Part shown: in pieces, positions 1-51,046 of the stretch
Layout: every line of letters starts with the position of its first letter
How positions within the stretch are numbered: position 1 is the first letter of the stretch
Assembly (NCBI GenBank): GCA_902630715.1
Contig: CACOVO010000009.1
Span: 1 to 51,046 of the forward strand
Source of the DNA: an uncultured SAR86 cluster bacterium
GTDB lineage: Bacteria; Pseudomonadota; Gammaproteobacteria; Magnimaribacterales; Magnimaribacteraceae
Reading direction: 5' to 3'
Length of the DNA: 51,046 nucleotides
Program-made: the position numbers and the translations under genes
Notes under the pieces: generated by a model
Databases searched by the model: none
Seen by the model: only the letters and a program-made list of their open reading frames with translations
What the model was told of the DNA's origin: nothing

Positions 1-2
1 TC

Positions 3-170
3 GATTATGCAGACAAGTATGAAGAGGCTACAGATAATCTAATCAAATGGATAGATTCAGGCCAACTTAAGGTTCTTAAAGATGAACTCCAAGGTTTGGA
101 GAGCGCCCCCCAAGGCTTTGTTGATTTATTAGCAGGCGGCAATATAGGAACAAGAATCGTCAACATATAA
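3..170 (+). CDS. C-terminal end of an NADP-dependent oxidoreductase (partial)
   Basis: The reading frame is open from the window edge and ends with TAA at 168-170, giving 55 residues of a protein whose start lies outside. The tail, with an LLAGGNIGTRIVNI ending after an EAT/NLIKWI helix, resembles the C-terminus of the zinc-free medium-chain dehydrogenases (CurA / prostaglandin reductase / YncB type), where a GLL-G-N-GK-VV motif closes the fold. The next gene starts three bases after the stop, so it probably belongs to the same operon. Only the tail is visible, so the family call is tentative. Confidence 0.55.
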   Translation, partial: DYADKYEEATDNLIKWIDSGQLKVLKDELQGLESAPQGFVDLLAGGNIGTRIVNI

Positions 171-173
171 AGA

Positions 174-1370
174 ATGAATTTAAATTTTTCAGAAGAAGAA
201 ATATCTTTCCAAAATGAAGTTAGAGAGTTTCTGAAAAAAGAGCTTTCACAGGAATTAGTTCGTGCTGCAAAACAGACCTCTGCTGTATTTACAGAGAAGG
301 AGGTGGCAATGGAATGGCAATCTAAATTAGCCAAAAAAGGGTGGTTAGTTCCTTCTTGGCCTGAAGAGTATGGCGGAACGGATTGGAATGAAACTCAAAA
401 ATATATATTTTCGTCTGAGTGTGCGAGGGCAGGAGCCCCTAATTTAATACCCATGGGTCTAGCTATGATAGGACCACTTCTATTGGGCAAGGGTAGTAAG
501 GAACAAAAAGATTACTATATACCAAGAATAATTAATGGTGATGATTACTGGTGTCAGGGATACAGCGAGCCAGGTGCTGGTTCAGACTTAGCAAGTTTAC
601 AATGTAAAGCTGTCAGGCGTGGAGATCAGTACATAATTAATGGGACTAAAATTTGGACTACACATGCCCATCTTGCCAACAAAATATTTTGTTTAGTTCG
701 AACTGACTCTTCAGGAAAAAAACAAGAGGGGATAACCTTTTTAATGCTTGATATGCATCAGCCTGGAGTAAAAGTTGAACCAATTTTGACTATGGCTGAG
801 GATCACGACTTCAATCAAGTTGTTTTTACGGATGCAATTGCTGAGGTTAAAGACAGGATTGGAGAAGAGAACGAGGGTTGGGCAGTAGCTAAATATTTAT
901 TAGAGTTTGAAAGAAGTGGAGGAATAGGGGGATCGAAGAGCCTTTCTGATATTGAGTTTATAAAAAGGTTGGTAAACAAAATTTCCCTAATACATGAGAA
1001 TAAAGATTTTGTTTCTACGTACCTATCAAAAATAAATGAATTAGAAATTAGGGCTCAAGCTATTCAATATACTTCATTAAGAATTTTAAGTTCACTCAGT
1101 AGTGGTGATAGCCCCGGGCCAGAATCCTCTATGATGAAAACTCTGGTCACTGACCTTGAACAGGAAATTTCTGAGTTAACACTTGAGGTGATAGGTTATT
1201 ACGGAATACCTTTTCAAGATACAAGTTATGGAAGCAATGAGAAGGCAATTGGAGACGAAGACTTTAGACCCATAGCTGGAAAGTATCAAAACCTAAGAGC
1301 CACTTCTATTTATGGAGGTAGCAACGAGATTCAAAGAAATATTATGGCAAAAGCCGTTCTGGGGTTATAA
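174..1370 (+). CDS. Acyl-CoA dehydrogenase family protein
   Basis: This 398-residue protein has the full acyl-CoA dehydrogenase layout and would be an FAD enzyme making 2-enoyl-CoA. It has an N-terminal helical domain, the FAD/substrate loop CQGYSEPGAGSDLASL at about 127-142, NGTKIWTTHA at 156-165, and a C-terminal YGGSNEIQRNIMAKAVLGL at 380-398. The residue that is the catalytic Glu in MCAD-type enzymes (YEG-T) is Gly here. A Glu in the FER motif at 246 sits where isovaleryl-CoA dehydrogenase keeps its base, so that may be the working residue. No clear ribosome-binding site precedes the ATG. The gene is flanked at 3 and 6 bases by its neighbours, so it is probably in an operon. The substrate cannot be decided. 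Confidence 0.85.
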   Translation: MNLNFSEEEISFQNEVREFLKKELSQELVRAAKQTSAVFTEKEVAMEWQSKLAKKGWLVPSWPEEYGGTDWNETQKYIFSSECARAGAPNLIPMGLAMIGPLLLGKGSKEQKDYYIPRIINGDDYWCQGYSEPGAGSDLASLQCKAVRRGDQYIINGTKIWTTHAHLANKIFCLVRTDSSGKKQEGITFLMLDMHQPGVKVEPILTMAEDHDFNQVVFTDAIAEVKDRIGEENEGWAVAKYLLEFERSGGIGGSKSLSDIEFIKRLVNKISLIHENKDFVSTYLSKINELEIRAQAIQYTSLRILSSLSSGDSPGPESSMMKTLVTDLEQEISELTLEVIGYYGIPFQDTSYGSNEKAIGDEDFRPIAGKYQNLRATSIYGGSNEIQRNIMAKAVLGL

Positions 1371-1376
1371 AAAAAT

Positions 1377-2435
1377 ATGAAAATACTTATAAGAATAGTT
1401 ATAGCATTATCAATTTTTGGCATTGCTTCTTGGGTGCTTATTCAAGTTCCATCTGTTCAAGATAGATTGTTGGTAACAGCATTTACCGCTATAGGATCTG
1501 CTTCCGATAATCTACCTAAAGAGGACGCTTTAAGCGCAGCAGTTTGTGGGTCTAGGTCACCCATACCGAGTCCTGGAAGAGCAGAGACATGCATCTTGGT
1601 TGCGGCTGGAGATGATCTATTCGTTGTAGATATCGGCGATGGTAGTAATCAAAATCTAAGAAGTTGGAATATTGACTTTAGAGATATCGAGGCAGTTTTA
1701 ATTACTCATCTGCATTCCGACCACATAGCTGATTTACCTGGCCTCCATCAGAATGCCTGGGTTATTGGCGAACGCAGCAATAAGTTAAAAGTCTTTGGAC
1801 CAGAAGGCGTTGATCAGTTTACTCAGGGAATCGAGATGGCTTATGCACATGATTATGTATTTCGTAACGAACATCATGGCGATGCTATAGCTCCATTAGA
1901 GTATGCAGGTTTTGATACAAAAGTAATTGACCTTAACAATCCAGTAATATTCGATGATGGCGATTTAAAAATTACTGCATTTAAAGTCGTTCATGAACCA
2001 ATAGAGCCTGCGTTAGGTTTCAAATTCGAATATAAAGGGAGATCTTTAGTAATTACAGGAGATACTTCTTACACAAAAAGTGTCATTGATAATTCTATGA
2101 ATGTTGATGTCTTGTTTCATGAAGCACAAGCTAATCATATGTTGGCTGTGATGGAAAAGTCATTAAGAGGTCGTGGAGCAGATTTACTGGCAACAGTACT
2201 GGATGATATAACCACTTATCACACTACCTTAATTGAAGCAGCGGAGATAGCTAATAAGGCAAATGTAAAAAAATTAGTTTTTTATCATCTAACTCCCGCA
2301 CCGAGAAATTTTCTTCAAGAGATAATGTTTATAAGAGGAGTGGACGAAGTTCGTAAAGAATGGACCCTTGTTGAAGATGGTACATTGTTAATTTTACCAG
2401 TTGGCTCTGAAGAAATAGTAGTTTCAAATATGTAA
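1377..2435 (+). CDS. Membrane-anchored metallo-beta-lactamase-fold hydrolase
   Basis: This 352-residue protein has a hydrophobic N-terminal segment at about 4-24 that could be a signal anchor, placing the enzyme in the periplasm. The metal-binding motif HLHSDH is at 111-116. Further likely ligands are His206 (VVHEP), Asp229 (TGDT) and His304 (FYHLTP). This is the RNase Z / arylsulfatase-like branch of the fold, known for hydrolysing esters, phosphodiesters or sulfates. The substrate is unknown. It lies 6 bases after the acyl-CoA dehydrogenase and is followed by a gap with a possible promoter. Confidence 0.75.
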   Translation: MKILIRIVIALSIFGIASWVLIQVPSVQDRLLVTAFTAIGSASDNLPKEDALSAAVCGSRSPIPSPGRAETCILVAAGDDLFVVDIGDGSNQNLRSWNIDFRDIEAVLITHLHSDHIADLPGLHQNAWVIGERSNKLKVFGPEGVDQFTQGIEMAYAHDYVFRNEHHGDAIAPLEYAGFDTKVIDLNNPVIFDDGDLKITAFKVVHEPIEPALGFKFEYKGRSLVITGDTSYTKSVIDNSMNVDVLFHEAQANHMLAVMEKSLRGRGADLLATVLDDITTYHTTLIEAAEIANKANVKKLVFYHLTPAPRNFLQEIMFIRGVDEVRKEWTLVEDGTLLILPVGSEEIVVSNM

Positions 2436-2455
2436 GTTTTTGCCTCCAATTTAAC

Positions 2456-2484
2456 TTGCTTAATAAGTTTCAGTAACCTAACAT
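2456..2484 (+). promoter_or_regulatory. Candidate sigma-70 promoter for the thiolase gene
   Basis: TTGCTT at 2456-2461 and TAACAT at 2479-2484 are separated by 17 bases in the 91-base gap before the thiolase gene. The hexamers are moderate matches, and the spacing and position fit. A strong Shine-Dalgarno AAGGAGAA lies just before the ATG at 2527. Confidence 0.35.
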
Positions 2485-2526
2485 CTAAAATCCGAATTTA
2501 ATAAAAATTCTTAATAAGGAGAATAT

Positions 2527-3720
2527 ATGCGTAACGCAGTTATAGTTGATAGTGTAAGAACTGGCCTAGCGAAATCATTTCGAGGTGGGTTCAATAACAC
2601 GCGTGCTGACAATATGACAGCTCATATTGTAAATGCACTTTTAGAGAGAAATCCTAAAGTGGAAGCTTCAATGGTTGAAGATATTATTTTAGGTTGTGGA
2701 AATCCTGAGGGAGCACAAGGACATAATATTGCAAGAAATGTAGCTGTTCTATCTAACCTTCCGATACAAACTGGTGGAGTTACAATTAATCGTTATTGCT
2801 CATCAGGTTTAAATTCAATTGCAATGGCTGCCACTCAAATACAGAGTGGGTTTTACGATTGCATCATAGCCGGTGGCGTTGAATCCATCAGTACTTCTCA
2901 AGGTCATACAAACATGCACATGTATGTGAATGAAAAACTTGCTGAGGAAGTTCCAGGAATTTATCACGCAATGGGTACAACCGCCGAAGCTGTTGCGGAT
3001 AGATACAATGTAACAAGAGAAGCTCAGGATGAATATGCTTTATCAAGTCAGCAAAGATGTGCTGCTGCACAGGACGCAGGTCTCTATGATGACGAAATTA
3101 TTCCAATGGACACTACAATGATCCTTAAGAATAAAGAGACAGGCGCAGAGAAAGAAGTTGATGTCACCGTTGATAGAGATGATTGCAACAGACCTGATAC
3201 AACTTTAGAGGGCCTTTCAAGCCTAAACCCGGTTTTTAATCCAGAAAGCGGTTCTGTTACTGCTGGTAATTCTTCTCAGCTATCTGATGGTGCTTCAGTA
3301 ACTCTTATAATGAGTGAAGAAAAGGCTAACGAATTAGGATTAAAGCCACTTGCTTATTTCAGAGGATTTACAACCGTTGGATGTCAGCCAGATGAAATGG
3401 GAATCGGCCCAGTATTTTCTATACCAAAGCTACTAAAATCAGCAGGACTTACAGTAGATGATATTGACCTGTGGGAGTTAAATGAAGCTTTTGCATCTCA
3501 AGTGGTTTATATCAGGGACCAGTTAAATCTACCGACTGAGAAATTAAATGTTAATGGGGGTTCAATTGCTATTGGACATCCTTTTGGCATGACTGGTTCT
3601 AGGCAGGTTGGTCACTTAGCTAGGGAACTTAAAAGAACTGGCGGCAAGTATGGAATCGTTACCATGTGTGTTGGTGGTGGAATGGGAGCAACAGGCTTAT
3701 TTGAGTCTATCCCAGAGTAA
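2527..3720 (+). CDS. Thiolase (acetyl-CoA C-acyltransferase)
   Basis: This 397-residue thiolase matches the usual family length. It would cleave 3-ketoacyl-CoA to acetyl-CoA plus a shortened acyl-CoA, or run in reverse as a condensing enzyme. The nucleophilic Cys91 sits in NRYCSSGLNSIAMAA, the catalytic His351 in the GHPFGMTGSR motif, and the second cysteine Cys381 in MCVGGGMG. A strong ribosome-binding site (AAGGAGAA) supports the ATG. Proximity to an acyl-CoA dehydrogenase suggests beta-oxidation or branched-chain/keto acid degradation. The exact substrate range is open. thiL starts 8 bases after its stop. Confidence 0.9.
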   Translation: MRNAVIVDSVRTGLAKSFRGGFNNTRADNMTAHIVNALLERNPKVEASMVEDIILGCGNPEGAQGHNIARNVAVLSNLPIQTGGVTINRYCSSGLNSIAMAATQIQSGFYDCIIAGGVESISTSQGHTNMHMYVNEKLAEEVPGIYHAMGTTAEAVADRYNVTREAQDEYALSSQQRCAAAQDAGLYDDEIIPMDTTMILKNKETGAEKEVDVTVDRDDCNRPDTTLEGLSSLNPVFNPESGSVTAGNSSQLSDGASVTLIMSEEKANELGLKPLAYFRGFTTVGCQPDEMGIGPVFSIPKLLKSAGLTVDDIDLWELNEAFASQVVYIRDQLNLPTEKLNVNGGSIAIGHPFGMTGSRQVGHLARELKRTGGKYGIVTMCVGGGMGATGLFESIPE

Positions 3721-3728
3721 TAGAAGAC

Positions 3729-4673
3729 TTGTCTAAGGAAGATACCTTGGACGAATATCTATTAATTCAAAAGTACTTTTCAAACATTGGCTCGGCCTTT
3801 TTGGCCGAGCATAATGTTGAGATTTCAGTCGGTGACGATGCGGCTGTTATAACTCCAAAAGATAACATACAGTATATCCATTCAGTCGATACATCGATTG
3901 AGAATATCCATTTCTTGAGCTCAATGGCTCCCGAAGATATAGCTTACAGATCTTGCTCTGTAGCATTGAGTGATTTAGCTGCTTGTGGAGCAAATCCGGA
4001 ATGGTATTCACTTGCAATTACTCTTCCTTCACCAGATGGAATTTGGTTAGAGAGGTTTTCCTCTGGTCTGAGAGACTTTTCAGATGAGTTCAAAATACCA
4101 TTAGTTGGTGGAGATACTACTAAAGGTTCTCTCTCTATAACAGTCCAGGTCATGGGAACAGTAAAAAAAGGTGAGGCAATCCTTCGTTCCGGAGCTAAAC
4201 CAGATCAAGGAATTTTTGTCAGCGGCCTTATCGGAGAAGCTTACTTGGGCCTTAAGGAATTACAAAACCACAAAGATGAAAATTCCAACTGCTCTGCCTA
4301 CTTGCGACCTAAAGCTCAAATTTCTCTTGGTCGTGCATTAGTTGGTATTGCAACTTCGGCAATAGATATCTCAGATGGGTTACTTCAAGATATTGAATTA
4401 GTTTGTAAGTCTAGTCATGTAGGCGCTAAGATATATTTAGATAGGGTACCCACATCAACTAATGACAAATCTGTCAAAGTTATAAATTCTGGAGACGATT
4501 ATCAGATATGCTTTACAGCACCTATGGATAAATCTATGGAAATAAATCAAGTGAGTGAGAAATTAGAAATACCTATTACTCAGATAGGACTAACAACAAG
4601 ATCTGGGAAGTTAGTACTCCTTGATGAATTGGAAAAAGAAATGGTAATTTTCTCGGGCTTTAAGCATTTTTAA
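3729..4673 (+). CDS. thiL: Thiamine-monophosphate kinase
   Basis: This 314-residue protein is the ThiL kinase that phosphorylates thiamine monophosphate to thiamine diphosphate in the cytoplasm. It shows the N-terminal EYLLIQKYF stretch, VGDDAAVI metal/ATP motif, VDTSIENIHF, ALSDLAACGA, VGGDTTKG and ISDGLLQDI, all characteristic of the ThiL branch of the PurM/SelD superfamily. The start is TTG; no nearby ATG fits better. It is followed 2 bases later by pgpA, the common gammaproteobacterial thiL-pgpA pair. The product cofactor is needed by Dxs, encoded nearby. A strong GC-rich hairpin lies inside the coding region near the 5' end. Confidence 0.93.
   Translation: MSKEDTLDEYLLIQKYFSNIGSAFLAEHNVEISVGDDAAVITPKDNIQYIHSVDTSIENIHFLSSMAPEDIAYRSCSVALSDLAACGANPEWYSLAITLPSPDGIWLERFSSGLRDFSDEFKIPLVGGDTTKGSLSITVQVMGTVKKGEAILRSGAKPDQGIFVSGLIGEAYLGLKELQNHKDENSNCSAYLRPKAQISLGRALVGIATSAIDISDGLLQDIELVCKSSHVGAKIYLDRVPTSTNDKSVKVINSGDDYQICFTAPMDKSMEINQVSEKLEIPITQIGLTTRSGKLVLLDELEKEMVIFSGFKHF
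3790..3810. repeat. GC-rich perfect hairpin inside thiL
   Basis: GCTCGGCC at 3790-3797 and GGCCGAGC at 3803-3810 are perfect 8-base inverted arms around a TTTTT loop. It falls around codons 21-28 of thiL and is exceptional in this AT-rich sequence. No T-tract follows on the plus strand, so it is not a typical terminator for that direction. Confidence 0.75.
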
Positions 4674-4675
4674 GT

Positions 4676-5152
4676 ATGAATCTGAAGAATCCTTACACCA
4701 TAATATCAACAGGATTTGGTTCAGGTTTATCACCCCTTGCTCCCGGAACTGTGGGAAGTTTTTTTGCTTCTATAATTTATTACATACTCTTTTTTGAAAA
4801 TATTATTGTATTAGTAGATTTTATAATTTTTTTTTCATTCATCATTTTCTCTTTTCTTTTAGGCTTATATATATACCCTAAGACTGTCGAAGGCCAAAAT
4901 GATCCTGCAAGCTTTGTCTGGGATGAGTTCGTAGGTATGTGGGTTGCGTGCATACCTTTAGCTGTAATGAATGATTCTATCTTTTGGTTAGTAATTTCTT
5001 TTGTTTTATTTAGAATTTTTGACATTTTGAAACCCATTGGGATCAAGAAGTTAGATGAAAAACATGGTGCCTTCTTCGTTATGATTGATGATATTCTGGC
5101 AGGTCTTCTGGCAGCAATAATAGTTACTTTTTTATCGATTTTTTTCATTTGA
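4676..5152 (+). CDS. pgpA: Phosphatidylglycerophosphatase A
   Basis: This 158-residue inner-membrane enzyme dephosphorylates phosphatidylglycerophosphate to phosphatidylglycerol. The family signatures GFGSGLSPLAPGTVGS near the N-terminus, VWDEFVGMWVA in the middle, and DDILAGLLAA near the C-terminus are all present, with several strongly hydrophobic helices between them. It starts 2 bases after thiL. The upstream step, PgsA, is encoded in the same window at 42.3 kb. Length is normal for the family. Confidence 0.92.
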   Translation: MNLKNPYTIISTGFGSGLSPLAPGTVGSFFASIIYYILFFENIIVLVDFIIFFSFIIFSFLLGLYIYPKTVEGQNDPASFVWDEFVGMWVACIPLAVMNDSIFWLVISFVLFRIFDILKPIGIKKLDEKHGAFFVMIDDILAGLLAAIIVTFLSIFFI

Positions 5153-5175
5153 TTTTAAAATTTCTCAAGTAGAAT
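5148..5175 (+). promoter_or_regulatory. ribA: Weak candidate promoter for ribA
   Basis: TTTGAT at 5148-5153 and TAGAAT at 5170-5175 are 16 bases apart, ending 16 bases before the ribA ATG. The 39-base gap is too short for an FMN riboswitch. The -35 match is weak, and ribA could equally be read through from pgpA. Confidence 0.25.
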
Positions 5176-5191
5176 ACCCACCTTAAAAATT

Positions 5192-5782
5192 ATGACTATC
5201 CAAAAAAAGGCTGAAGCCAAACTACCTACTCACTGGGGTGATTTTTCCGTAATTGCGTTCGAAGATGAAAAAAAAGGAGAAGAACATTTACTTCTCTATA
5301 TAGGAGAACTTACAAATGACTCACTTTTGCGCATACATTCTCAATGCCTTACAGGTGATACCCTCTATAGCCTGAAGTGCGATTGCGGATCTCAGCTTGC
5401 TATGGCCCTAGAGAAGATTGCGTCCGAAGGCCAAGGAATGGTTATGTACATGGCTCAAGAAGGTAGAGGCATTGGACTTGTCAATAAAATAAGGGCTTAT
5501 GAACTTCAAGATCAAGGAATGGATACGGTAGAGGCTAACGAAGCCTTAGGATTTGCTGCAGATGAGAGAGACTATTCATACTGCAAAGAAATCTTATCTT
5601 CACTAAATATTTCCTCAGTTAGGCTCATGACAAATAATCCTCGCAAAATTTCTGGGTTAGAGGATGCAGGAATCAAAGTAACTGAGAGAGTAGCCGTGCA
5701 CGTTGATCCTAATAAACACAATGAGAATTATTTGAAGATCAAAGCCGAGAAGCTAGGTCATATGATTACAGGCTCAGATTGA
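5192..5782 (+). CDS. ribA: GTP cyclohydrolase II
   Basis: This 196-residue enzyme opens GTP to 2,5-diamino-6-ribosylamino-pyrimidinone phosphate, the first step of riboflavin synthesis. The zinc site is complete: Cys52, Cys63 and Cys65 in CLTGDTLYSLKCDCG. The GTP-binding region AQEGRGIGLVNKIRAYELQDQG and the C-terminal MTNNPRKISGLEDAGI are also conserved. It is a stand-alone RibA, not the RibB-RibA fusion. Its last 9 bases overlap the end of the convergent dxs gene, so no terminator fits between them. Confidence 0.95.
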   Translation: MTIQKKAEAKLPTHWGDFSVIAFEDEKKGEEHLLLYIGELTNDSLLRIHSQCLTGDTLYSLKCDCGSQLAMALEKIASEGQGMVMYMAQEGRGIGLVNKIRAYELQDQGMDTVEANEALGFAADERDYSYCKEILSSLNISSVRLMTNNPRKISGLEDAGIKVTERVAVHVDPNKHNENYLKIKAEKLGHMITGSD

Positions 5783-7669
5783 TTGAAGCTTGTTCTCTAT
5801 CGATTTTTCAATTCCTAGAGCATCTAACCCGTTTAGCACCTTTTGTTGTTCTTGATCTCCATGTTCAATAAACTCATCAGGTAATCCGAGATTTAAAATC
5901 TTAGCCTCAGAATTTAAAGAGGCTAACTTTTCATTAATTGCTGACCCCGCGCCACCTGCCACAACATTATCTTCTAAAGTTACAATTAAATTGTATTCAT
6001 TACTTATCTCTTCTATCAGGATTTGATCTAATGGTTTTATGAATCTCATATCCACAACTCGGGCATCAAATTTCTTGCTTGCTTCCACCGCAGATTGCAA
6101 GAGGCTACCAAATGACAAAATAATAACTTCCTTTTTATCTGACTCGATAATAGTACAACTTTTGCCTATTTCGATTTTATCATCTGTTTTTTCGTAACTA
6201 ATACCCATTCCACTTCCTCGTGGATATCTAATAGCAACGGGCCCGACGTGATCAAATCCCGTATTAAGCATCTTCCAGGCCATATCTTCATTACTTGGCG
6301 CCATGATCATCATATTAGGGATACACCTTACAAATGACAGGTCGAAAGCACCTTGATGAGTTGCTCCATCTAGGCCAACTAGACCAGCCCTATCTAAGGC
6401 AAAAAGGACATCTAGATCTTGGAGGGCAACATCGTGAATGAGCTGATCATATGCTCTTTGTAAAAAAGTACTATAGATCGCTACAACAGGTTTCATGCCT
6501 TCACAGGCTAGCCCCGCAGCAAAACTTACACTATGTTGCTCTGCAATGGCTACATCAAAATATCTATCTGGAAACTCTTTAGAAAATTCTATCATCCCAG
6601 AGCCTTCACCCATTGCAGGGGTGATTGCAATGAGTCTGGAGTCCTGCTTTGCCTTATAAGATAGCCATTCACCGAAAATTTGCGAGTAGGATAATTTTTT
6701 TGGTTTTGAAGGAGAGGCGGGGATTAAGTCCTCTTTTTTGATTTTGTTGATCGCATGAAAACCTACCGGATCGCTTTCGGCAGGAGCAAAACCTTTTCCT
6801 TTAGTTGTTATTACATGAAGAAATTTTGGCCCATTTATATTCTTTAAATCACCAAGAATATTTATTAGATTATTTGAATCATGACCATCGACTGGCCCAA
6901 AGTATTCGAATCCTAATTCTTCAAATAGTGAACCTGGAGCAACCATACCCTTGGCATGTATTTCTGCTCTTCTTGCAAATTCTTTTGCTCCTGGAAGATA
7001 GGTAAGAACACTTTTTCCGCTCTCTCTAATTCTATTGTAAGTTTTACTAGCCCATATTCTGGACAAATAGTTACGCATACCCCCGATATTTTCAGAAATC
7101 GACATTTGGTTATCATTTAGAATAACTAGCAGGTTTTTATCTATAGAACCAGCATGTGCCAGGGCCTCATAGGCCATTCCAGCTGTCATAGCTCCATCTC
7201 CAATCACTGCTGTAACGTATTTATTTTCATTCTTCTTTTCTGCTGCGGTTATCATGCCCAATGCTGCGCTGATCGAAGTACTTGAGTGGCCAACACCGAA
7301 AGTATCATATTCACTTTCAGATCTAACAGGGAAGGGAGCAAGTCCATTGCTTTGTCTCATATTTTCCATATCACCTTTTCTACCCGTTAAAATTTTATGC
7401 GGATAAGTCTGATGCCCTACATCCCAAACAATGCTGTCATAAGGAGTATCAAATTTATAATGCAGAGCCAAAGTAAGCTCTATTACACCTAATCCAGCAC
7501 CAAAATGACCTCCTGTTTTGCCAACCGTGTAAAGTAAAAACTCTCTTAACTCATCTGCCAGTTGAGGTATTTTTGATTGCTCCATTGCTCTCAAATCAGC
7601 AGGTGATTTAATCTGATCCAAGAGTTCTGTGTTTGGTTCTTCGGAGGGTATGGAGTTGAAAATTTTCAC
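5774..7669 (-). CDS. dxs: 1-deoxy-D-xylulose-5-phosphate synthase
   Basis: This 631-residue thiamine diphosphate enzyme condenses pyruvate and glyceraldehyde 3-phosphate, the entry to the MEP isoprenoid pathway. It has the N-terminal GHFGAGLGVIELTLALHY and DVGHQTYPHKILTGR stretches, the thiamine diphosphate motif from GDGAMTAGMAYEAL to LNDNQMSISEN, a transketolase pyrimidine-binding domain (AEQHSVSFAAGLA) and the C-terminal transketolase domain. Length matches the family. It is the last gene of a minus-strand xseB-ispA-dxs cluster, 3 bases after ispA, as in many gammaproteobacteria. Confidence 0.96.
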   Translation of the reverse strand: MKIFNSIPSEEPNTELLDQIKSPADLRAMEQSKIPQLADELREFLLYTVGKTGGHFGAGLGVIELTLALHYKFDTPYDSIVWDVGHQTYPHKILTGRKGDMENMRQSNGLAPFPVRSESEYDTFGVGHSSTSISAALGMITAAEKKNENKYVTAVIGDGAMTAGMAYEALAHAGSIDKNLLVILNDNQMSISENIGGMRNYLSRIWASKTYNRIRESGKSVLTYLPGAKEFARRAEIHAKGMVAPGSLFEELGFEYFGPVDGHDSNNLINILGDLKNINGPKFLHVITTKGKGFAPAESDPVGFHAINKIKKEDLIPASPSKPKKLSYSQIFGEWLSYKAKQDSRLIAITPAMGEGSGMIEFSKEFPDRYFDVAIAEQHSVSFAAGLACEGMKPVVAIYSTFLQRAYDQLIHDVALQDLDVLFALDRAGLVGLDGATHQGAFDLSFVRCIPNMMIMAPSNEDMAWKMLNTGFDHVGPVAIRYPRGSGMGISYEKTDDKIEIGKSCTIIESDKKEVIILSFGSLLQSAVEASKKFDARVVDMRFIKPLDQILIEEISNEYNLIVTLEDNVVAGGAGSAINEKLASLNSEAKILNLGLPDEFIEHGDQEQQKVLNGLDALGIEKSIENKLQSI

Positions 7670-7672
7670 AAT

Positions 7673-8542
7673 TTAAGTTTTTCTCGAAACTATGTAGTCA
7701 GCTAGTTCGGACAGATTATCAGTATTTTTGCTTATTGGTTGAAGAATTTTTTTTGCCTCTTCAGAGAGTTCTATTGCTCTTTTTTTTGAATGTTCAAGGC
7801 CTACAAGTGATGGATAGGTTATTTTATCTTTAATCACATCTGACCCCTGATCCTTACCACTTAGAGAGGATGGAGATTCAATATCAATAATATCGTCTTG
7901 GATTTGAAAAGCTAAACCGATTTTTGCACCGAATTCTTTTAGTGCCTCGATAGTGGATTTACTCAAACCAACTAAAATTCCTGAAGTTTCGAGCGAAGAC
8001 TGAATTAATTTGCCGGTTTTTTCGGAGTGCATCAAATCAAGCGATTTCAAATTAAGAATTTTTTCAGAATGAATATCTTTGATCTGACCACCTACCATAC
8101 CCATATGACCGCATGCCTTTGACAGACTTTTGATCATCATAATTTTATTATCTGCCGAAGTATTGATTGTTGAGATCAATTCAAAAGCTAGGGGCTGAAG
8201 TGCATCTCCAGCTAAAATTGCGGTAGCTTCATCAAATTTTTTATGTGTTGTTGGATTTCCTCGTCTGAGTTCGTCATCATCCATTGAGGGTAAGTCATCA
8301 TGAATTAGAGAATAGCAATGAACTAATTCAATTGCTCCCGCTAAAATATCTAAATTATCAGAATCTTTACCACTCAATTCACCTACTAAATAGATTAAGA
8401 TTGGTCTTAACCTCTTTCCGCCGTTGAGTACAGAATACCGCATAGCTGAAGACAAGATAGAATCATCTCTAGGAAGGATATTTTCTAGTACACGATTAAT
8501 TCTTTCTTGATAAGACTTCAGTAATTTCTCAAAACTAGACAT
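7673..8542 (-). CDS. ispA: Farnesyl diphosphate synthase / short-chain polyprenyl synthase
   Basis: This 289-residue trans-prenyltransferase joins isopentenyl diphosphate to allylic diphosphates. The first Asp-rich motif DDLPSMDDD is at 82-90, followed by ELRRGNPTTHKKF. The second, FQIQDDIIDI, lies near 213-222, followed by GKDQGSD. GGKRLRP near 41-47 binds isopentenyl diphosphate. Residues before the first motif (HCYSLIHDD) fit a farnesyl-class enzyme. It overlaps xseB by 8 bases and dxs follows after 3 bases, so it supplies the step downstream of Dxs in the same transcript. Confidence 0.94.
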   Translation of the reverse strand: MSSFEKLLKSYQERINRVLENILPRDDSILSSAMRYSVLNGGKRLRPILIYLVGELSGKDSDNLDILAGAIELVHCYSLIHDDLPSMDDDELRRGNPTTHKKFDEATAILAGDALQPLAFELISTINTSADNKIMMIKSLSKACGHMGMVGGQIKDIHSEKILNLKSLDLMHSEKTGKLIQSSLETSGILVGLSKSTIEALKEFGAKIGLAFQIQDDIIDIESPSSLSGKDQGSDVIKDKITYPSLVGLEHSKKRAIELSEEAKKILQPISKNTDNLSELADYIVSRKT

Positions 8543-8765
8543 CTTTCAATGGAGTAGTTTTTAGTTCTCCATCTTCTTCAATCAATTTCTGTACCTGTAA
8601 TTCTGCCTTTGAGAGTTTTTCTTGACATTGTCTGGCCAATTTTATCCCTTTCTCAAAAGACTTAAGAGAATTTTCTAAACTTAACTCTCCTGACTCAAGG
8701 TCTTCAACTATTGTCTCAAGCTTTTGCAAAGCTTCCTCAAAGTTAATATCTACTTTCTTATTCAT
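8535..8765 (-). CDS. xseB: Exodeoxyribonuclease VII small subunit
   Basis: This 76-residue helical protein has the XseB pattern: FEEALQKLETIVEDLESGELSLENSLKSFEKGIKLARQC. It binds the large subunit XseA (not in this window) to form exonuclease VII, which degrades single-stranded DNA. Its position directly before ispA, with an 8-base overlap, is the classical context. It starts 6 bases after the TonB receptor stop, so it may share that transcript. Confidence 0.93.
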   Translation of the reverse strand: MNKKVDINFEEALQKLETIVEDLESGELSLENSLKSFEKGIKLARQCQEKLSKAELQVQKLIEEDGELKTTPLKDV

Positions 8766-8771
8766 TGTTAT

Positions 8772-10823
8772 TTAAAGAGTATATTCTAATCCAAGGTAAA
8801 ATTCTCTTGGTAGCCCGGGGAAGTATCTATCTCCTCCAAAAGCATTGAAATCGGCTCTTTCTGCGTAACGCTTATCAAAAATATTATCCACTCTTAGATA
8901 AAGCTTAAAATCATCAGATATTTTTTTATTGTATCTTGCATGATAGAGAGTATGTCCTTCATATTCATGAAGGTTGGCAGCATCAGTAAAGTATGAACTC
9001 ATGTGTTCAATTTCAATAGAAATAGATGAGTTATCATTCAAGTTTGTGTTCCAAATAAGATTTGCCATTAGTTTAGGAGCTGTATCAATCTTATTACCAA
9101 TTCTTATCTTTTCTCTCATTGAAGTATCAGTCTCGAAATCGTATTTATGGTCTCCGTATGTTATGTTGGCGATAAGTAAATTATTTGAACTAACATCAAA
9201 GTTAAGACTCAACTCAATACCCTTGTGATCTGTTTTTCCATTATCAACAATAAAATTTTGAGAATCTCTGAAAATCGAATTCTTTTTTTTGCTTTTGTAG
9301 AAACTGATGGAACCATTAACATAGTCTGATTTATACCTACTGCCTAATTCAAACATGGTTAGTTTTTCAGAATCTAAATCGGTAACATTTTGTTTTTTTT
9401 GCAGTCTATAAGCTTCGTTAATTTGTGGAGGTCTGAAACCAAGGCTAATTTGAGTGAAAAAATTTATATCATCATAATTTGTTGATGCTCCAATTCTTGC
9501 ACTCAACTCATTGTAGTCATCCTTTCTATCTGATGGTCTATTGTAATAACATCCACCGAATCCACACTTACTACCGTCTTCCCTTGTATTTCCACTAATC
9601 ATATTATTAGCATAGTCGTACTCTATGAACTCCGCTCTGGCATCGGCAAATAAGTTTAAATTCTCATTTACGTAATACTCTTCAATACCTGCAAAAATTG
9701 CGTAAACAAAAGAGTCAACTTCGTAGTCATAGTGTTTTCCTTGAGGTCTAGTTGCATTATTGAAGGCAGAACTATTTGTGAGAACATTTTTTTGTGTCTC
9801 AGTTAACTCTACTTTTGCTAAGTCAACTTGAAGACCTCTTATGAAGTTAAAATTTTTAAAGTTTGTAATGCTTTGAAAAATTACGCCAGCGCTGATGTGA
9901 TTATTTTCTTCTAAAGGTGTTCCGGGAAGAAAGTGTTGAAAAAACTTCATATCATTGTTCCTGATATAAGGCGTAATGGAATTTATAGAGTTATTAATTT
10001 CTTTTGTAAGTATTAACGATATTCTTTGAGATTTAGCATCTCGATAAGCATCTGGATTAAAATTTTGATTACTAAAGGATTCATTCTTGTATGAATTTAA
10101 TCCATTCACATAACCCGCGGTCTCTTGATTTAGGTTAGTGAAAGTAGCTCTCATAGATGCATTCCACGAAGCAATAGAGAAGTTAGATTGCATCTTTACT
10201 TTTTGTTGATCATATCCTGATTGATCCCTGAAACCATCGTTATTTACTAATGAACCTCCAAAGCTCCAGTCTTGCTTATTTCCAGCCCTAATCTTAAAGT
10301 TTTTGTAATTATTGGGCCCAAGGTTTGCATAAATCATATTTTCCGAATTGATAGGTTTAGAAAGTATATTTATGACACCATGCATTGCGTTTGCTCCATA
10401 CCTAGCGCTCGCTGGCCCTCTAATAGTTTCAATATTAGAAGCCATTTCAAAAAAAGTTTCGAATAGACCATTAACATTGCAGAAACCTGTTGGCCTCACT
10501 GGTATCCCATCTTCTAGTACCAAGAATGAGCCGCAAGCCCCAGGCCCTGTTAATACAGGAGATCTTATGGCGGTTAAATGTTCCTGCCCTGATCCTCTGC
10601 TAATCCATATTCCAGGCGATCTCCTGAAAATCTGTTTGGGGTGTTGTGCATCTAAATCTTTAAGTTCTTTTTCATCTATCGAAGATATAGATTGATTGTT
10701 AGACCATCCACTTAAGCTTGTTAATTTTTTTTCAAGAACTACTACTTCTTGTATTTCTTGAGATATCGCTTGTGACGGTATTAATATCCAAATGAAAATT
10801 AAAAAAAATAAATTCTTAAACAT
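8772..10823 (-). CDS. TonB-dependent outer-membrane receptor
   Basis: This 683-residue protein starts with a clear signal peptide (MFKNLFFLIFIWILIPSQAIS, cleavage near 21) and a likely TonB-box region (QEVVVLEK). A plug domain follows, with SSIDEKELKDLDAQHP and VIRGPxSARYGANAMHGVINI-type features (here TIRGPASARYGANAMHG), then a long beta-barrel. The plug has a Cys pair (GACGSF and GFCNVN) that may be disulfide-bonded, and an extracellular KCGFGGCYY loop has another. Family relatives move siderophores, cobalamin or metals. Nothing visible fixes the substrate. xseB follows after 6 bases. Confidence 0.88.
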   Translation of the reverse strand: MFKNLFFLIFIWILIPSQAISQEIQEVVVLEKKLTSLSGWSNNQSISSIDEKELKDLDAQHPKQIFRRSPGIWISRGSGQEHLTAIRSPVLTGPGACGSFLVLEDGIPVRPTGFCNVNGLFETFFEMASNIETIRGPASARYGANAMHGVINILSKPINSENMIYANLGPNNYKNFKIRAGNKQDWSFGGSLVNNDGFRDQSGYDQQKVKMQSNFSIASWNASMRATFTNLNQETAGYVNGLNSYKNESFSNQNFNPDAYRDAKSQRISLILTKEINNSINSITPYIRNNDMKFFQHFLPGTPLEENNHISAGVIFQSITNFKNFNFIRGLQVDLAKVELTETQKNVLTNSSAFNNATRPQGKHYDYEVDSFVYAIFAGIEEYYVNENLNLFADARAEFIEYDYANNMISGNTREDGSKCGFGGCYYNRPSDRKDDYNELSARIGASTNYDDINFFTQISLGFRPPQINEAYRLQKKQNVTDLDSEKLTMFELGSRYKSDYVNGSISFYKSKKKNSIFRDSQNFIVDNGKTDHKGIELSLNFDVSSNNLLIANITYGDHKYDFETDTSMREKIRIGNKIDTAPKLMANLIWNTNLNDNSSISIEIEHMSSYFTDAANLHEYEGHTLYHARYNKKISDDFKLYLRVDNIFDKRYAERADFNAFGGDRYFPGLPREFYLGLEYTL

Positions 10824-10868
10824 CTTATTCCTTGATTGCTCTATTTTCTTGGGCCTTAAAAAAAAGGC

Positions 10869-10896
10869 ATCATAACTTAAATAAGTTAATCGTTAA
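10869..10896 (-). promoter_or_regulatory. Candidate promoter for the TonB receptor
   Basis: Read on the minus strand, TTAACG (10891-10896) and TATGAT (10869-10874) are 16 bases apart in the 88-base gap before the receptor. A small GCCTT/AAGGC hairpin with a T-rich loop lies between it and the start codon. The gap is too short for a cobalamin riboswitch. The -10 is good and the -35 weak. Confidence 0.3.
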
Positions 10897-10911
10897 GAAA
10901 ATAATGATAGT

Positions 10912-13900
10912 TTAGCTACTTTTTATCAATCCTTTGAAAACGGTGAAAGGCTTCAATATTGAAGATAGCATTTTTTTTGGAAATGCTCTTAGACTGTCAG
11001 AAAATGCTAGAGCACATGGAGTGACGACTAGTGTGAGGATAGTTGCAACTGTTAAACCAACTACCAGAGATCCGGCCATTTGTTCCCAGAAGCTAGTTAT
11101 ATAAGAACCAGTTTTAATTGATCTATTAACTAAATCTATGCTGTAACCTAGAGCAATAGGAAGAAGCCCAGCAATCGTAGTAAAAGACGTTAAGAATACT
11201 GGTCTTAATCTTAAGATAGCGCTCCTAAGAGCTAAAGATTTTGTAGAAGAGCCTGGATTATTTCTTTTCAGCAAATTAAATGTGTCAATTAATACAATAT
11301 TGTTATTTACCACGATACCAGCTAACGCAACGCAACTTATTCCTGTTTGAAGCGTACTGAAAGATCTATCAAGAATTAACAGCGATATGAAGACTCCCCC
11401 AAAAGATAAGAGAATTGCTGATAAAACTATTATGGACTGATAAAAACTATTGAATTGAGCAACTAGCACTATCAACATTACAAATAGCATAGTTATGAAA
11501 CCCAATATTAAGAATTCAGCTGCCTCTTGATTATATTTATCAAATCCGTCATCGGAAATAGCTATTCCCTGACCAAGATCGACAGTTTCTAACCAGTCTT
11601 TAACTTTCTTAATTTGCACAGAGGGTATTGCACCATCAACGACTCTAGCTGAAAGACTATGTACTCTTTTACCATCTTTTCTTGTGATACTTTTTGTTGC
11701 AGGTTTTATATTGGTATCAACAAAACTACTGACCGGTACTAAACCCTTCATGGTCTGTACATTCAAGTTACCTAATTGATCAATATTTCTCTCAGATTTA
11801 GGAAATCTAACTCTTATATCAACTTCTCTATCAAGGTTGAGAGGGCGATACTCACCGACTTTGATTCCGTTTGTTACCATCTGAACAGACGCGCCTACGT
11901 CGCTTAAACCAGCTCCGTACTGCGCTGCTTTAGTTCTGTTTATTTGGAGCTCCCATTCAATTCCTCTTGTAACTGTAGAGTCCTCGATATCAACAAAGCT
12001 GCCCAAGCTTTCGACATAATTTCGAATTTGTTTTACGGCGGATACAATTCTTTTCTCATTATTGCCTGTTACACTCAGTTGCAATGGCTTTCCTATTGGA
12101 GGTCCACCTTCTTGAGCTTCTACTTGGACTATATATCCTGATGTATCGGTGAATCTATCTCTGAGAACATCTATGATCTGAAAGCCGTCTAAATCTGAAA
12201 CTGCATCCTCTTCTGTCCAAAATTCAACAAACATACCACCGACTTTGTCTGAAGATCCAGACCTACGACCAAGACCGGGTCTTCCACCTGAATTGGACCA
12301 AACTGATAACATCTCTATCTCTTCGACGTCTAAAATCTTTTGTTCAGCCTCCACGACAATATCTCTAATCTCATCTACGGCTAAATTACCTCTTGCTAGG
12401 ATATCCACCTCGGCGAACTGAGGTGCAACTTTAGGAAAATACATTATTCCTTTTCCGTGTTGAGCCCAAAGACCAATACAAAGAATAATTGCTCCCAATA
12501 TGATGGAAATAGTCTGACCAGGGGTATCCAAATATCTATTGATAGATCTTGCATAAGAGCCTGTAGCACCTTTAAGACTCAATGGATCTGATGATTCTAA
12601 CAATCTAATATCATTAATTTCATCTTCAGACTGTTTTGCTAAGCCACCGAATAGAGCACCCAATATGGGAGCGAAAACAAGAGAGTAGAGCAAAGAACCA
12701 ACCAGTACACAAAACACCGTAATTGGCATATCCCTCATAAAAGCTCCGAAACCGGGCATGAACATCAAAGGACTAAAAGCGATCAATGTTGTTGTCGTAG
12801 AGGAAAGTACCGGCCAAAACATTCGGGTAGCTGCGGCTGAATATGCTTCTACTCTATTCATACCCTCTGCTAATTTTCTATCTGCATATTCAGTAACGAC
12901 GATAGAGCCATCAATCGTCATACCCATGGCAATTAGCATTCCAAACATAACCATGAAATTGAATTCTTTTCCTAGAACCAATAGAACCAGCAGCGCAAAA
13001 AGATATGAGAAAGGAATTGCAAGACCAACCAACATAGAAGTTCTAAAACCGAGCGCCGCCAGTACCACAATCATAACTAGCACAATTGCTGTAAGAACAT
13101 TGCCTTGTAATTCTGAAATCATCGAAAGAGCCCATTCTGAGTCATCACGAACGAAAGTTAGATTGACGCCTTCAGGAAAGTTCTCAACTTCCTCTTCAAC
13201 CATTGCTCTGATATCGGTAACTGTATCAATAATATTTGTACCCAGTCTCTTTTGCACATCGATGGAAAGTGATTGTTGTCCATTGACCCTAGAATATCCT
13301 CCTCTGTCTTTGAAAGTGAGACTGACATCTGCTACATCTTTTAGTGTAACTACAGAATTACCTGAGACTTTGATAGGCAATGTTTCAATATCTTCTAGAG
13401 TTGAGAAAACACTAGGGACATTTACCGCAAACCTGCCGCTGCCCGTATCTTGAAAGCCGGCTGGTATCACTCTATTGTTATTGGAAACAGCTTGATAAAG
13501 CTGGCTCATGGAAATCCCATAGGACTCCAACTTACTCTTATCGACTATTGCTTCAATTAAATCTTCTGGAACTCCATTCAACTCCGCCTGAAGTACATTC
13601 GGATGAGTCTCTATGAGATCTTGTAAGTCTTGAGTGAGATTGACCAAAACCCTTTGAGGTAAAATATCGCTGGCAACACTAATGGTTAGTATTGGATCGT
13701 CAGTAGAAGTAAATTCTCTGATTGTTGGTTCTTTTGCATCAAGTGGAAGTTCAGCCCTAGCTTCCTCAACCTTAACACGAACATCATATAAGGCGTCATC
13801 TATATCAACGTCTTGATCAAATTCCACTACAACAGCTGAATAACCAGTTTGTGAAACTGATCTTACGTCTATCACTCCCGAGATTGTTCTCAAAGCATTT

Positions 13901-14106
13901 TCGAGAGGTTTTGCTAATAATCTTTCGGAGTCCTCAGGAGAAACTCCTTCGTAGCCAACCCCGATGTAAGCTCCAGGAAAGTTTACTTGCGGTTCTGTTG
14001 CTTTTGGTAGGTAGTTAAGGGCGTAGAATCCTGAAAGGACCAAGAGTAATAAAACACTTAGTGAGGTCCTGCTTTTTTTTACTGCACCAATAATGAAAGC
14101 TTTCAT
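10912..14106 (-). CDS. RND efflux transporter, permease subunit
   Basis: This 1064-residue inner-membrane pump has the AcrB/Mex-type layout: one N-terminal membrane helix, a large periplasmic porter domain, helices from about 335, then a second half repeating the plan. In the helix-4 proton relay the usual Asp-Asp is Asp399-Gly400 (GMTIDGSIVV), and the helix-10 Lys is Asn934 (GIVVNNNIVLID), a combination found in divergent RND families. Its start overlaps the adaptor gene by 4 bases (ATGA), so the two are co-translated. No outer-membrane factor gene lies beside it, so it presumably uses a TolC-like protein encoded elsewhere. The substrate is unknown. Confidence 0.92.
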   Translation of the reverse strand: MKAFIIGAVKKSRTSLSVLLLLVLSGFYALNYLPKATEPQVNFPGAYIGVGYEGVSPEDSERLLAKPLENALRTISGVIDVRSVSQTGYSAVVVEFDQDVDIDDALYDVRVKVEEARAELPLDAKEPTIREFTSTDDPILTISVASDILPQRVLVNLTQDLQDLIETHPNVLQAELNGVPEDLIEAIVDKSKLESYGISMSQLYQAVSNNNRVIPAGFQDTGSGRFAVNVPSVFSTLEDIETLPIKVSGNSVVTLKDVADVSLTFKDRGGYSRVNGQQSLSIDVQKRLGTNIIDTVTDIRAMVEEEVENFPEGVNLTFVRDDSEWALSMISELQGNVLTAIVLVMIVVLAALGFRTSMLVGLAIPFSYLFALLVLLVLGKEFNFMVMFGMLIAMGMTIDGSIVVTEYADRKLAEGMNRVEAYSAAATRMFWPVLSSTTTTLIAFSPLMFMPGFGAFMRDMPITVFCVLVGSLLYSLVFAPILGALFGGLAKQSEDEINDIRLLESSDPLSLKGATGSYARSINRYLDTPGQTISIILGAIILCIGLWAQHGKGIMYFPKVAPQFAEVDILARGNLAVDEIRDIVVEAEQKILDVEEIEMLSVWSNSGGRPGLGRRSGSSDKVGGMFVEFWTEEDAVSDLDGFQIIDVLRDRFTDTSGYIVQVEAQEGGPPIGKPLQLSVTGNNEKRIVSAVKQIRNYVESLGSFVDIEDSTVTRGIEWELQINRTKAAQYGAGLSDVGASVQMVTNGIKVGEYRPLNLDREVDIRVRFPKSERNIDQLGNLNVQTMKGLVPVSSFVDTNIKPATKSITRKDGKRVHSLSARVVDGAIPSVQIKKVKDWLETVDLGQGIAISDDGFDKYNQEAAEFLILGFITMLFVMLIVLVAQFNSFYQSIIVLSAILLSFGGVFISLLILDRSFSTLQTGISCVALAGIVVNNNIVLIDTFNLLKRNNPGSSTKSLALRSAILRLRPVFLTSFTTIAGLLPIALGYSIDLVNRSIKTGSYITSFWEQMAGSLVVGLTVATILTLVVTPCALAFSDSLRAFPKKMLSSILKPFTVFKGLIKSS

Positions 14107-15008
14107 GCATCAGGTGTGAATGTTTCTCTTACATTGACTGTTTGGCCTTGAAAAACGTATTCTTGACCAAGAGTGATGATTCTTGCATTTTCGCCAAGAC
14201 CTGAAACCCACATGCCAGAATTTGTGTCTTCTAAAATTTTTATTTCTTTGAATTCAACTTTATTCTCTGCAGTTACGGTTCTTATACCTAATTCTCCCTT
14301 GTCATTCAAAGAGAGTATTGCGGGAGAGATCTTGTGCGCAGGCTCTTGTTTGCCTTGAATGTAGATTTCAGCAGAAACTCCATCTCTAATTTCTCTATTG
14401 CTGTTATCGACGCTGATCTCTACTCTGAAAGTTCTTGTATTTTTGTCTGCAGAAGATGCAATGAAAGAAACTTTTCCATCTATAAATCTTCCAGATATGA
14501 GTTTTGCGCTTGCCTTTGAGCCTAACTGTATCTGATCAATATCTTTCTCAGCAATATCTGCAACTAGAAGCATAGGATCAGGATCAATCAACGAGGCACA
14601 TACTGCTCCTGTATTTAGAAAGTCACCCTCATTAACTTTGAGACTTTCAAGATAACCAGAAAATGGTGCAACTATTTTGGGATAAGCTTCTCTTCCTGCA
14701 ATGTAGAGTTGGCAAATTAAGTCACCCTCTTTGACGAAGTCGCCTTGTTTTACAGGAGTAGATATTAATCTACCGCTTACTTCGGCTCTTACATGAACAA
14801 ACTTATCTGCCTCAGTAAAACCACTGGATTTGAGAATTTGCGATTTCATAGTGGCATTACTATTTAAAATAGTAACTGAAGAAAGTGTATCTAAAGATGA
14901 GTCACTTTTTTTAAAGTTTTCCTCTTCCACTAGGCTTCCAGATATCATCCAAATCACCAGGAAAGACCCAAGAATGGCGGAGGTTTTGTAGGTTTGTTTA
15001 ACTTTCAT
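14103..15008 (-). CDS. RND efflux periplasmic adaptor (membrane fusion protein)
   Basis: This 301-residue HlyD/AcrA-family protein has an N-terminal hydrophobic anchor at about 10-26 with no obvious lipobox cysteine. The lipoyl-like halves (VRAEVSGRLISTPVKQGDFVKEGDLICQL and KIVAPFSGYLESLKVNEGDFLNTG) lie close together with almost no helical hairpin between them. The beta-barrel and membrane-proximal parts follow. The short hairpin makes it smaller than AcrA. It is the first gene of the pump operon and sits directly under a promoter with a palindrome, suggesting repressor control. Confidence 0.88.
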   Translation of the reverse strand: MKVKQTYKTSAILGSFLVIWMISGSLVEEENFKKSDSSLDTLSSVTILNSNATMKSQILKSSGFTEADKFVHVRAEVSGRLISTPVKQGDFVKEGDLICQLYIAGREAYPKIVAPFSGYLESLKVNEGDFLNTGAVCASLIDPDPMLLVADIAEKDIDQIQLGSKASAKLISGRFIDGKVSFIASSADKNTRTFRVEISVDNSNREIRDGVSAEIYIQGKQEPAHKISPAILSLNDKGELGIRTVTAENKVEFKEIKILEDTNSGMWVSGLGENARIITLGQEYVFQGQTVNVRETFTPDA

Positions 15009-15019
15009 AATATAATTAG

Positions 15020-15041
15020 GTGTTATACATAACTATAACAC
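15020..15041. promoter_or_regulatory. Inverted repeat over the RND operon promoter (candidate operator)
   Basis: GTGTTATA (15020-15027) and TATAACAC (15034-15041) are perfect 8-base inverted arms separated by 6 bases, located 12 bases upstream of the adaptor start codon. The right arm overlaps the candidate -10 box. Length and symmetry are typical of TetR- or MarR-type operators of efflux pumps. No such regulator gene lies next to it. Confidence 0.55.
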
Positions 15042-15059
15042 TAAAATACTTAATGTAAA
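15032..15059 (-). promoter_or_regulatory. Candidate sigma-70 promoter of the RND pump operon
   Basis: On the minus strand TTTACA (15054-15059) and TATAGT (15032-15037) are 16 bases apart, in the 52-base gap between the DnaT-like gene and the adaptor gene. Both hexamers are good matches and the -10 overlaps the inverted repeat. Confidence 0.5.
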
Positions 15060-15060
15060 A

Positions 15061-16107
15061 TTAAATTTGGTGCTTTTCTTTGAGTTTTTTAAACTTTTCT
15101 TGATTTGATCTTGTATCTACTTTCAAGGGAATTTTTTTACTCTCTTCGTTCTGAATTTTCCAGCTAGACTCAATTCTTTTATCTATCTGACTTGCGATCT
15201 TCATACTCTCACCTTTACTTCCCTTTTCCCAAAGATATTTCACATGCTGAAGAAATTTACTATTCCAAGAATTAATCGATTGCCCTGTCTCCTTCCAATA
15301 AAGAATAAATTGCGGCAATGCATCATTTGCGAAATGTCTCGGTATGTCGGTCAATTCGAGAACAGAATAAAAATCTTCATTGGGCGTCCATTCATGGGTA
15401 ATTTTTGAGGGCGTATCTTCCTTTTCGTCTAAATTATTGCTTCTTGCCCATTGCCTTCTTACATGAGCTATAAACTTACTGTTCCAAGCATTTGACTCTT
15501 CTTTTCTTTCGTACCAATAAAGAATGAATTCAGGTATTACATTTTTTATAAATTCCGGGTCAATACCCGAGTTTACTAAAATCTCAAGTGCATCCTCATC
15601 AGGTATCCAATCTTTATGAATTGGAACAGTTTTCCGTTTCTTATTGTCTTCAATTTCTTTAAATCGCCATTTTTTAATAACAAATCTGAGAAACTTTATT
15701 CCCCAGCTCGTCTCTTTAAAGGCTTGCTCTTGGGTATGCATTAGAAAGTCGTCTACTTGCATTAAGGCAAAATCTTCGCCAATACCATATTCAACTATTT
15801 GATCTAATATTTCTCTATCTGGCAGCCACTTTTCTTGCACTAATTCAGCTTTTTTTTGTACTTCTTGTAGAGTGAAGCTTTTGATTCCGTTATTAAGTGA
15901 CTCACTGATGAGACCAGTTTTGGTTAACCTAGACAATATATCTTGTAATTTTTCTTGTGAAAAAAAGGTAAGATCTGAGTGTATGTTTTGAAGAGTGATG
16001 ACTTTCTTATGGGCTTTTTGAGTTTTCAAATATTCAAGCAAAACTGCTTCTTCAAGACCTATCGTGCAGGCAACTTCTTTCGAAAAATTAAGGTACTGAT
16101 CAGACAT
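15061..16107 (-). CDS. DnaT-like protein with three tandem ssDNA-binding-type domains
   Basis: This 348-residue protein starts with a probable winged-helix region (1-80; IGLEEAVLLEYLKTQ, then KLQDILSRLTKTGLI). Three copies of a W-P-x(n)-F-I-x-YW-x(n)-W-x-x-KF-x-x-H-V-x-x-W module follow, at about 94-147, 167-220 and 240-293. The spacing is exactly 73 residues (Trp94/167/240; Trp135/208/281; Trp147/220/293). The module matches the C-terminal domain of primosomal DnaT, which binds single-stranded DNA. A charged tail ends the protein. E. coli DnaT has one such domain, so this is an expanded version. A role in primosome loading or replication restart is inferred from the domain. Neighbours do not clarify it. 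Confidence 0.75.
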   Translation of the reverse strand: MSDQYLNFSKEVACTIGLEEAVLLEYLKTQKAHKKVITLQNIHSDLTFFSQEKLQDILSRLTKTGLISESLNNGIKSFTLQEVQKKAELVQEKWLPDREILDQIVEYGIGEDFALMQVDDFLMHTQEQAFKETSWGIKFLRFVIKKWRFKEIEDNKKRKTVPIHKDWIPDEDALEILVNSGIDPEFIKNVIPEFILYWYERKEESNAWNSKFIAHVRRQWARSNNLDEKEDTPSKITHEWTPNEDFYSVLELTDIPRHFANDALPQFILYWKETGQSINSWNSKFLQHVKYLWEKGSKGESMKIASQIDKRIESSWKIQNEESKKIPLKVDTRSNQEKFKKLKEKHQI

Positions 16108-16159
16108 AAATTAAGTTTCTAGGTTAATTTATGATTTATTGATTAACAAGAGGAATAAT

Positions 16160-17209
16160 TTAGTTGTTTCTGATTTTTACTGAATCTGCCAACCGATGAA
16201 GACATTCTTTTGTATCTTCCCAGCCTATACATGCGTCGGTAATACTTTGTCCATAAGTAAGATTGCTTAAATCATCTGCTTTTTGGTTCCCTTCCTTGAT
16301 ATTACTCTCGATCATTACACCAGTAATCCTATTTTCACCTGATTTAATTTGATCAGCAATGTCATTACAAACCTCTATTTGTCTTTTATGCTGCTTACTG
16401 CTATTTCCATGACTCATATCTACCATGATAGATTCCTCAAGATTATTCTTCTTGAGTATTTCAGCTGTTTCATCAATAAACTCTTTTTTATAATTAGGCT
16501 CCTTTCCTCCTCTCAATATGACATGACAGTCTTTATTGCCAGAAGAAGAAAAGACAGCTGCTTTACCTTCTTTAGTGACAGATAAAAATTTATGTGGATG
16601 CATTGCTGATCCAATTGCATCAGCTGCCACTTGAATTCCCCCATTGGTAGCGTTTTTAAAACCAATAGGGCAAGAAGAGCCTGAAGCAAGTTCTCTATGA
16701 ACCTGACTCTCAGTAGTTCGGGCACCTATTGCACCCCACGCAATTAAGTCTGCAATGTATTGAGGCGTTATAACGTCCAAAAATTCCGTACCAGCCGGCA
16801 TACCTAAATCATTTATATCTCTGAGTAACTGCCTGGAAATCGATAACCCTTTGTCTATGTTGAAAGAATTATCTAAATCGGGATCATTAATAAGGCCTTT
16901 CCATCCAACAGTTGTTCTTGGTTTCTCAAAATAGACCCTCATAATTATGAGAAGTTCATTTTTCAGAATATTGCTTTCGTTGAGAAGCAGTTTTGCATAT
17001 TCTTTAGCAGCATCTGTGTCATGAATTGAACAGGGTCCAACAAGAACAGCTAGCCTGTTACTTTTTTTATAGAGAATATCTGAAAACTCTTGTCTAGCAT
17101 TTGAAACTATTTCCACTGATTTTTCTGATATTGGTTGCTCAGAAATTAAGGTATTTGCAGATATAACTTCCTGCCTTCCAGATATTCTTAAGTCACTAGT
17201 TTTTTGCAT
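16160..17209 (-). CDS. aroG: 3-deoxy-7-phosphoheptulonate synthase (class I)
   Basis: This enzyme condenses phosphoenolpyruvate with erythrose 4-phosphate, the first shikimate pathway step. It is an AroF/G/H-type enzyme of about 349 residues. Visible motifs are LVGPCSIHD, GTEFLDVITPQYIADLIAWGAIGARTTESQ, SCPIGFKN and VILRGG. The ATG at 17209 is preferred; an in-frame TTG two codons upstream (17215) is possible. Neither has a clear ribosome-binding site. Which amino acid inhibits it cannot be read from the sequence. It is divergent from nadE. Later aromatic genes (pheA, tyrA, aroA) lie near 30-34 kb. Confidence 0.93.
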   Translation of the reverse strand: MQKTSDLRISGRQEVISANTLISEQPISEKSVEIVSNARQEFSDILYKKSNRLAVLVGPCSIHDTDAAKEYAKLLLNESNILKNELLIIMRVYFEKPRTTVGWKGLINDPDLDNSFNIDKGLSISRQLLRDINDLGMPAGTEFLDVITPQYIADLIAWGAIGARTTESQVHRELASGSSCPIGFKNATNGGIQVAADAIGSAMHPHKFLSVTKEGKAAVFSSSGNKDCHVILRGGKEPNYKKEFIDETAEILKKNNLEESIMVDMSHGNSSKQHKRQIEVCNDIADQIKSGENRITGVMIESNIKEGNQKADDLSNLTYGQSITDACIGWEDTKECLHRLADSVKIRNN

Positions 17210-17343
17210 GATCAAATTTTAACCGGACATGCATTCTACATACATTAGCATCAGAATAAAGCTTGAAAGTGTTAAGATAGGCAATGAGTTTGATTTTTTC
17301 AAAGTCTATCTATAAAAAGCTGCTCAAATAATAAATTTATAAA

Positions 17344-18972
17344 ATGGCTCAAAAAAACATTTCTATAGGCATTATTCAGGAGAATCCTGTTGTAGGAGAT
17401 ATAAAAGGAAATTTAGAACTAGCAAAGTCTGGTATTGAGAAGTTATCAAACTTTTCTCCAGATATATATTTATTCTCGGAGATGTTTTTAACAGGATATC
17501 CGCCTGAAGATTTGATTTTGAGGGATGATCTATTAGATCAAACATATGAGTCTTTACTTGAACTAGCAACTTTTAAGCCCGATAGCTATATTGTCATTGG
17601 ATATCCCAAGAAGGAAGGAGTCTCGATTTATAATTGCGCTGGTGTTTTGAGAAATCAGTCAGTAATTTTTGAGTACAAAAAACAAGAGCTACCAAATTAT
17701 GAAGTTTTCGATGAAAAAAGATATTTTCAAGCTGGCTCTGCTCCAGGAATCTTTGAGGTAAACGGATTAACGATAGGCCTTTCTGTTTGTGAAGATATTT
17801 GGCACGAGAAAGTTATTGAGCAATTAAAAGCGAATAGAGCAGACTTGGTTTTAAATATTAACGCCTCGCCTTTTCATCTCCAAAAAATAGCAGATAGAAA
17901 AAAACTGATTTCAGATCATGCTTTGAAATACTCTCTACCAATAGTTTATGCAAATCAAGTAGGAGGTCAGGATGAACTTGTTTTTGATGGCACATCTATG
18001 GCCATGGACTCTGATGGCTCTCAAATAATCCAATTAGCAAAATTTAAAGAAGATTCAAAAATAATAAATTTTTCGTCAAACGGAAGCGGACTTTTAATGA
18101 GCAACTCAAAGGAGGATATTAAAGCTAACAATGATCTCGAGGATGTTTATAACGCGTTGGTGCTTGGAGCAAAGGATTACATTTTAAAAAATAAATTCCC
18201 TGGAGTCTTAATTGGCTCCTCAGGTGGCATTGATTCCGCTTTGACTGCTGCTATTGCTGCAGACGCAATAGGGCCGGAAAAGGTAAGAACCTTCATGATG
18301 CCATTTAAATTTACATCTGGAATGAGCATTGAAGATGCAGAGAAATTAGCCAATAACTTGGGTATTAAACATTCTGTAATTCCAATCGGTGAAATTTATA
18401 ATTCTTTTCAATCCAGTCTTAAGGAAGAATTTGAAGGATTAAGTCCTGATATAACTGAGGAGAACCTTCAATCAAGATGTCGTGGCGTAATTCTCATGGC
18501 CTTATCGAATAAATCTGGCGAATTAGTTCTCACAACAGGAAATAAGAGTGAGACAGCAGTAGGTTATTCAACGTTATATGGAGACACTGCCGGAGGCTTT
18601 GCTGTCTTAAAAGATGTTCCTAAAACACTAGTTTATGAGCTTTCAAGATACAGAAATACTATTTCTGAAGTAATTCCAGAGAGAATAATTACTAGGCCAC
18701 CCAGTGCCGAATTAGCCCCAGATCAACAAGATAGTGATAGTCTGCCTGAGTACGACACTTTGGACAAAATAATCGAACTTTATGTAGAGAGAGATAAAAG
18801 TAAGCTTGAAATAGAGGAATACGGTATTGAGAAAGCTATTCTAGACCGCGTAATACGTCTCATCGATCTAAGTGAATACAAGCGAAGACAAGCACCATTA
18901 GGAGTTAAAATTACATCAAGAGGGTTCGGAAAAGATAGAAGATATCCGATCACAAATAAGTTCCTCAAATAA
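17344..18972 (+). CDS. nadE: Glutamine-dependent NAD+ synthetase
   Basis: This 542-residue protein amidates nicotinate adenine dinucleotide to NAD+ using glutamine. It is two-domain: an N-terminal nitrilase-type glutaminase with the Glu46-Lys113-Cys149 triad (FSEMFLTGYPPEDL, YKKQELPNY, SVCEDIWH), and a C-terminal ATP-pyrophosphatase synthetase domain with the SGGIDS loop at 293-298 and TGNKSE further on. The length is normal for this bacterial long form. The 128-base divergent gap to the DAHP synthase gene should hold promoters for both; I see no strong pair there. Confidence 0.95.
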   Translation: MAQKNISIGIIQENPVVGDIKGNLELAKSGIEKLSNFSPDIYLFSEMFLTGYPPEDLILRDDLLDQTYESLLELATFKPDSYIVIGYPKKEGVSIYNCAGVLRNQSVIFEYKKQELPNYEVFDEKRYFQAGSAPGIFEVNGLTIGLSVCEDIWHEKVIEQLKANRADLVLNINASPFHLQKIADRKKLISDHALKYSLPIVYANQVGGQDELVFDGTSMAMDSDGSQIIQLAKFKEDSKIINFSSNGSGLLMSNSKEDIKANNDLEDVYNALVLGAKDYILKNKFPGVLIGSSGGIDSALTAAIAADAIGPEKVRTFMMPFKFTSGMSIEDAEKLANNLGIKHSVIPIGEIYNSFQSSLKEEFEGLSPDITEENLQSRCRGVILMALSNKSGELVLTTGNKSETAVGYSTLYGDTAGGFAVLKDVPKTLVYELSRYRNTISEVIPERIITRPPSAELAPDQQDSDSLPEYDTLDKIIELYVERDKSKLEIEEYGIEKAILDRVIRLIDLSEYKRRQAPLGVKITSRGFGKDRRYPITNKFLK

Positions 18973-18978
18973 GCTTAA

Positions 18979-19008
18979 TTGCCTCTATTGCTTATAAATG
19001 GCTATAAT
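18979..19008 (+). promoter_or_regulatory. Candidate sigma-70 promoter for scpA-scpB-rluB
   Basis: TTGCCT (18979-18984) and a perfect TATAAT (19003-19008) are 18 bases apart in the gap between nadE and scpA. The predicted transcript start, near 19015, coincides with the left arm of the following hairpin. Confidence 0.5.
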
Positions 19009-19013
19009 ATAGA

Positions 19014-19033
19014 ACCAATACGTTTGTATTGGT
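19014..19033 (+). promoter_or_regulatory. Perfect inverted repeat forming the scpA leader
   Basis: ACCAATAC (19014-19021) and GTATTGGT (19026-19033) are perfect 8-base arms around GTTT, ending 3 bases before the scpA ATG. With the promoter above, almost the whole leader would be this hairpin. It could be an operator at the transcript start or an mRNA structure limiting ribosome access. No Shine-Dalgarno is visible. Confidence 0.6.
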
Positions 19034-19036
19034 GAA

Positions 19037-19876
19037 ATGGTTGATCTAAAAACCTCAAATCCTCAAATTATTGAGGAAAAAACTTCTCATCCTCGTCAAG
19101 AGGAGATGTTTTTAGCGACTGTCAAAGGCAAAGAGACAAACCTTCCAAACGATTTATATGTCCCTCCCAATGCATTAGAGGTTTTACTAGATAGTTTCGC
19201 TGGGCCTCTGGATTTCCTCTTATATCTCATAAAAAAACAAAATTTAGATATTTTAGATATCAATATTGCAAAAATTACCGAGCAATATACGTCGTACATT
19301 GACTTAATGGATGCACTGCAAGTTGAACTTGCAGGAGATTATTTGGTTATGGCAGCATATTTAGCTGAATTAAAATCCAGGATGATTCTACCTAGGCCTG
19401 AAGAACAAACCGAAGAAGATGACCCTAGGGCAGAACTAATCAAACGTCTACAAGAATATCAGCGCTTTAAAGAAGCTGCTGAAAAAATAGATAAAATTCC
19501 GAGGTTAGATAGAGATATATTTGCTGCAAATGCTAAATTGCCCGAATTTACAACTGTGACTCCTTTAATAGATGTTCCGTTAGAGGATCTAACTCTAGCT
19601 TTGGCAGAAGTTATGAGAAGGGCTGAACAGTCTCAAGCTCACCTGATAAATTTTGAAGAGTTATCTACTAGAGAACGAATGACTCAAATCTTAGAGAGGA
19701 TGAGGAATGAATCTTTCATTGAATTTACTTCTCTATTTAATCAAAGAGAAGGAAAAATTGGTGTCGTTGTGACATTTTTAGCAATATTGGAATTGTTAAA
19801 AGACTCTTTGATAGAAATAGTGCAGTCTGAAGAATTCGGTCCGATCCATATTAAAGGTATTGAAGAGGTGCATTAA
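19037..19876 (+). CDS. scpA: Segregation and condensation protein A
   Basis: This 279-residue kleisin bridges SMC heads together with ScpB in chromosome condensation and segregation. Typical features are FAGPLDFLLYLIKKQNLDILDINIAKITEQY (N-terminal helical domain), DYLVMAAYLAELKSRMILP, and the C-terminal winged-helix IGVVVTFLAILELLKDSLIEIVQSEEFGPI. The stop and the scpB start share one base (TAATG), indicating translational coupling. SMC is not in this window. Confidence 0.94.
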   Translation: MVDLKTSNPQIIEEKTSHPRQEEMFLATVKGKETNLPNDLYVPPNALEVLLDSFAGPLDFLLYLIKKQNLDILDINIAKITEQYTSYIDLMDALQVELAGDYLVMAAYLAELKSRMILPRPEEQTEEDDPRAELIKRLQEYQRFKEAAEKIDKIPRLDRDIFAANAKLPEFTTVTPLIDVPLEDLTLALAEVMRRAEQSQAHLINFEELSTRERMTQILERMRNESFIEFTSLFNQREGKIGVVVTFLAILELLKDSLIEIVQSEEFGPIHIKGIEEVH

Positions 19877-20466
19877 TGGAAATAAAACTTAGTGAGATTC
19901 TTGAAGCTTTGCTTTTATCAGCATCTAGACCTATAGGTATCGAAGATATGATAAAAGTCTTTGAAGATCCTAAACCTACCAAGGATGATATCAGGAATGC
20001 TTTAAATGAAATTGACGAGGCATGTATATCAAGAGGAATCGAACTTAAAAGAATCGCAACCGGTTATCGTCTACAGGTTAAGCAATCATTGTCTACATAT
20101 GTGGCGAAACTTTGGGAGGAGAAGCCACAAAAATTTTCTAAAGCAACTCTAGAGACTTTGTCATTAATAGCTTATAAACAACCTATAACAAGAGGAGAGA
20201 TTGAAGAAATTAGGGGTGTTACAGTTGGAACACAATTAATGCGCGGCTTGATGGAGAGGGGATGGGTAAAAATAGTTGGCCAAAGAGATGTTCCTGGAAG
20301 ACCTTCACTTTATTCAACAACTAAGGAGTTTTTGGATTATTTTGGTTTACAGCATTTGCGAGAGCTACCTGATTTGCCTTCATTGCCTGATTTGAAATCT
20401 ATAGAACTAGAACTTCCTATAGATGAACCTGAAAAGCTTGATGATAACTCACAAGTAATTAACTAG
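19876..20466 (+). CDS. scpB: Segregation and condensation protein B
   Basis: This 196-residue protein is built of two winged-helix domains. The conserved C-terminal half reads FSKATLETLSLIAYKQPITRGEIEEIRGV, then RGLMERGWVKIVGQRDVPGRPSLYSTTKEFLDYFGL. It binds ScpA as a dimer. It overlaps scpA by one base and is followed after 3 bases by rluB, the standard scpA-scpB-rluB order. Confidence 0.95.
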   Translation: MEIKLSEILEALLLSASRPIGIEDMIKVFEDPKPTKDDIRNALNEIDEACISRGIELKRIATGYRLQVKQSLSTYVAKLWEEKPQKFSKATLETLSLIAYKQPITRGEIEEIRGVTVGTQLMRGLMERGWVKIVGQRDVPGRPSLYSTTKEFLDYFGLQHLRELPDLPSLPDLKSIELELPIDEPEKLDDNSQVIN

Positions 20467-20469
20467 CCT

Positions 20470-21207
20470 TTGAAAATTCGGATTCATAAGATCTTAGCCG
20501 ATCACGGCATAGGATCAAGAAGAGGAATAGAGTCTTTGATAAGACAAAAAAAAGTTTATGTTAATGGAGAATTAGCAGAAATTGGGCAATTAGTCTCAGA
20601 AAAGGATTCATTTCAGGTTGAAGGCCGACAATTTAAATTAATTAAAAAAGCGGCAAATGAAAAAAGAGTCTTGATGTATAACAAGAAAATTGGAGAGATC
20701 TCTTCAAGAAATGATCCTGAACATAAGGATACAATTTTTGATAATCTTCCAAAATTAAAACAAGGTCGATGGATCTCAATCGGAAGATTAGATATAAATA
20801 CCTCAGGTTTAATTTTATTCACAGATGATGGCTCTTTTGCCAATTCTTTGATGCATCCTTCATCTAATATCGAAAGAGAATACATTGCACGGATTCATGG
20901 AAATGTGACGGATAGCTCTTTAGAAAAACTCGTCGATGGAGTGACTTTAGAGGATGGTTTTGCCAGATTTACTGATGTTCAAAGAGGCAGAAAGGGAAAA
21001 ACAAATCAATGGTTTGCAATGGTCTTGATGGAGGGTCGTACAAGGGAAGTGCGGAGATTATGGGAAAGCCAGGGATTTGAAATTTCTCGTTTAAAGAGGG
21101 TTAGATACGGAAATTTATTTTTGCCTTCTAACTTAAAACAAGGATCGTTTAAAGAGCTTACTAAAAGCGAGATCAACTCCCTTGAGCGTCAATTGATTGA
21201 CCAGTAA
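20470..21207 (+). CDS. rluB: 23S rRNA pseudouridine synthase (RluB family)
   Basis: This 245-residue enzyme has an N-terminal S4 RNA-binding domain (RIHKILADHGIGSRRGIESLIRQKKVYVNG) and the RsuA/RluB catalytic motif GRLDINTSGLILFTDDG, with Asp108 as nucleophile. RluB modifies 23S rRNA near position 2605 in E. coli. The context after scpB supports RluB rather than RluE/RluF. The start is TTG (20470) without a clear ribosome-binding site. The final 35 bases overlap the end of the convergent SDR gene. Confidence 0.88.
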   Translation: MKIRIHKILADHGIGSRRGIESLIRQKKVYVNGELAEIGQLVSEKDSFQVEGRQFKLIKKAANEKRVLMYNKKIGEISSRNDPEHKDTIFDNLPKLKQGRWISIGRLDINTSGLILFTDDGSFANSLMHPSSNIEREYIARIHGNVTDSSLEKLVDGVTLEDGFARFTDVQRGRKGKTNQWFAMVLMEGRTREVRRLWESQGFEISRLKRVRYGNLFLPSNLKQGSFKELTKSEINSLERQLIDQ

Positions 21208-21931
21208 TTTTTTGGCTCAAGTCGCTCATTAAATAAAGATAAAGTCCCATGATATCGGCTGGCATAGGGTTTCTTTCCGGATTTTCAGCAGGATATGCCA
21301 TTTCTCTCATTTTCGTCCTCACTGCACCAGGATTGATGCAGTTAACTCTAATAGTCGACGTTTTTTCTAATTCATCAGAAAGTATTTGCACCATTGCCTC
21401 TGTGGCGAATTTGCTTACAGAATAAGCTCCCCAATAAGCCCTTCCAGTTCTCCCAACTCCTGATGAGGTAAAAATTACAGAGCTCTTATCAGCTTGTTTT
21501 AAGAGGGGTATAAAATTTTTCGTTAAGAGAAAGCCTGCATCTAGATTGACTTTCAAAACATTTTTCCAAATTTTATAATCATATTGCTCCAGAGATTTTT
21601 TTTGGCCGAGTATTCCGGCATTATTCACAAGGCCATCAATTTTCCCAAATTTCTCTTTGGCAGCTTTAACTAGATTTTCATAATCTTTTTCTTCGGCTGA
21701 TTCAAAATCTATAGCTTGTATAAGAACTCTGGCAGAGCTATTGGCAATGATTTCGTCATAAATCATATTAAGTTTTTCAGTACTTTTACTTAAGAGAATC
21801 AAGTCAGCCCCTTTATTAGAAAAACTTCTGGCAATTTCTTTACCGATTCCGGATCCTGCACCTGTAATTACCACTGTTTTACCTTTGAGTAAATTTTCTC
21901 GATCTATTGCAGTGCTAATTTCTTCAATCAT
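21173..21931 (-). CDS. yciK: Short-chain dehydrogenase/reductase, YciK-like
   Basis: This 252-residue SDR oxidoreductase has the Rossmann motif TGAGSGIGKEIA near 23-34, the NNAG motif, the catalytic Ser-Tyr-Lys (SSGVGRTGRAYWGAYSVSK) and an NPGAVRTKMR segment. The order ubiG, HAD phosphatase, this SDR matches the Pseudomonas ubiG-mupP-yciK cluster. The substrate of YciK is not established. It overlaps the phosphatase gene by 8 bases and the end of rluB on the opposite strand by 35 bases. Confidence 0.8.
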   Translation of the reverse strand: MIEEISTAIDRENLLKGKTVVITGAGSGIGKEIARSFSNKGADLILLSKSTEKLNMIYDEIIANSSARVLIQAIDFESAEEKDYENLVKAAKEKFGKIDGLVNNAGILGQKKSLEQYDYKIWKNVLKVNLDAGFLLTKNFIPLLKQADKSSVIFTSSGVGRTGRAYWGAYSVSKFATEAMVQILSDELEKTSTIRVNCINPGAVRTKMREMAYPAENPERNPMPADIMGLYLYLMSDLSQKITGQSIDAQGS

Positions 21932-22586
21932 TTTTTATTAGATTCAAAATCTCTTCTGGATGGCTAAATATAAAATCGGCATCCCAGCTTTTGACATTAT
22001 CTCCCATAGGAATATATCCATATGCTGCTGCGCCTGTAATCATATCAGCGCTTTTTCCTGCCATTACGTCAATTCTGTGATCCCCTATGTATATACTCTC
22101 AATTGATTTAGTGCGTGATAAATCCAAAGCATGCAGCAGTCCATCGGGCTTGGGTTTTCTGACTCCAACATCGTCTGGACATATAAGAAATGGGATTTCA
22201 AAGTCGCCTAATTTATTGTTTACGATTAATTCTGCGAACTTTCTAGGTTTATTTGTGATGATTCCCCATTTAACTTTTTCAGCATTAAGTTTGTTTAGTA
22301 CTTCCTCGATACCCTTAAATAAATCAGTATTTTCGAGACAACACTCCTCATATATTTTGAGTAATTCCTGTCTGTGTATTTCAATTTTTTCCGGTGATTG
22401 TCCTTCAAGATCGAGAGCATAAGTTGCTAAACTAGCTGCTCCTTGTGAGACTCTACATCTGACTTGATCGTAATCTGCCTCACCCAATGAATATTTATTT
22501 CTAAGTTTATTCACAGCTTTAAAAAAGTCCGGTGCGGTATCCAAAAGAGTACCATCTAAATCAAAGGCAAAAAGTCTTATTCTCAA
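21924..22586 (-). CDS. HAD-family phosphatase (MupP / phosphoglycolate phosphatase type)
   Basis: This 220-residue HAD hydrolase has the nucleophile motif FDLDGTLLDTAPDF near residue 7, a small helical cap, the ITNKPRKFAELI threonine motif II, and GDHRIDVMAGKSADM motif IV. Sequence alone would give Gph. The location between ubiG and a yciK-like gene matches Pseudomonas mupP, the MurNAc-6-phosphate phosphatase of cell-wall recycling, so that role is equally plausible. Both assignments are inference. It overlaps ubiG by 4 bases. Confidence 0.8.
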   Translation of the reverse strand: MRIRLFAFDLDGTLLDTAPDFFKAVNKLRNKYSLGEADYDQVRCRVSQGAASLATYALDLEGQSPEKIEIHRQELLKIYEECCLENTDLFKGIEEVLNKLNAEKVKWGIITNKPRKFAELIVNNKLGDFEIPFLICPDDVGVRKPKPDGLLHALDLSRTKSIESIYIGDHRIDVMAGKSADMITGAAAYGYIPMGDNVKSWDADFIFSHPEEILNLIKND

Positions 22587-23293
22587 TCTCTATCCTTTTT
22601 TGCATGCACCATGTAATTGACTTGTATATCTTTTCCTAACCAATAGTTACCAGTTATAGGGTTATAACTCAATCCAACCGTCTCTTTTGAAGAAAGATCT
22701 GATCCTCTTATCCATTTAGCCAGCTCTGAGGGTTTTATGAATTTTTCATAATCATGAGTTCCTTTAGGTAACAGATTTAGAATATATTCAGCCCCTAAAA
22801 TAGCAAACAGATAGGATCTAGGATTTCTGTTAATGGTTGAAAAAAATATATCTCCACCATCTTCAAGCATTTCTGAACAAAGTTTTACAATGTCAGCAGG
22901 TGAAGGAACATGTTCAAGCATTTCAAGACAAGTTATCACATCAAATTTTTCTTCAGGATGTGAGCTTTTAAACTCCTCAATAGTATTTTTCAAAAATTTC
23001 ACATTACTTCCGACCTTTTTTGAATGTGATATAGCAACTCCTATTGTATTATCTGAAGCATCTATACCCGTAACCTTTGCACCCAAGGAACTCAAAGCTT
23101 CCGATAGGATTCCACCGCCACAACCTACATCAAGTATCTTTTTACCGTTTAGTTCGCATCTTTCCCTTATGAAACCCACTCTTAGAGGATTTATTTGATG
23201 TAAAGGTTTAAATTCACCCTCAGTATCCCACCATCTCGTTGCAAGCTCATCAAACTTATTTACTTCATCATGATCTAAATTTTCTGTGTTCAT
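22583..23293 (-). CDS. ubiG: Ubiquinone biosynthesis O-methyltransferase
   Basis: This 236-residue SAM-dependent methyltransferase carries out both O-methylations in ubiquinone synthesis. The N-terminal KFDELATRWWDTEGEFKPLHQINPLR is the UbiG signature, followed by the SAM motif LDVGCGGGILSEAL and EMLEHVPSPADIV. Length is normal (E. coli 240). It heads the minus-strand trio and is divergent from the transhydrogenase genes across a 52-base gap. Confidence 0.95.
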   Translation of the reverse strand: MNTENLDHDEVNKFDELATRWWDTEGEFKPLHQINPLRVGFIRERCELNGKKILDVGCGGGILSEALSSLGAKVTGIDASDNTIGVAISHSKKVGSNVKFLKNTIEEFKSSHPEEKFDVITCLEMLEHVPSPADIVKLCSEMLEDGGDIFFSTINRNPRSYLFAILGAEYILNLLPKGTHDYEKFIKPSELAKWIRGSDLSSKETVGLSYNPITGNYWLGKDIQVNYMVHAKKDRD

Positions 23294-23345
23294 AGCTAGT
23301 TTTTTTCTTTAAAATGTTTATAAATTCTCTAAGCCCAATTTAATT

Positions 23346-24464
23346 ATGCAAATTTTCTTTCCTAAAGAAGAAGCCCACGAAATTCGCGCAACTATTTTAC
23401 CCGAAGTAGCTAAGAAGTTTGTCGATTTAGGAATCGAGGTAAATGTAGAATCCGGAATAGGCGAAAAGGTATTCGTCTCAGATGAACTCTATAGAGAGGC
23501 AGGTGCATCCATATGCAGTGAAAAAGAAGAAGGCTTCAACAATGCTGATGTTGTCTGCAAAATCAACAAACCCAGTATAGAAGAAATAAAATTATTAAAG
23601 AGTGGTTCAATCTATATAAGTTTTCTCGACCCTTTCAACGAGAAAGAAATCGTATCGCAATTGTCTACCTCTGGCGTTACTTCAATAAGTATGGAATTAG
23701 TTCCAAGAATTACAAGAGCTCAAAAAATGGATGCTCTAAGTTCACAAGCTAACTTAGCAGGTTATGCTGCAGTCATAGAAGCTTCAAGAACACTCTCAAA
23801 GTCATTTCCTATGATGATGACAGCTGCCGGTACTATTTCTCCAGCAAGAGTTTTTGTGGTTGGAGTAGGAGTTGCTGGTTTGCAAGCCATAGCAACTGCA
23901 AAGCGTTTAGGAGCAAGAGTCGAAGCATTTGATACAAGGCCAGTAGTAGAGGAACAGGTTAAGTCTTTGGGAGGAAAGTTTGTAAAGATTGACGTCGGCG
24001 ATACCGGAGAGACCGATCAAGGTTATGCAAAAGAACTGTCTCCAGAGCAGATTAAAATGCAACAAGAGGGAATGAAAAAAATCTGTTCCCAATCTGATGT
24101 AATCATTACTACTGCCCAGGTTTTTGGACGGCCGGCACCTAAAATAATTACCGAAGATATGGTAAGTGCTATGCAGCCAGGAAGTGTGATAGTTGATATG
24201 GCTGTTTCAACTGGCGGCAATGTTGAAGGATCAAAAAATGACGAATATGTGTTTAAAGAGGGAGTGACCATAATTGGAATGTCAAATTTGCCTGGTGAAG
24301 TTGCTAGAGATGCTTCGCAAGTTTTTGGTTCTAACCTGTTCAATATGATTGATGAGTTTTGGGATGAGGAAAATAAGGAAATGAATTTTGATTTGGAAGA
24401 TGAAATATTAAAAGGGTGCGTCATTACTCACCAAGGTAGTATTGTCAACGAATCAGTAAAATAG
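23346..24464 (+). CDS. pntAA: NAD(P) transhydrogenase subunit alpha part 1
   Basis: This 372-residue cytoplasmic domain I protein binds NAD(H). It has the alanine-dehydrogenase-like fold with RITRAQKMDALSSQANLAGYAAV and the dinucleotide motif VVGVGVAGLQAIATAKRLGARVEAFDTRP. The alpha subunit is split, as in Rhodospirillum rubrum, into this protein and the 92-residue membrane piece downstream; E. coli has them fused. The complex uses the proton gradient to make NADPH from NADH. The gap to pntAB is 9 bases. Confidence 0.93.
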   Translation: MQIFFPKEEAHEIRATILPEVAKKFVDLGIEVNVESGIGEKVFVSDELYREAGASICSEKEEGFNNADVVCKINKPSIEEIKLLKSGSIYISFLDPFNEKEIVSQLSTSGVTSISMELVPRITRAQKMDALSSQANLAGYAAVIEASRTLSKSFPMMMTAAGTISPARVFVVGVGVAGLQAIATAKRLGARVEAFDTRPVVEEQVKSLGGKFVKIDVGDTGETDQGYAKELSPEQIKMQQEGMKKICSQSDVIITTAQVFGRPAPKIITEDMVSAMQPGSVIVDMAVSTGGNVEGSKNDEYVFKEGVTIIGMSNLPGEVARDASQVFGSNLFNMIDEFWDEENKEMNFDLEDEILKGCVITHQGSIVNESVK

Positions 24465-24473
24465 AAAAGTATT

Positions 24474-24752
24474 ATGGAAAGTCAGATTATTCTTTTAGTG
24501 TTCATATTAGTTCTCTCAATATTTCTTGGAGTAGAGTTGATCACCAAAGTTCCTTCCACGCTGCATACGCCTTTAATGTCAGGAGCAAATGCAATATCAG
24601 GAATAACATTGGTGGGAGCCATTTTGTCTTCTGGCTCGTCAGATTTAATGACAATTTTACTAGGAACCGCTGCTGTGTTTTTTGCATCAATAAATGTTGT
24701 TGGAGGGTATCTAGTGACAAATAGAATGCTCGGAATGTTCAAGAAAAAATAA
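24474..24752 (+). CDS. pntAB: NAD(P) transhydrogenase subunit alpha part 2
   Basis: This 92-residue membrane protein has three hydrophobic helices. It starts with ILLVFILVLSIFLGVELITKVPSTLHTPLMSGANAISG, the highly conserved start of transhydrogenase domain II. It pairs with PntB to form the proton channel. pntB follows after 2 bases. Confidence 0.93.
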   Translation: MESQIILLVFILVLSIFLGVELITKVPSTLHTPLMSGANAISGITLVGAILSSGSSDLMTILLGTAAVFFASINVVGGYLVTNRMLGMFKKK

Positions 24753-24754
24753 CC

Positions 24755-26140
24755 ATGAATACTGAAATCTTAGTCAATCTAGCCTACATAGGTTCTTCTA
24801 TTTTATTCATAGTTGGCCTAAAAATGCTAGGTTCTCCCGATACAGCTAGGAGAGGAAATTTACTGTCATCTTCGGGAATGCTTCTAGCAGTATTAATTAC
24901 TCTTTTGGATCAAAACATTATAGATTATAGATACATCGCTGGAGGTCTATTAGCTGGCAGTATAGTTGGTTATTTTGCTGCTACAAAAGTCAAAATGACT
25001 TCCATGCCTGAGATGGTGGCAATTTTCAATGGATTTGGCGGAATTGCGAGCTTATTAGTTGGATCTGCTGAATTTATTTCAGGCGTCTTTGACAATCCTG
25101 CATTTTTGGGAGCTATTTTCCTCACTGTACTGATCGGAGGCGTCACCTTTACAGGAAGTATCATCGCGTATGGAAAATTATCTGAAGTTATTTCAGGGAA
25201 GCCATATCTATATAAAGGTCAACAGTTCGTCAATGGACTTTTACTCTTAGCAATAGTGATAATTGGTATAAATATGCTATTTATTCAAGGATTTATTTCA
25301 TCTGAGCAAACCTTGATTCTTTTGATAGCTTTAGCCTTTATATTGGGAGTTTTATTTGTTATTCCCATTGGTGGAGCAGATATGCCTGTAGTTATCGCTC
25401 TATTAAATAGTTTTTCTGGCCTCGCTGCGTGTGCAGCTGGATTTGTTATTTTAAATAATGTACTGATAGTCGCAGGAGCTTTAGTTGGGGCAAGTGGATT
25501 GATACTTACAAATATAATGTGTAAGGCAATGAACAGATCCCTGGCAAATGTTCTATTCAGTGGATTCGGAGCCGCTCCTGATGCATCAGATGATGCGGCT
25601 CAAGAACAAGGAGAGGTCAAGCCCATATCCGCCGAGGACGCTTACCTCATTTTGGAGGCTGCCACCTCAGTATTGATCGTTCCTGGTTATGGAATGGCTG
25701 TTGCGCAAGCACAGCATACGGTTCGTGAGCTGGGTGAGCTCTTGGAAGAAAATGGCACAGAAGTCAAATACGCTATTCATCCGGTAGCTGGCAGAATGCC
25801 TGGGCATATGAACGTTCTTCTCGCCGAAGCAAATGTATCATACGATGTCCTAGTTGAACCAGAAGACGTTAATCCAATAATGGATACTGTTGACGTTTGT
25901 ATGGTTATCGGTGCCAATGACGTTGTAAATCCAGATGCAAAGGAAAATGAGGGCAGTCCTATTTATGGCATGCCAATAATTGAGGTAGATAATTCTAAAA
26001 CCGTATTTGTGCTTAAACGTTCCATGGCTTCAGGTTTTGCTGGTATTCAAAATCCACTTTTTTTCAAATCTAACACGAGAATGTTGTTTGGAGATGCGAA
26101 AGAAACTGTATCTACATTAGTATCTGAATTCAAAGGCTAA
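24755..26140 (+). CDS. pntB: NAD(P) transhydrogenase subunit beta
   Basis: This 461-residue protein has about nine membrane helices in the first 270 residues (rest of domain II), then the NADP(H)-binding domain III. The latter shows IVPGYGMAVAQAQHTVRELGELL, HPVAGRMPGHMNVLLAEA, and VCMVIGANDVVNP. Length matches E. coli PntB. It completes a three-gene operon that has no other genes; the next gene, gyrA, has its own leader. Confidence 0.95.
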   Translation: MNTEILVNLAYIGSSILFIVGLKMLGSPDTARRGNLLSSSGMLLAVLITLLDQNIIDYRYIAGGLLAGSIVGYFAATKVKMTSMPEMVAIFNGFGGIASLLVGSAEFISGVFDNPAFLGAIFLTVLIGGVTFTGSIIAYGKLSEVISGKPYLYKGQQFVNGLLLLAIVIIGINMLFIQGFISSEQTLILLIALAFILGVLFVIPIGGADMPVVIALLNSFSGLAACAAGFVILNNVLIVAGALVGASGLILTNIMCKAMNRSLANVLFSGFGAAPDASDDAAQEQGEVKPISAEDAYLILEAATSVLIVPGYGMAVAQAQHTVRELGELLEENGTEVKYAIHPVAGRMPGHMNVLLAEANVSYDVLVEPEDVNPIMDTVDVCMVIGANDVVNPDAKENEGSPIYGMPIIEVDNSKTVFVLKRSMASGFAGIQNPLFFKSNTRMLFGDAKETVSTLVSEFKG

Positions 26141-26161
26141 ACTCATTGTTTAAGCCCATTT

Positions 26162-26189
26162 TTGAGCGATTTTCAGGGTCAATTATGTT
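26162..26189 (+). promoter_or_regulatory. gyrA: Candidate sigma-70 promoter for gyrA
   Basis: TTGAGC (26162-26167) and TATGTT (26184-26189) are 16 bases apart in the 156-base gap before gyrA. An imperfect inverted repeat (GGGTCAATT / AATTGAACC, 26176-26200) overlaps the -10. A leader of about 100 bases would result. Confidence 0.4.
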
Positions 26190-26233
26190 AAAATTGAACC
26201 AAGTTGATACTTCAAAAAAACAACCAAAATACA

Positions 26234-26253
26234 AATCTTTCTTTTGAAAGATT
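26234..26253 (+). promoter_or_regulatory. Perfect hairpin in the gyrA leader
   Basis: AATCTTTC (26234-26241) and GAAAGATT (26246-26253) are perfect 8-base arms around TTTT. It lies 43 bases before the gyrA start. It lacks a proper T-tract, so it is a poor terminator for pntB. It could be an operator or an mRNA leader structure. Confidence 0.5.
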
Positions 26254-26296
26254 ATCCCTTTATTTCAATTTTAAATTAGATATTTGGACATAAATT

Positions 26297-28840
26297 ATGG
26301 GTGAAATTGCTGCCAAGGAAATAGTACCTGTTGATATAGGTAAAGAACTGAAACAATCGTATCTTGATTATGCAATGAGCGTAATCGTAGGTAGAGCCCT
26401 GCCAGACGCACGCGATGGCTTGAAGCCAGTTCATCGAAGAGTGCTTTTTGCAATGCATGTTTTAAGCAATGACTTTGGAAGACCGCATAAAAAATCTGCA
26501 AGGATTGTTGGTGATGTTATAGGTAAGTATCATCCTCATGGGGATAGTGCTGCTTACGAGACCATAGTAAGGATGGCGCAATGGTGGTCATTAAGATATC
26601 CACTTGTTGATGGACAAGGTAATTTCGGGTCTATGGATGGTGATGGGCCTGCTGCTCAAAGATACACGGAAGTAAGAATGGCTCGCATATCTCAAGAATT
26701 GTTGGCAGATCTCGAAAAAGAGACAGTGAACTTTGTGGAGAATTATGATGGCACAGAGATGATGCCAGAAGTTTTGCCAACAAAGATTCCTAATATGCTT
26801 GTAAATGGTTCCGCAGGTATAGCTGTAGGAATGGCAACAAATATGGCACCACATAATTTAAATGAATCTTTAAATGCTTGCCTGGCTTTTATAGATAATC
26901 CAGAAATTTCTGTACAAGAGCTAATGGAATATATTCCAGGTCCTGATTTTCCGACAGGAGCCATCATCAATGGTAAAGCCGGTATAGTTAGTGCCTATGA
27001 AACAGGAAGAGGTAGAGTAAAAATAAGGGCAAAAACAGAATTTGAAGATGAAGATGAAGATAAAGCAAAAATCATAATTACTGAAATGCCTTATCAAGTA
27101 GTGAAGGCAAGATTAATTGAAAAAATTGCTGAACTTTCTAGAGATAAAAAGTTAGAAGGAATAAGGGATATAAGAGATGAATCTGATAAAGATGGTGTGC
27201 GCGTAGTTATAGAACTTAAATCTGGCCAGATCCCCGATGTTGTTCTAAATAACCTTTACGCACAAACCCAAATGCAGACAGTATTTGGAATTAATAATGT
27301 TGCTTTGATAGATGGCGAACCTAAATTATTAAACCTGAAATCAATTCTTTCAGTATTTTTTAATCACAGAAAAGAAGTGGTTTCTAGAAGAACCTTTTTT
27401 GACTTGAGAAAGGCTAAAGAAAGAGGTCATATTTTAGAAGGACTCACCATTGCTCTTGCTAATATTGACGAAATGATAGATTTAATTAAAAAATCTAAAG
27501 AAGGTTCCGAAGCAAAAAAGAAACTCTTAGCAAAAAAATGGAAGCCAGGGAAAATAATTTCTATGTTAGAAAAAGCTGGTCCTGATGCATGCAAGATTGA
27601 CATAACTGATAAATCAGTGGGTTTAATTGGAAAAACGTATCAGCTTTCAGAACAACAGGCTCAAGCCATCTTGGACATGAGATTGCAAAGGCTTACTGGC
27701 CTCGAGCAAGATAAATTAATAAAAGAGTATGAAGAAATAATAGATCACATTACCTACTTACTAGAAATTTTAGCAGATCCAGATAAGTTGATTGCGGTAG
27801 TCAAAGAAGAACTTAAAGAAGTTCAGGAAAAATATAAAGACGACAGAAGAACTGAAATACAAGATTCGGCAGCGGATTTGACCGAAGCAGATTTAATTAC
27901 TCCAGAAGACAGAGTAGTAACAATTTCTCATGAAGGTTATGCTAAAACTCAACCTTTAGAAGAATATAGAGCTCAAAGAAGGGGAGGCACGGGTAAAACT
28001 GCAGCTTCAGTTAAAGATGAAGACTTTGTCGAACAGCTTTTAGTAGCAAATACTCATACTACTCTTCTATGCTTTTCAAATTTAGGGCAAGTTTATTGGC
28101 TTAAAGTTTATGAGATCCCATCAGCTGGAAGGGCTGCAAAAGGGCGCCCACTTGTCAATCTTATCCAGCTTAGTGAAGGAGAAAGAATTACTAGCATGGT
28201 TCCTGTTGAGGAATATGACGATAAGCATTTTATTCTTATGGCTACTAAGGCTGGCACGATAAAGAAAACACTATTGACTGAGTTTCAAAATCAAAGAAGA
28301 GGTGGAAAAAGAGCTATCACTCTTGATGAAGGAGATGAGCTGGTTGGAACTACCATCACGGACGGAAGTAAATTTGTAATGTTAGTTACTAATGCCGGAA
28401 AGGCAGCACACTTCTCAGAGACTGAAGTAAGGTCTATGGGTAGGACGGCTAAAGGTGTTAGAGGTATAAAGCTTGAAAAGGAGCAGCATGTAATATCTTT
28501 AATAATCCCCGATGAAGAAGCTAGTATATTTACGGTAAGTGAGAATGGATATGGTAAACGTTCTAAATCTATAGACTTTAGAAAAACTAGAAGAGGCGCT
28601 AAGGGCGTTATAGCTATGCAAATTTCTGAGAGGAACGGTCAACTTATCGGTGCTGCACAGGTTTCAGACGACGATGAATTAATGCTGATCTCTGACAAAG
28701 GTATGTTGGTAAGGACAAGAGTTGCCGAAGTAAACATCATTGGAAGAAATACTCAAGGAGTGACTGTAATTAGGCTTAAAGATTCAGAAAAACTGATAAG
28801 CATAGCTCCGATAAGTGAAGAATTCATAGGAGATGAATAA
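26297..28840 (+). CDS. gyrA: DNA gyrase subunit A
   Basis: This 847-residue subunit breaks and rejoins DNA to introduce negative supercoils with GyrB. The catalytic Tyr123 lies in [13 protein letters not shown]. The quinolone region reads [16 protein letters not shown], with Ser84 intact and Glu88 where E. coli has Asp87. The C-terminal wrapping domain includes the GyrA-box-like QRRGGTG. The gene heads the supraoperon; its stop overlaps the serC start by one base. An earlier promoter with a structured leader is visible. Confidence 0.97.
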
Positions 28841-29922
28841 TGCCAAGGAAGTTTAATTTTGGCGCTGGTCCAGCTACTATGCCTGAAGCTGTTTTAAAAG
28901 AAGTCCAACAAGAATTATTAGACTGGAATGGTTTGGGCCTTTCTGTAATGGAAATAAGCCATAGAAGTCCGGAATTCATAGACATTGCAAAACAAGCGGA
29001 ACAGGATTTTAGAGACCTGCTATCTATTTCAGAAGATTACGCAGTTTTGTTTACTCATGGAGGCGCAACTATGCAAAATGCTATGGTTCCTCTAAACCTG
29101 GCTACTCAGGATGGCTATGCCGACTATGTTAACAGTGGTCACTGGGCTAAGCGCTCTATTAAAGAAGCTCGGAGATATACCAATGTCAACGTCGCAGCTT
29201 CATCCGAGGAGGAAGAATTCAGATTTTTTCCAAAACAAGATTCTTGGGAGCTTTCTGAGAATTCCTCTTATGTGCATTACACACCTAACGAAACCATAGG
29301 AGGTTTATGTTTGAGATCTATCGAATATTCAGAGAAACCCATAGTGGCAGATTACTCTTCAGGTATTCTTTCAGAGCCTATCGATGTGAACAAATTTTCT
29401 TTGATTTATGGTGGAGCACAAAAAAACATAGGCCCTTCTGGCCTTGGCTTTGTGATCATAAAAAAAGATTTACTAGGTAATCCTCAAGCCATCACTCCAA
29501 ACCTTTTGAACTACACCCTGATACATGAAGGCGAATCTATGTCTAATACACCTCCGACTTTCGCTTGGTATGTTGCGGGAAAGGTGTTCAAGTGGTTGAA
29601 ATCTTTGGGTGGCGTTGAAGAAATTGCAAAGATCAATATTAGAAAAGCAGATAAATTGTACAGCTATATAGATGGCTCTAACTTTTATAGAAACAATATT
29701 AATAAAGAAGATCGATCTATTATGAATGTACCCTTTTTATTAGCCAATGAAGATCTCAATGATAAGTTTTTAGAACAATCCAAAGAAGCTGGGTTATTAG
29801 CTTTAAAGGGTCATAGATCTGTTGGAGGTATGAGGGCTAGCATATATAACGGTCTCCCAGAGGAGGGAGTAGACGCACTGGTGGACTTTATGGATGTATT
29901 TTCTAAAGAAAATCCTCAATGA
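28840..29922 (+). CDS. serC: Phosphoserine aminotransferase
   Basis: This 360-residue pyridoxal-phosphate enzyme converts 3-phosphohydroxypyruvate and glutamate to phosphoserine. It starts FNFGAGPATMPEAVLKEVQQE, the SerC hallmark, has HGGATMQ and a PLP lysine in YGGAQKNIGPSG, and ends with HRSVGGMRASIYNGLPEEGV. It overlaps gyrA by one base and is followed after 3 bases by pheA, as in the Pseudomonas gyrA-serC-pheA arrangement. Confidence 0.96.
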   Translation: MPRKFNFGAGPATMPEAVLKEVQQELLDWNGLGLSVMEISHRSPEFIDIAKQAEQDFRDLLSISEDYAVLFTHGGATMQNAMVPLNLATQDGYADYVNSGHWAKRSIKEARRYTNVNVAASSEEEEFRFFPKQDSWELSENSSYVHYTPNETIGGLCLRSIEYSEKPIVADYSSGILSEPIDVNKFSLIYGGAQKNIGPSGLGFVIIKKDLLGNPQAITPNLLNYTLIHEGESMSNTPPTFAWYVAGKVFKWLKSLGGVEEIAKINIRKADKLYSYIDGSNFYRNNINKEDRSIMNVPFLLANEDLNDKFLEQSKEAGLLALKGHRSVGGMRASIYNGLPEEGVDALVDFMDVFSKENPQ

Positions 29923-29925
29923 GTA

Positions 29926-31002
29926 ATGTCAAAAAAGGATGACCTCAAAAATATTCGAGATTCAATTGATTCAATTGATAATCAAATTTTGTCTCTTATA
30001 AGCGAAAGAGCAAAGCTAGCCATCCAAGCCGGTCAAGCTAAGCAAGATAGCAGTAAATATAAACCTGCAAGAGAATCTTCTATTTTAAATAGATTGAGCG
30101 AGTTGAACGAAGGCCCGTTAGATAAAAATCAAATTAGAAATATTTTTAATGAGATTATTTCAAGTTGTCGCTCAAGGGAAACAACTTTTACAATATCTTA
30201 TCTTGGACCTGAAGGCACATTTTCGGAATCTGCACTTGAAGGGCAATTCGGAAAATCTGTAGAAAAGTCCCCACAAGATACCATTAGGTCTATTTTTGAA
30301 TCTGTTGAAGATGAATCCTCTGATTATGGAATAGTCCCCATAGAGAATTCAACTGAAGGTTCTGTCAATAATACTTTAGATTGCTTGAGTGAGTTTAACT
30401 TAAAAATTTGTGGCGAGATTGAAATGGAGATTCATCATAATCTACTCGGTCATAACAAGCCTCTTCCTAAAGAAGGTTTTGAAATCCATGCTCATGAGCA
30501 AACTCTTGGACAATGTAAACAGTGGTTGGAGTCTTATTGTCCTAACGTTAGGTTGGTTAGCGTAAGCAGTAATGCGCAGGCAGCTTCTAATGTTACAGAA
30601 GATAACTCTATTATTGCGATCGCTGGAGAGCTAGCAGCAACAAAATATGGATTGGAAATTTTAAATCGAAATATTGAAGATTATTCTAGTAATACAACAA
30701 GATTTATAACAATAGGTAGAATTGACGCTGGCCAGACTAATGCAGACAAAACATCAATTATGGCGACCACAAAGAATGAGGAGGGAGCTCTTTATTCTTT
30801 ATTGGAGCCCTTTAATGCATTAGGTATAAATCTATCACATCTAACTTACAGACCTTCAAAAATTAATAAATGGCAATACTCATTCTTTATAGATTTTGAA
30901 GGGCACTTAGAAGACAAAAAAATACTTAACTTGGTCTCTAACTTGGAAAGTAAAGATATTGAATTAAAAGTACTGGGATCTTACCCTAGAGCTTTAGGAT
31001 AA
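29926..31002 (+). CDS. pheA: Bifunctional chorismate mutase / prephenate dehydratase
   Basis: This 358-residue P-protein makes prephenate and then phenylpyruvate. An N-terminal chorismate mutase domain (about 1-85; IRDSIDSIDNQILSLISERAKLA) is followed by the dehydratase domain (YLGPEGTFSESAL near 90, then VPIENSTEGSV and TTRFITI) and a C-terminal ACT domain. In the ACT domain the usual phenylalanine-binding ESRP/ETRP motif reads TYRP, lacking the Glu, which could alter feedback inhibition. hisC begins 2 bases after its stop. Confidence 0.94.
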   Translation: MSKKDDLKNIRDSIDSIDNQILSLISERAKLAIQAGQAKQDSSKYKPARESSILNRLSELNEGPLDKNQIRNIFNEIISSCRSRETTFTISYLGPEGTFSESALEGQFGKSVEKSPQDTIRSIFESVEDESSDYGIVPIENSTEGSVNNTLDCLSEFNLKICGEIEMEIHHNLLGHNKPLPKEGFEIHAHEQTLGQCKQWLESYCPNVRLVSVSSNAQAASNVTEDNSIIAIAGELAATKYGLEILNRNIEDYSSNTTRFITIGRIDAGQTNADKTSIMATTKNEEGALYSLLEPFNALGINLSHLTYRPSKINKWQYSFFIDFEGHLEDKKILNLVSNLESKDIELKVLGSYPRALG

Positions 31003-31004
31003 GC

Positions 31005-32099
31005 ATGGATATAAAAGAATTAGTTAATAGAGGGATTGATGACCTAAGTCCGTATGAACCTGGTAAGCCAATCGAGGATCTGGAAAGAGAGTTGGGTATT
31101 GAAAATGCTATAAAGTTAGCTAGCAATGAAAATCCTATGGGTCCTAGTCCCAAAATATTTGATTCCATAGAAGATGTACTCAAAGAGACGCATAGATATC
31201 CTGATGGAAATGCTACCCGATTGAAGTCAACCATAGCTCGTAAATTTCGTGTGACAGATAATCAAGTGACAATAGGTAATGGCTCAAATGACATTATTGA
31301 GTTCGTTGCAAGAATATTTTTGAGCCGCAATGATAGTGCTATCTATTCTGAGCATGCTTTTGCAGTATACCCTTTAGTAGTCAAAGCCGTTGGTGCAAAA
31401 GGCATTGAAGTTCCTGCCAAGAATTTCTCTCATGACCTGGATCTTATGCTTGAGTCTATTGAAGAAAGTACTAAATTAATCTTCATAGCAAATCCGAATA
31501 ATCCAACCGGCTCTTTTATAGAATACGATGAATTAATTAAGTTTATAGAGAAAGTTCCAGAGCACATCATTGTTTTGCTTGACCAAGCTTATTTTGACTA
31601 TTCCTCTTTCGAAACCAAGGATATGGAATTTGATGACTTAAGCAAATTTCCTAATCTAATTATGAGTCGAAGTTTTTCAAAAGCCTATGGGCTTGCAGGT
31701 TTTAGAGTAGGTTTTTGTGTATCTTCAAAAGAAATAGCTGATTACTTAAATAGGGTAAGACAACCATTCAACGCAAACTCTTTAGCCTTATTTGCGGCTG
31801 AAAAGGCTTTGGATGATCAGGATTTCATAGATAAATGCCTTCAGCTTAATTTAGAGCAAAAGGCGCTACTATTTAAAGAATTAGATTCCCTTGGCTATGA
31901 GTGTCTGCCCAGCAGGGCAAATTTTATATCTTTTGATTGTAAACAAGACTCTGGAGAGGCATTCAATAAGCTTTTAATGGAAGGGGTCATTGTAAGATCC
32001 CTCGCGGTTTATAAGATGCCAAATTATTTAAGAGTTTCAGTAGGTTTACCTGAAGAGAATCTTTCATTTTTAGAGAAGATTAAGCTCACCCTAACCTAG
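31005..32099 (+). CDS. hisC: Histidinol-phosphate / aromatic aminotransferase
   Basis: This 364-residue fold-type I PLP aminotransferase has the HisC pattern: LASNENPMGPSPK near 38-50, YPDGNATRLK, FIANPNNPTGSF, and the PLP lysine in SRSFSKAYGLAGFRVGF. Lying between pheA and tyrA it probably also acts on phenylpyruvate and hydroxyphenylpyruvate (the HisHb role in the aro supraoperon). That dual role is inference. tyrA starts immediately after its stop. Confidence 0.92.
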   Translation: MDIKELVNRGIDDLSPYEPGKPIEDLERELGIENAIKLASNENPMGPSPKIFDSIEDVLKETHRYPDGNATRLKSTIARKFRVTDNQVTIGNGSNDIIEFVARIFLSRNDSAIYSEHAFAVYPLVVKAVGAKGIEVPAKNFSHDLDLMLESIEESTKLIFIANPNNPTGSFIEYDELIKFIEKVPEHIIVLLDQAYFDYSSFETKDMEFDDLSKFPNLIMSRSFSKAYGLAGFRVGFCVSSKEIADYLNRVRQPFNANSLALFAAEKALDDQDFIDKCLQLNLEQKALLFKELDSLGYECLPSRANFISFDCKQDSGEAFNKLLMEGVIVRSLAVYKMPNYLRVSVGLPEENLSFLEKIKLTLT

Positions 32100-32975
32100 A
32101 TGAACAATAGCGAAGGTTTTAAAAATGTCCTGATTGTGGGATTAGGTTTAATAGGAGGTTCAATCGCCAAGAGATTAAAAGAGATCTCTTACCCCGGCGA
32201 TGTGTATGGATTTGATAGAGACTTGGAAATTTTACAGAGCGCCTATAGCGACTCTCTTATAAAAAATGACAGCATAAATTCTCTTGAAGGACTTGAAGAT
32301 ATTTTAATCTTATTTTGCACGCCTGTTTTGTCTTTTAATGAGGCTTTGGAATCAGTTATATCTTTGCAACCCTCTGAAAAAGCAGTTTTTACAGATACCC
32401 TAAGTACTAAAACCCAAATTCTTGAACTGTTAATTTCAGAATCAGAGAGTATTAAAAATCGCTTTGTCTTATCTCATCCAATTGCAGGCTCTGAAAGAAG
32501 CGGATTAGAAAATTCTAAAGAGTCACTTTTTGTTGACAGAATCACGGTTATCTCTCCGCATGAAACAAATGAAAATCACCATATAGATAGAGTATCTGAC
32601 TTTTGGAGGGAACTTGGATCTTCTATTAAAATTCTCTCCTGTAAAGAGCATGATTCTATTTTTGCAAAAACTAGCCATCTTCCTCATGTAATATCTTATG
32701 CCTTAATGCAAAGTCTTTTTGGCAAATTGCACGAAAAAACCTTTGAATTTTCTGGGGGAAGCTTAGAGGACTACACAAGAATAGCATCTAGTGATCCTAT
32801 TATGTGGAAAGATATCTTCATATCTAATAATGAGAATATTTTAAAATCCATAGAGGATTTTGAACTCAGTTTAAAAGAACTAAAAGATCTAATTAAACAA
32901 CAAGATGAAGAGGCTATATTGAAATTTCTCCAAGATACTAAAACTTTAAGAGATAACTCCTTAGAGAATTATTAA
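32100..32975 (+). CDS. tyrA: Prephenate / cyclohexadienyl dehydrogenase
   Basis: This 291-residue NAD(P)-dependent enzyme decarboxylates prephenate or arogenate toward tyrosine. It has the Rossmann motif VGLGLIGGSIAKRLKE near 13-28 and the substrate region SHPIAGSERSGLENS. It is a free-standing TyrA: neither fused to chorismate mutase as in E. coli, nor to AroA as in Pseudomonas, although aroA follows directly with no gap. NAD versus NADP preference is not resolved. Confidence 0.92.
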   Translation: MNNSEGFKNVLIVGLGLIGGSIAKRLKEISYPGDVYGFDRDLEILQSAYSDSLIKNDSINSLEGLEDILILFCTPVLSFNEALESVISLQPSEKAVFTDTLSTKTQILELLISESESIKNRFVLSHPIAGSERSGLENSKESLFVDRITVISPHETNENHHIDRVSDFWRELGSSIKILSCKEHDSIFAKTSHLPHVISYALMQSLFGKLHEKTFEFSGGSLEDYTRIASSDPIMWKDIFISNNENILKSIEDFELSLKELKDLIKQQDEEAILKFLQDTKTLRDNSLENY

Positions 32976-34289
32976 ATGGATTTTTTAATAAAAAGCGGAC
33001 AGAACTTGAAGGGTGTGATCACAGTTCCTGGTGATAAATCTATTTCGCACAGATCTATAATTTTATCTTCTTTAGCCGCAGGAACATCAAAGATTACAGG
33101 CTTATTGGAGGGAGAAGACTGCCTAGCAACCATAGAGGTTTTTCGTAATATGGGAATTAAGATAGTAAAAGAAAGGGGAATCTATTCTGTCGAAGGCAAA
33201 GGTTTAAGAGGTCTAGAAGATCCAGAAAAACCATTAGACTTTGGTAATTCAGGAACTTCAATAAGATTGTGTTCTGGCATATTATCAGCGCAAAGCTTTG
33301 AATCTACTTTGATCGGAGATAGTTCTTTGTCTTCTAGACCTATGCAAAGAATAGTTGAGCCTTTGACAGCCATGGGTGCGAATATAACTTCAAAAAATGG
33401 CACACTACCTATAGAGATTTCTCCAACAGATTCTCTTAAGTCGATTAATTACTCGCTCCCCATTGCAAGTGCTCAAGTCAAGTCTTGTATTATGCTTTCG
33501 GCTCTCTATGCGGAAGGAGTAACTACGATAGAAGAAAATGTAGTTACTAGAGATCATACTGAGAATATGTTTAAACACTTTGGGATACCACTAAAAATGG
33601 AAGACTTAGAGGGTAAAAAACGTATTAACCTAACTAGTATAGATTCCATTAATCCCACTGATATAAAAATTTGTGGTGACTTTTCATCAGCATCCTTCTT
33701 TATACTTGCAGCTTTGATTTGCCCTAAGTCAGAACTTTTGATTAAGAATGTTGGCATCAACAAGACAAGAATCGGATTATTACATGCCTTGAGGCACATG
33801 GGCGCAAATATTCAACTATTAAATCAAACCGAAAACATTGAACCCACTGCGGACATTTTAGTAAAGAGCTCAAATCTAAAAGGCATTATTTTGAATACAA
33901 ATTTAGTAGCAAACATGATTGATGAGATGCCTGTTTTTTTCATCGCTGCAGCTTTGTCTGAGGGCATAACAATTGTTAAAGATGCCAAAGAGTTGAGAGC
34001 TAAAGAGAGCGATCGTCTTCAAGCTATGGCAGAAGCCTTGTCATCATTTGGATTAAAATATGATCTTGAAGAAGATGGAATAAAAATTTATGGGCTGGGC
34101 TCTACAGGCATATTAAATTCAACAAATATTAGTTCTTATGGAGATCACAGGATAGCAATGGCAAGCGCGATAGCTTCTCTGAGATCTGATGACAAGGTAA
34201 GAGTACTTGATTGCTTAAATGTAAATACTTCTTACCCTAACTTTGTTGATACTTGTAAAGAAATTGGTATCGATATAAAGCAATCATGA
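32976..34289 (+). CDS. aroA: 3-phosphoshikimate 1-carboxyvinyltransferase (EPSP synthase)
   Basis: This 437-residue enzyme joins phosphoenolpyruvate to shikimate 3-phosphate. Signatures include VPGDKSISHRSIILSSLAAG near the N-terminus, GNSGTSIRLCSGIL with SSRPMQRIVEPL, and the late RAKESDRLQAMAEAL and GDHRIAMASAIA. The GNSGT form (not GNAGT) is visible near residue 92. It overlaps cmk by 4 bases. Confidence 0.95.
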   Translation: MDFLIKSGQNLKGVITVPGDKSISHRSIILSSLAAGTSKITGLLEGEDCLATIEVFRNMGIKIVKERGIYSVEGKGLRGLEDPEKPLDFGNSGTSIRLCSGILSAQSFESTLIGDSSLSSRPMQRIVEPLTAMGANITSKNGTLPIEISPTDSLKSINYSLPIASAQVKSCIMLSALYAEGVTTIEENVVTRDHTENMFKHFGIPLKMEDLEGKKRINLTSIDSINPTDIKICGDFSSASFFILAALICPKSELLIKNVGINKTRIGLLHALRHMGANIQLLNQTENIEPTADILVKSSNLKGIILNTNLVANMIDEMPVFFIAAALSEGITIVKDAKELRAKESDRLQAMAEALSSFGLKYDLEEDGIKIYGLGSTGILNSTNISSYGDHRIAMASAIASLRSDDKVRVLDCLNVNTSYPNFVDTCKEIGIDIKQS

Positions 34290-34960
34290 ATGATTTAGAT
34301 ATCCCCGTAATTACTATAGATGGTCCAAGTGGTGCAGGTAAAGGCACAATTGCTCAGATGTTAGCATTGGAGCTATCTTGGAATATTTTAGATAGTGGAG
34401 CCTTGTATAGAACCTTAGCTTATTTTATGCAAGAAAATAAAATTTCTCTCAATAATTTCGTGGAAAAAAGAGAAGAAATTGAGAAAAGATTTCATGTTTC
34501 ATTTGATCCCGGCGTTCCTGGAGAACCTGTAAGAGTTATATTTGAAGATAAAGATATAACATCTTTGGTGAGGACTGAGGAGATTGCCAAATTAACCTCA
34601 AACCTTGCTGCTGAGCCTATAATTAGAGACTTTATCAAGCCTTGTCAGAGGGACTTTATGAAAGCTCCAGGTTTAATAGCCGATGGTAGAGATATGGGAA
34701 CCGTAATTTTCTCCGATGCTAAGTACAAAATCTTTCTTACTGCTTCAGTTGAAGAAAGGGCTAAAAGACGACAAACACAGTTGAAAAGACTGGGTTTGGA
34801 GGTTAACATGCGATCCCTTTTACACGAGTTAGAGGAGAGGGATAGAAAAGATACAGAGAGGGAGCACTCTCCATTAATTCCTGCTCAAGACTCTATGATA
34901 ATTGATACAAGTAATTTAAACCCAGAAGGAGTGGTAAAGGAAATTAAAACTTACCTATAA
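34286..34960 (+). CDS. cmk: Cytidylate kinase
   Basis: This 224-residue kinase phosphorylates CMP and dCMP. The P-loop GPSGAGKGTIAQMLA is near residue 13, followed by DSGALYRTLAYFM, ADGRDMGTVIF and the lid region ASVEERAKRRQTQL. Length is standard. It overlaps aroA by 4 bases and lies 6 bases before rpsA, the conserved cmk-rpsA-ihfB arrangement. Confidence 0.96.
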   Translation: MNDLDIPVITIDGPSGAGKGTIAQMLALELSWNILDSGALYRTLAYFMQENKISLNNFVEKREEIEKRFHVSFDPGVPGEPVRVIFEDKDITSLVRTEEIAKLTSNLAAEPIIRDFIKPCQRDFMKAPGLIADGRDMGTVIFSDAKYKIFLTASVEERAKRRQTQLKRLGLEVNMRSLLHELEERDRKDTEREHSPLIPAQDSMIIDTSNLNPEGVVKEIKTYL

Positions 34961-34966
34961 AAAAAT

Positions 34967-36652
34967 ATGGCAGCGAGCTTTGAACAATTGTTAGATGAAA
35001 ATCTAAGTACTGTAATTATGAAACAAGGCAGTCTTGTGACTGGAATTGTTATTGATATTTTGGATAACCATGTAGTGGTGCACGTAGGATTGAAATCTGA
35101 GGCAGTTGTTCCTATTTCTGAGTTTTATAATGAGTCAGGCGAGCTAGAACTTGAAATAGGTGATGAGGTTCAGTTGACTTTAGAGGCTATTGAAGATGGC
35201 CATGGCAATACTCGTGTCTCAAGAGAAAAAGCTATTAAACAAGAGGTATGGAAAAGAATTGAAGACTGTTTAGCTCAAGACTCAATTCTCAAAGGATTAA
35301 TTACTGGTTCAGTTAAAGGGGGCATGACGGTAGATGTTCAAGGCATAAAAGCTTTCCTTCCTGGGTCACTAGCCGAAGTTATTCCAACCAAAGATTTGGA
35401 GCATCTTGTTGGTAACTACGAAGAATTTAAGGTTATAAAGCTGGATAAAGACAAAAATAATGTTGTTCTATCTAGAAAAGCTGTCTTACAAGAAGTCAAT
35501 TCAGAAGAAAGAGAGAAATTACTTTCTACTTTGGCTGAAGGGCAGACCATACAAGGAGTTGTTAAAAATTTAACAGATTATGGTGCTTTTGTTGACTTAG
35601 GAGGCATAGATGGCCTTCTGCATATAACAGACATATCTTGGAGTAGAATCAATCACCCTTCAGAGGCAATTAGAATTGGAGAAAAACTTGATGTTAAAGT
35701 TATTAAGTATGACCCTGAAGAAAAGAAGGTCTCATTAGGTATAAAACAACTTATAGATGATCCGTGGATTGGCATTGAATCAAAATTTCCACTCAACACT
35801 TCGGTTATGGCTACAGTAACAAATCTTACTGACTACGGTTTCTTTGCAGAGATAGAGCGAGGCGTTGAAGGTTTAGTACATGTTTCTGAGATAGATTGGA
35901 CAAATAAAAATATTCATCCATCGAAGGTAGTTCAATTGAAGGATCAAGTTGAAGTAATGATCTTGGAAGTTGACGAAGAAAAAAGAAGAATTTCTCTTGG
36001 ACTCAAGCAATTGACTGAAAATCCATGGCAAGTTTTTGAGCATACACATAATGAGGGAGATAAAGTCTCTGGCGCAATCAAGTCTATTACAGACTTTGGT
36101 GTGTTTATCGAATTGCAAGGCGGTATTGACGGTCTCGTCCACCTTTCTGATATTTCTTGGGATGAAAGCGAAGAGTCAGTAAGGTCACTGAGCAAAGGTG
36201 ATATTGTTGAAGCTTTGGTTTTATCAATCGAAGCAGATAGGGAAAGAATCTCTCTTGGAATGAAACAGCTTGTCTCTGATTCTTTTGGGGATTTTGCCGA
36301 AGCAAATAAAAAAGGCTCTAGAGTAAAGGCCAAGATAATCGGATCTTCAGAAGACAAGATCGACTTGGAGTTGAGTGAAGACGTACGAGGTTATCTTCCA
36401 ATGAAAGACTATACAAATTCTATGTCAGATACTGTAATAGAGGAGGGAGCTGAAATCGAAGTAGTAGTTGCCAACATAAATAGAAAAGATAGAGAAATTA
36501 TTTTGTCTCTCAGAGCTTTAGAGAAACAGGAAGAAAAAAGTGCTCTTAAGGATAATGCACTCAAGAATAAAGAAATAGAAGAGGCTTCTAAATCAAACAT
36601 CGGTGATCTGATCAAGGCAGAAATGCAAGATACTGATAAAGAAAATGAATAA
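34967..36652 (+). CDS. rpsA: 30S ribosomal protein S1
   Basis: This 561-residue protein consists of six S1 (OB-fold) repeats, as in E. coli S1 (557). The repeats are marked by phrases such as GIVIDILDNHVVVHVGLKSEAVVP, GAFVDLGGIDGLLHITDISW, GFFAEIERGVEGLVHVSEIDW and GVFIELQGGIDGLVHLSDISW. It binds mRNA on the small subunit and aids initiation, important where Shine-Dalgarno sequences are weak as here. Its end overlaps ihfB by 8 bases. Confidence 0.97.
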   Translation: MAASFEQLLDENLSTVIMKQGSLVTGIVIDILDNHVVVHVGLKSEAVVPISEFYNESGELELEIGDEVQLTLEAIEDGHGNTRVSREKAIKQEVWKRIEDCLAQDSILKGLITGSVKGGMTVDVQGIKAFLPGSLAEVIPTKDLEHLVGNYEEFKVIKLDKDKNNVVLSRKAVLQEVNSEEREKLLSTLAEGQTIQGVVKNLTDYGAFVDLGGIDGLLHITDISWSRINHPSEAIRIGEKLDVKVIKYDPEEKKVSLGIKQLIDDPWIGIESKFPLNTSVMATVTNLTDYGFFAEIERGVEGLVHVSEIDWTNKNIHPSKVVQLKDQVEVMILEVDEEKRRISLGLKQLTENPWQVFEHTHNEGDKVSGAIKSITDFGVFIELQGGIDGLVHLSDISWDESEESVRSLSKGDIVEALVLSIEADRERISLGMKQLVSDSFGDFAEANKKGSRVKAKIIGSSEDKIDLELSEDVRGYLPMKDYTNSMSDTVIEEGAEIEVVVANINRKDREIILSLRALEKQEEKSALKDNALKNKEIEEASKSNIGDLIKAEMQDTDKENE

Positions 36653-36923
36653 ATCTGATTTAGTAAATACTTTATCAACAAAATCCGGTTTGTTTTCAGA
36701 TGATGATATTGTTAGATCAGTCCAATCCATTCTCGATCTGATAACGGAATCCTTGACTAGAGACCAGAGAATCGAAATAAGAAATTTCGGAACTTTCTCA
36801 ACAAGATACAGGAAGCAACGTTTGTCACGCAATCCAAGAACGGGGACCACAGTATTGGTAGAGGAAAAAAAACATCCCTATTTCAGGGCCTCTAAGAATT
36901 TAAAGCAATCTTTAAACAAATAA
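36645..36923 (+). CDS. ihfB: Integration host factor subunit beta
   Basis: This 92-residue DNA-bending protein of the HU/IHF family starts MNKSDLVNTLS and has IRNFGTFSTR and the beta-arm RNPRTG, with the intercalating proline followed by KKHPYFRASKNLK. It pairs with IhfA, which is not in this window. Placement right after rpsA supports IHF-beta rather than HU. It is the last gene of the supraoperon. Confidence 0.94.
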   Translation: MNKSDLVNTLSTKSGLFSDDDIVRSVQSILDLITESLTRDQRIEIRNFGTFSTRYRKQRLSRNPRTGTTVLVEEKKHPYFRASKNLKQSLNK

Positions 36924-36940
36924 AAAAGAAGCTGTATAGT
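36911..36940 (+). promoter_or_regulatory. Candidate promoter upstream of the SIS isomerase gene
   Basis: TTTAAA (36911-36916, inside the end of ihfB) and TATAGT (36935-36940) are 18 bases apart, 22 bases before the next ATG. The -10 is good and the -35 is poor. Confidence 0.3.
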
Positions 36941-36962
36941 ATCCTGCTCAAGAGACCGATAA

Positions 36963-37574
36963 ATGTCAAAGAGTATTAAAAATAAGGTAAAACTGACCTT
37001 CCAAGACTCAATTTCCGTGAAAGAGAAAATAGTTGAGAATAAGTCTTACAAAGTTCTCATAGAAGCCGGAGACATCATTTCGAATTCAATATCTAATGGT
37101 GGAAAGCTTCTCCTTTGTGGAAATGGCGGTTCTGCAGCAGACGCTCAACATCTAGCGGCCGAATTTTTAATTAGACTAACATCTAATGTTAACAGAGAGA
37201 GTATACCCGCCCTTTCTCTTGCTCAGGATACATCAACGTTAACAGCATGCATAAATGATTATGGTTCCGATGAGGTTTTTAAAAGAGTTTTTTCAGCATT
37301 ATCTGCCGAAGGCGACATACTACTGGTAATTACCACTTCAGGTAATTCAAGAAATATTATTGAAACCCTAAAATTGGCAAGAGAGAGGGGTATCTATTCA
37401 CTTGGTTTTTTGGGCAGTAACGGTGGTGAAGCCTTATCCTATTGCGATTCTGCCTTTATAGTTCCAAGCAAAATAACTGCAAGGATACAAGAGAGCCATA
37501 TAACCGCCGGACATGCTTTACTTCAATATGTAGAAGATTCTTTGTTAGAGAAAGGTTGGTTAAATGCAGAATAA
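36963..37574 (+). CDS. gmhA: SIS-domain phosphoheptose isomerase (GmhA/DiaA family)
   Basis: This 203-residue protein has one SIS domain: LLCGNGGSAADAQHLAAEFLIR near 50-71, LVITTSGNSRNIIETLKLARERG, and a C-terminal ITARIQESHITAGHALLQYVEDSLL. GmhA converts sedoheptulose 7-phosphate to heptose phosphate for LPS core. The related DiaA binds DnaA. The sequence fits the family shared by both. Neighbouring sugar genes favour GmhA. The last 11 bases overlap a small ORF. Confidence 0.82.
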   Translation: MSKSIKNKVKLTFQDSISVKEKIVENKSYKVLIEAGDIISNSISNGGKLLLCGNGGSAADAQHLAAEFLIRLTSNVNRESIPALSLAQDTSTLTACINDYGSDEVFKRVFSALSAEGDILLVITTSGNSRNIIETLKLARERGIYSLGFLGSNGGEALSYCDSAFIVPSKITARIQESHITAGHALLQYVEDSLLEKGWLNAE

Positions 37575-37737
37575 TATATTCTTGTCTTATGTTTTTTTTA
37601 CATTTGTAGTCTCAACAGTATTTATTTTTCAAAATTTTCGTTCCCTGATTTGGTTAATGAAAGATTTCAGAAGAAATTTTAATATTATCAATCCATTACA
37701 CCGATTGAAAAGCTGTTCCACCTTCCTATTTTTTTAA
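37564..37737 (+). CDS. Small hypothetical membrane protein (57 residues)
   Basis: An ATG overlapping the end of the SIS gene by 11 bases opens a 57-codon frame ending TAA at 37735-37737. The product would have one strongly hydrophobic stretch (IFLSYVFFTFVVSTVFIFQNF) followed by a basic tail with KDFRRNF and HRLKS. This positive-inside plan fits a single-span inner-membrane protein. It fills the otherwise empty 177-base gap before pgi. No ribosome-binding site is obvious, though translational coupling is possible. I do not recognise a family. It may be chance in T-rich sequence. Confidence 0.4.
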   Translation: MQNNIFLSYVFFTFVVSTVFIFQNFRSLIWLMKDFRRNFNIINPLHRLKSCSTFLFF

Positions 37738-37751
37738 GTAGGAGAGCCAAG

Positions 37752-39236
37752 ATGCAAAATTTAAGGAAAAACATACAAAAAGAATTGTCAAAACTTGGAC
37801 AAGAATTTAAAACTACTCGTATCTCGGACTTATGCGATATGTCTGATTCTAAGGATAAGGTAATTCAACATGACATTTTAACTTTTGACTATTCAAAACA
37901 AAGGTTAGATCAAAAAACTTTAGATTTCCTCCTTCAGATACCGGATTTAGTTAACCTAAAAGAGTCTTTTAATTTATTGTTTAGCGGAAAAGTAAATAAT
38001 CAGTCTGAAGATAGAGCAGTCACCCATACTATATATAGGAATAAAAACGAAGAAGATAAATTTGAACTCATTTTTTCCGAAAGAGAGAAAATTAAATCCT
38101 TTTTAGATAAAAACACTTCAAATCATTGTTTTAAGAATCTTATTTGCATAAGCATTGGTGGCTCAAGAGCGGGTCCTGAGCTACTTAATGAATTTTTGTC
38201 TAAAGATGATCAATTAAATATATATTTTTGTTCCAGCTATGATTTAGAGGAGATTAAAGAGGCGCTTCGAAAATGTCAGCAAAGTGAAACGGTCGTATTT
38301 GCTTCCTCAAAGTCCTTTGAAACGTCAGAAATATTAAAAAATCTTGAGTATGTAAAGTCTTGGTTAAGTGACAAACCTGAAATAAATTTAGAAGATCATT
38401 TATATGGAATTTCGGCTAATGAATCTGCCATGACTGCTTTGGGCATTAAAAAAGAAAATCAATTCCTGCTTTTGGACTCCCTGGGGGGAAGATATTCTAT
38501 ATGGTCTTCTATCAGCTTACCTGCCTTCGTGAATGCTAACTATGAATCATATCTTGATTTTCTTTATGGAGCTTATCAAGCTGATGTTTATACAGATACT
38601 ACTCCTTGGGAACACAATATCTCGGTTTTAATGGCCTTATTGAGTATTTGGAATAGAAATTCCCTCGATATTTCTAGCCATGGGATCTTCACTTATAATT
38701 TTAAACTACGTTCTTTAACAAAATACATTGCTCAGTTATCGATGGAAAGTAATGGCAAGTCTATAAATTTTGATGCTGATGTATCTCCGTTTTTGACTAC
38801 TCAATTAATTTGGGGAGGTTACGGAGTTGAAAATCAACACTCTACGTTTCAATGGCTTATGCAAGGAAAAACCGATACTTCCTGTGACTTTATTGGAACG
38901 AACAATGTAGAAACCCATACAAAAGATTCTTACGAAATGCTTTTATCTCAAGTTTTAGCAATGACAAAGGGAAAAAATGATAAAGAACATCCTTTTAAGA
39001 CTATTAAAGGAAATAACCCATGCTCAATTTTTCAATTAGAAAACCTAGATTTAAGAAGTTTAGGATTTTTATTAGCTTTGTATGAACATAAGGTGTTCGT
39101 TGAAGCTTTGATATTGGGCATTGATCCTTTTGATCAGTGGGGAGTTGAGCTTGGAAAAGAGTTCAGTTTAAATGCTAAGAGAGATAAGGAATTTTTTAAA
39201 CCTTACTTTTCTTCAAGTGTTCTTCCCAAATCCTAG
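37752..39236 (+). CDS. pgi: Glucose-6-phosphate isomerase (divergent)
   Basis: This 494-residue protein interconverts glucose 6-phosphate and fructose 6-phosphate, if active. It shows two SIS-type subdomains with ISIGGSRAGPELL, FASSKSFETSEIL, SLGGRYSIWSSISLPAFV, then CDFI and a C-terminal YEHKVFVEALILGIDPFDQWGVELGKEF containing the conserved Lys. In the WGEPGTNGQH motif of typical enzymes the sequence is WGGYGVENQH, so the catalytic Glu position (356) is Gly. A His at about 389 fits the second catalytic residue. Good Shine-Dalgarno (AGGAGA) precedes the ATG. It is shorter than the about 550-residue E. coli enzyme. Confidence 0.88.
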   Translation: MQNLRKNIQKELSKLGQEFKTTRISDLCDMSDSKDKVIQHDILTFDYSKQRLDQKTLDFLLQIPDLVNLKESFNLLFSGKVNNQSEDRAVTHTIYRNKNEEDKFELIFSEREKIKSFLDKNTSNHCFKNLICISIGGSRAGPELLNEFLSKDDQLNIYFCSSYDLEEIKEALRKCQQSETVVFASSKSFETSEILKNLEYVKSWLSDKPEINLEDHLYGISANESAMTALGIKKENQFLLLDSLGGRYSIWSSISLPAFVNANYESYLDFLYGAYQADVYTDTTPWEHNISVLMALLSIWNRNSLDISSHGIFTYNFKLRSLTKYIAQLSMESNGKSINFDADVSPFLTTQLIWGGYGVENQHSTFQWLMQGKTDTSCDFIGTNNVETHTKDSYEMLLSQVLAMTKGKNDKEHPFKTIKGNNPCSIFQLENLDLRSLGFLLALYEHKVFVEALILGIDPFDQWGVELGKEFSLNAKRDKEFFKPYFSSSVLPKS

Positions 39237-39250
39237 TTTATAATCAATAT

Positions 39251-40495
39251 ATGGAAGCTAAAAAGTTTAGGCCTATTATTTTAGCCGGTGGATCTGGTAA
39301 AAGACTATGGCCATTATCTACGCATGAAAAGCCTAAACAGTTTATTTCACTATTTGGCGATTTGTCTCTTTTTGATTTAACCCTGCAACGAGTAAATAAC
39401 CACGACCTTTTTGAGAAGCCCATAGTCGTAACTTCAGAAAAATATATAGAATTTGTAGAAGATTCTCTATCTAAAACTGGACTGAAAGTAGAATCAGTTT
39501 TTTTAGAACCTGAATCAAAAAATACCTTCACTGCTATTACTTTGCCAGTACTTGCAGCGATTGAAAGAAAGGAGCATGAAAGATATATGGTCATGCCCTC
39601 TGATCACTACATTGCATACAATAAATCTTTTTATGAGGCTTGTTCAAATGTTCAGAACCAATTTAAAAAAAAGGCATTGACATTGTTCGGTGTAAAGCCG
39701 ACTAATCCCTCAATTGAGTATGGTTATATTTCGATGAATCCTTCCAGTAATAATTTAAAAACTGTTAACTCTTTTATAGAAAAACCTGACCTTGAGAATG
39801 CTAAACTTTTGATTAAGCAGCCTGATACTCTTTGGAATTCAGGAATTTTTTGTTTTGAGGGTAATTGGCTGGGACAGTCCATTGAATCAAGGTTTCCTTC
39901 AATGCACAGCATTATGATGGAAATATTGTCTTCAAAAAATCTAGAAAAAATGTATTTCTTTCCAAGTGAAAAGGAATTCTCTAAACTAGAAAATATTTCA
40001 TTTGATAAAGCTTTTGTTGAGTCAAATGAGAATAATTATGTAGCAAACTTGGATGCAGGATGGACTGATTTAGGTTCATGGCACTCTTTAATTAAATTAC
40101 AAAAGAATCCAGAGCATGGCCTTACCCTCTATGGTGATGGAGATTATCCTAGAACAGAAAAACCTTGGGGATATTTTGAAGTACTATTGGAGACTGAATT
40201 TTCAAAAGTTAAAATTTTATCTATAAATCCGAATCAAATGATTTCAATGCAAATGCATAGATACAGATCTGAAACTTGGTATATAACCCAAGGAAAAGCC
40301 ACCGTTACTTTGGGAGATCAAATTATAGATTTGTTTCCAGGGGAATCGATTTCGATTAACGCAAATGAAAAGCATAGAGTACAAAACTTTGGAGATGAGG
40401 TTGTTGAGATATTAGAGATTCAAACGGGATCATATTTTGGCGAGGACGACATTATTAGATTTGAAGATATTTATGGAAGAAAAGATTTTCACTGA
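39251..40495 (+). CDS. manC: Mannose-1-phosphate guanylyltransferase, possibly bifunctional with mannose-6-phosphate isomerase
   Basis: This 414-residue protein makes GDP-mannose from mannose 1-phosphate and GTP. The nucleotidyltransferase motif LAGGSGKRLWPLSTHEKPKQF lies near the start, with VMPSDHYI and FIEKPDLENA further on. A C-terminal cupin (EKPWGYFEVLLE, QMISMQMHRYRSETWYITQGKATV, PGESISINANEKHRVQN) is the type II mannose-6-phosphate isomerase part. It is about 60 residues shorter than typical bifunctional ManC/AlgA. It presumably feeds surface glycan synthesis together with Pgi. Confidence 0.9.
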   Translation: MEAKKFRPIILAGGSGKRLWPLSTHEKPKQFISLFGDLSLFDLTLQRVNNHDLFEKPIVVTSEKYIEFVEDSLSKTGLKVESVFLEPESKNTFTAITLPVLAAIERKEHERYMVMPSDHYIAYNKSFYEACSNVQNQFKKKALTLFGVKPTNPSIEYGYISMNPSSNNLKTVNSFIEKPDLENAKLLIKQPDTLWNSGIFCFEGNWLGQSIESRFPSMHSIMMEILSSKNLEKMYFFPSEKEFSKLENISFDKAFVESNENNYVANLDAGWTDLGSWHSLIKLQKNPEHGLTLYGDGDYPRTEKPWGYFEVLLETEFSKVKILSINPNQMISMQMHRYRSETWYITQGKATVTLGDQIIDLFPGESISINANEKHRVQNFGDEVVEILEIQTGSYFGEDDIIRFEDIYGRKDFH

Positions 40496-42305
40496 ATCTC
40501 CTCATATCATTCCTTTTACTGAAGACGAGATAAAGACCTTTATAAAAGGAATACCCAATTCTCCAGGCGTTTACAGGTTTCTGGATAAATTAAAGAATCC
40601 ACTTTACATCGGCAAAGCTAAATCTCTTAAGAAAAGACTTGCATCTTATTTTCGTGTACTTTCAAGGTCCGAAAAGGTCAATAAACTTCTTGAAGAGGCT
40701 AATTTCATTGAATTATCGTTGACAAATACTGAACTTGAGTCACTTTTACATGAACAGTATTTGATTAAAAATTACAAACCTAAATTTAATGTCCAGTTTA
40801 AGGATGATAAAGGATATCCATGGATAAAAGTAGAAACGGATAATTCATTTCCTGCAGCAAAATCTTTCTTAGGAAAGAAACAAGCTAGTGGAAAATTTTT
40901 CGGACCATTTCCAAATTCCTATGCTGTGCGAGATGCACTGAAGCTAATACAAAAAACTTTTAAACTCAGAAATTGCTCTGACTCATATTTCAAGAATAGA
41001 AGTAGACCTTGCCTACAGCATGAGATAGGAAGATGCTCTGCTCCATGCGTAGGACTAATCAGTGAAGAGGAATATAGAAACGAAGTCAGAGGTGCAGACC
41101 TTCTCCTGTCAGGAAGATCGGAAGATTTAGTCCAAGAGTTTTATACCATCATGGATAATTTCGCTTCAAAAAGGCAATACGAAAAGGCTGCAGTTTACAG
41201 AGATAGAATATCAGCTTTAAGGGATATTCAGAGGACACAAAGTATCGCAGGTTTCAAAAAGAATAGGGACGCCATATACTTATCTTACTCAAACGGGAAG
41301 CGTAAAATAGGAGTAAGCAGTGTAAATGGAGGTTGGGTTACTGGACATAAGAACTTTATATTAGAAGGTGGGATTGAAGATGACGAGGCTTTGGAAAGTT
41401 TTATAGGTCTTAACTATTTTTCTGCCAAGAATTGCCCATCTGTGTTGGTAGTAGGTAAAGAATTGGCAAATAAGAATCTTATTGAAAAGGCTTTAAGTAA
41501 ATTCCATGAAAGAAAAATAACTATAATTACTAAGCCATCTAAGAAAGACAAAGGCCTACTAGATATTTGTAAGACTAATACAGAATTTACCCTTAAAAAG
41601 GATAAGACAGATCCTAATATCGACTACAAGCTCGATGAATTAAAGAAAGAATTGAAGATTCAAGAAATTGAAACAATTGAGTCCTACGATGTAAGTCACC
41701 ATTCTGGAGACTATGCTGTAGCTGGATGTGTGGTGTACGGCCAATCTGGCAAGGAGAAAAAGCTTTACAGGACATACAATATAAGCGAGCAGAATTCTGG
41801 CAATGATATAGGTTCTTTACTTGAGTTAATAGATAGAAGGTTTTCAAACAAAAAAAATAAGATACCAAGTCTAATAATTATCGATGGAGGTAGAGTACAT
41901 TTGAAAATGGTTCAGAAAAGAATGAAAGAAATAGGAATTTCAAATGTGAATATTATTTCCATCTCAAAAGGAGTTAGGAGGAAAGCTTCATTTGATTCAA
42001 TTCATTTAACTCGTGGAGAATCTATGATCGTCAAAGAGGGTTCTATATTTCACAATTTCATTCAAGAAATAAGGGACGAAACTCATAGATATGCCATATC
42101 TTCACAAAAGAAAAAGAGTATTAAATCTTCGCTAGGTTCCTCAATAGATCAGTTAACTGGAGTAGGAAATACGAGAAAAAAACTTTTATTAAGGTATTTT
42201 GGCTCCGTAGAACAGATTAAACGTGCAAGCATTGAAGATTTATCTGAAGTTTCTGGAATTGGAAGGATTACGGCAAAGTCAATTTATAAACAACTACACA
42301 ATTAG
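40473..42305 (+). CDS. uvrC: Excinuclease ABC subunit C
   Basis: This 610-residue nuclease makes the two incisions in nucleotide excision repair. It has the N-terminal GIY-YIG domain (SPGVYRFLDKLKNPLYIGKAKSLKKRLASYF), a Cys-containing central region (CLQHEIGRCSAPCVG), a UVR motif near YEKAAVYRDRISALRDI, the RNase H-like domain (SYDVSHHSGDYAVAGCVV, IIDGGRVH) and tandem helix-hairpin-helices at the end. I chose the ATG at 40473 because it gives the usual length. An in-frame TTG at 40437 exists. It overlaps manC by 23 bases. Confidence 0.94.
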   Translation: MEEKIFTESPHIIPFTEDEIKTFIKGIPNSPGVYRFLDKLKNPLYIGKAKSLKKRLASYFRVLSRSEKVNKLLEEANFIELSLTNTELESLLHEQYLIKNYKPKFNVQFKDDKGYPWIKVETDNSFPAAKSFLGKKQASGKFFGPFPNSYAVRDALKLIQKTFKLRNCSDSYFKNRSRPCLQHEIGRCSAPCVGLISEEEYRNEVRGADLLLSGRSEDLVQEFYTIMDNFASKRQYEKAAVYRDRISALRDIQRTQSIAGFKKNRDAIYLSYSNGKRKIGVSSVNGGWVTGHKNFILEGGIEDDEALESFIGLNYFSAKNCPSVLVVGKELANKNLIEKALSKFHERKITIITKPSKKDKGLLDICKTNTEFTLKKDKTDPNIDYKLDELKKELKIQEIETIESYDVSHHSGDYAVAGCVVYGQSGKEKKLYRTYNISEQNSGNDIGSLLELIDRRFSNKKNKIPSLIIIDGGRVHLKMVQKRMKEIGISNVNIISISKGVRRKASFDSIHLTRGESMIVKEGSIFHNFIQEIRDETHRYAISSQKKKSIKSSLGSSIDQLTGVGNTRKKLLLRYFGSVEQIKRASIEDLSEVSGIGRITAKSIYKQLHN

Positions 42306-42310
42306 TTTCC

Positions 42311-42847
42311 ATGGCTAATTACCTAACCATTTCAAGAATATTTTTAATATTCCCTATTCTTGTATTGGCTTCACCTGAGCCAAATGTAAATAATTGGATT
42401 GCTCTAATTTTGTTTGTAATTGCTGGCATTACCGACCACCTGGACGGTTATGTCGCAAGAAAAACAGGATCAACAAGTAGTCTGGGGGCTTTACTAGATT
42501 TAGTTGCGGATAAGTTGCTGATTATTATTGCGATTTTTTATCTAGTTTCTCATGCGAGCAGTCTTTTGATAATAATACCTTCAATTGTGATAATTATGAG
42601 AGAAATAGTAATTTCATCTTTCAGGCAAATTTTAGCTGAAAAAGAGGGAGAAAATCTTGTCAAGGTATCTCTATTAGCAAAGAGCAAGACTACATTACAA
42701 ATCTTTGCATTATCTCTTTTAATAATATCCCCTAATTTTGGTCAACATTTCTTTTTTTTGACCGTTATTTCATTTTGGTTGGCGGCTTATATTTCTTTGC
42801 ATAGTCTATATGGATACTTAAAATCTTATGGAAATTTTATTAAATAG
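42311..42847 (+). CDS. pgsA: CDP-diacylglycerol-glycerol-3-phosphate 3-phosphatidyltransferase
   Basis: This 178-residue inner-membrane enzyme makes phosphatidylglycerophosphate, the substrate for PgpA encoded near 4.7 kb. The CDP-alcohol phosphotransferase motif DG-x2-AR-x8-G-x3-D-x3-D is complete in DGYVARKTGSTSSLGALLDLVADK. Several hydrophobic helices follow. It begins 5 bases after uvrC, the classical gammaproteobacterial uvrC-pgsA pair, and precedes tRNA genes as in E. coli and relatives. Confidence 0.95.
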   Translation: MANYLTISRIFLIFPILVLASPEPNVNNWIALILFVIAGITDHLDGYVARKTGSTSSLGALLDLVADKLLIIIAIFYLVSHASSLLIIIPSIVIIMREIVISSFRQILAEKEGENLVKVSLLAKSKTTLQIFALSLLIISPNFGQHFFFLTVISFWLAAYISLHSLYGYLKSYGNFIK

Positions 42848-42876
42848 TTGGTCTATTGGATTTAGATATTTAGAAT
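42848..42876 (+). promoter_or_regulatory. Promoter of tRNA-Cys
   Basis: TTGGTC (42848-42853) and TAGAAT (42871-42876) are separated by exactly 17 bases, and the predicted start at about 42883 lies directly before the mature tRNA-Cys. The TTGGTC begins right after the pgsA stop. Confidence 0.55.
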
Positions 42877-42884
42877 ACATTCAA

Positions 42885-42958
42885 GGCTGAGTAGCAAAGT
42901 GGTTATGCAGCGGATTGCAAATCCGTCTACGCCGGTTCGATTCCGACCTCAGCCTCCA
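42885..42958 (+). tRNA. tRNA-Cys (GCA)
   Basis: The 74-base gene folds as a cloverleaf with acceptor arms GGCTGAG and CTCAGCC, discriminator T and an encoded CCA. The anticodon GCA is at 42917-42919, and the anticodon stem matches E. coli tRNA-Cys (GCGGATTGCAAATCCGT). The T-loop is TTCGATT. The T-stem GCCGG/CCGAC has one C-A mismatch at the second pair. Confidence 0.95.
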
Positions 42959-43006
42959 TATTTGTATCATTGATTTCAAAATAGAGTAGAATGCGGTTAA
43001 CTTTTA

Positions 43007-43093
43007 GCCCGGGTGGTGGAATTGGTAGACACAAGGGACTTAAAATCCCTCGAAGGAAACTTCGTGCCGGTTCGAGTCCGGCCCCGGGCACCA
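43007..43093 (+). tRNA. tRNA-Leu (UAA)
   Basis: The 87-base class II tRNA has acceptor arms GCCCGGG and CCCGGGC, an encoded CCA, the anticodon TAA at 43041-43043 in the loop CTTAAAA, and a long variable arm (CTCGAAGGAAACTTCGTG region). A -10-like TAGAAT lies at 42987-42992. It ends 17 bases before the RfaH-like gene and may be cotranscribed with it. Confidence 0.96.
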
Positions 43094-43110
43094 TCTTTAA
43101 GTTGGATTAT

Positions 43111-43656
43111 ATGAAAGCAAAAAAAGATAGAAGTAAATGCATTTGGGTCCTCGTTTATACCAAGGCCAAACAAGAAAAAAGAGCTAATGAAAACCTTAAA
43201 AAGCAAGGTTTCAAAACGTTTTTACCAATGGTATTGAAGTCTAAAAATGGACGTAAGATAAATAAACCGGTGCCAATCTTTCCGAGATACCTTTTTGTAG
43301 AAATAGACCTATCTTTAAATAATTGGAGTGTTGTGAATTCCAGTTATGGTGTAAGCAATATAGTAATGTTTTCAGAAGAATTTACACCGATATCTCCTAA
43401 AATAATCTTAGCTATGAGGAAAAAGCTTGATGCTCAGGATGTCTATAAAGAAGATGTTTCGATTATTGATTTTCAGAGAGGGGATTCAGTTTCAATAGAA
43501 AGAGGGCGTTTAGCAGGAATAGATGCAGTCTTTTTATCTAAAAAATCAAATGATCGCGTAACTCTTTTGCTTAAATTGCTCAATACGACAGTTACAACTG
43601 ACCTCCACAAATCCAACTTGGGCAATAAAGAAATTATAAAATCCATTAAATTCTAA
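43111..43656 (+). CDS. RfaH-like NusG paralog (transcription antiterminator)
   Basis: This 181-residue protein starts at ATG 43111, because a longer frame would run through tRNA-Leu. The NusG N-terminal domain is clear (WVLVYTKAKQEKRANENLKKQGFKTFLPM, then PIFPRYLFVEIDL and YGVSNIVMF). A KOW domain follows (QRGDSVSIERGRLAGIDAVF, then RVTLLLKLLN). This closely follows E. coli RfaH, which binds paused RNA polymerase at ops elements and reduces termination and aids translation of polysaccharide operons. The gene sits directly at the head of such a locus, and an ops-like element lies 113 bases after its stop. A housekeeping NusG is unlikely in this context. Confidence 0.85.
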   Translation: MKAKKDRSKCIWVLVYTKAKQEKRANENLKKQGFKTFLPMVLKSKNGRKINKPVPIFPRYLFVEIDLSLNNWSVVNSSYGVSNIVMFSEEFTPISPKIILAMRKKLDAQDVYKEDVSIIDFQRGDSVSIERGRLAGIDAVFLSKKSNDRVTLLLKLLNTTVTTDLHKSNLGNKEIIKSIKF

Positions 43657-43670
43657 ATTTATTCAAATTT

Positions 43671-43699
43671 GTTTGTTCAAATATTGAACATACTATAAT
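43671..43699 (+). promoter_or_regulatory. Promoter of the polysaccharide locus
   Basis: A perfect TATAAT lies at 43694-43699. The -35 region 17 bases upstream (GTTTGT, 43671-43676) is weak, which is common for regulated promoters, and overlaps the first inverted repeat. The predicted start is near 43706, at the left edge of the second repeat. Confidence 0.5.
43674..43690. promoter_or_regulatory. Operator-like palindrome 1 (TGTTCAA-N3-TTGAACA)
   Basis: Perfect 7-base inverted arms TGTTCAA and TTGAACA flank ATA. The site covers the -35 region of the locus promoter. A MarR-type regulator encoded by the first gene downstream is the natural candidate ligand. Confidence 0.6.
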
Positions 43700-43706
43700 A
43701 TGTGTA

Positions 43707-43723
43707 CGTTCATTTATTGAACA
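43707..43723. promoter_or_regulatory. Operator-like palindrome 2 (imperfect copy)
   Basis: CGTTCAT-TTA-TTGAACA repeats site 1 with two changed bases in the left arm and an identical right arm. Its centre is 33 bases from that of site 1, about three helical turns, and it covers the predicted transcript start. Confidence 0.55.
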
Positions 43724-43743
43724 TATAAATTTTAGTCAATAAA

Positions 43744-43769
43744 CAATGGATTATCTTATTAATCCATTG
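43744..43769 (+). promoter_or_regulatory. Perfect 10-bp hairpin in the leader of the polysaccharide locus
   Basis: CAATGGATTA (43744-43753) and TAATCCATTG (43760-43769) pair without mismatch around a 6-base loop (TCTTAT). No T-tract follows, so it is not a simple terminator. Its last base is the first G of the ops-like element, an arrangement that would place an RNA hairpin just behind a paused polymerase. Confidence 0.7.
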
Positions 43770-43777
43770 CGGTAGCT
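43769..43777 (+). promoter_or_regulatory. ops-like element (GCGGTAGCT)
   Basis: GCGGTAGC matches the core of the E. coli ops pause element (GGCGGTAGC) except that the first G is T here. It lies in the leader of a polysaccharide operon directly downstream of an RfaH-like gene and touches the ATG at 43778. Core GC/GC arms could form the small non-template hairpin known from ops. Confidence 0.6.
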
Positions 43778-44095
43778 ATGAAAAAAAGTCATTCTGAAAC
43801 GGAATTAGAAATCTTACAGAAATTAGAAGAAAATCCCAATCTTACTCAACGCCAAATTGCGGAGCATATGGGCTTGAGCCTGGGTAAAATTAATTATCTA
43901 ATTAAAGCACTTTTGGGAAAGGGTTTGATAAAGGTCAATAATTTCAGGAAATCAGATAACAAGATTGGCTACCTGTACCTGTTAACTCCTGAGGGTTTGG
44001 ACGAAAAAAGAAAATTAACTTTATTATTTCTTCAGCGAAAATCTGATGAGTTTGATAAACTAAAAGCTGCAATTCAACGAATGGATAAGTCATGA
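43778..44095 (+). CDS. MarR-type EPS-associated transcriptional regulator
   Basis: This 105-residue protein has a winged helix-turn-helix at about 8-75 (ILQKLEENPNLTQRQIAEHMGLSLGKINYLIKALLGKGLI, then YLYLLTPEGLDEK) and a C-terminal coiled helix (KRKLTLLFLQRKSDEFDKLKAAI). Length, layout and position match the EPS-associated MarR family (TIGR04176 type) found at the head of exopolysaccharide loci. It may repress its own promoter through the two palindromes upstream. It overlaps the wzz-like gene by 4 bases (ATGA), so it is cotranslated with it. No Shine-Dalgarno is visible; the ops-like element abuts its start. Confidence 0.82.
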   Translation: MKKSHSETELEILQKLEENPNLTQRQIAEHMGLSLGKINYLIKALLGKGLIKVNNFRKSDNKIGYLYLLTPEGLDEKRKLTLLFLQRKSDEFDKLKAAIQRMDKS

Positions 44096-45018
44096 CTAGC
44101 TCTAATACAAACATAGACAATAACGTTTACGAAGATGAAATTGATCTAAAACAACTTTTCCAAGCAATATGGAAAGGGAAGATCATTATAATTTTAATAA
44201 CAACAGTCGTGGCTATAAGCTCAATATTTTATGCACTATCTCTCACAAATTATTTTACCTCTGAAGCTGTTCTTGTATCCAGAGATGCTCAAACCTCAAG
44301 CCCTATTTCTCAATTTTCTGATATAGCGTCTCTTGCTGGATTGGGAGCAATATCAGGACAAAGTAATTCAACGTATAAAATGATCGAAATTATTAAATCT
44401 CGAGATTTTGTTAAACATCTGATCAGTTTCGATGATGTTTTACCTTCTTTGCTTGCTTACGATCAATACGATTTTGGGGAAGGGAAGTTATATTTTAATG
44501 CAGAAGATTATGATTCGGAGGAAAAAAAATGGGTCAGACAATCTTCTGCTGGTAAATCAGCTATTCCGACTTACCTGGAGGCTCATCAGGCATACATTAA
44601 GATGCTTTCAATAGGCCAAGATAAGATTACAGGCTTTGTAAACATTAAGTTTGAGCATGTGTCTCCTGTTTTTGCTCAACAATTCCTCGAACTCATCATA
44701 AAAGAAGCAAACTCTTTGAATAGAAAAAAAGATATAGCTGATTCAAAGGCCGCTCTCGAATATTTAACTAGAGAGCTCTCCCAGACCTCTAAGGTAGATA
44801 TAAAAAATTCGATCAACCTTCTTATTGAAGGTCAGCTTGAAACTCAAATGATGGCGAGTATTCACGAAGAATATAGCCTCGTTGTTCTGGAACCTCCTTT
44901 TGTTCCAGAAAAAAGATCAAGACCTACACGATCACTGATAGTGATAATATCTACATTGCTAGGCGGCATATTTAGTGTGGTCTTGGTTCTTATTCGCTAC
45001 TTTTTTTCAAGTAAATGA
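44092..45018 (+). CDS. Wzz-family polysaccharide chain-length determinant
   Basis: This 308-residue inner-membrane protein has two flanking membrane helices, near 30-50 (IIIILITTVVAISSIFYALSL) and 280-305 (SLIVIISTLLGGIFSVVLVLI). A periplasmic domain with predicted helices lies between them, and a Pro-rich EPPFVPEKRSRPTR precedes the second helix. This is the Wzz/PCP-1 layout without the cytoplasmic kinase of Wzc. It would set chain length in Wzy-dependent polymer assembly. Wzx and Wzy are not seen in this window. Confidence 0.85.
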   Translation: MTSSNTNIDNNVYEDEIDLKQLFQAIWKGKIIIILITTVVAISSIFYALSLTNYFTSEAVLVSRDAQTSSPISQFSDIASLAGLGAISGQSNSTYKMIEIIKSRDFVKHLISFDDVLPSLLAYDQYDFGEGKLYFNAEDYDSEEKKWVRQSSAGKSAIPTYLEAHQAYIKMLSIGQDKITGFVNIKFEHVSPVFAQQFLELIIKEANSLNRKKDIADSKAALEYLTRELSQTSKVDIKNSINLLIEGQLETQMMASIHEEYSLVVLEPPFVPEKRSRPTRSLIVIISTLLGGIFSVVLVLIRYFFSSK

Positions 45019-45071
45019 GAGAGTAAGAATACGATCCTTCAATTTTAGAAACTTAGCGCCTTTAGTTTATC

Positions 45072-46250
45072 TTGGACAAAAGAACAAAAATAACTGTAGT
45101 TGGTTCTGGCTATGTGGGCATGTCACTGGCAGTTCTATTTTCTCAAAATAATGATGTTATTGTTCTCGATATTGATTCTGAAAGGGTTAATAAAATTAAT
45201 AATAAACAGTCTCCTATAGCGGATGTAGAGATTGAATCTTTCCTATCAAAGGACTCTTTATCTTTAATGGCAACGCTGGATAGAGAAACCGCATTTGATG
45301 GTGCTGATTTCATTGTAATAGCAACTCCAACTAATTTTGATCCTGATACAAATTATTTCGATACTTTTTCTGTTGATAATGTTGTTGAAGAAGCCTTAAA
45401 TTCTAATGACGAAGCTCTAATTATAATTAAATCAACAGTTCCGGTTGGTCACACAAAATTACTGCAAGAGAAATTTAACAGTAAAAGGGTTATTTTCTCT
45501 CCTGAGTTTCTTCGAGAGGGCCAAGCCTTGAAAGACAATTTATATCCTTCGAGAATTATTGTTGGAGACCATTCAGAAAAGGCCAAAAAATTTGCAGATT
45601 TACTTATAGAAGGAGCTAAAAAAGACCAAATTGAAATAATTTATACTAATTCAACAGAAGCAGAAGCGGTTAAATTATTTTCCAATACATACTTAGCGAT
45701 GCGTGTGTCTTTCTTCAATGAATTGGATTCTTATGCTGAAGTTCATGGACTAGATTCGAGAGAATTAATATTAGGCGTAGGTTTAGATCCACGAATAGGA
45801 ACTCATTATAATAATCCCTCATTTGGTTATGGTGGATACTGTCTTCCTAAAGATACAAAACAGTTAAGGGCTAATTATCAGGAAGTACCTCATAGCTTGA
45901 TAAGCGCAATTGTTGACGCAAATTCTACTCGAAAAGACTTCATTGCAGATTCCATTATTGCAAAAGCTCCAAAAGTAGTTGGTGTATATAGACTGATCAT
46001 GAAAAGTGGTTCTGATAATTATAGATCATCCTCCATTCAAGGTATTATGAAACGCATAAAGGGTAAAGGAATAAAAGTAATTGTTTTTGAGCCTGTCATG
46101 GAGGAAAGCGAATTCTTTAATTCAAAGGTAGTTAATGATTTAGAGGAGTTTAAAAGGTTATCTGATTTGATCATTACAAACCGCATGTCTGATGACCTTA
46201 GAGATGTTAAACATAAGATATATACTCGAGATTTATTTAATGACGACTAA
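45072..46250 (+). CDS. ugd: UDP-glucose 6-dehydrogenase
   Basis: This 392-residue enzyme oxidises UDP-glucose twice to UDP-glucuronate with NAD+. It has the Rossmann start [45 protein letters not shown], and the catalytic cysteine in [14 protein letters not shown]. It is the short HasB/E. coli-type form. The start is TTG at 45072, 53 bases after the Wzz-like gene. Its product is the substrate of the next gene. Confidence 0.93.
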
Positions 46251-46259
46251 GTTGCATAT

Positions 46260-47267
46260 ATGAAAGTATTGGTAACAGGTAGTGCTGGATTCATTGGCTC
46301 AGCTCTATCATTAAAATTGTTAGAACAAGGTCAAATTGTTGTTGGTATTGATAATCATAATGCCTACTATGATCCGGCGCTAAAAGAGGCACGTCTTGCA
46401 CGACATAATGATCATGAAAACTATACTCATATCAATATGGATATTGAAAATGGTGAGGCTATCATGAACCTTTTTGAAAAACATAAATTTGATATGGTTG
46501 TGAATTTAGCCGCTCAGGCAGGCGTTCGGTATTCTATTGAAAATCCTCTCGCGTATATAAATACTAATATAGTCGGTTTTGGCTACATATTAGAAGCTTG
46601 TAGACACAATAACGTTAGCCATCTTGTCTATGCTTCAAGCAGTTCTGTTTACGGCTCCAACACGAAAATGCCATTCTCAATTCATGACAATGTAGATCAT
46701 CCTATGAGTCTTTATGCGGCAAGTAAAAAAGCAAACGAATTAATGGCACACACTTACAGTAATCTCTACAATCTACCAACAACAGGTTTACGTTTTTTTA
46801 CAGTATATGGCCCTTGGGGTAGGCCGGATATGGCACTTTTTAAATTCACTAAAGCGATAATACAAGGTGAAAAAATTCAGGTATTTAATAACGGTAATCA
46901 TCGAAGAGACTTTACTTATATAGATGATATAGTTGAAGGAGTTGTGAGAGTTCTAGAGAAGCCTGCCAGACCAAATCCTCTATGGACAGGTGATAATCCA
47001 GATTCAGGCACTTCCCATGCACCTTGGCGCGTTTATAACATTGGAAATAATTCCCCAATTGAGTTGATGGATTATATTGAAGCCATAGAAAGCGCTTTAG
47101 GTATTAAAGCAATTAAAGAACTTTTACCTCTTCAGCCCGGGGATGTACCAGATACTTTTGCTGATGTTGATGATTTGGTTAGCGAATTTAACTATAAGCC
47201 TTCCATGAGCGTTAAAAGAGGAGTTAAAAATTTTGTAGAGTGGTATAAGGAGTACCACGAGATATGA
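46260..47267 (+). CDS. UDP-glucuronate 4-epimerase family protein
   Basis: This 335-residue extended SDR enzyme would convert UDP-glucuronate to UDP-galacturonate. It has the [19 protein letters not shown] Rossmann motif, [22 protein letters not shown], the catalytic SSSSVYG and YAASKKANE (Tyr-x3-Lys), and the [20 protein letters not shown] stretch, which is typical of the GAE group. It is preceded by ugd and overlaps the next dehydrogenase gene by 4 bases. Confidence 0.9.
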
Positions 47268-48532
47268 CAGAAACAAAGATCGCTATCATCGGATTAGGCT
47301 ATGTAGGCCTCCCCCTAGCAATTGAATTTGGGAAAAGATTCGAAACGATAGGTTTTGATGTGAATGAATCGAGAATTGAAGAATTACTTATTGGGAAAGA
47401 CTCAACACAAGAAACTACTCCTGAACAGTTAAAAAAAGCAAAGCTCCTCAAATTTACTGGAAATTCAAAAGAAATTAAAAATAGTAATATATTTATTATT
47501 ACTGTTCCAACTCCAATTGATGAGTACAAAAAACCTTATTTGAAACCTCTTGAAGATGCTAGCAAAACTATAGCTGAGTATTTAAAAAGAGGTGACATTG
47601 TTATCTATGAGTCTACTGTTTATCCGGGAGCAACTGAGGAAATTTGTGTTCCAATCTTGGAACAATTTTCAGGATTAGAATTCAACAAAGATTTCTTCTG
47701 TGGTTACTCGCCGGAAAGAATTAATCCGGGAGACAAAACTCACAGGCTCACTATGATAAAAAAAGTTACATCGGGTTCAACCCCAGATACTGCAGAAAAA
47801 GTAGATAAGCTTTACAAAGAGATAATTAATGCAGGGACACACAAAGCGGAGAGTATAAAAATTGCAGAAGCTGCTAAAGTAATTGAAAACACGCAGAGAG
47901 ACGTAAATATAGCTTTAATTAATGAACTTGCAGTTATTTTCAACAAATTAGGGATTGATACAGAATCAGTCTTAGATGCTGCAGGCACAAAATGGAATTT
48001 TATTCCATTTGTACCAGGCTTAGTGGGAGGTCATTGTATTGGGGTTGATCCATATTATCTAACTCATAAAGCTATAACAGTTGGCTACCAACCAGAGATG
48101 ATTCTCTCTGGAAGACGCATAAATGATGGTATGGGAAGCTACATTGCTGATCAAGTAGCTAAGCTTATGATCAAAAAGAAAATACATTTGGTTGGCGCAA
48201 ATATATTAATTATGGGTTTGACCTTTAAAGAAAATAGCCCAGATTTAAGAAACACAGGCGTTTCAAATTTAGTTACAGCATTCCAAGAATATGATTGTAA
48301 TGTAGATGTTTTTGATCCATGGGTAGATAAGTTGGAGGCAAGCAAAGAATGTGGCTTAGAGCCGATAAATCATCCTGAAGAAGCTAAATATGACGCAATA
48401 TTGTTGGCAGTTGCACATGATGAATTCAAAGAACTATCACCATCTGAAATAAGAGCCTTCGGAAAGAAAAATCATGTGATTTACGATATTAAATATTTAC
48501 TAGATGCTTATGAAGTTGATGGAAGACTATAA
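47264..48532 (+). CDS. UDP-N-acetyl-hexosamine 6-dehydrogenase (TviB/WbpA type)
   Basis: This 422-residue nucleotide-sugar dehydrogenase has [59 protein letters not shown] and the catalytic Cys in [17 protein letters not shown]. These features mark the UDP-GlcNAc/UDP-GalNAc branch (TviB of Vi antigen, WbpA, WbpO) rather than UDP-glucose. Product would be a UDP-HexNAc uronic acid for an acidic polysaccharide. Which hexosamine is used cannot be read here. A 101-base gap follows. Confidence 0.9.
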
Positions 48533-48633
48533 AACGAAGGTCCGAGTTTGAAATTAATAATGAAAAATTACAGTATCAAAGATATTTGTAGGTAAATTTT
48601 TTATATTTCATGATTTAAATTAAAGGGGAAATA

Positions 48634-49632
48634 ATGCTTAAGAATTCGTCAATATTGCTTACTGGAGGTACTGGTTCATTCGGCCAAGCTTTTACACCCA
48701 TGACTTTGAAAAAATATAACCCAAAAAAAATTGTTATATTTTCACGCGACGAAATGAAACAGTGGGAGATGGCTAGGTTATATAAAGATGATTCTCGAAT
48801 TCGTTTCATGATCGGTGATGTCCGCGACAAGGATAGGCTTCTGAGAGCATTAGACGGTATTGACTATGTAATACACGCTGCAGCGACAAAAATTGTCCCA
48901 ACAGCTGAGTACGATCCATTTGAGTGTGTAAAGACCAATGTAATTGGCACTATGAATCTTATTGACGCATGTATTGACAAGGGGGTGAAACGTATCGTTG
49001 CACTGTCTACAGACAAAGCCAGTAGTCCTGCAAATTTATATGGAGCTACCAAGTTAACTTCTGATAGATTATTTGTATCTGGTAATTCCTATACTGGGAG
49101 TCATAACACAAGTTTTTCAGTTGTTAGATATGGAAATGTCATGGGTTCTCGAGGTTCTGTTATTCCTTTTTTTATGTCTATTGTCAAAGACGGTGTTTTA
49201 CCAATTACTGACAAACGCATGACTAGATTTATGATTTCATTGGAAGAAGGTGTTGAATTAGTTTGGCATGCTTTTCATGATATGAAAGGAGGCGAAATTT
49301 ATGTTAAAAAAATACCATCTATGAAAGTTACAGATATTGCGCTAGCAGTAGATAAAGATGCTAAACAAAAAGTTGTAGGCATTAGACCTGGCGAAAAGCT
49401 TCATGAACAGATGATTGGTGCAGAAGATGCACTTTATACATATGAGTATCCTGATTATTTTAAGATACTACCATCCATAAATGCTTGGAGTAATGATCCC
49501 GAGAGAGTTGGAACAGGAGCTAAAGTTGATCCTGACTTTACTTATTGTTCTGATAATAACAAAGATTGGATGGAGATCTCCGTTCTTAAAAAGTGGATAG
49601 AACTTAACCGCAAACGAATTGGAAAAATATAA
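48634..49632 (+). CDS. pseB: UDP-N-acetylglucosamine 4,6-dehydratase (PseB/FlaA1 type)
   Basis: This 332-residue short SDR dehydratase shows TGGTGSFGQAFTPMTL, FSRDEMKQWEM, VIHAAATKIVPTAEYDPFECVKTNV, STDKASSPANLYGATKL, and RYGNVMGSRGSVIPFF, matching PseB-like inverting dehydratases. PseB starts pseudaminic acid synthesis in Campylobacter; related enzymes make other 6-deoxy-HexNAc sugars. A PseC aminotransferase does not follow here. A good Shine-Dalgarno (AAAGGGGAA) precedes the ATG. Confidence 0.88.
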   Translation: MLKNSSILLTGGTGSFGQAFTPMTLKKYNPKKIVIFSRDEMKQWEMARLYKDDSRIRFMIGDVRDKDRLLRALDGIDYVIHAAATKIVPTAEYDPFECVKTNVIGTMNLIDACIDKGVKRIVALSTDKASSPANLYGATKLTSDRLFVSGNSYTGSHNTSFSVVRYGNVMGSRGSVIPFFMSIVKDGVLPITDKRMTRFMISLEEGVELVWHAFHDMKGGEIYVKKIPSMKVTDIALAVDKDAKQKVVGIRPGEKLHEQMIGAEDALYTYEYPDYFKILPSINAWSNDPERVGTGAKVDPDFTYCSDNNKDWMEISVLKKWIELNRKRIGKI

Positions 49633-49735
49633 GAACGGTCTCCACAAAATACAAAGTATCCAAAAAACTAATACATATCGACAACTTTGTTTTTATTCAG
49701 CTTAATTTTTACTAGGTTTAAATTATCCGTCCGTT

Positions 49736-51046
49736 GTGAAATATAAAAAAATATGGTCTTTGCTTTCTAGAGCAGAACGGAGAGAGACTTCAGTTTTGCT
49801 GGTAATGATATTAGTGATGTCATTGTTAGATGTGGCAGGCGTCGCTTCAATTTTGCCTTTTATTACAATACTTGGTAGTCCTGAGCTAGTTGAAACAAAT
49901 CCGGTTTTATCTTGGGCATACAGTTATTTTGATTTCTACTCAAAAACTGATTTTTTCTTTTTTTTAGGCGGGCTAGTTTTTGTAACACTTCTTGTTTCTC
50001 TTGGATGGAAAACTATTACTCAATATAAGTTGCTGAGCTTTGTGTTTATGCGCGAGCATAGCATTGGTGTACGCATGTTTGAAGGTTACTTGAATCAACC
50101 TTATTCTTGGTTCTTAGACCGTAATAGTTCAGAGTTAGGAAAAAATCTTCTTTCTGAATTACGAGAGTTATTATCGAAGATGTTATTACCTACTATAAAT
50201 TTGATTTCTCAAGGCACAGTTTCCTTGTTAATGTTGATAATGCTCTTGATCGTTGATTATAAATTGGCCCTCACCGTATCACTTGTTCTAGGATTATTTT
50301 ATGGCTTAATTTATAAATCTATATCAAAGTTATTGTCTCGCATGGGAAGCAAAAGATATGAATCTAATCGTGATCGATTTAGAGTTGCTTCAGAGTCTCT
50401 GTTTGCAATAAAAGAAGTAAAAATTGGAGGAATGGAAGACCTTTATGTTCAACGATTTAATACCTCTGCCAAAGAATTTGCCAAAAATGAAGCACAGTTA
50501 AAAACTATTACGGCTTTACCTCGTTATGCCCTTGAGGCTATAGCATTTGGTGGGATGGTTTTAGTCTTGTTAAGCGTCCTTGATGACCAAAATGGTGTAT
50601 CAGAAGTTTTACCAATTGTAGCTTTGTATGCCTTCGCAGGTTATCGATTGTTACCTGCTATGCAATCAGTTTACAGCAATGTAACTTCATTACGTTTTTC
50701 TGAAACTATAATAGATGAATTACATAAAGAAATAGTAAGTTTAGGTAAGGTCGGCAAAAAAAATGTCAAAGAAATCATACCGCTTAAAGATGAAATATCT
50801 TTAGATAGGGTTAGTTTTAATTATCCAGGTACAGACAGCGCTGTCTTGAATGATATTACTTTAACGATCTCAGCTAATAGTATGGTAGGTTTGGTTGGAT
50901 TAACTGGTAGCGGTAAAACTACTCTAGTAGACATAATATTGGGTTTATTAGAACCTCAGGTAGGACATTTGATTGTCGATGGTTTGATAATTAGACCTAA
51001 CAACGTAAGTAATTGGCAAAGCAAGCTTGGTTATGTACCTCAGCAG
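49736..51046 (+). CDS. ABC transporter, PglK-like flippase (partial, cut by window end)
   Basis: The frame starts with GTG at 49736 and runs open to the window end, 437 codons, so the C-terminal part is missing. Six likely membrane helices occupy about the first 310 residues, including LVMILVMSLLDVAGVASILPFI and LLMLIMLLIVDYKLALTVSLVLGL. An ATPase domain then starts, with FNYPGTDSAVLNDITL, Walker A GLTGSGKTT and the Q-loop VPQQ at the edge. This fused permease-ATPase pattern matches PglK/WlaB-type lipid-linked glycan flippases, and its place in the polysaccharide locus fits. The substrate is inferred only. Confidence 0.8.
   Translation, partial: MKYKKIWSLLSRAERRETSVLLVMILVMSLLDVAGVASILPFITILGSPELVETNPVLSWAYSYFDFYSKTDFFFFLGGLVFVTLLVSLGWKTITQYKLLSFVFMREHSIGVRMFEGYLNQPYSWFLDRNSSELGKNLLSELRELLSKMLLPTINLISQGTVSLLMLIMLLIVDYKLALTVSLVLGLFYGLIYKSISKLLSRMGSKRYESNRDRFRVASESLFAIKEVKIGGMEDLYVQRFNTSAKEFAKNEAQLKTITALPRYALEAIAFGGMVLVLLSVLDDQNGVSEVLPIVALYAFAGYRLLPAMQSVYSNVTSLRFSETIIDELHKEIVSLGKVGKKNVKEIIPLKDEISLDRVSFNYPGTDSAVLNDITLTISANSMVGLVGLTGSGKTTLVDIILGLLEPQVGHLIVDGLIIRPNNVSNWQSKLGYVPQQ

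Follow-up and report, generated by a model that had tools for sequence, protein, structure and literature searches.

The region described here belongs to a 51,046-nt stretch of DNA from an uncultured SAR86 cluster bacterium, hereafter referred to as the window, and forms the 5' leader of a surface-polysaccharide operon (Table 1). A gene encoding an RfaH-like paralogue of NusG is followed by two copies of a palindrome, a hairpin and the motif GCGGTAGC, downstream of which lie the genes for a MarR_EPS regulator, a Wzz-like protein and a relative of UDP-glucose dehydrogenase.

Table 1. Genes and leader features around the ops-like element of the window
Feature	Position	Strand	Remarks
RfaH-like NusG paralogue gene, 181 aa	43111..43656	+	TIGR01955, PF02357 and PDB matches
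Palindrome GTTCAAATATTGAAC, likely MarR_EPS operator 1	43675..43689	.	GTTCA-N5-TGAAC pattern
Possible -10 box TATAAT	43694..43699	+	sequence reading; weak
Palindrome GTTCATTTATTGAAC, likely MarR_EPS operator 2	43708..43722	.	GTTCA-N5-TGAAC pattern
Leader hairpin	43744..43769	+	perfect 10-bp stem, 6-nt loop; kept as structure in close leaders
5' arm of the hairpin, CAATGGATTA	43744..43753		sequence reading
Loop of the hairpin, TCTTAT	43754..43759
3' arm of the hairpin, TAATCCATTG	43760..43769
12-nt ops frame, TGCGGTAGCTAT	43768..43779
ops core GCGGTAGC, ops positions 2-9	43769..43776	+	carried by 19 leaders of the order
MarR_EPS regulator gene, 105 aa	43778..44095	+	TIGR04176, 136.3 bits (curated cut-off 88)
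Wzz-like chain-length determinant	44092..45018	+	Pfam Wzz, PF02706

The first-pass annotation had described a flawless 10-bp stem and, one base downstream of the ops core, an ATG, and the coordinates read from the sequence agree with both, a single T (43777) separating the core from the start codon (43778-43780). It had also placed the end of the stem exactly where ops begins; the junction stands but its exactness does not, as the two elements share the G at 43769. This hairpin is the only perfect 10-bp stem with a loop of 3-8 nt in the 51-kb window, which is unsurprising because shuffling yields 0.4 such stems on average and up to 2 (10 shuffles, 1-kb blocks). There are two copies of GCGGTAGC in the window (0.16 expected) and 12 in the corresponding genome (1.26 Mb, 63.7% complete), the latter count being equally unsurprising since the reversed control pattern occurs 13 times. 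Eleven of these 12 sites fall within ORFs of at least 100 aa, the sole exception being the one at 43769, and further ops targets in this 63.7% complete genome were accordingly rejected. What lies above chance is the combination of the hairpin with GCGGTAGC and its conservation in relatives. The hairpin was also considered as an intrinsic terminator and rejected, as no terminator was detected between 42800 and 44200; a scan for two-hexamer promoters retrieved none on the plus strand around the possible -10 box.

RfaH is the best family for the protein encoded upstream, although its score against TIGR01955 (133.3 bits) stays below the curated cut-off of 144.5, a value that is not exceeded in any of the 203 genomes of the order. 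Its NusG N-terminal domain (PF02357) scores 69.8 bits for a cut-off of 22.2, and its best PDB matches are RfaH chains (1.2e-15), which we take to be the E. coli protein. Matches to the RfaH model of at least 66 bits are found in 18 genomes of the order, each with a copy of ops downstream. This line between RfaH-like proteins and NusG was set after seeing the scores, and probable NusG matches reach 65.6 bits, so that the weakest of the 18 calls (66.4 bits) leans on its genomic place. A divergent paralogue located 139 nt before ops in L026 was found by reading, and again has RfaH as its best family (56.5 bits vs 22 for NusG). All 19 ops leaders of the order thus have an RfaH-like gene upstream (18 by HMM, plus L026), the distance from its stop codon to ops being 73-150 nt in 18 leaders and 1211 nt in G161; the protein of L297 is 63% identical to that of the window. 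The window protein resembles RfaH and the cis-encoded NusG paralogues in its NusG N-terminal domain, its best HMM and its location beside a polysaccharide operon, but differs from RfaH in its sub-cut-off score and in the residues expected to contact ops. Four side chains of E. coli RfaH touch ops, K10, H20, R23 and R73 (PMC5995543). As a set they are not kept in the 18 aligned RfaH-like proteins: K10 alone is present throughout (18/18), the H20 position is occupied by Asn in all 18, the R23 position by N (13 proteins) or K (5 proteins), and an R corresponds to R73 in 5 of the 18, with a Y in the window protein. At window residues 28 and 32, the counterparts of E. coli H20 and Q24, all 18 proteins have Asn and Gln, respectively, which possibly represents another way to read the same ops core.

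Leaders were collected from the 203 genomes by searching for the MarR_EPS protein, not for ops. MarR_EPS exceeds its cut-off in 21 genomes, 20 of them with a readable leader, a set that excludes L029 (where the match covers profile positions 27-94 and the leader is not identifiable) and all sub-cut-off matches. GCGGTAGC is present upstream in 18 of these 20 leaders, so the motif is conserved among relatives, and the hairpin at its edge is kept as well. The ops-like element proposed in the first-pass annotation is thereby borne out, by its conservation, its position, the RfaH-like gene directly upstream and the polysaccharide genes downstream. A 19th copy was found behind Wzz in G161, with hairpin and operator palindrome, in the order RfaH-like gene, Wzz, operator palindrome, hairpin and GCGGTAGC. 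In G200, whose MarR_EPS leader lacks GCGGTAGC, the MarR_EPS gene comes after a tRNA-like stretch and the best match to the RfaH model (57.7 bits) is at NusG level; that this genome has no RfaH-like protein is a weak statement, since L026 shows that divergent RfaH-like proteins score below 66 bits. Among the GCGGTAGCYAT sites of the 203 genomes, the first 93 distinct ones were classed, giving 19 noncoding sites of which 17 belong to the ops leaders above, and the remaining 20 sites all lie within ORFs. The other noncoding sites of the order with this pattern (L091 and L160) show no edge hairpin, and no downstream gene was found for them. The filters used to class these sites, the GCGGTAGC sites and the 13-mer sites described below are mechanical, counting as coding any ORF longer than 90 or 100 aa irrespective of strand. 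As the other sites are mostly in ORFs, the RfaH-like protein appears to have a single ops target of the GCGGTAGCYAT form, the adjacent one.

The window element shares with E. coli ops an identical core (positions 2-9), a location in the leader of a polysaccharide operon on the same strand as the genes, i.e., in the sense of transcription, and a genome that encodes an RfaH-like protein. Bases 3-8 (C3 G4 G5 T6 A7 G8) are identical in the window and the 19 leaders of the order, and are those required for RfaH recruitment according to PMC5995543. Yet the consensus of the order's leaders, TGCGGTAGCTAT, departs from E. coli ops, GGCGGTAGCGTG, on either side of this core: the G at position 1 is a T in 19 of 19 leaders, and GTG at positions 10-12 is replaced mostly by TAT (16/19; CAT, TGT and CTG once each). 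The dinucleotide T11-G12, which was tied to pausing at E. coli ops in a 2018 eLife study (PMC5995543), is absent from 18 of the 19, TG being found only in L247, and the window has A11 T12. Two more differences from E. coli are that the RfaH-like gene adjoins the only target found and that the start codon touches ops in one clade. With its core kept and its pause letters gone, the SAR86 ops amounts to a natural experiment separating recognition from pausing.

We folded the 46 nt up to ops in 28 MarR_EPS leaders with ops (18 from the order and 10 from other orders, the latter among 42 loci of the class), and found a stem ending no more than 3 nt from ops in 26 of the minimum-energy structures. 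L017 and L018 have no such edge stem in the minimum-energy fold, and a wider fold prefers the operator hairpin; the G161 leader has a hairpin at the ops edge as well. Because the stems end at nearly the same ops base while their letters differ (26/28), a function of the hairpin is indicated. Within a lineage the two arms pair better with each other than with arms taken from the remaining lineages (mean 17.8 vs 10.0, Wilcoxon P 0.0004, for 17 lineages defined by hand; 13.6 vs 10.2 over all 29 leaders). The f3/f4 group, represented by L015, runs opposite and falls below the cross pairs (7 vs 10.9) because its long inner loop is disallowed in this test, and L024, L025, L027 and L028, with a loop beyond the limit used, score 0. 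Both-sided changes are observed at three stem pairs among the five closest leaders, and two of them are safe, since the third comes from L010, whose stem uses another register. The outer ACGG/CCGT is invariant throughout the 12 f3/f4 leaders, the column alignment giving invariant pairs and no covariation, while the inner A-U stem is mostly just mildly better than shuffles, and in L017 not better.

The association also extends to the class, in which the canonical 13-mer has 80 matches; 75 distinct sites were tested for an edge stem, G459:C37, G459:C211, G459:C321, G211:C83 and G291:C11 being left out. Many of these sites may be due to chance, because the reversed control gives ∼52 matches (a ratio of ∼1.5, counted by eye). 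A strong edge stem is found at 12 of the 21 intergenic sites versus ∼2 of the 21 controls (mean of 0.10 and maximum of 0.29 with shuffles). The excess is weaker (0.39 vs 0.11; shuffles: mean 0.21, maximum 0.37) at the 54 of 75 sites that the mechanical filter called coding, some of which, e.g. L047 and L056, are MarR_EPS leaders.

The hairpin followed by ops is the known architecture of JUMPstart elements, among which a conserved stem-loop was reported in 2010 (PMC2864571). As in the JUMPstart family RF01707, the stem-loop of the window lies directly upstream of ops in a polysaccharide operon leader, but its stem has other letters and its loop lacks GGTAGC. The SAR86 form is thus a variant outside RF01707: searches with this model stayed below the gathering threshold, without a match in the window, in its genome (the E. 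coli positive control being found) and in 20 of the 28 ops-bearing loci. In E. coli K-12, the stem of the rfbB leader ends at G1 of ops, and that predicted for the wza leader is weak and ends 3 nt short of ops. The locus seems to be a marine version of a control element previously described in gut bacteria, and widens the range of the ops-RfaH system to uncultured bacteria of the ocean, whose RfaH-like gene neighbours the only target found. In a literature search conducted largely outside subscription journals, we found no report of a hairpin-ops element in SAR86, and no paper linking RfaH with SAR86 or the MarR EPS-associated exopolysaccharide regulator with RfaH.

The element is most likely an ops leader for the neighbouring RfaH-like protein, because of GCGGTAGC, the RfaH-like gene upstream and the conserved edge hairpin, and judging from these sequence features we are confident that it would be the loading site of this protein. 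We also favour, with less assurance, the reading of the whole as an exopolysaccharide operon leader from which the adjacent RfaH-like NusG paralogue is loaded onto RNA polymerase. That the hairpin itself would act as a pause or register element is a view that we come close to favouring. In the proposed sequence of events, transcription would start near 43706, under the MarR_EPS operator, and the polymerase, having transcribed the hairpin, would be held with GCGGTAGC exposed in the non-template strand of its bubble. With the RNA 3' end at ops positions 11-13, a stem that ends at ops position 1-2 would be located immediately upstream of the RNA:DNA hybrid. There it could fix the register, so that the pause is stabilised and backtracking prevented in a lineage without T11-G12. 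The RfaH-like protein would bind ops in the non-template strand, relieve the pause and ride the polymerase through the long operon.

In the his-type hairpin-stabilised pause, the hairpin is spaced ∼9-12 nt from the RNA 3' end. The stem base of the window hairpin would be located at a similar distance (∼9-12 nt) upstream of the position expected for the RNA 3' end, a likeness of geometry only. As this spacing fits and the pause dinucleotide is missing from 18 of 19 leaders, the hairpin may supply the pause instead. The E. coli ops pause is, by contrast, described as biochemically distinct from hairpin-stabilised pauses (PMC11001881). Suppression of hairpin-stabilised pausing has been reported for RfaH, but not for NusG (PMC6391919). 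The loss of T11-G12, the altered contact residues and this pause suppression together suggest that the hairpin might supply the pause and the RfaH-like protein release it. For E. coli, the ops-RfaH system has been worked out and ops alone is said to set the whole cycle, a 2024 cryo-EM study of ops on assembled scaffolds stating that the sequences of ops and RfaH solely determine the RfaH cycle (PMC11001881). We put forward only tentatively, as a rather unlikely extension, that the SAR86 ops has lost its pause dinucleotide and would rely on a hairpin pause relieved by the RfaH-like protein, making it a self-cancelling loading site; the edge hairpin would then be an overlooked second determinant of ops across Gammaproteobacteria, fused to the start codon in one clade.

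Another role for the hairpin, unlikely in our estimation though the likeliest of the alternatives, is that of an anti-backtracking or escape device instead of a stabiliser of the pause, which would pair ops position 1-2, compete with the 11th hybrid pair induced by RfaH and keep the polymerase from sliding back. An 11-bp hybrid including G1 is described for RfaH-bound ops of E. coli, from which escape needs anti-backtracking factors (PMC11001881). The stems do end at about position 1-2, that of E. coli rfbB likewise, and hairpins at ops sites that keep T11-G12 fit this role as well as they fit a pause or register element. The loss of T11-G12 in the SAR86 lineage is however left unexplained by it.

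A further reading of the start codon next to ops is a translation switch, in which ops and hairpin would cover the ribosome-binding region and the RfaH-like protein would bring the ribosome to a start lacking a Shine-Dalgarno sequence. In E. coli, RfaH interacts with S10 and brings ribosomes to mRNAs that lack binding sites (PMC13015549), and the start codon is found 1-2 nt past the ops core in four close leaders, ATG in the window and TTG in L012, L013 and L014. These are however just 4 of the 18 leaders, the distance in the other 14 being 23-58 nt (23 nt in L010, 35-58 nt in f3/f4 and 51 nt in L023); in E. coli, translation is described as beginning at least 50 nt downstream of ops (PMC11001881). 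Contact between start codon and ops is therefore a clade trait and was rejected as a conserved feature, and the coupling of elongation to translation through an adjacent start, as put forward in the first-pass annotation, loses its footing accordingly. Its companion argument, that RfaH would recruit ribosomes here for want of a Shine-Dalgarno sequence, fares no better, because such motifs are rare in the window anyway. We found them before the mechanical start of 9 of the 41 ORFs of at least 150 aa, and of 13 when later in-frame starts are allowed. The window's lineage seems to use few Shine-Dalgarno sequences, so that a missing one is ordinary and was rejected as a special feature. Given this scarcity and the 4 leaders out of 18, a translation switch appears improbable.

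Proteins of the MarR family recognise palindromes and frequently regulate the gene that encodes them. The inverted repeat at 43744-43769 has no mismatch and lies near the start codon, and might on these grounds be a DNA operator for the MarR_EPS protein encoded downstream, which we consider very improbable. A different 15-bp palindrome, GTTCA-N5-TGAAC, is present twice in the window leader and precedes MarR_EPS in 49 of 62 loci (17/20 in the order and 32/42 in the class; 0.01 expected from shuffles), the pattern having been picked after inspection of these leaders. It is very likely the MarR_EPS operator, and the hairpin was rejected for this role, which the other palindrome fills. Moreover, the letters of the hairpin vary between lineages while its pairing is kept, the reverse of what an operator would show. 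A chance juxtaposition of hairpin and ops has a practically negligible probability: shuffling does produce 0.4 perfect 10-bp stems per window on average, but ops is shared by 18 further leaders in the order and 10 in the class, nearly all with an edge hairpin.

Finally, the block formed by the RfaH-like gene, ops and MarR_EPS adjoins a tRNA gene in most loci (42885-43656 in the window; L010-L028), and its distribution in the order is patchy, MarR_EPS exceeding its cut-off in 21 of 203 genomes. It is as if a polysaccharide block had been exchanged at the tRNA.
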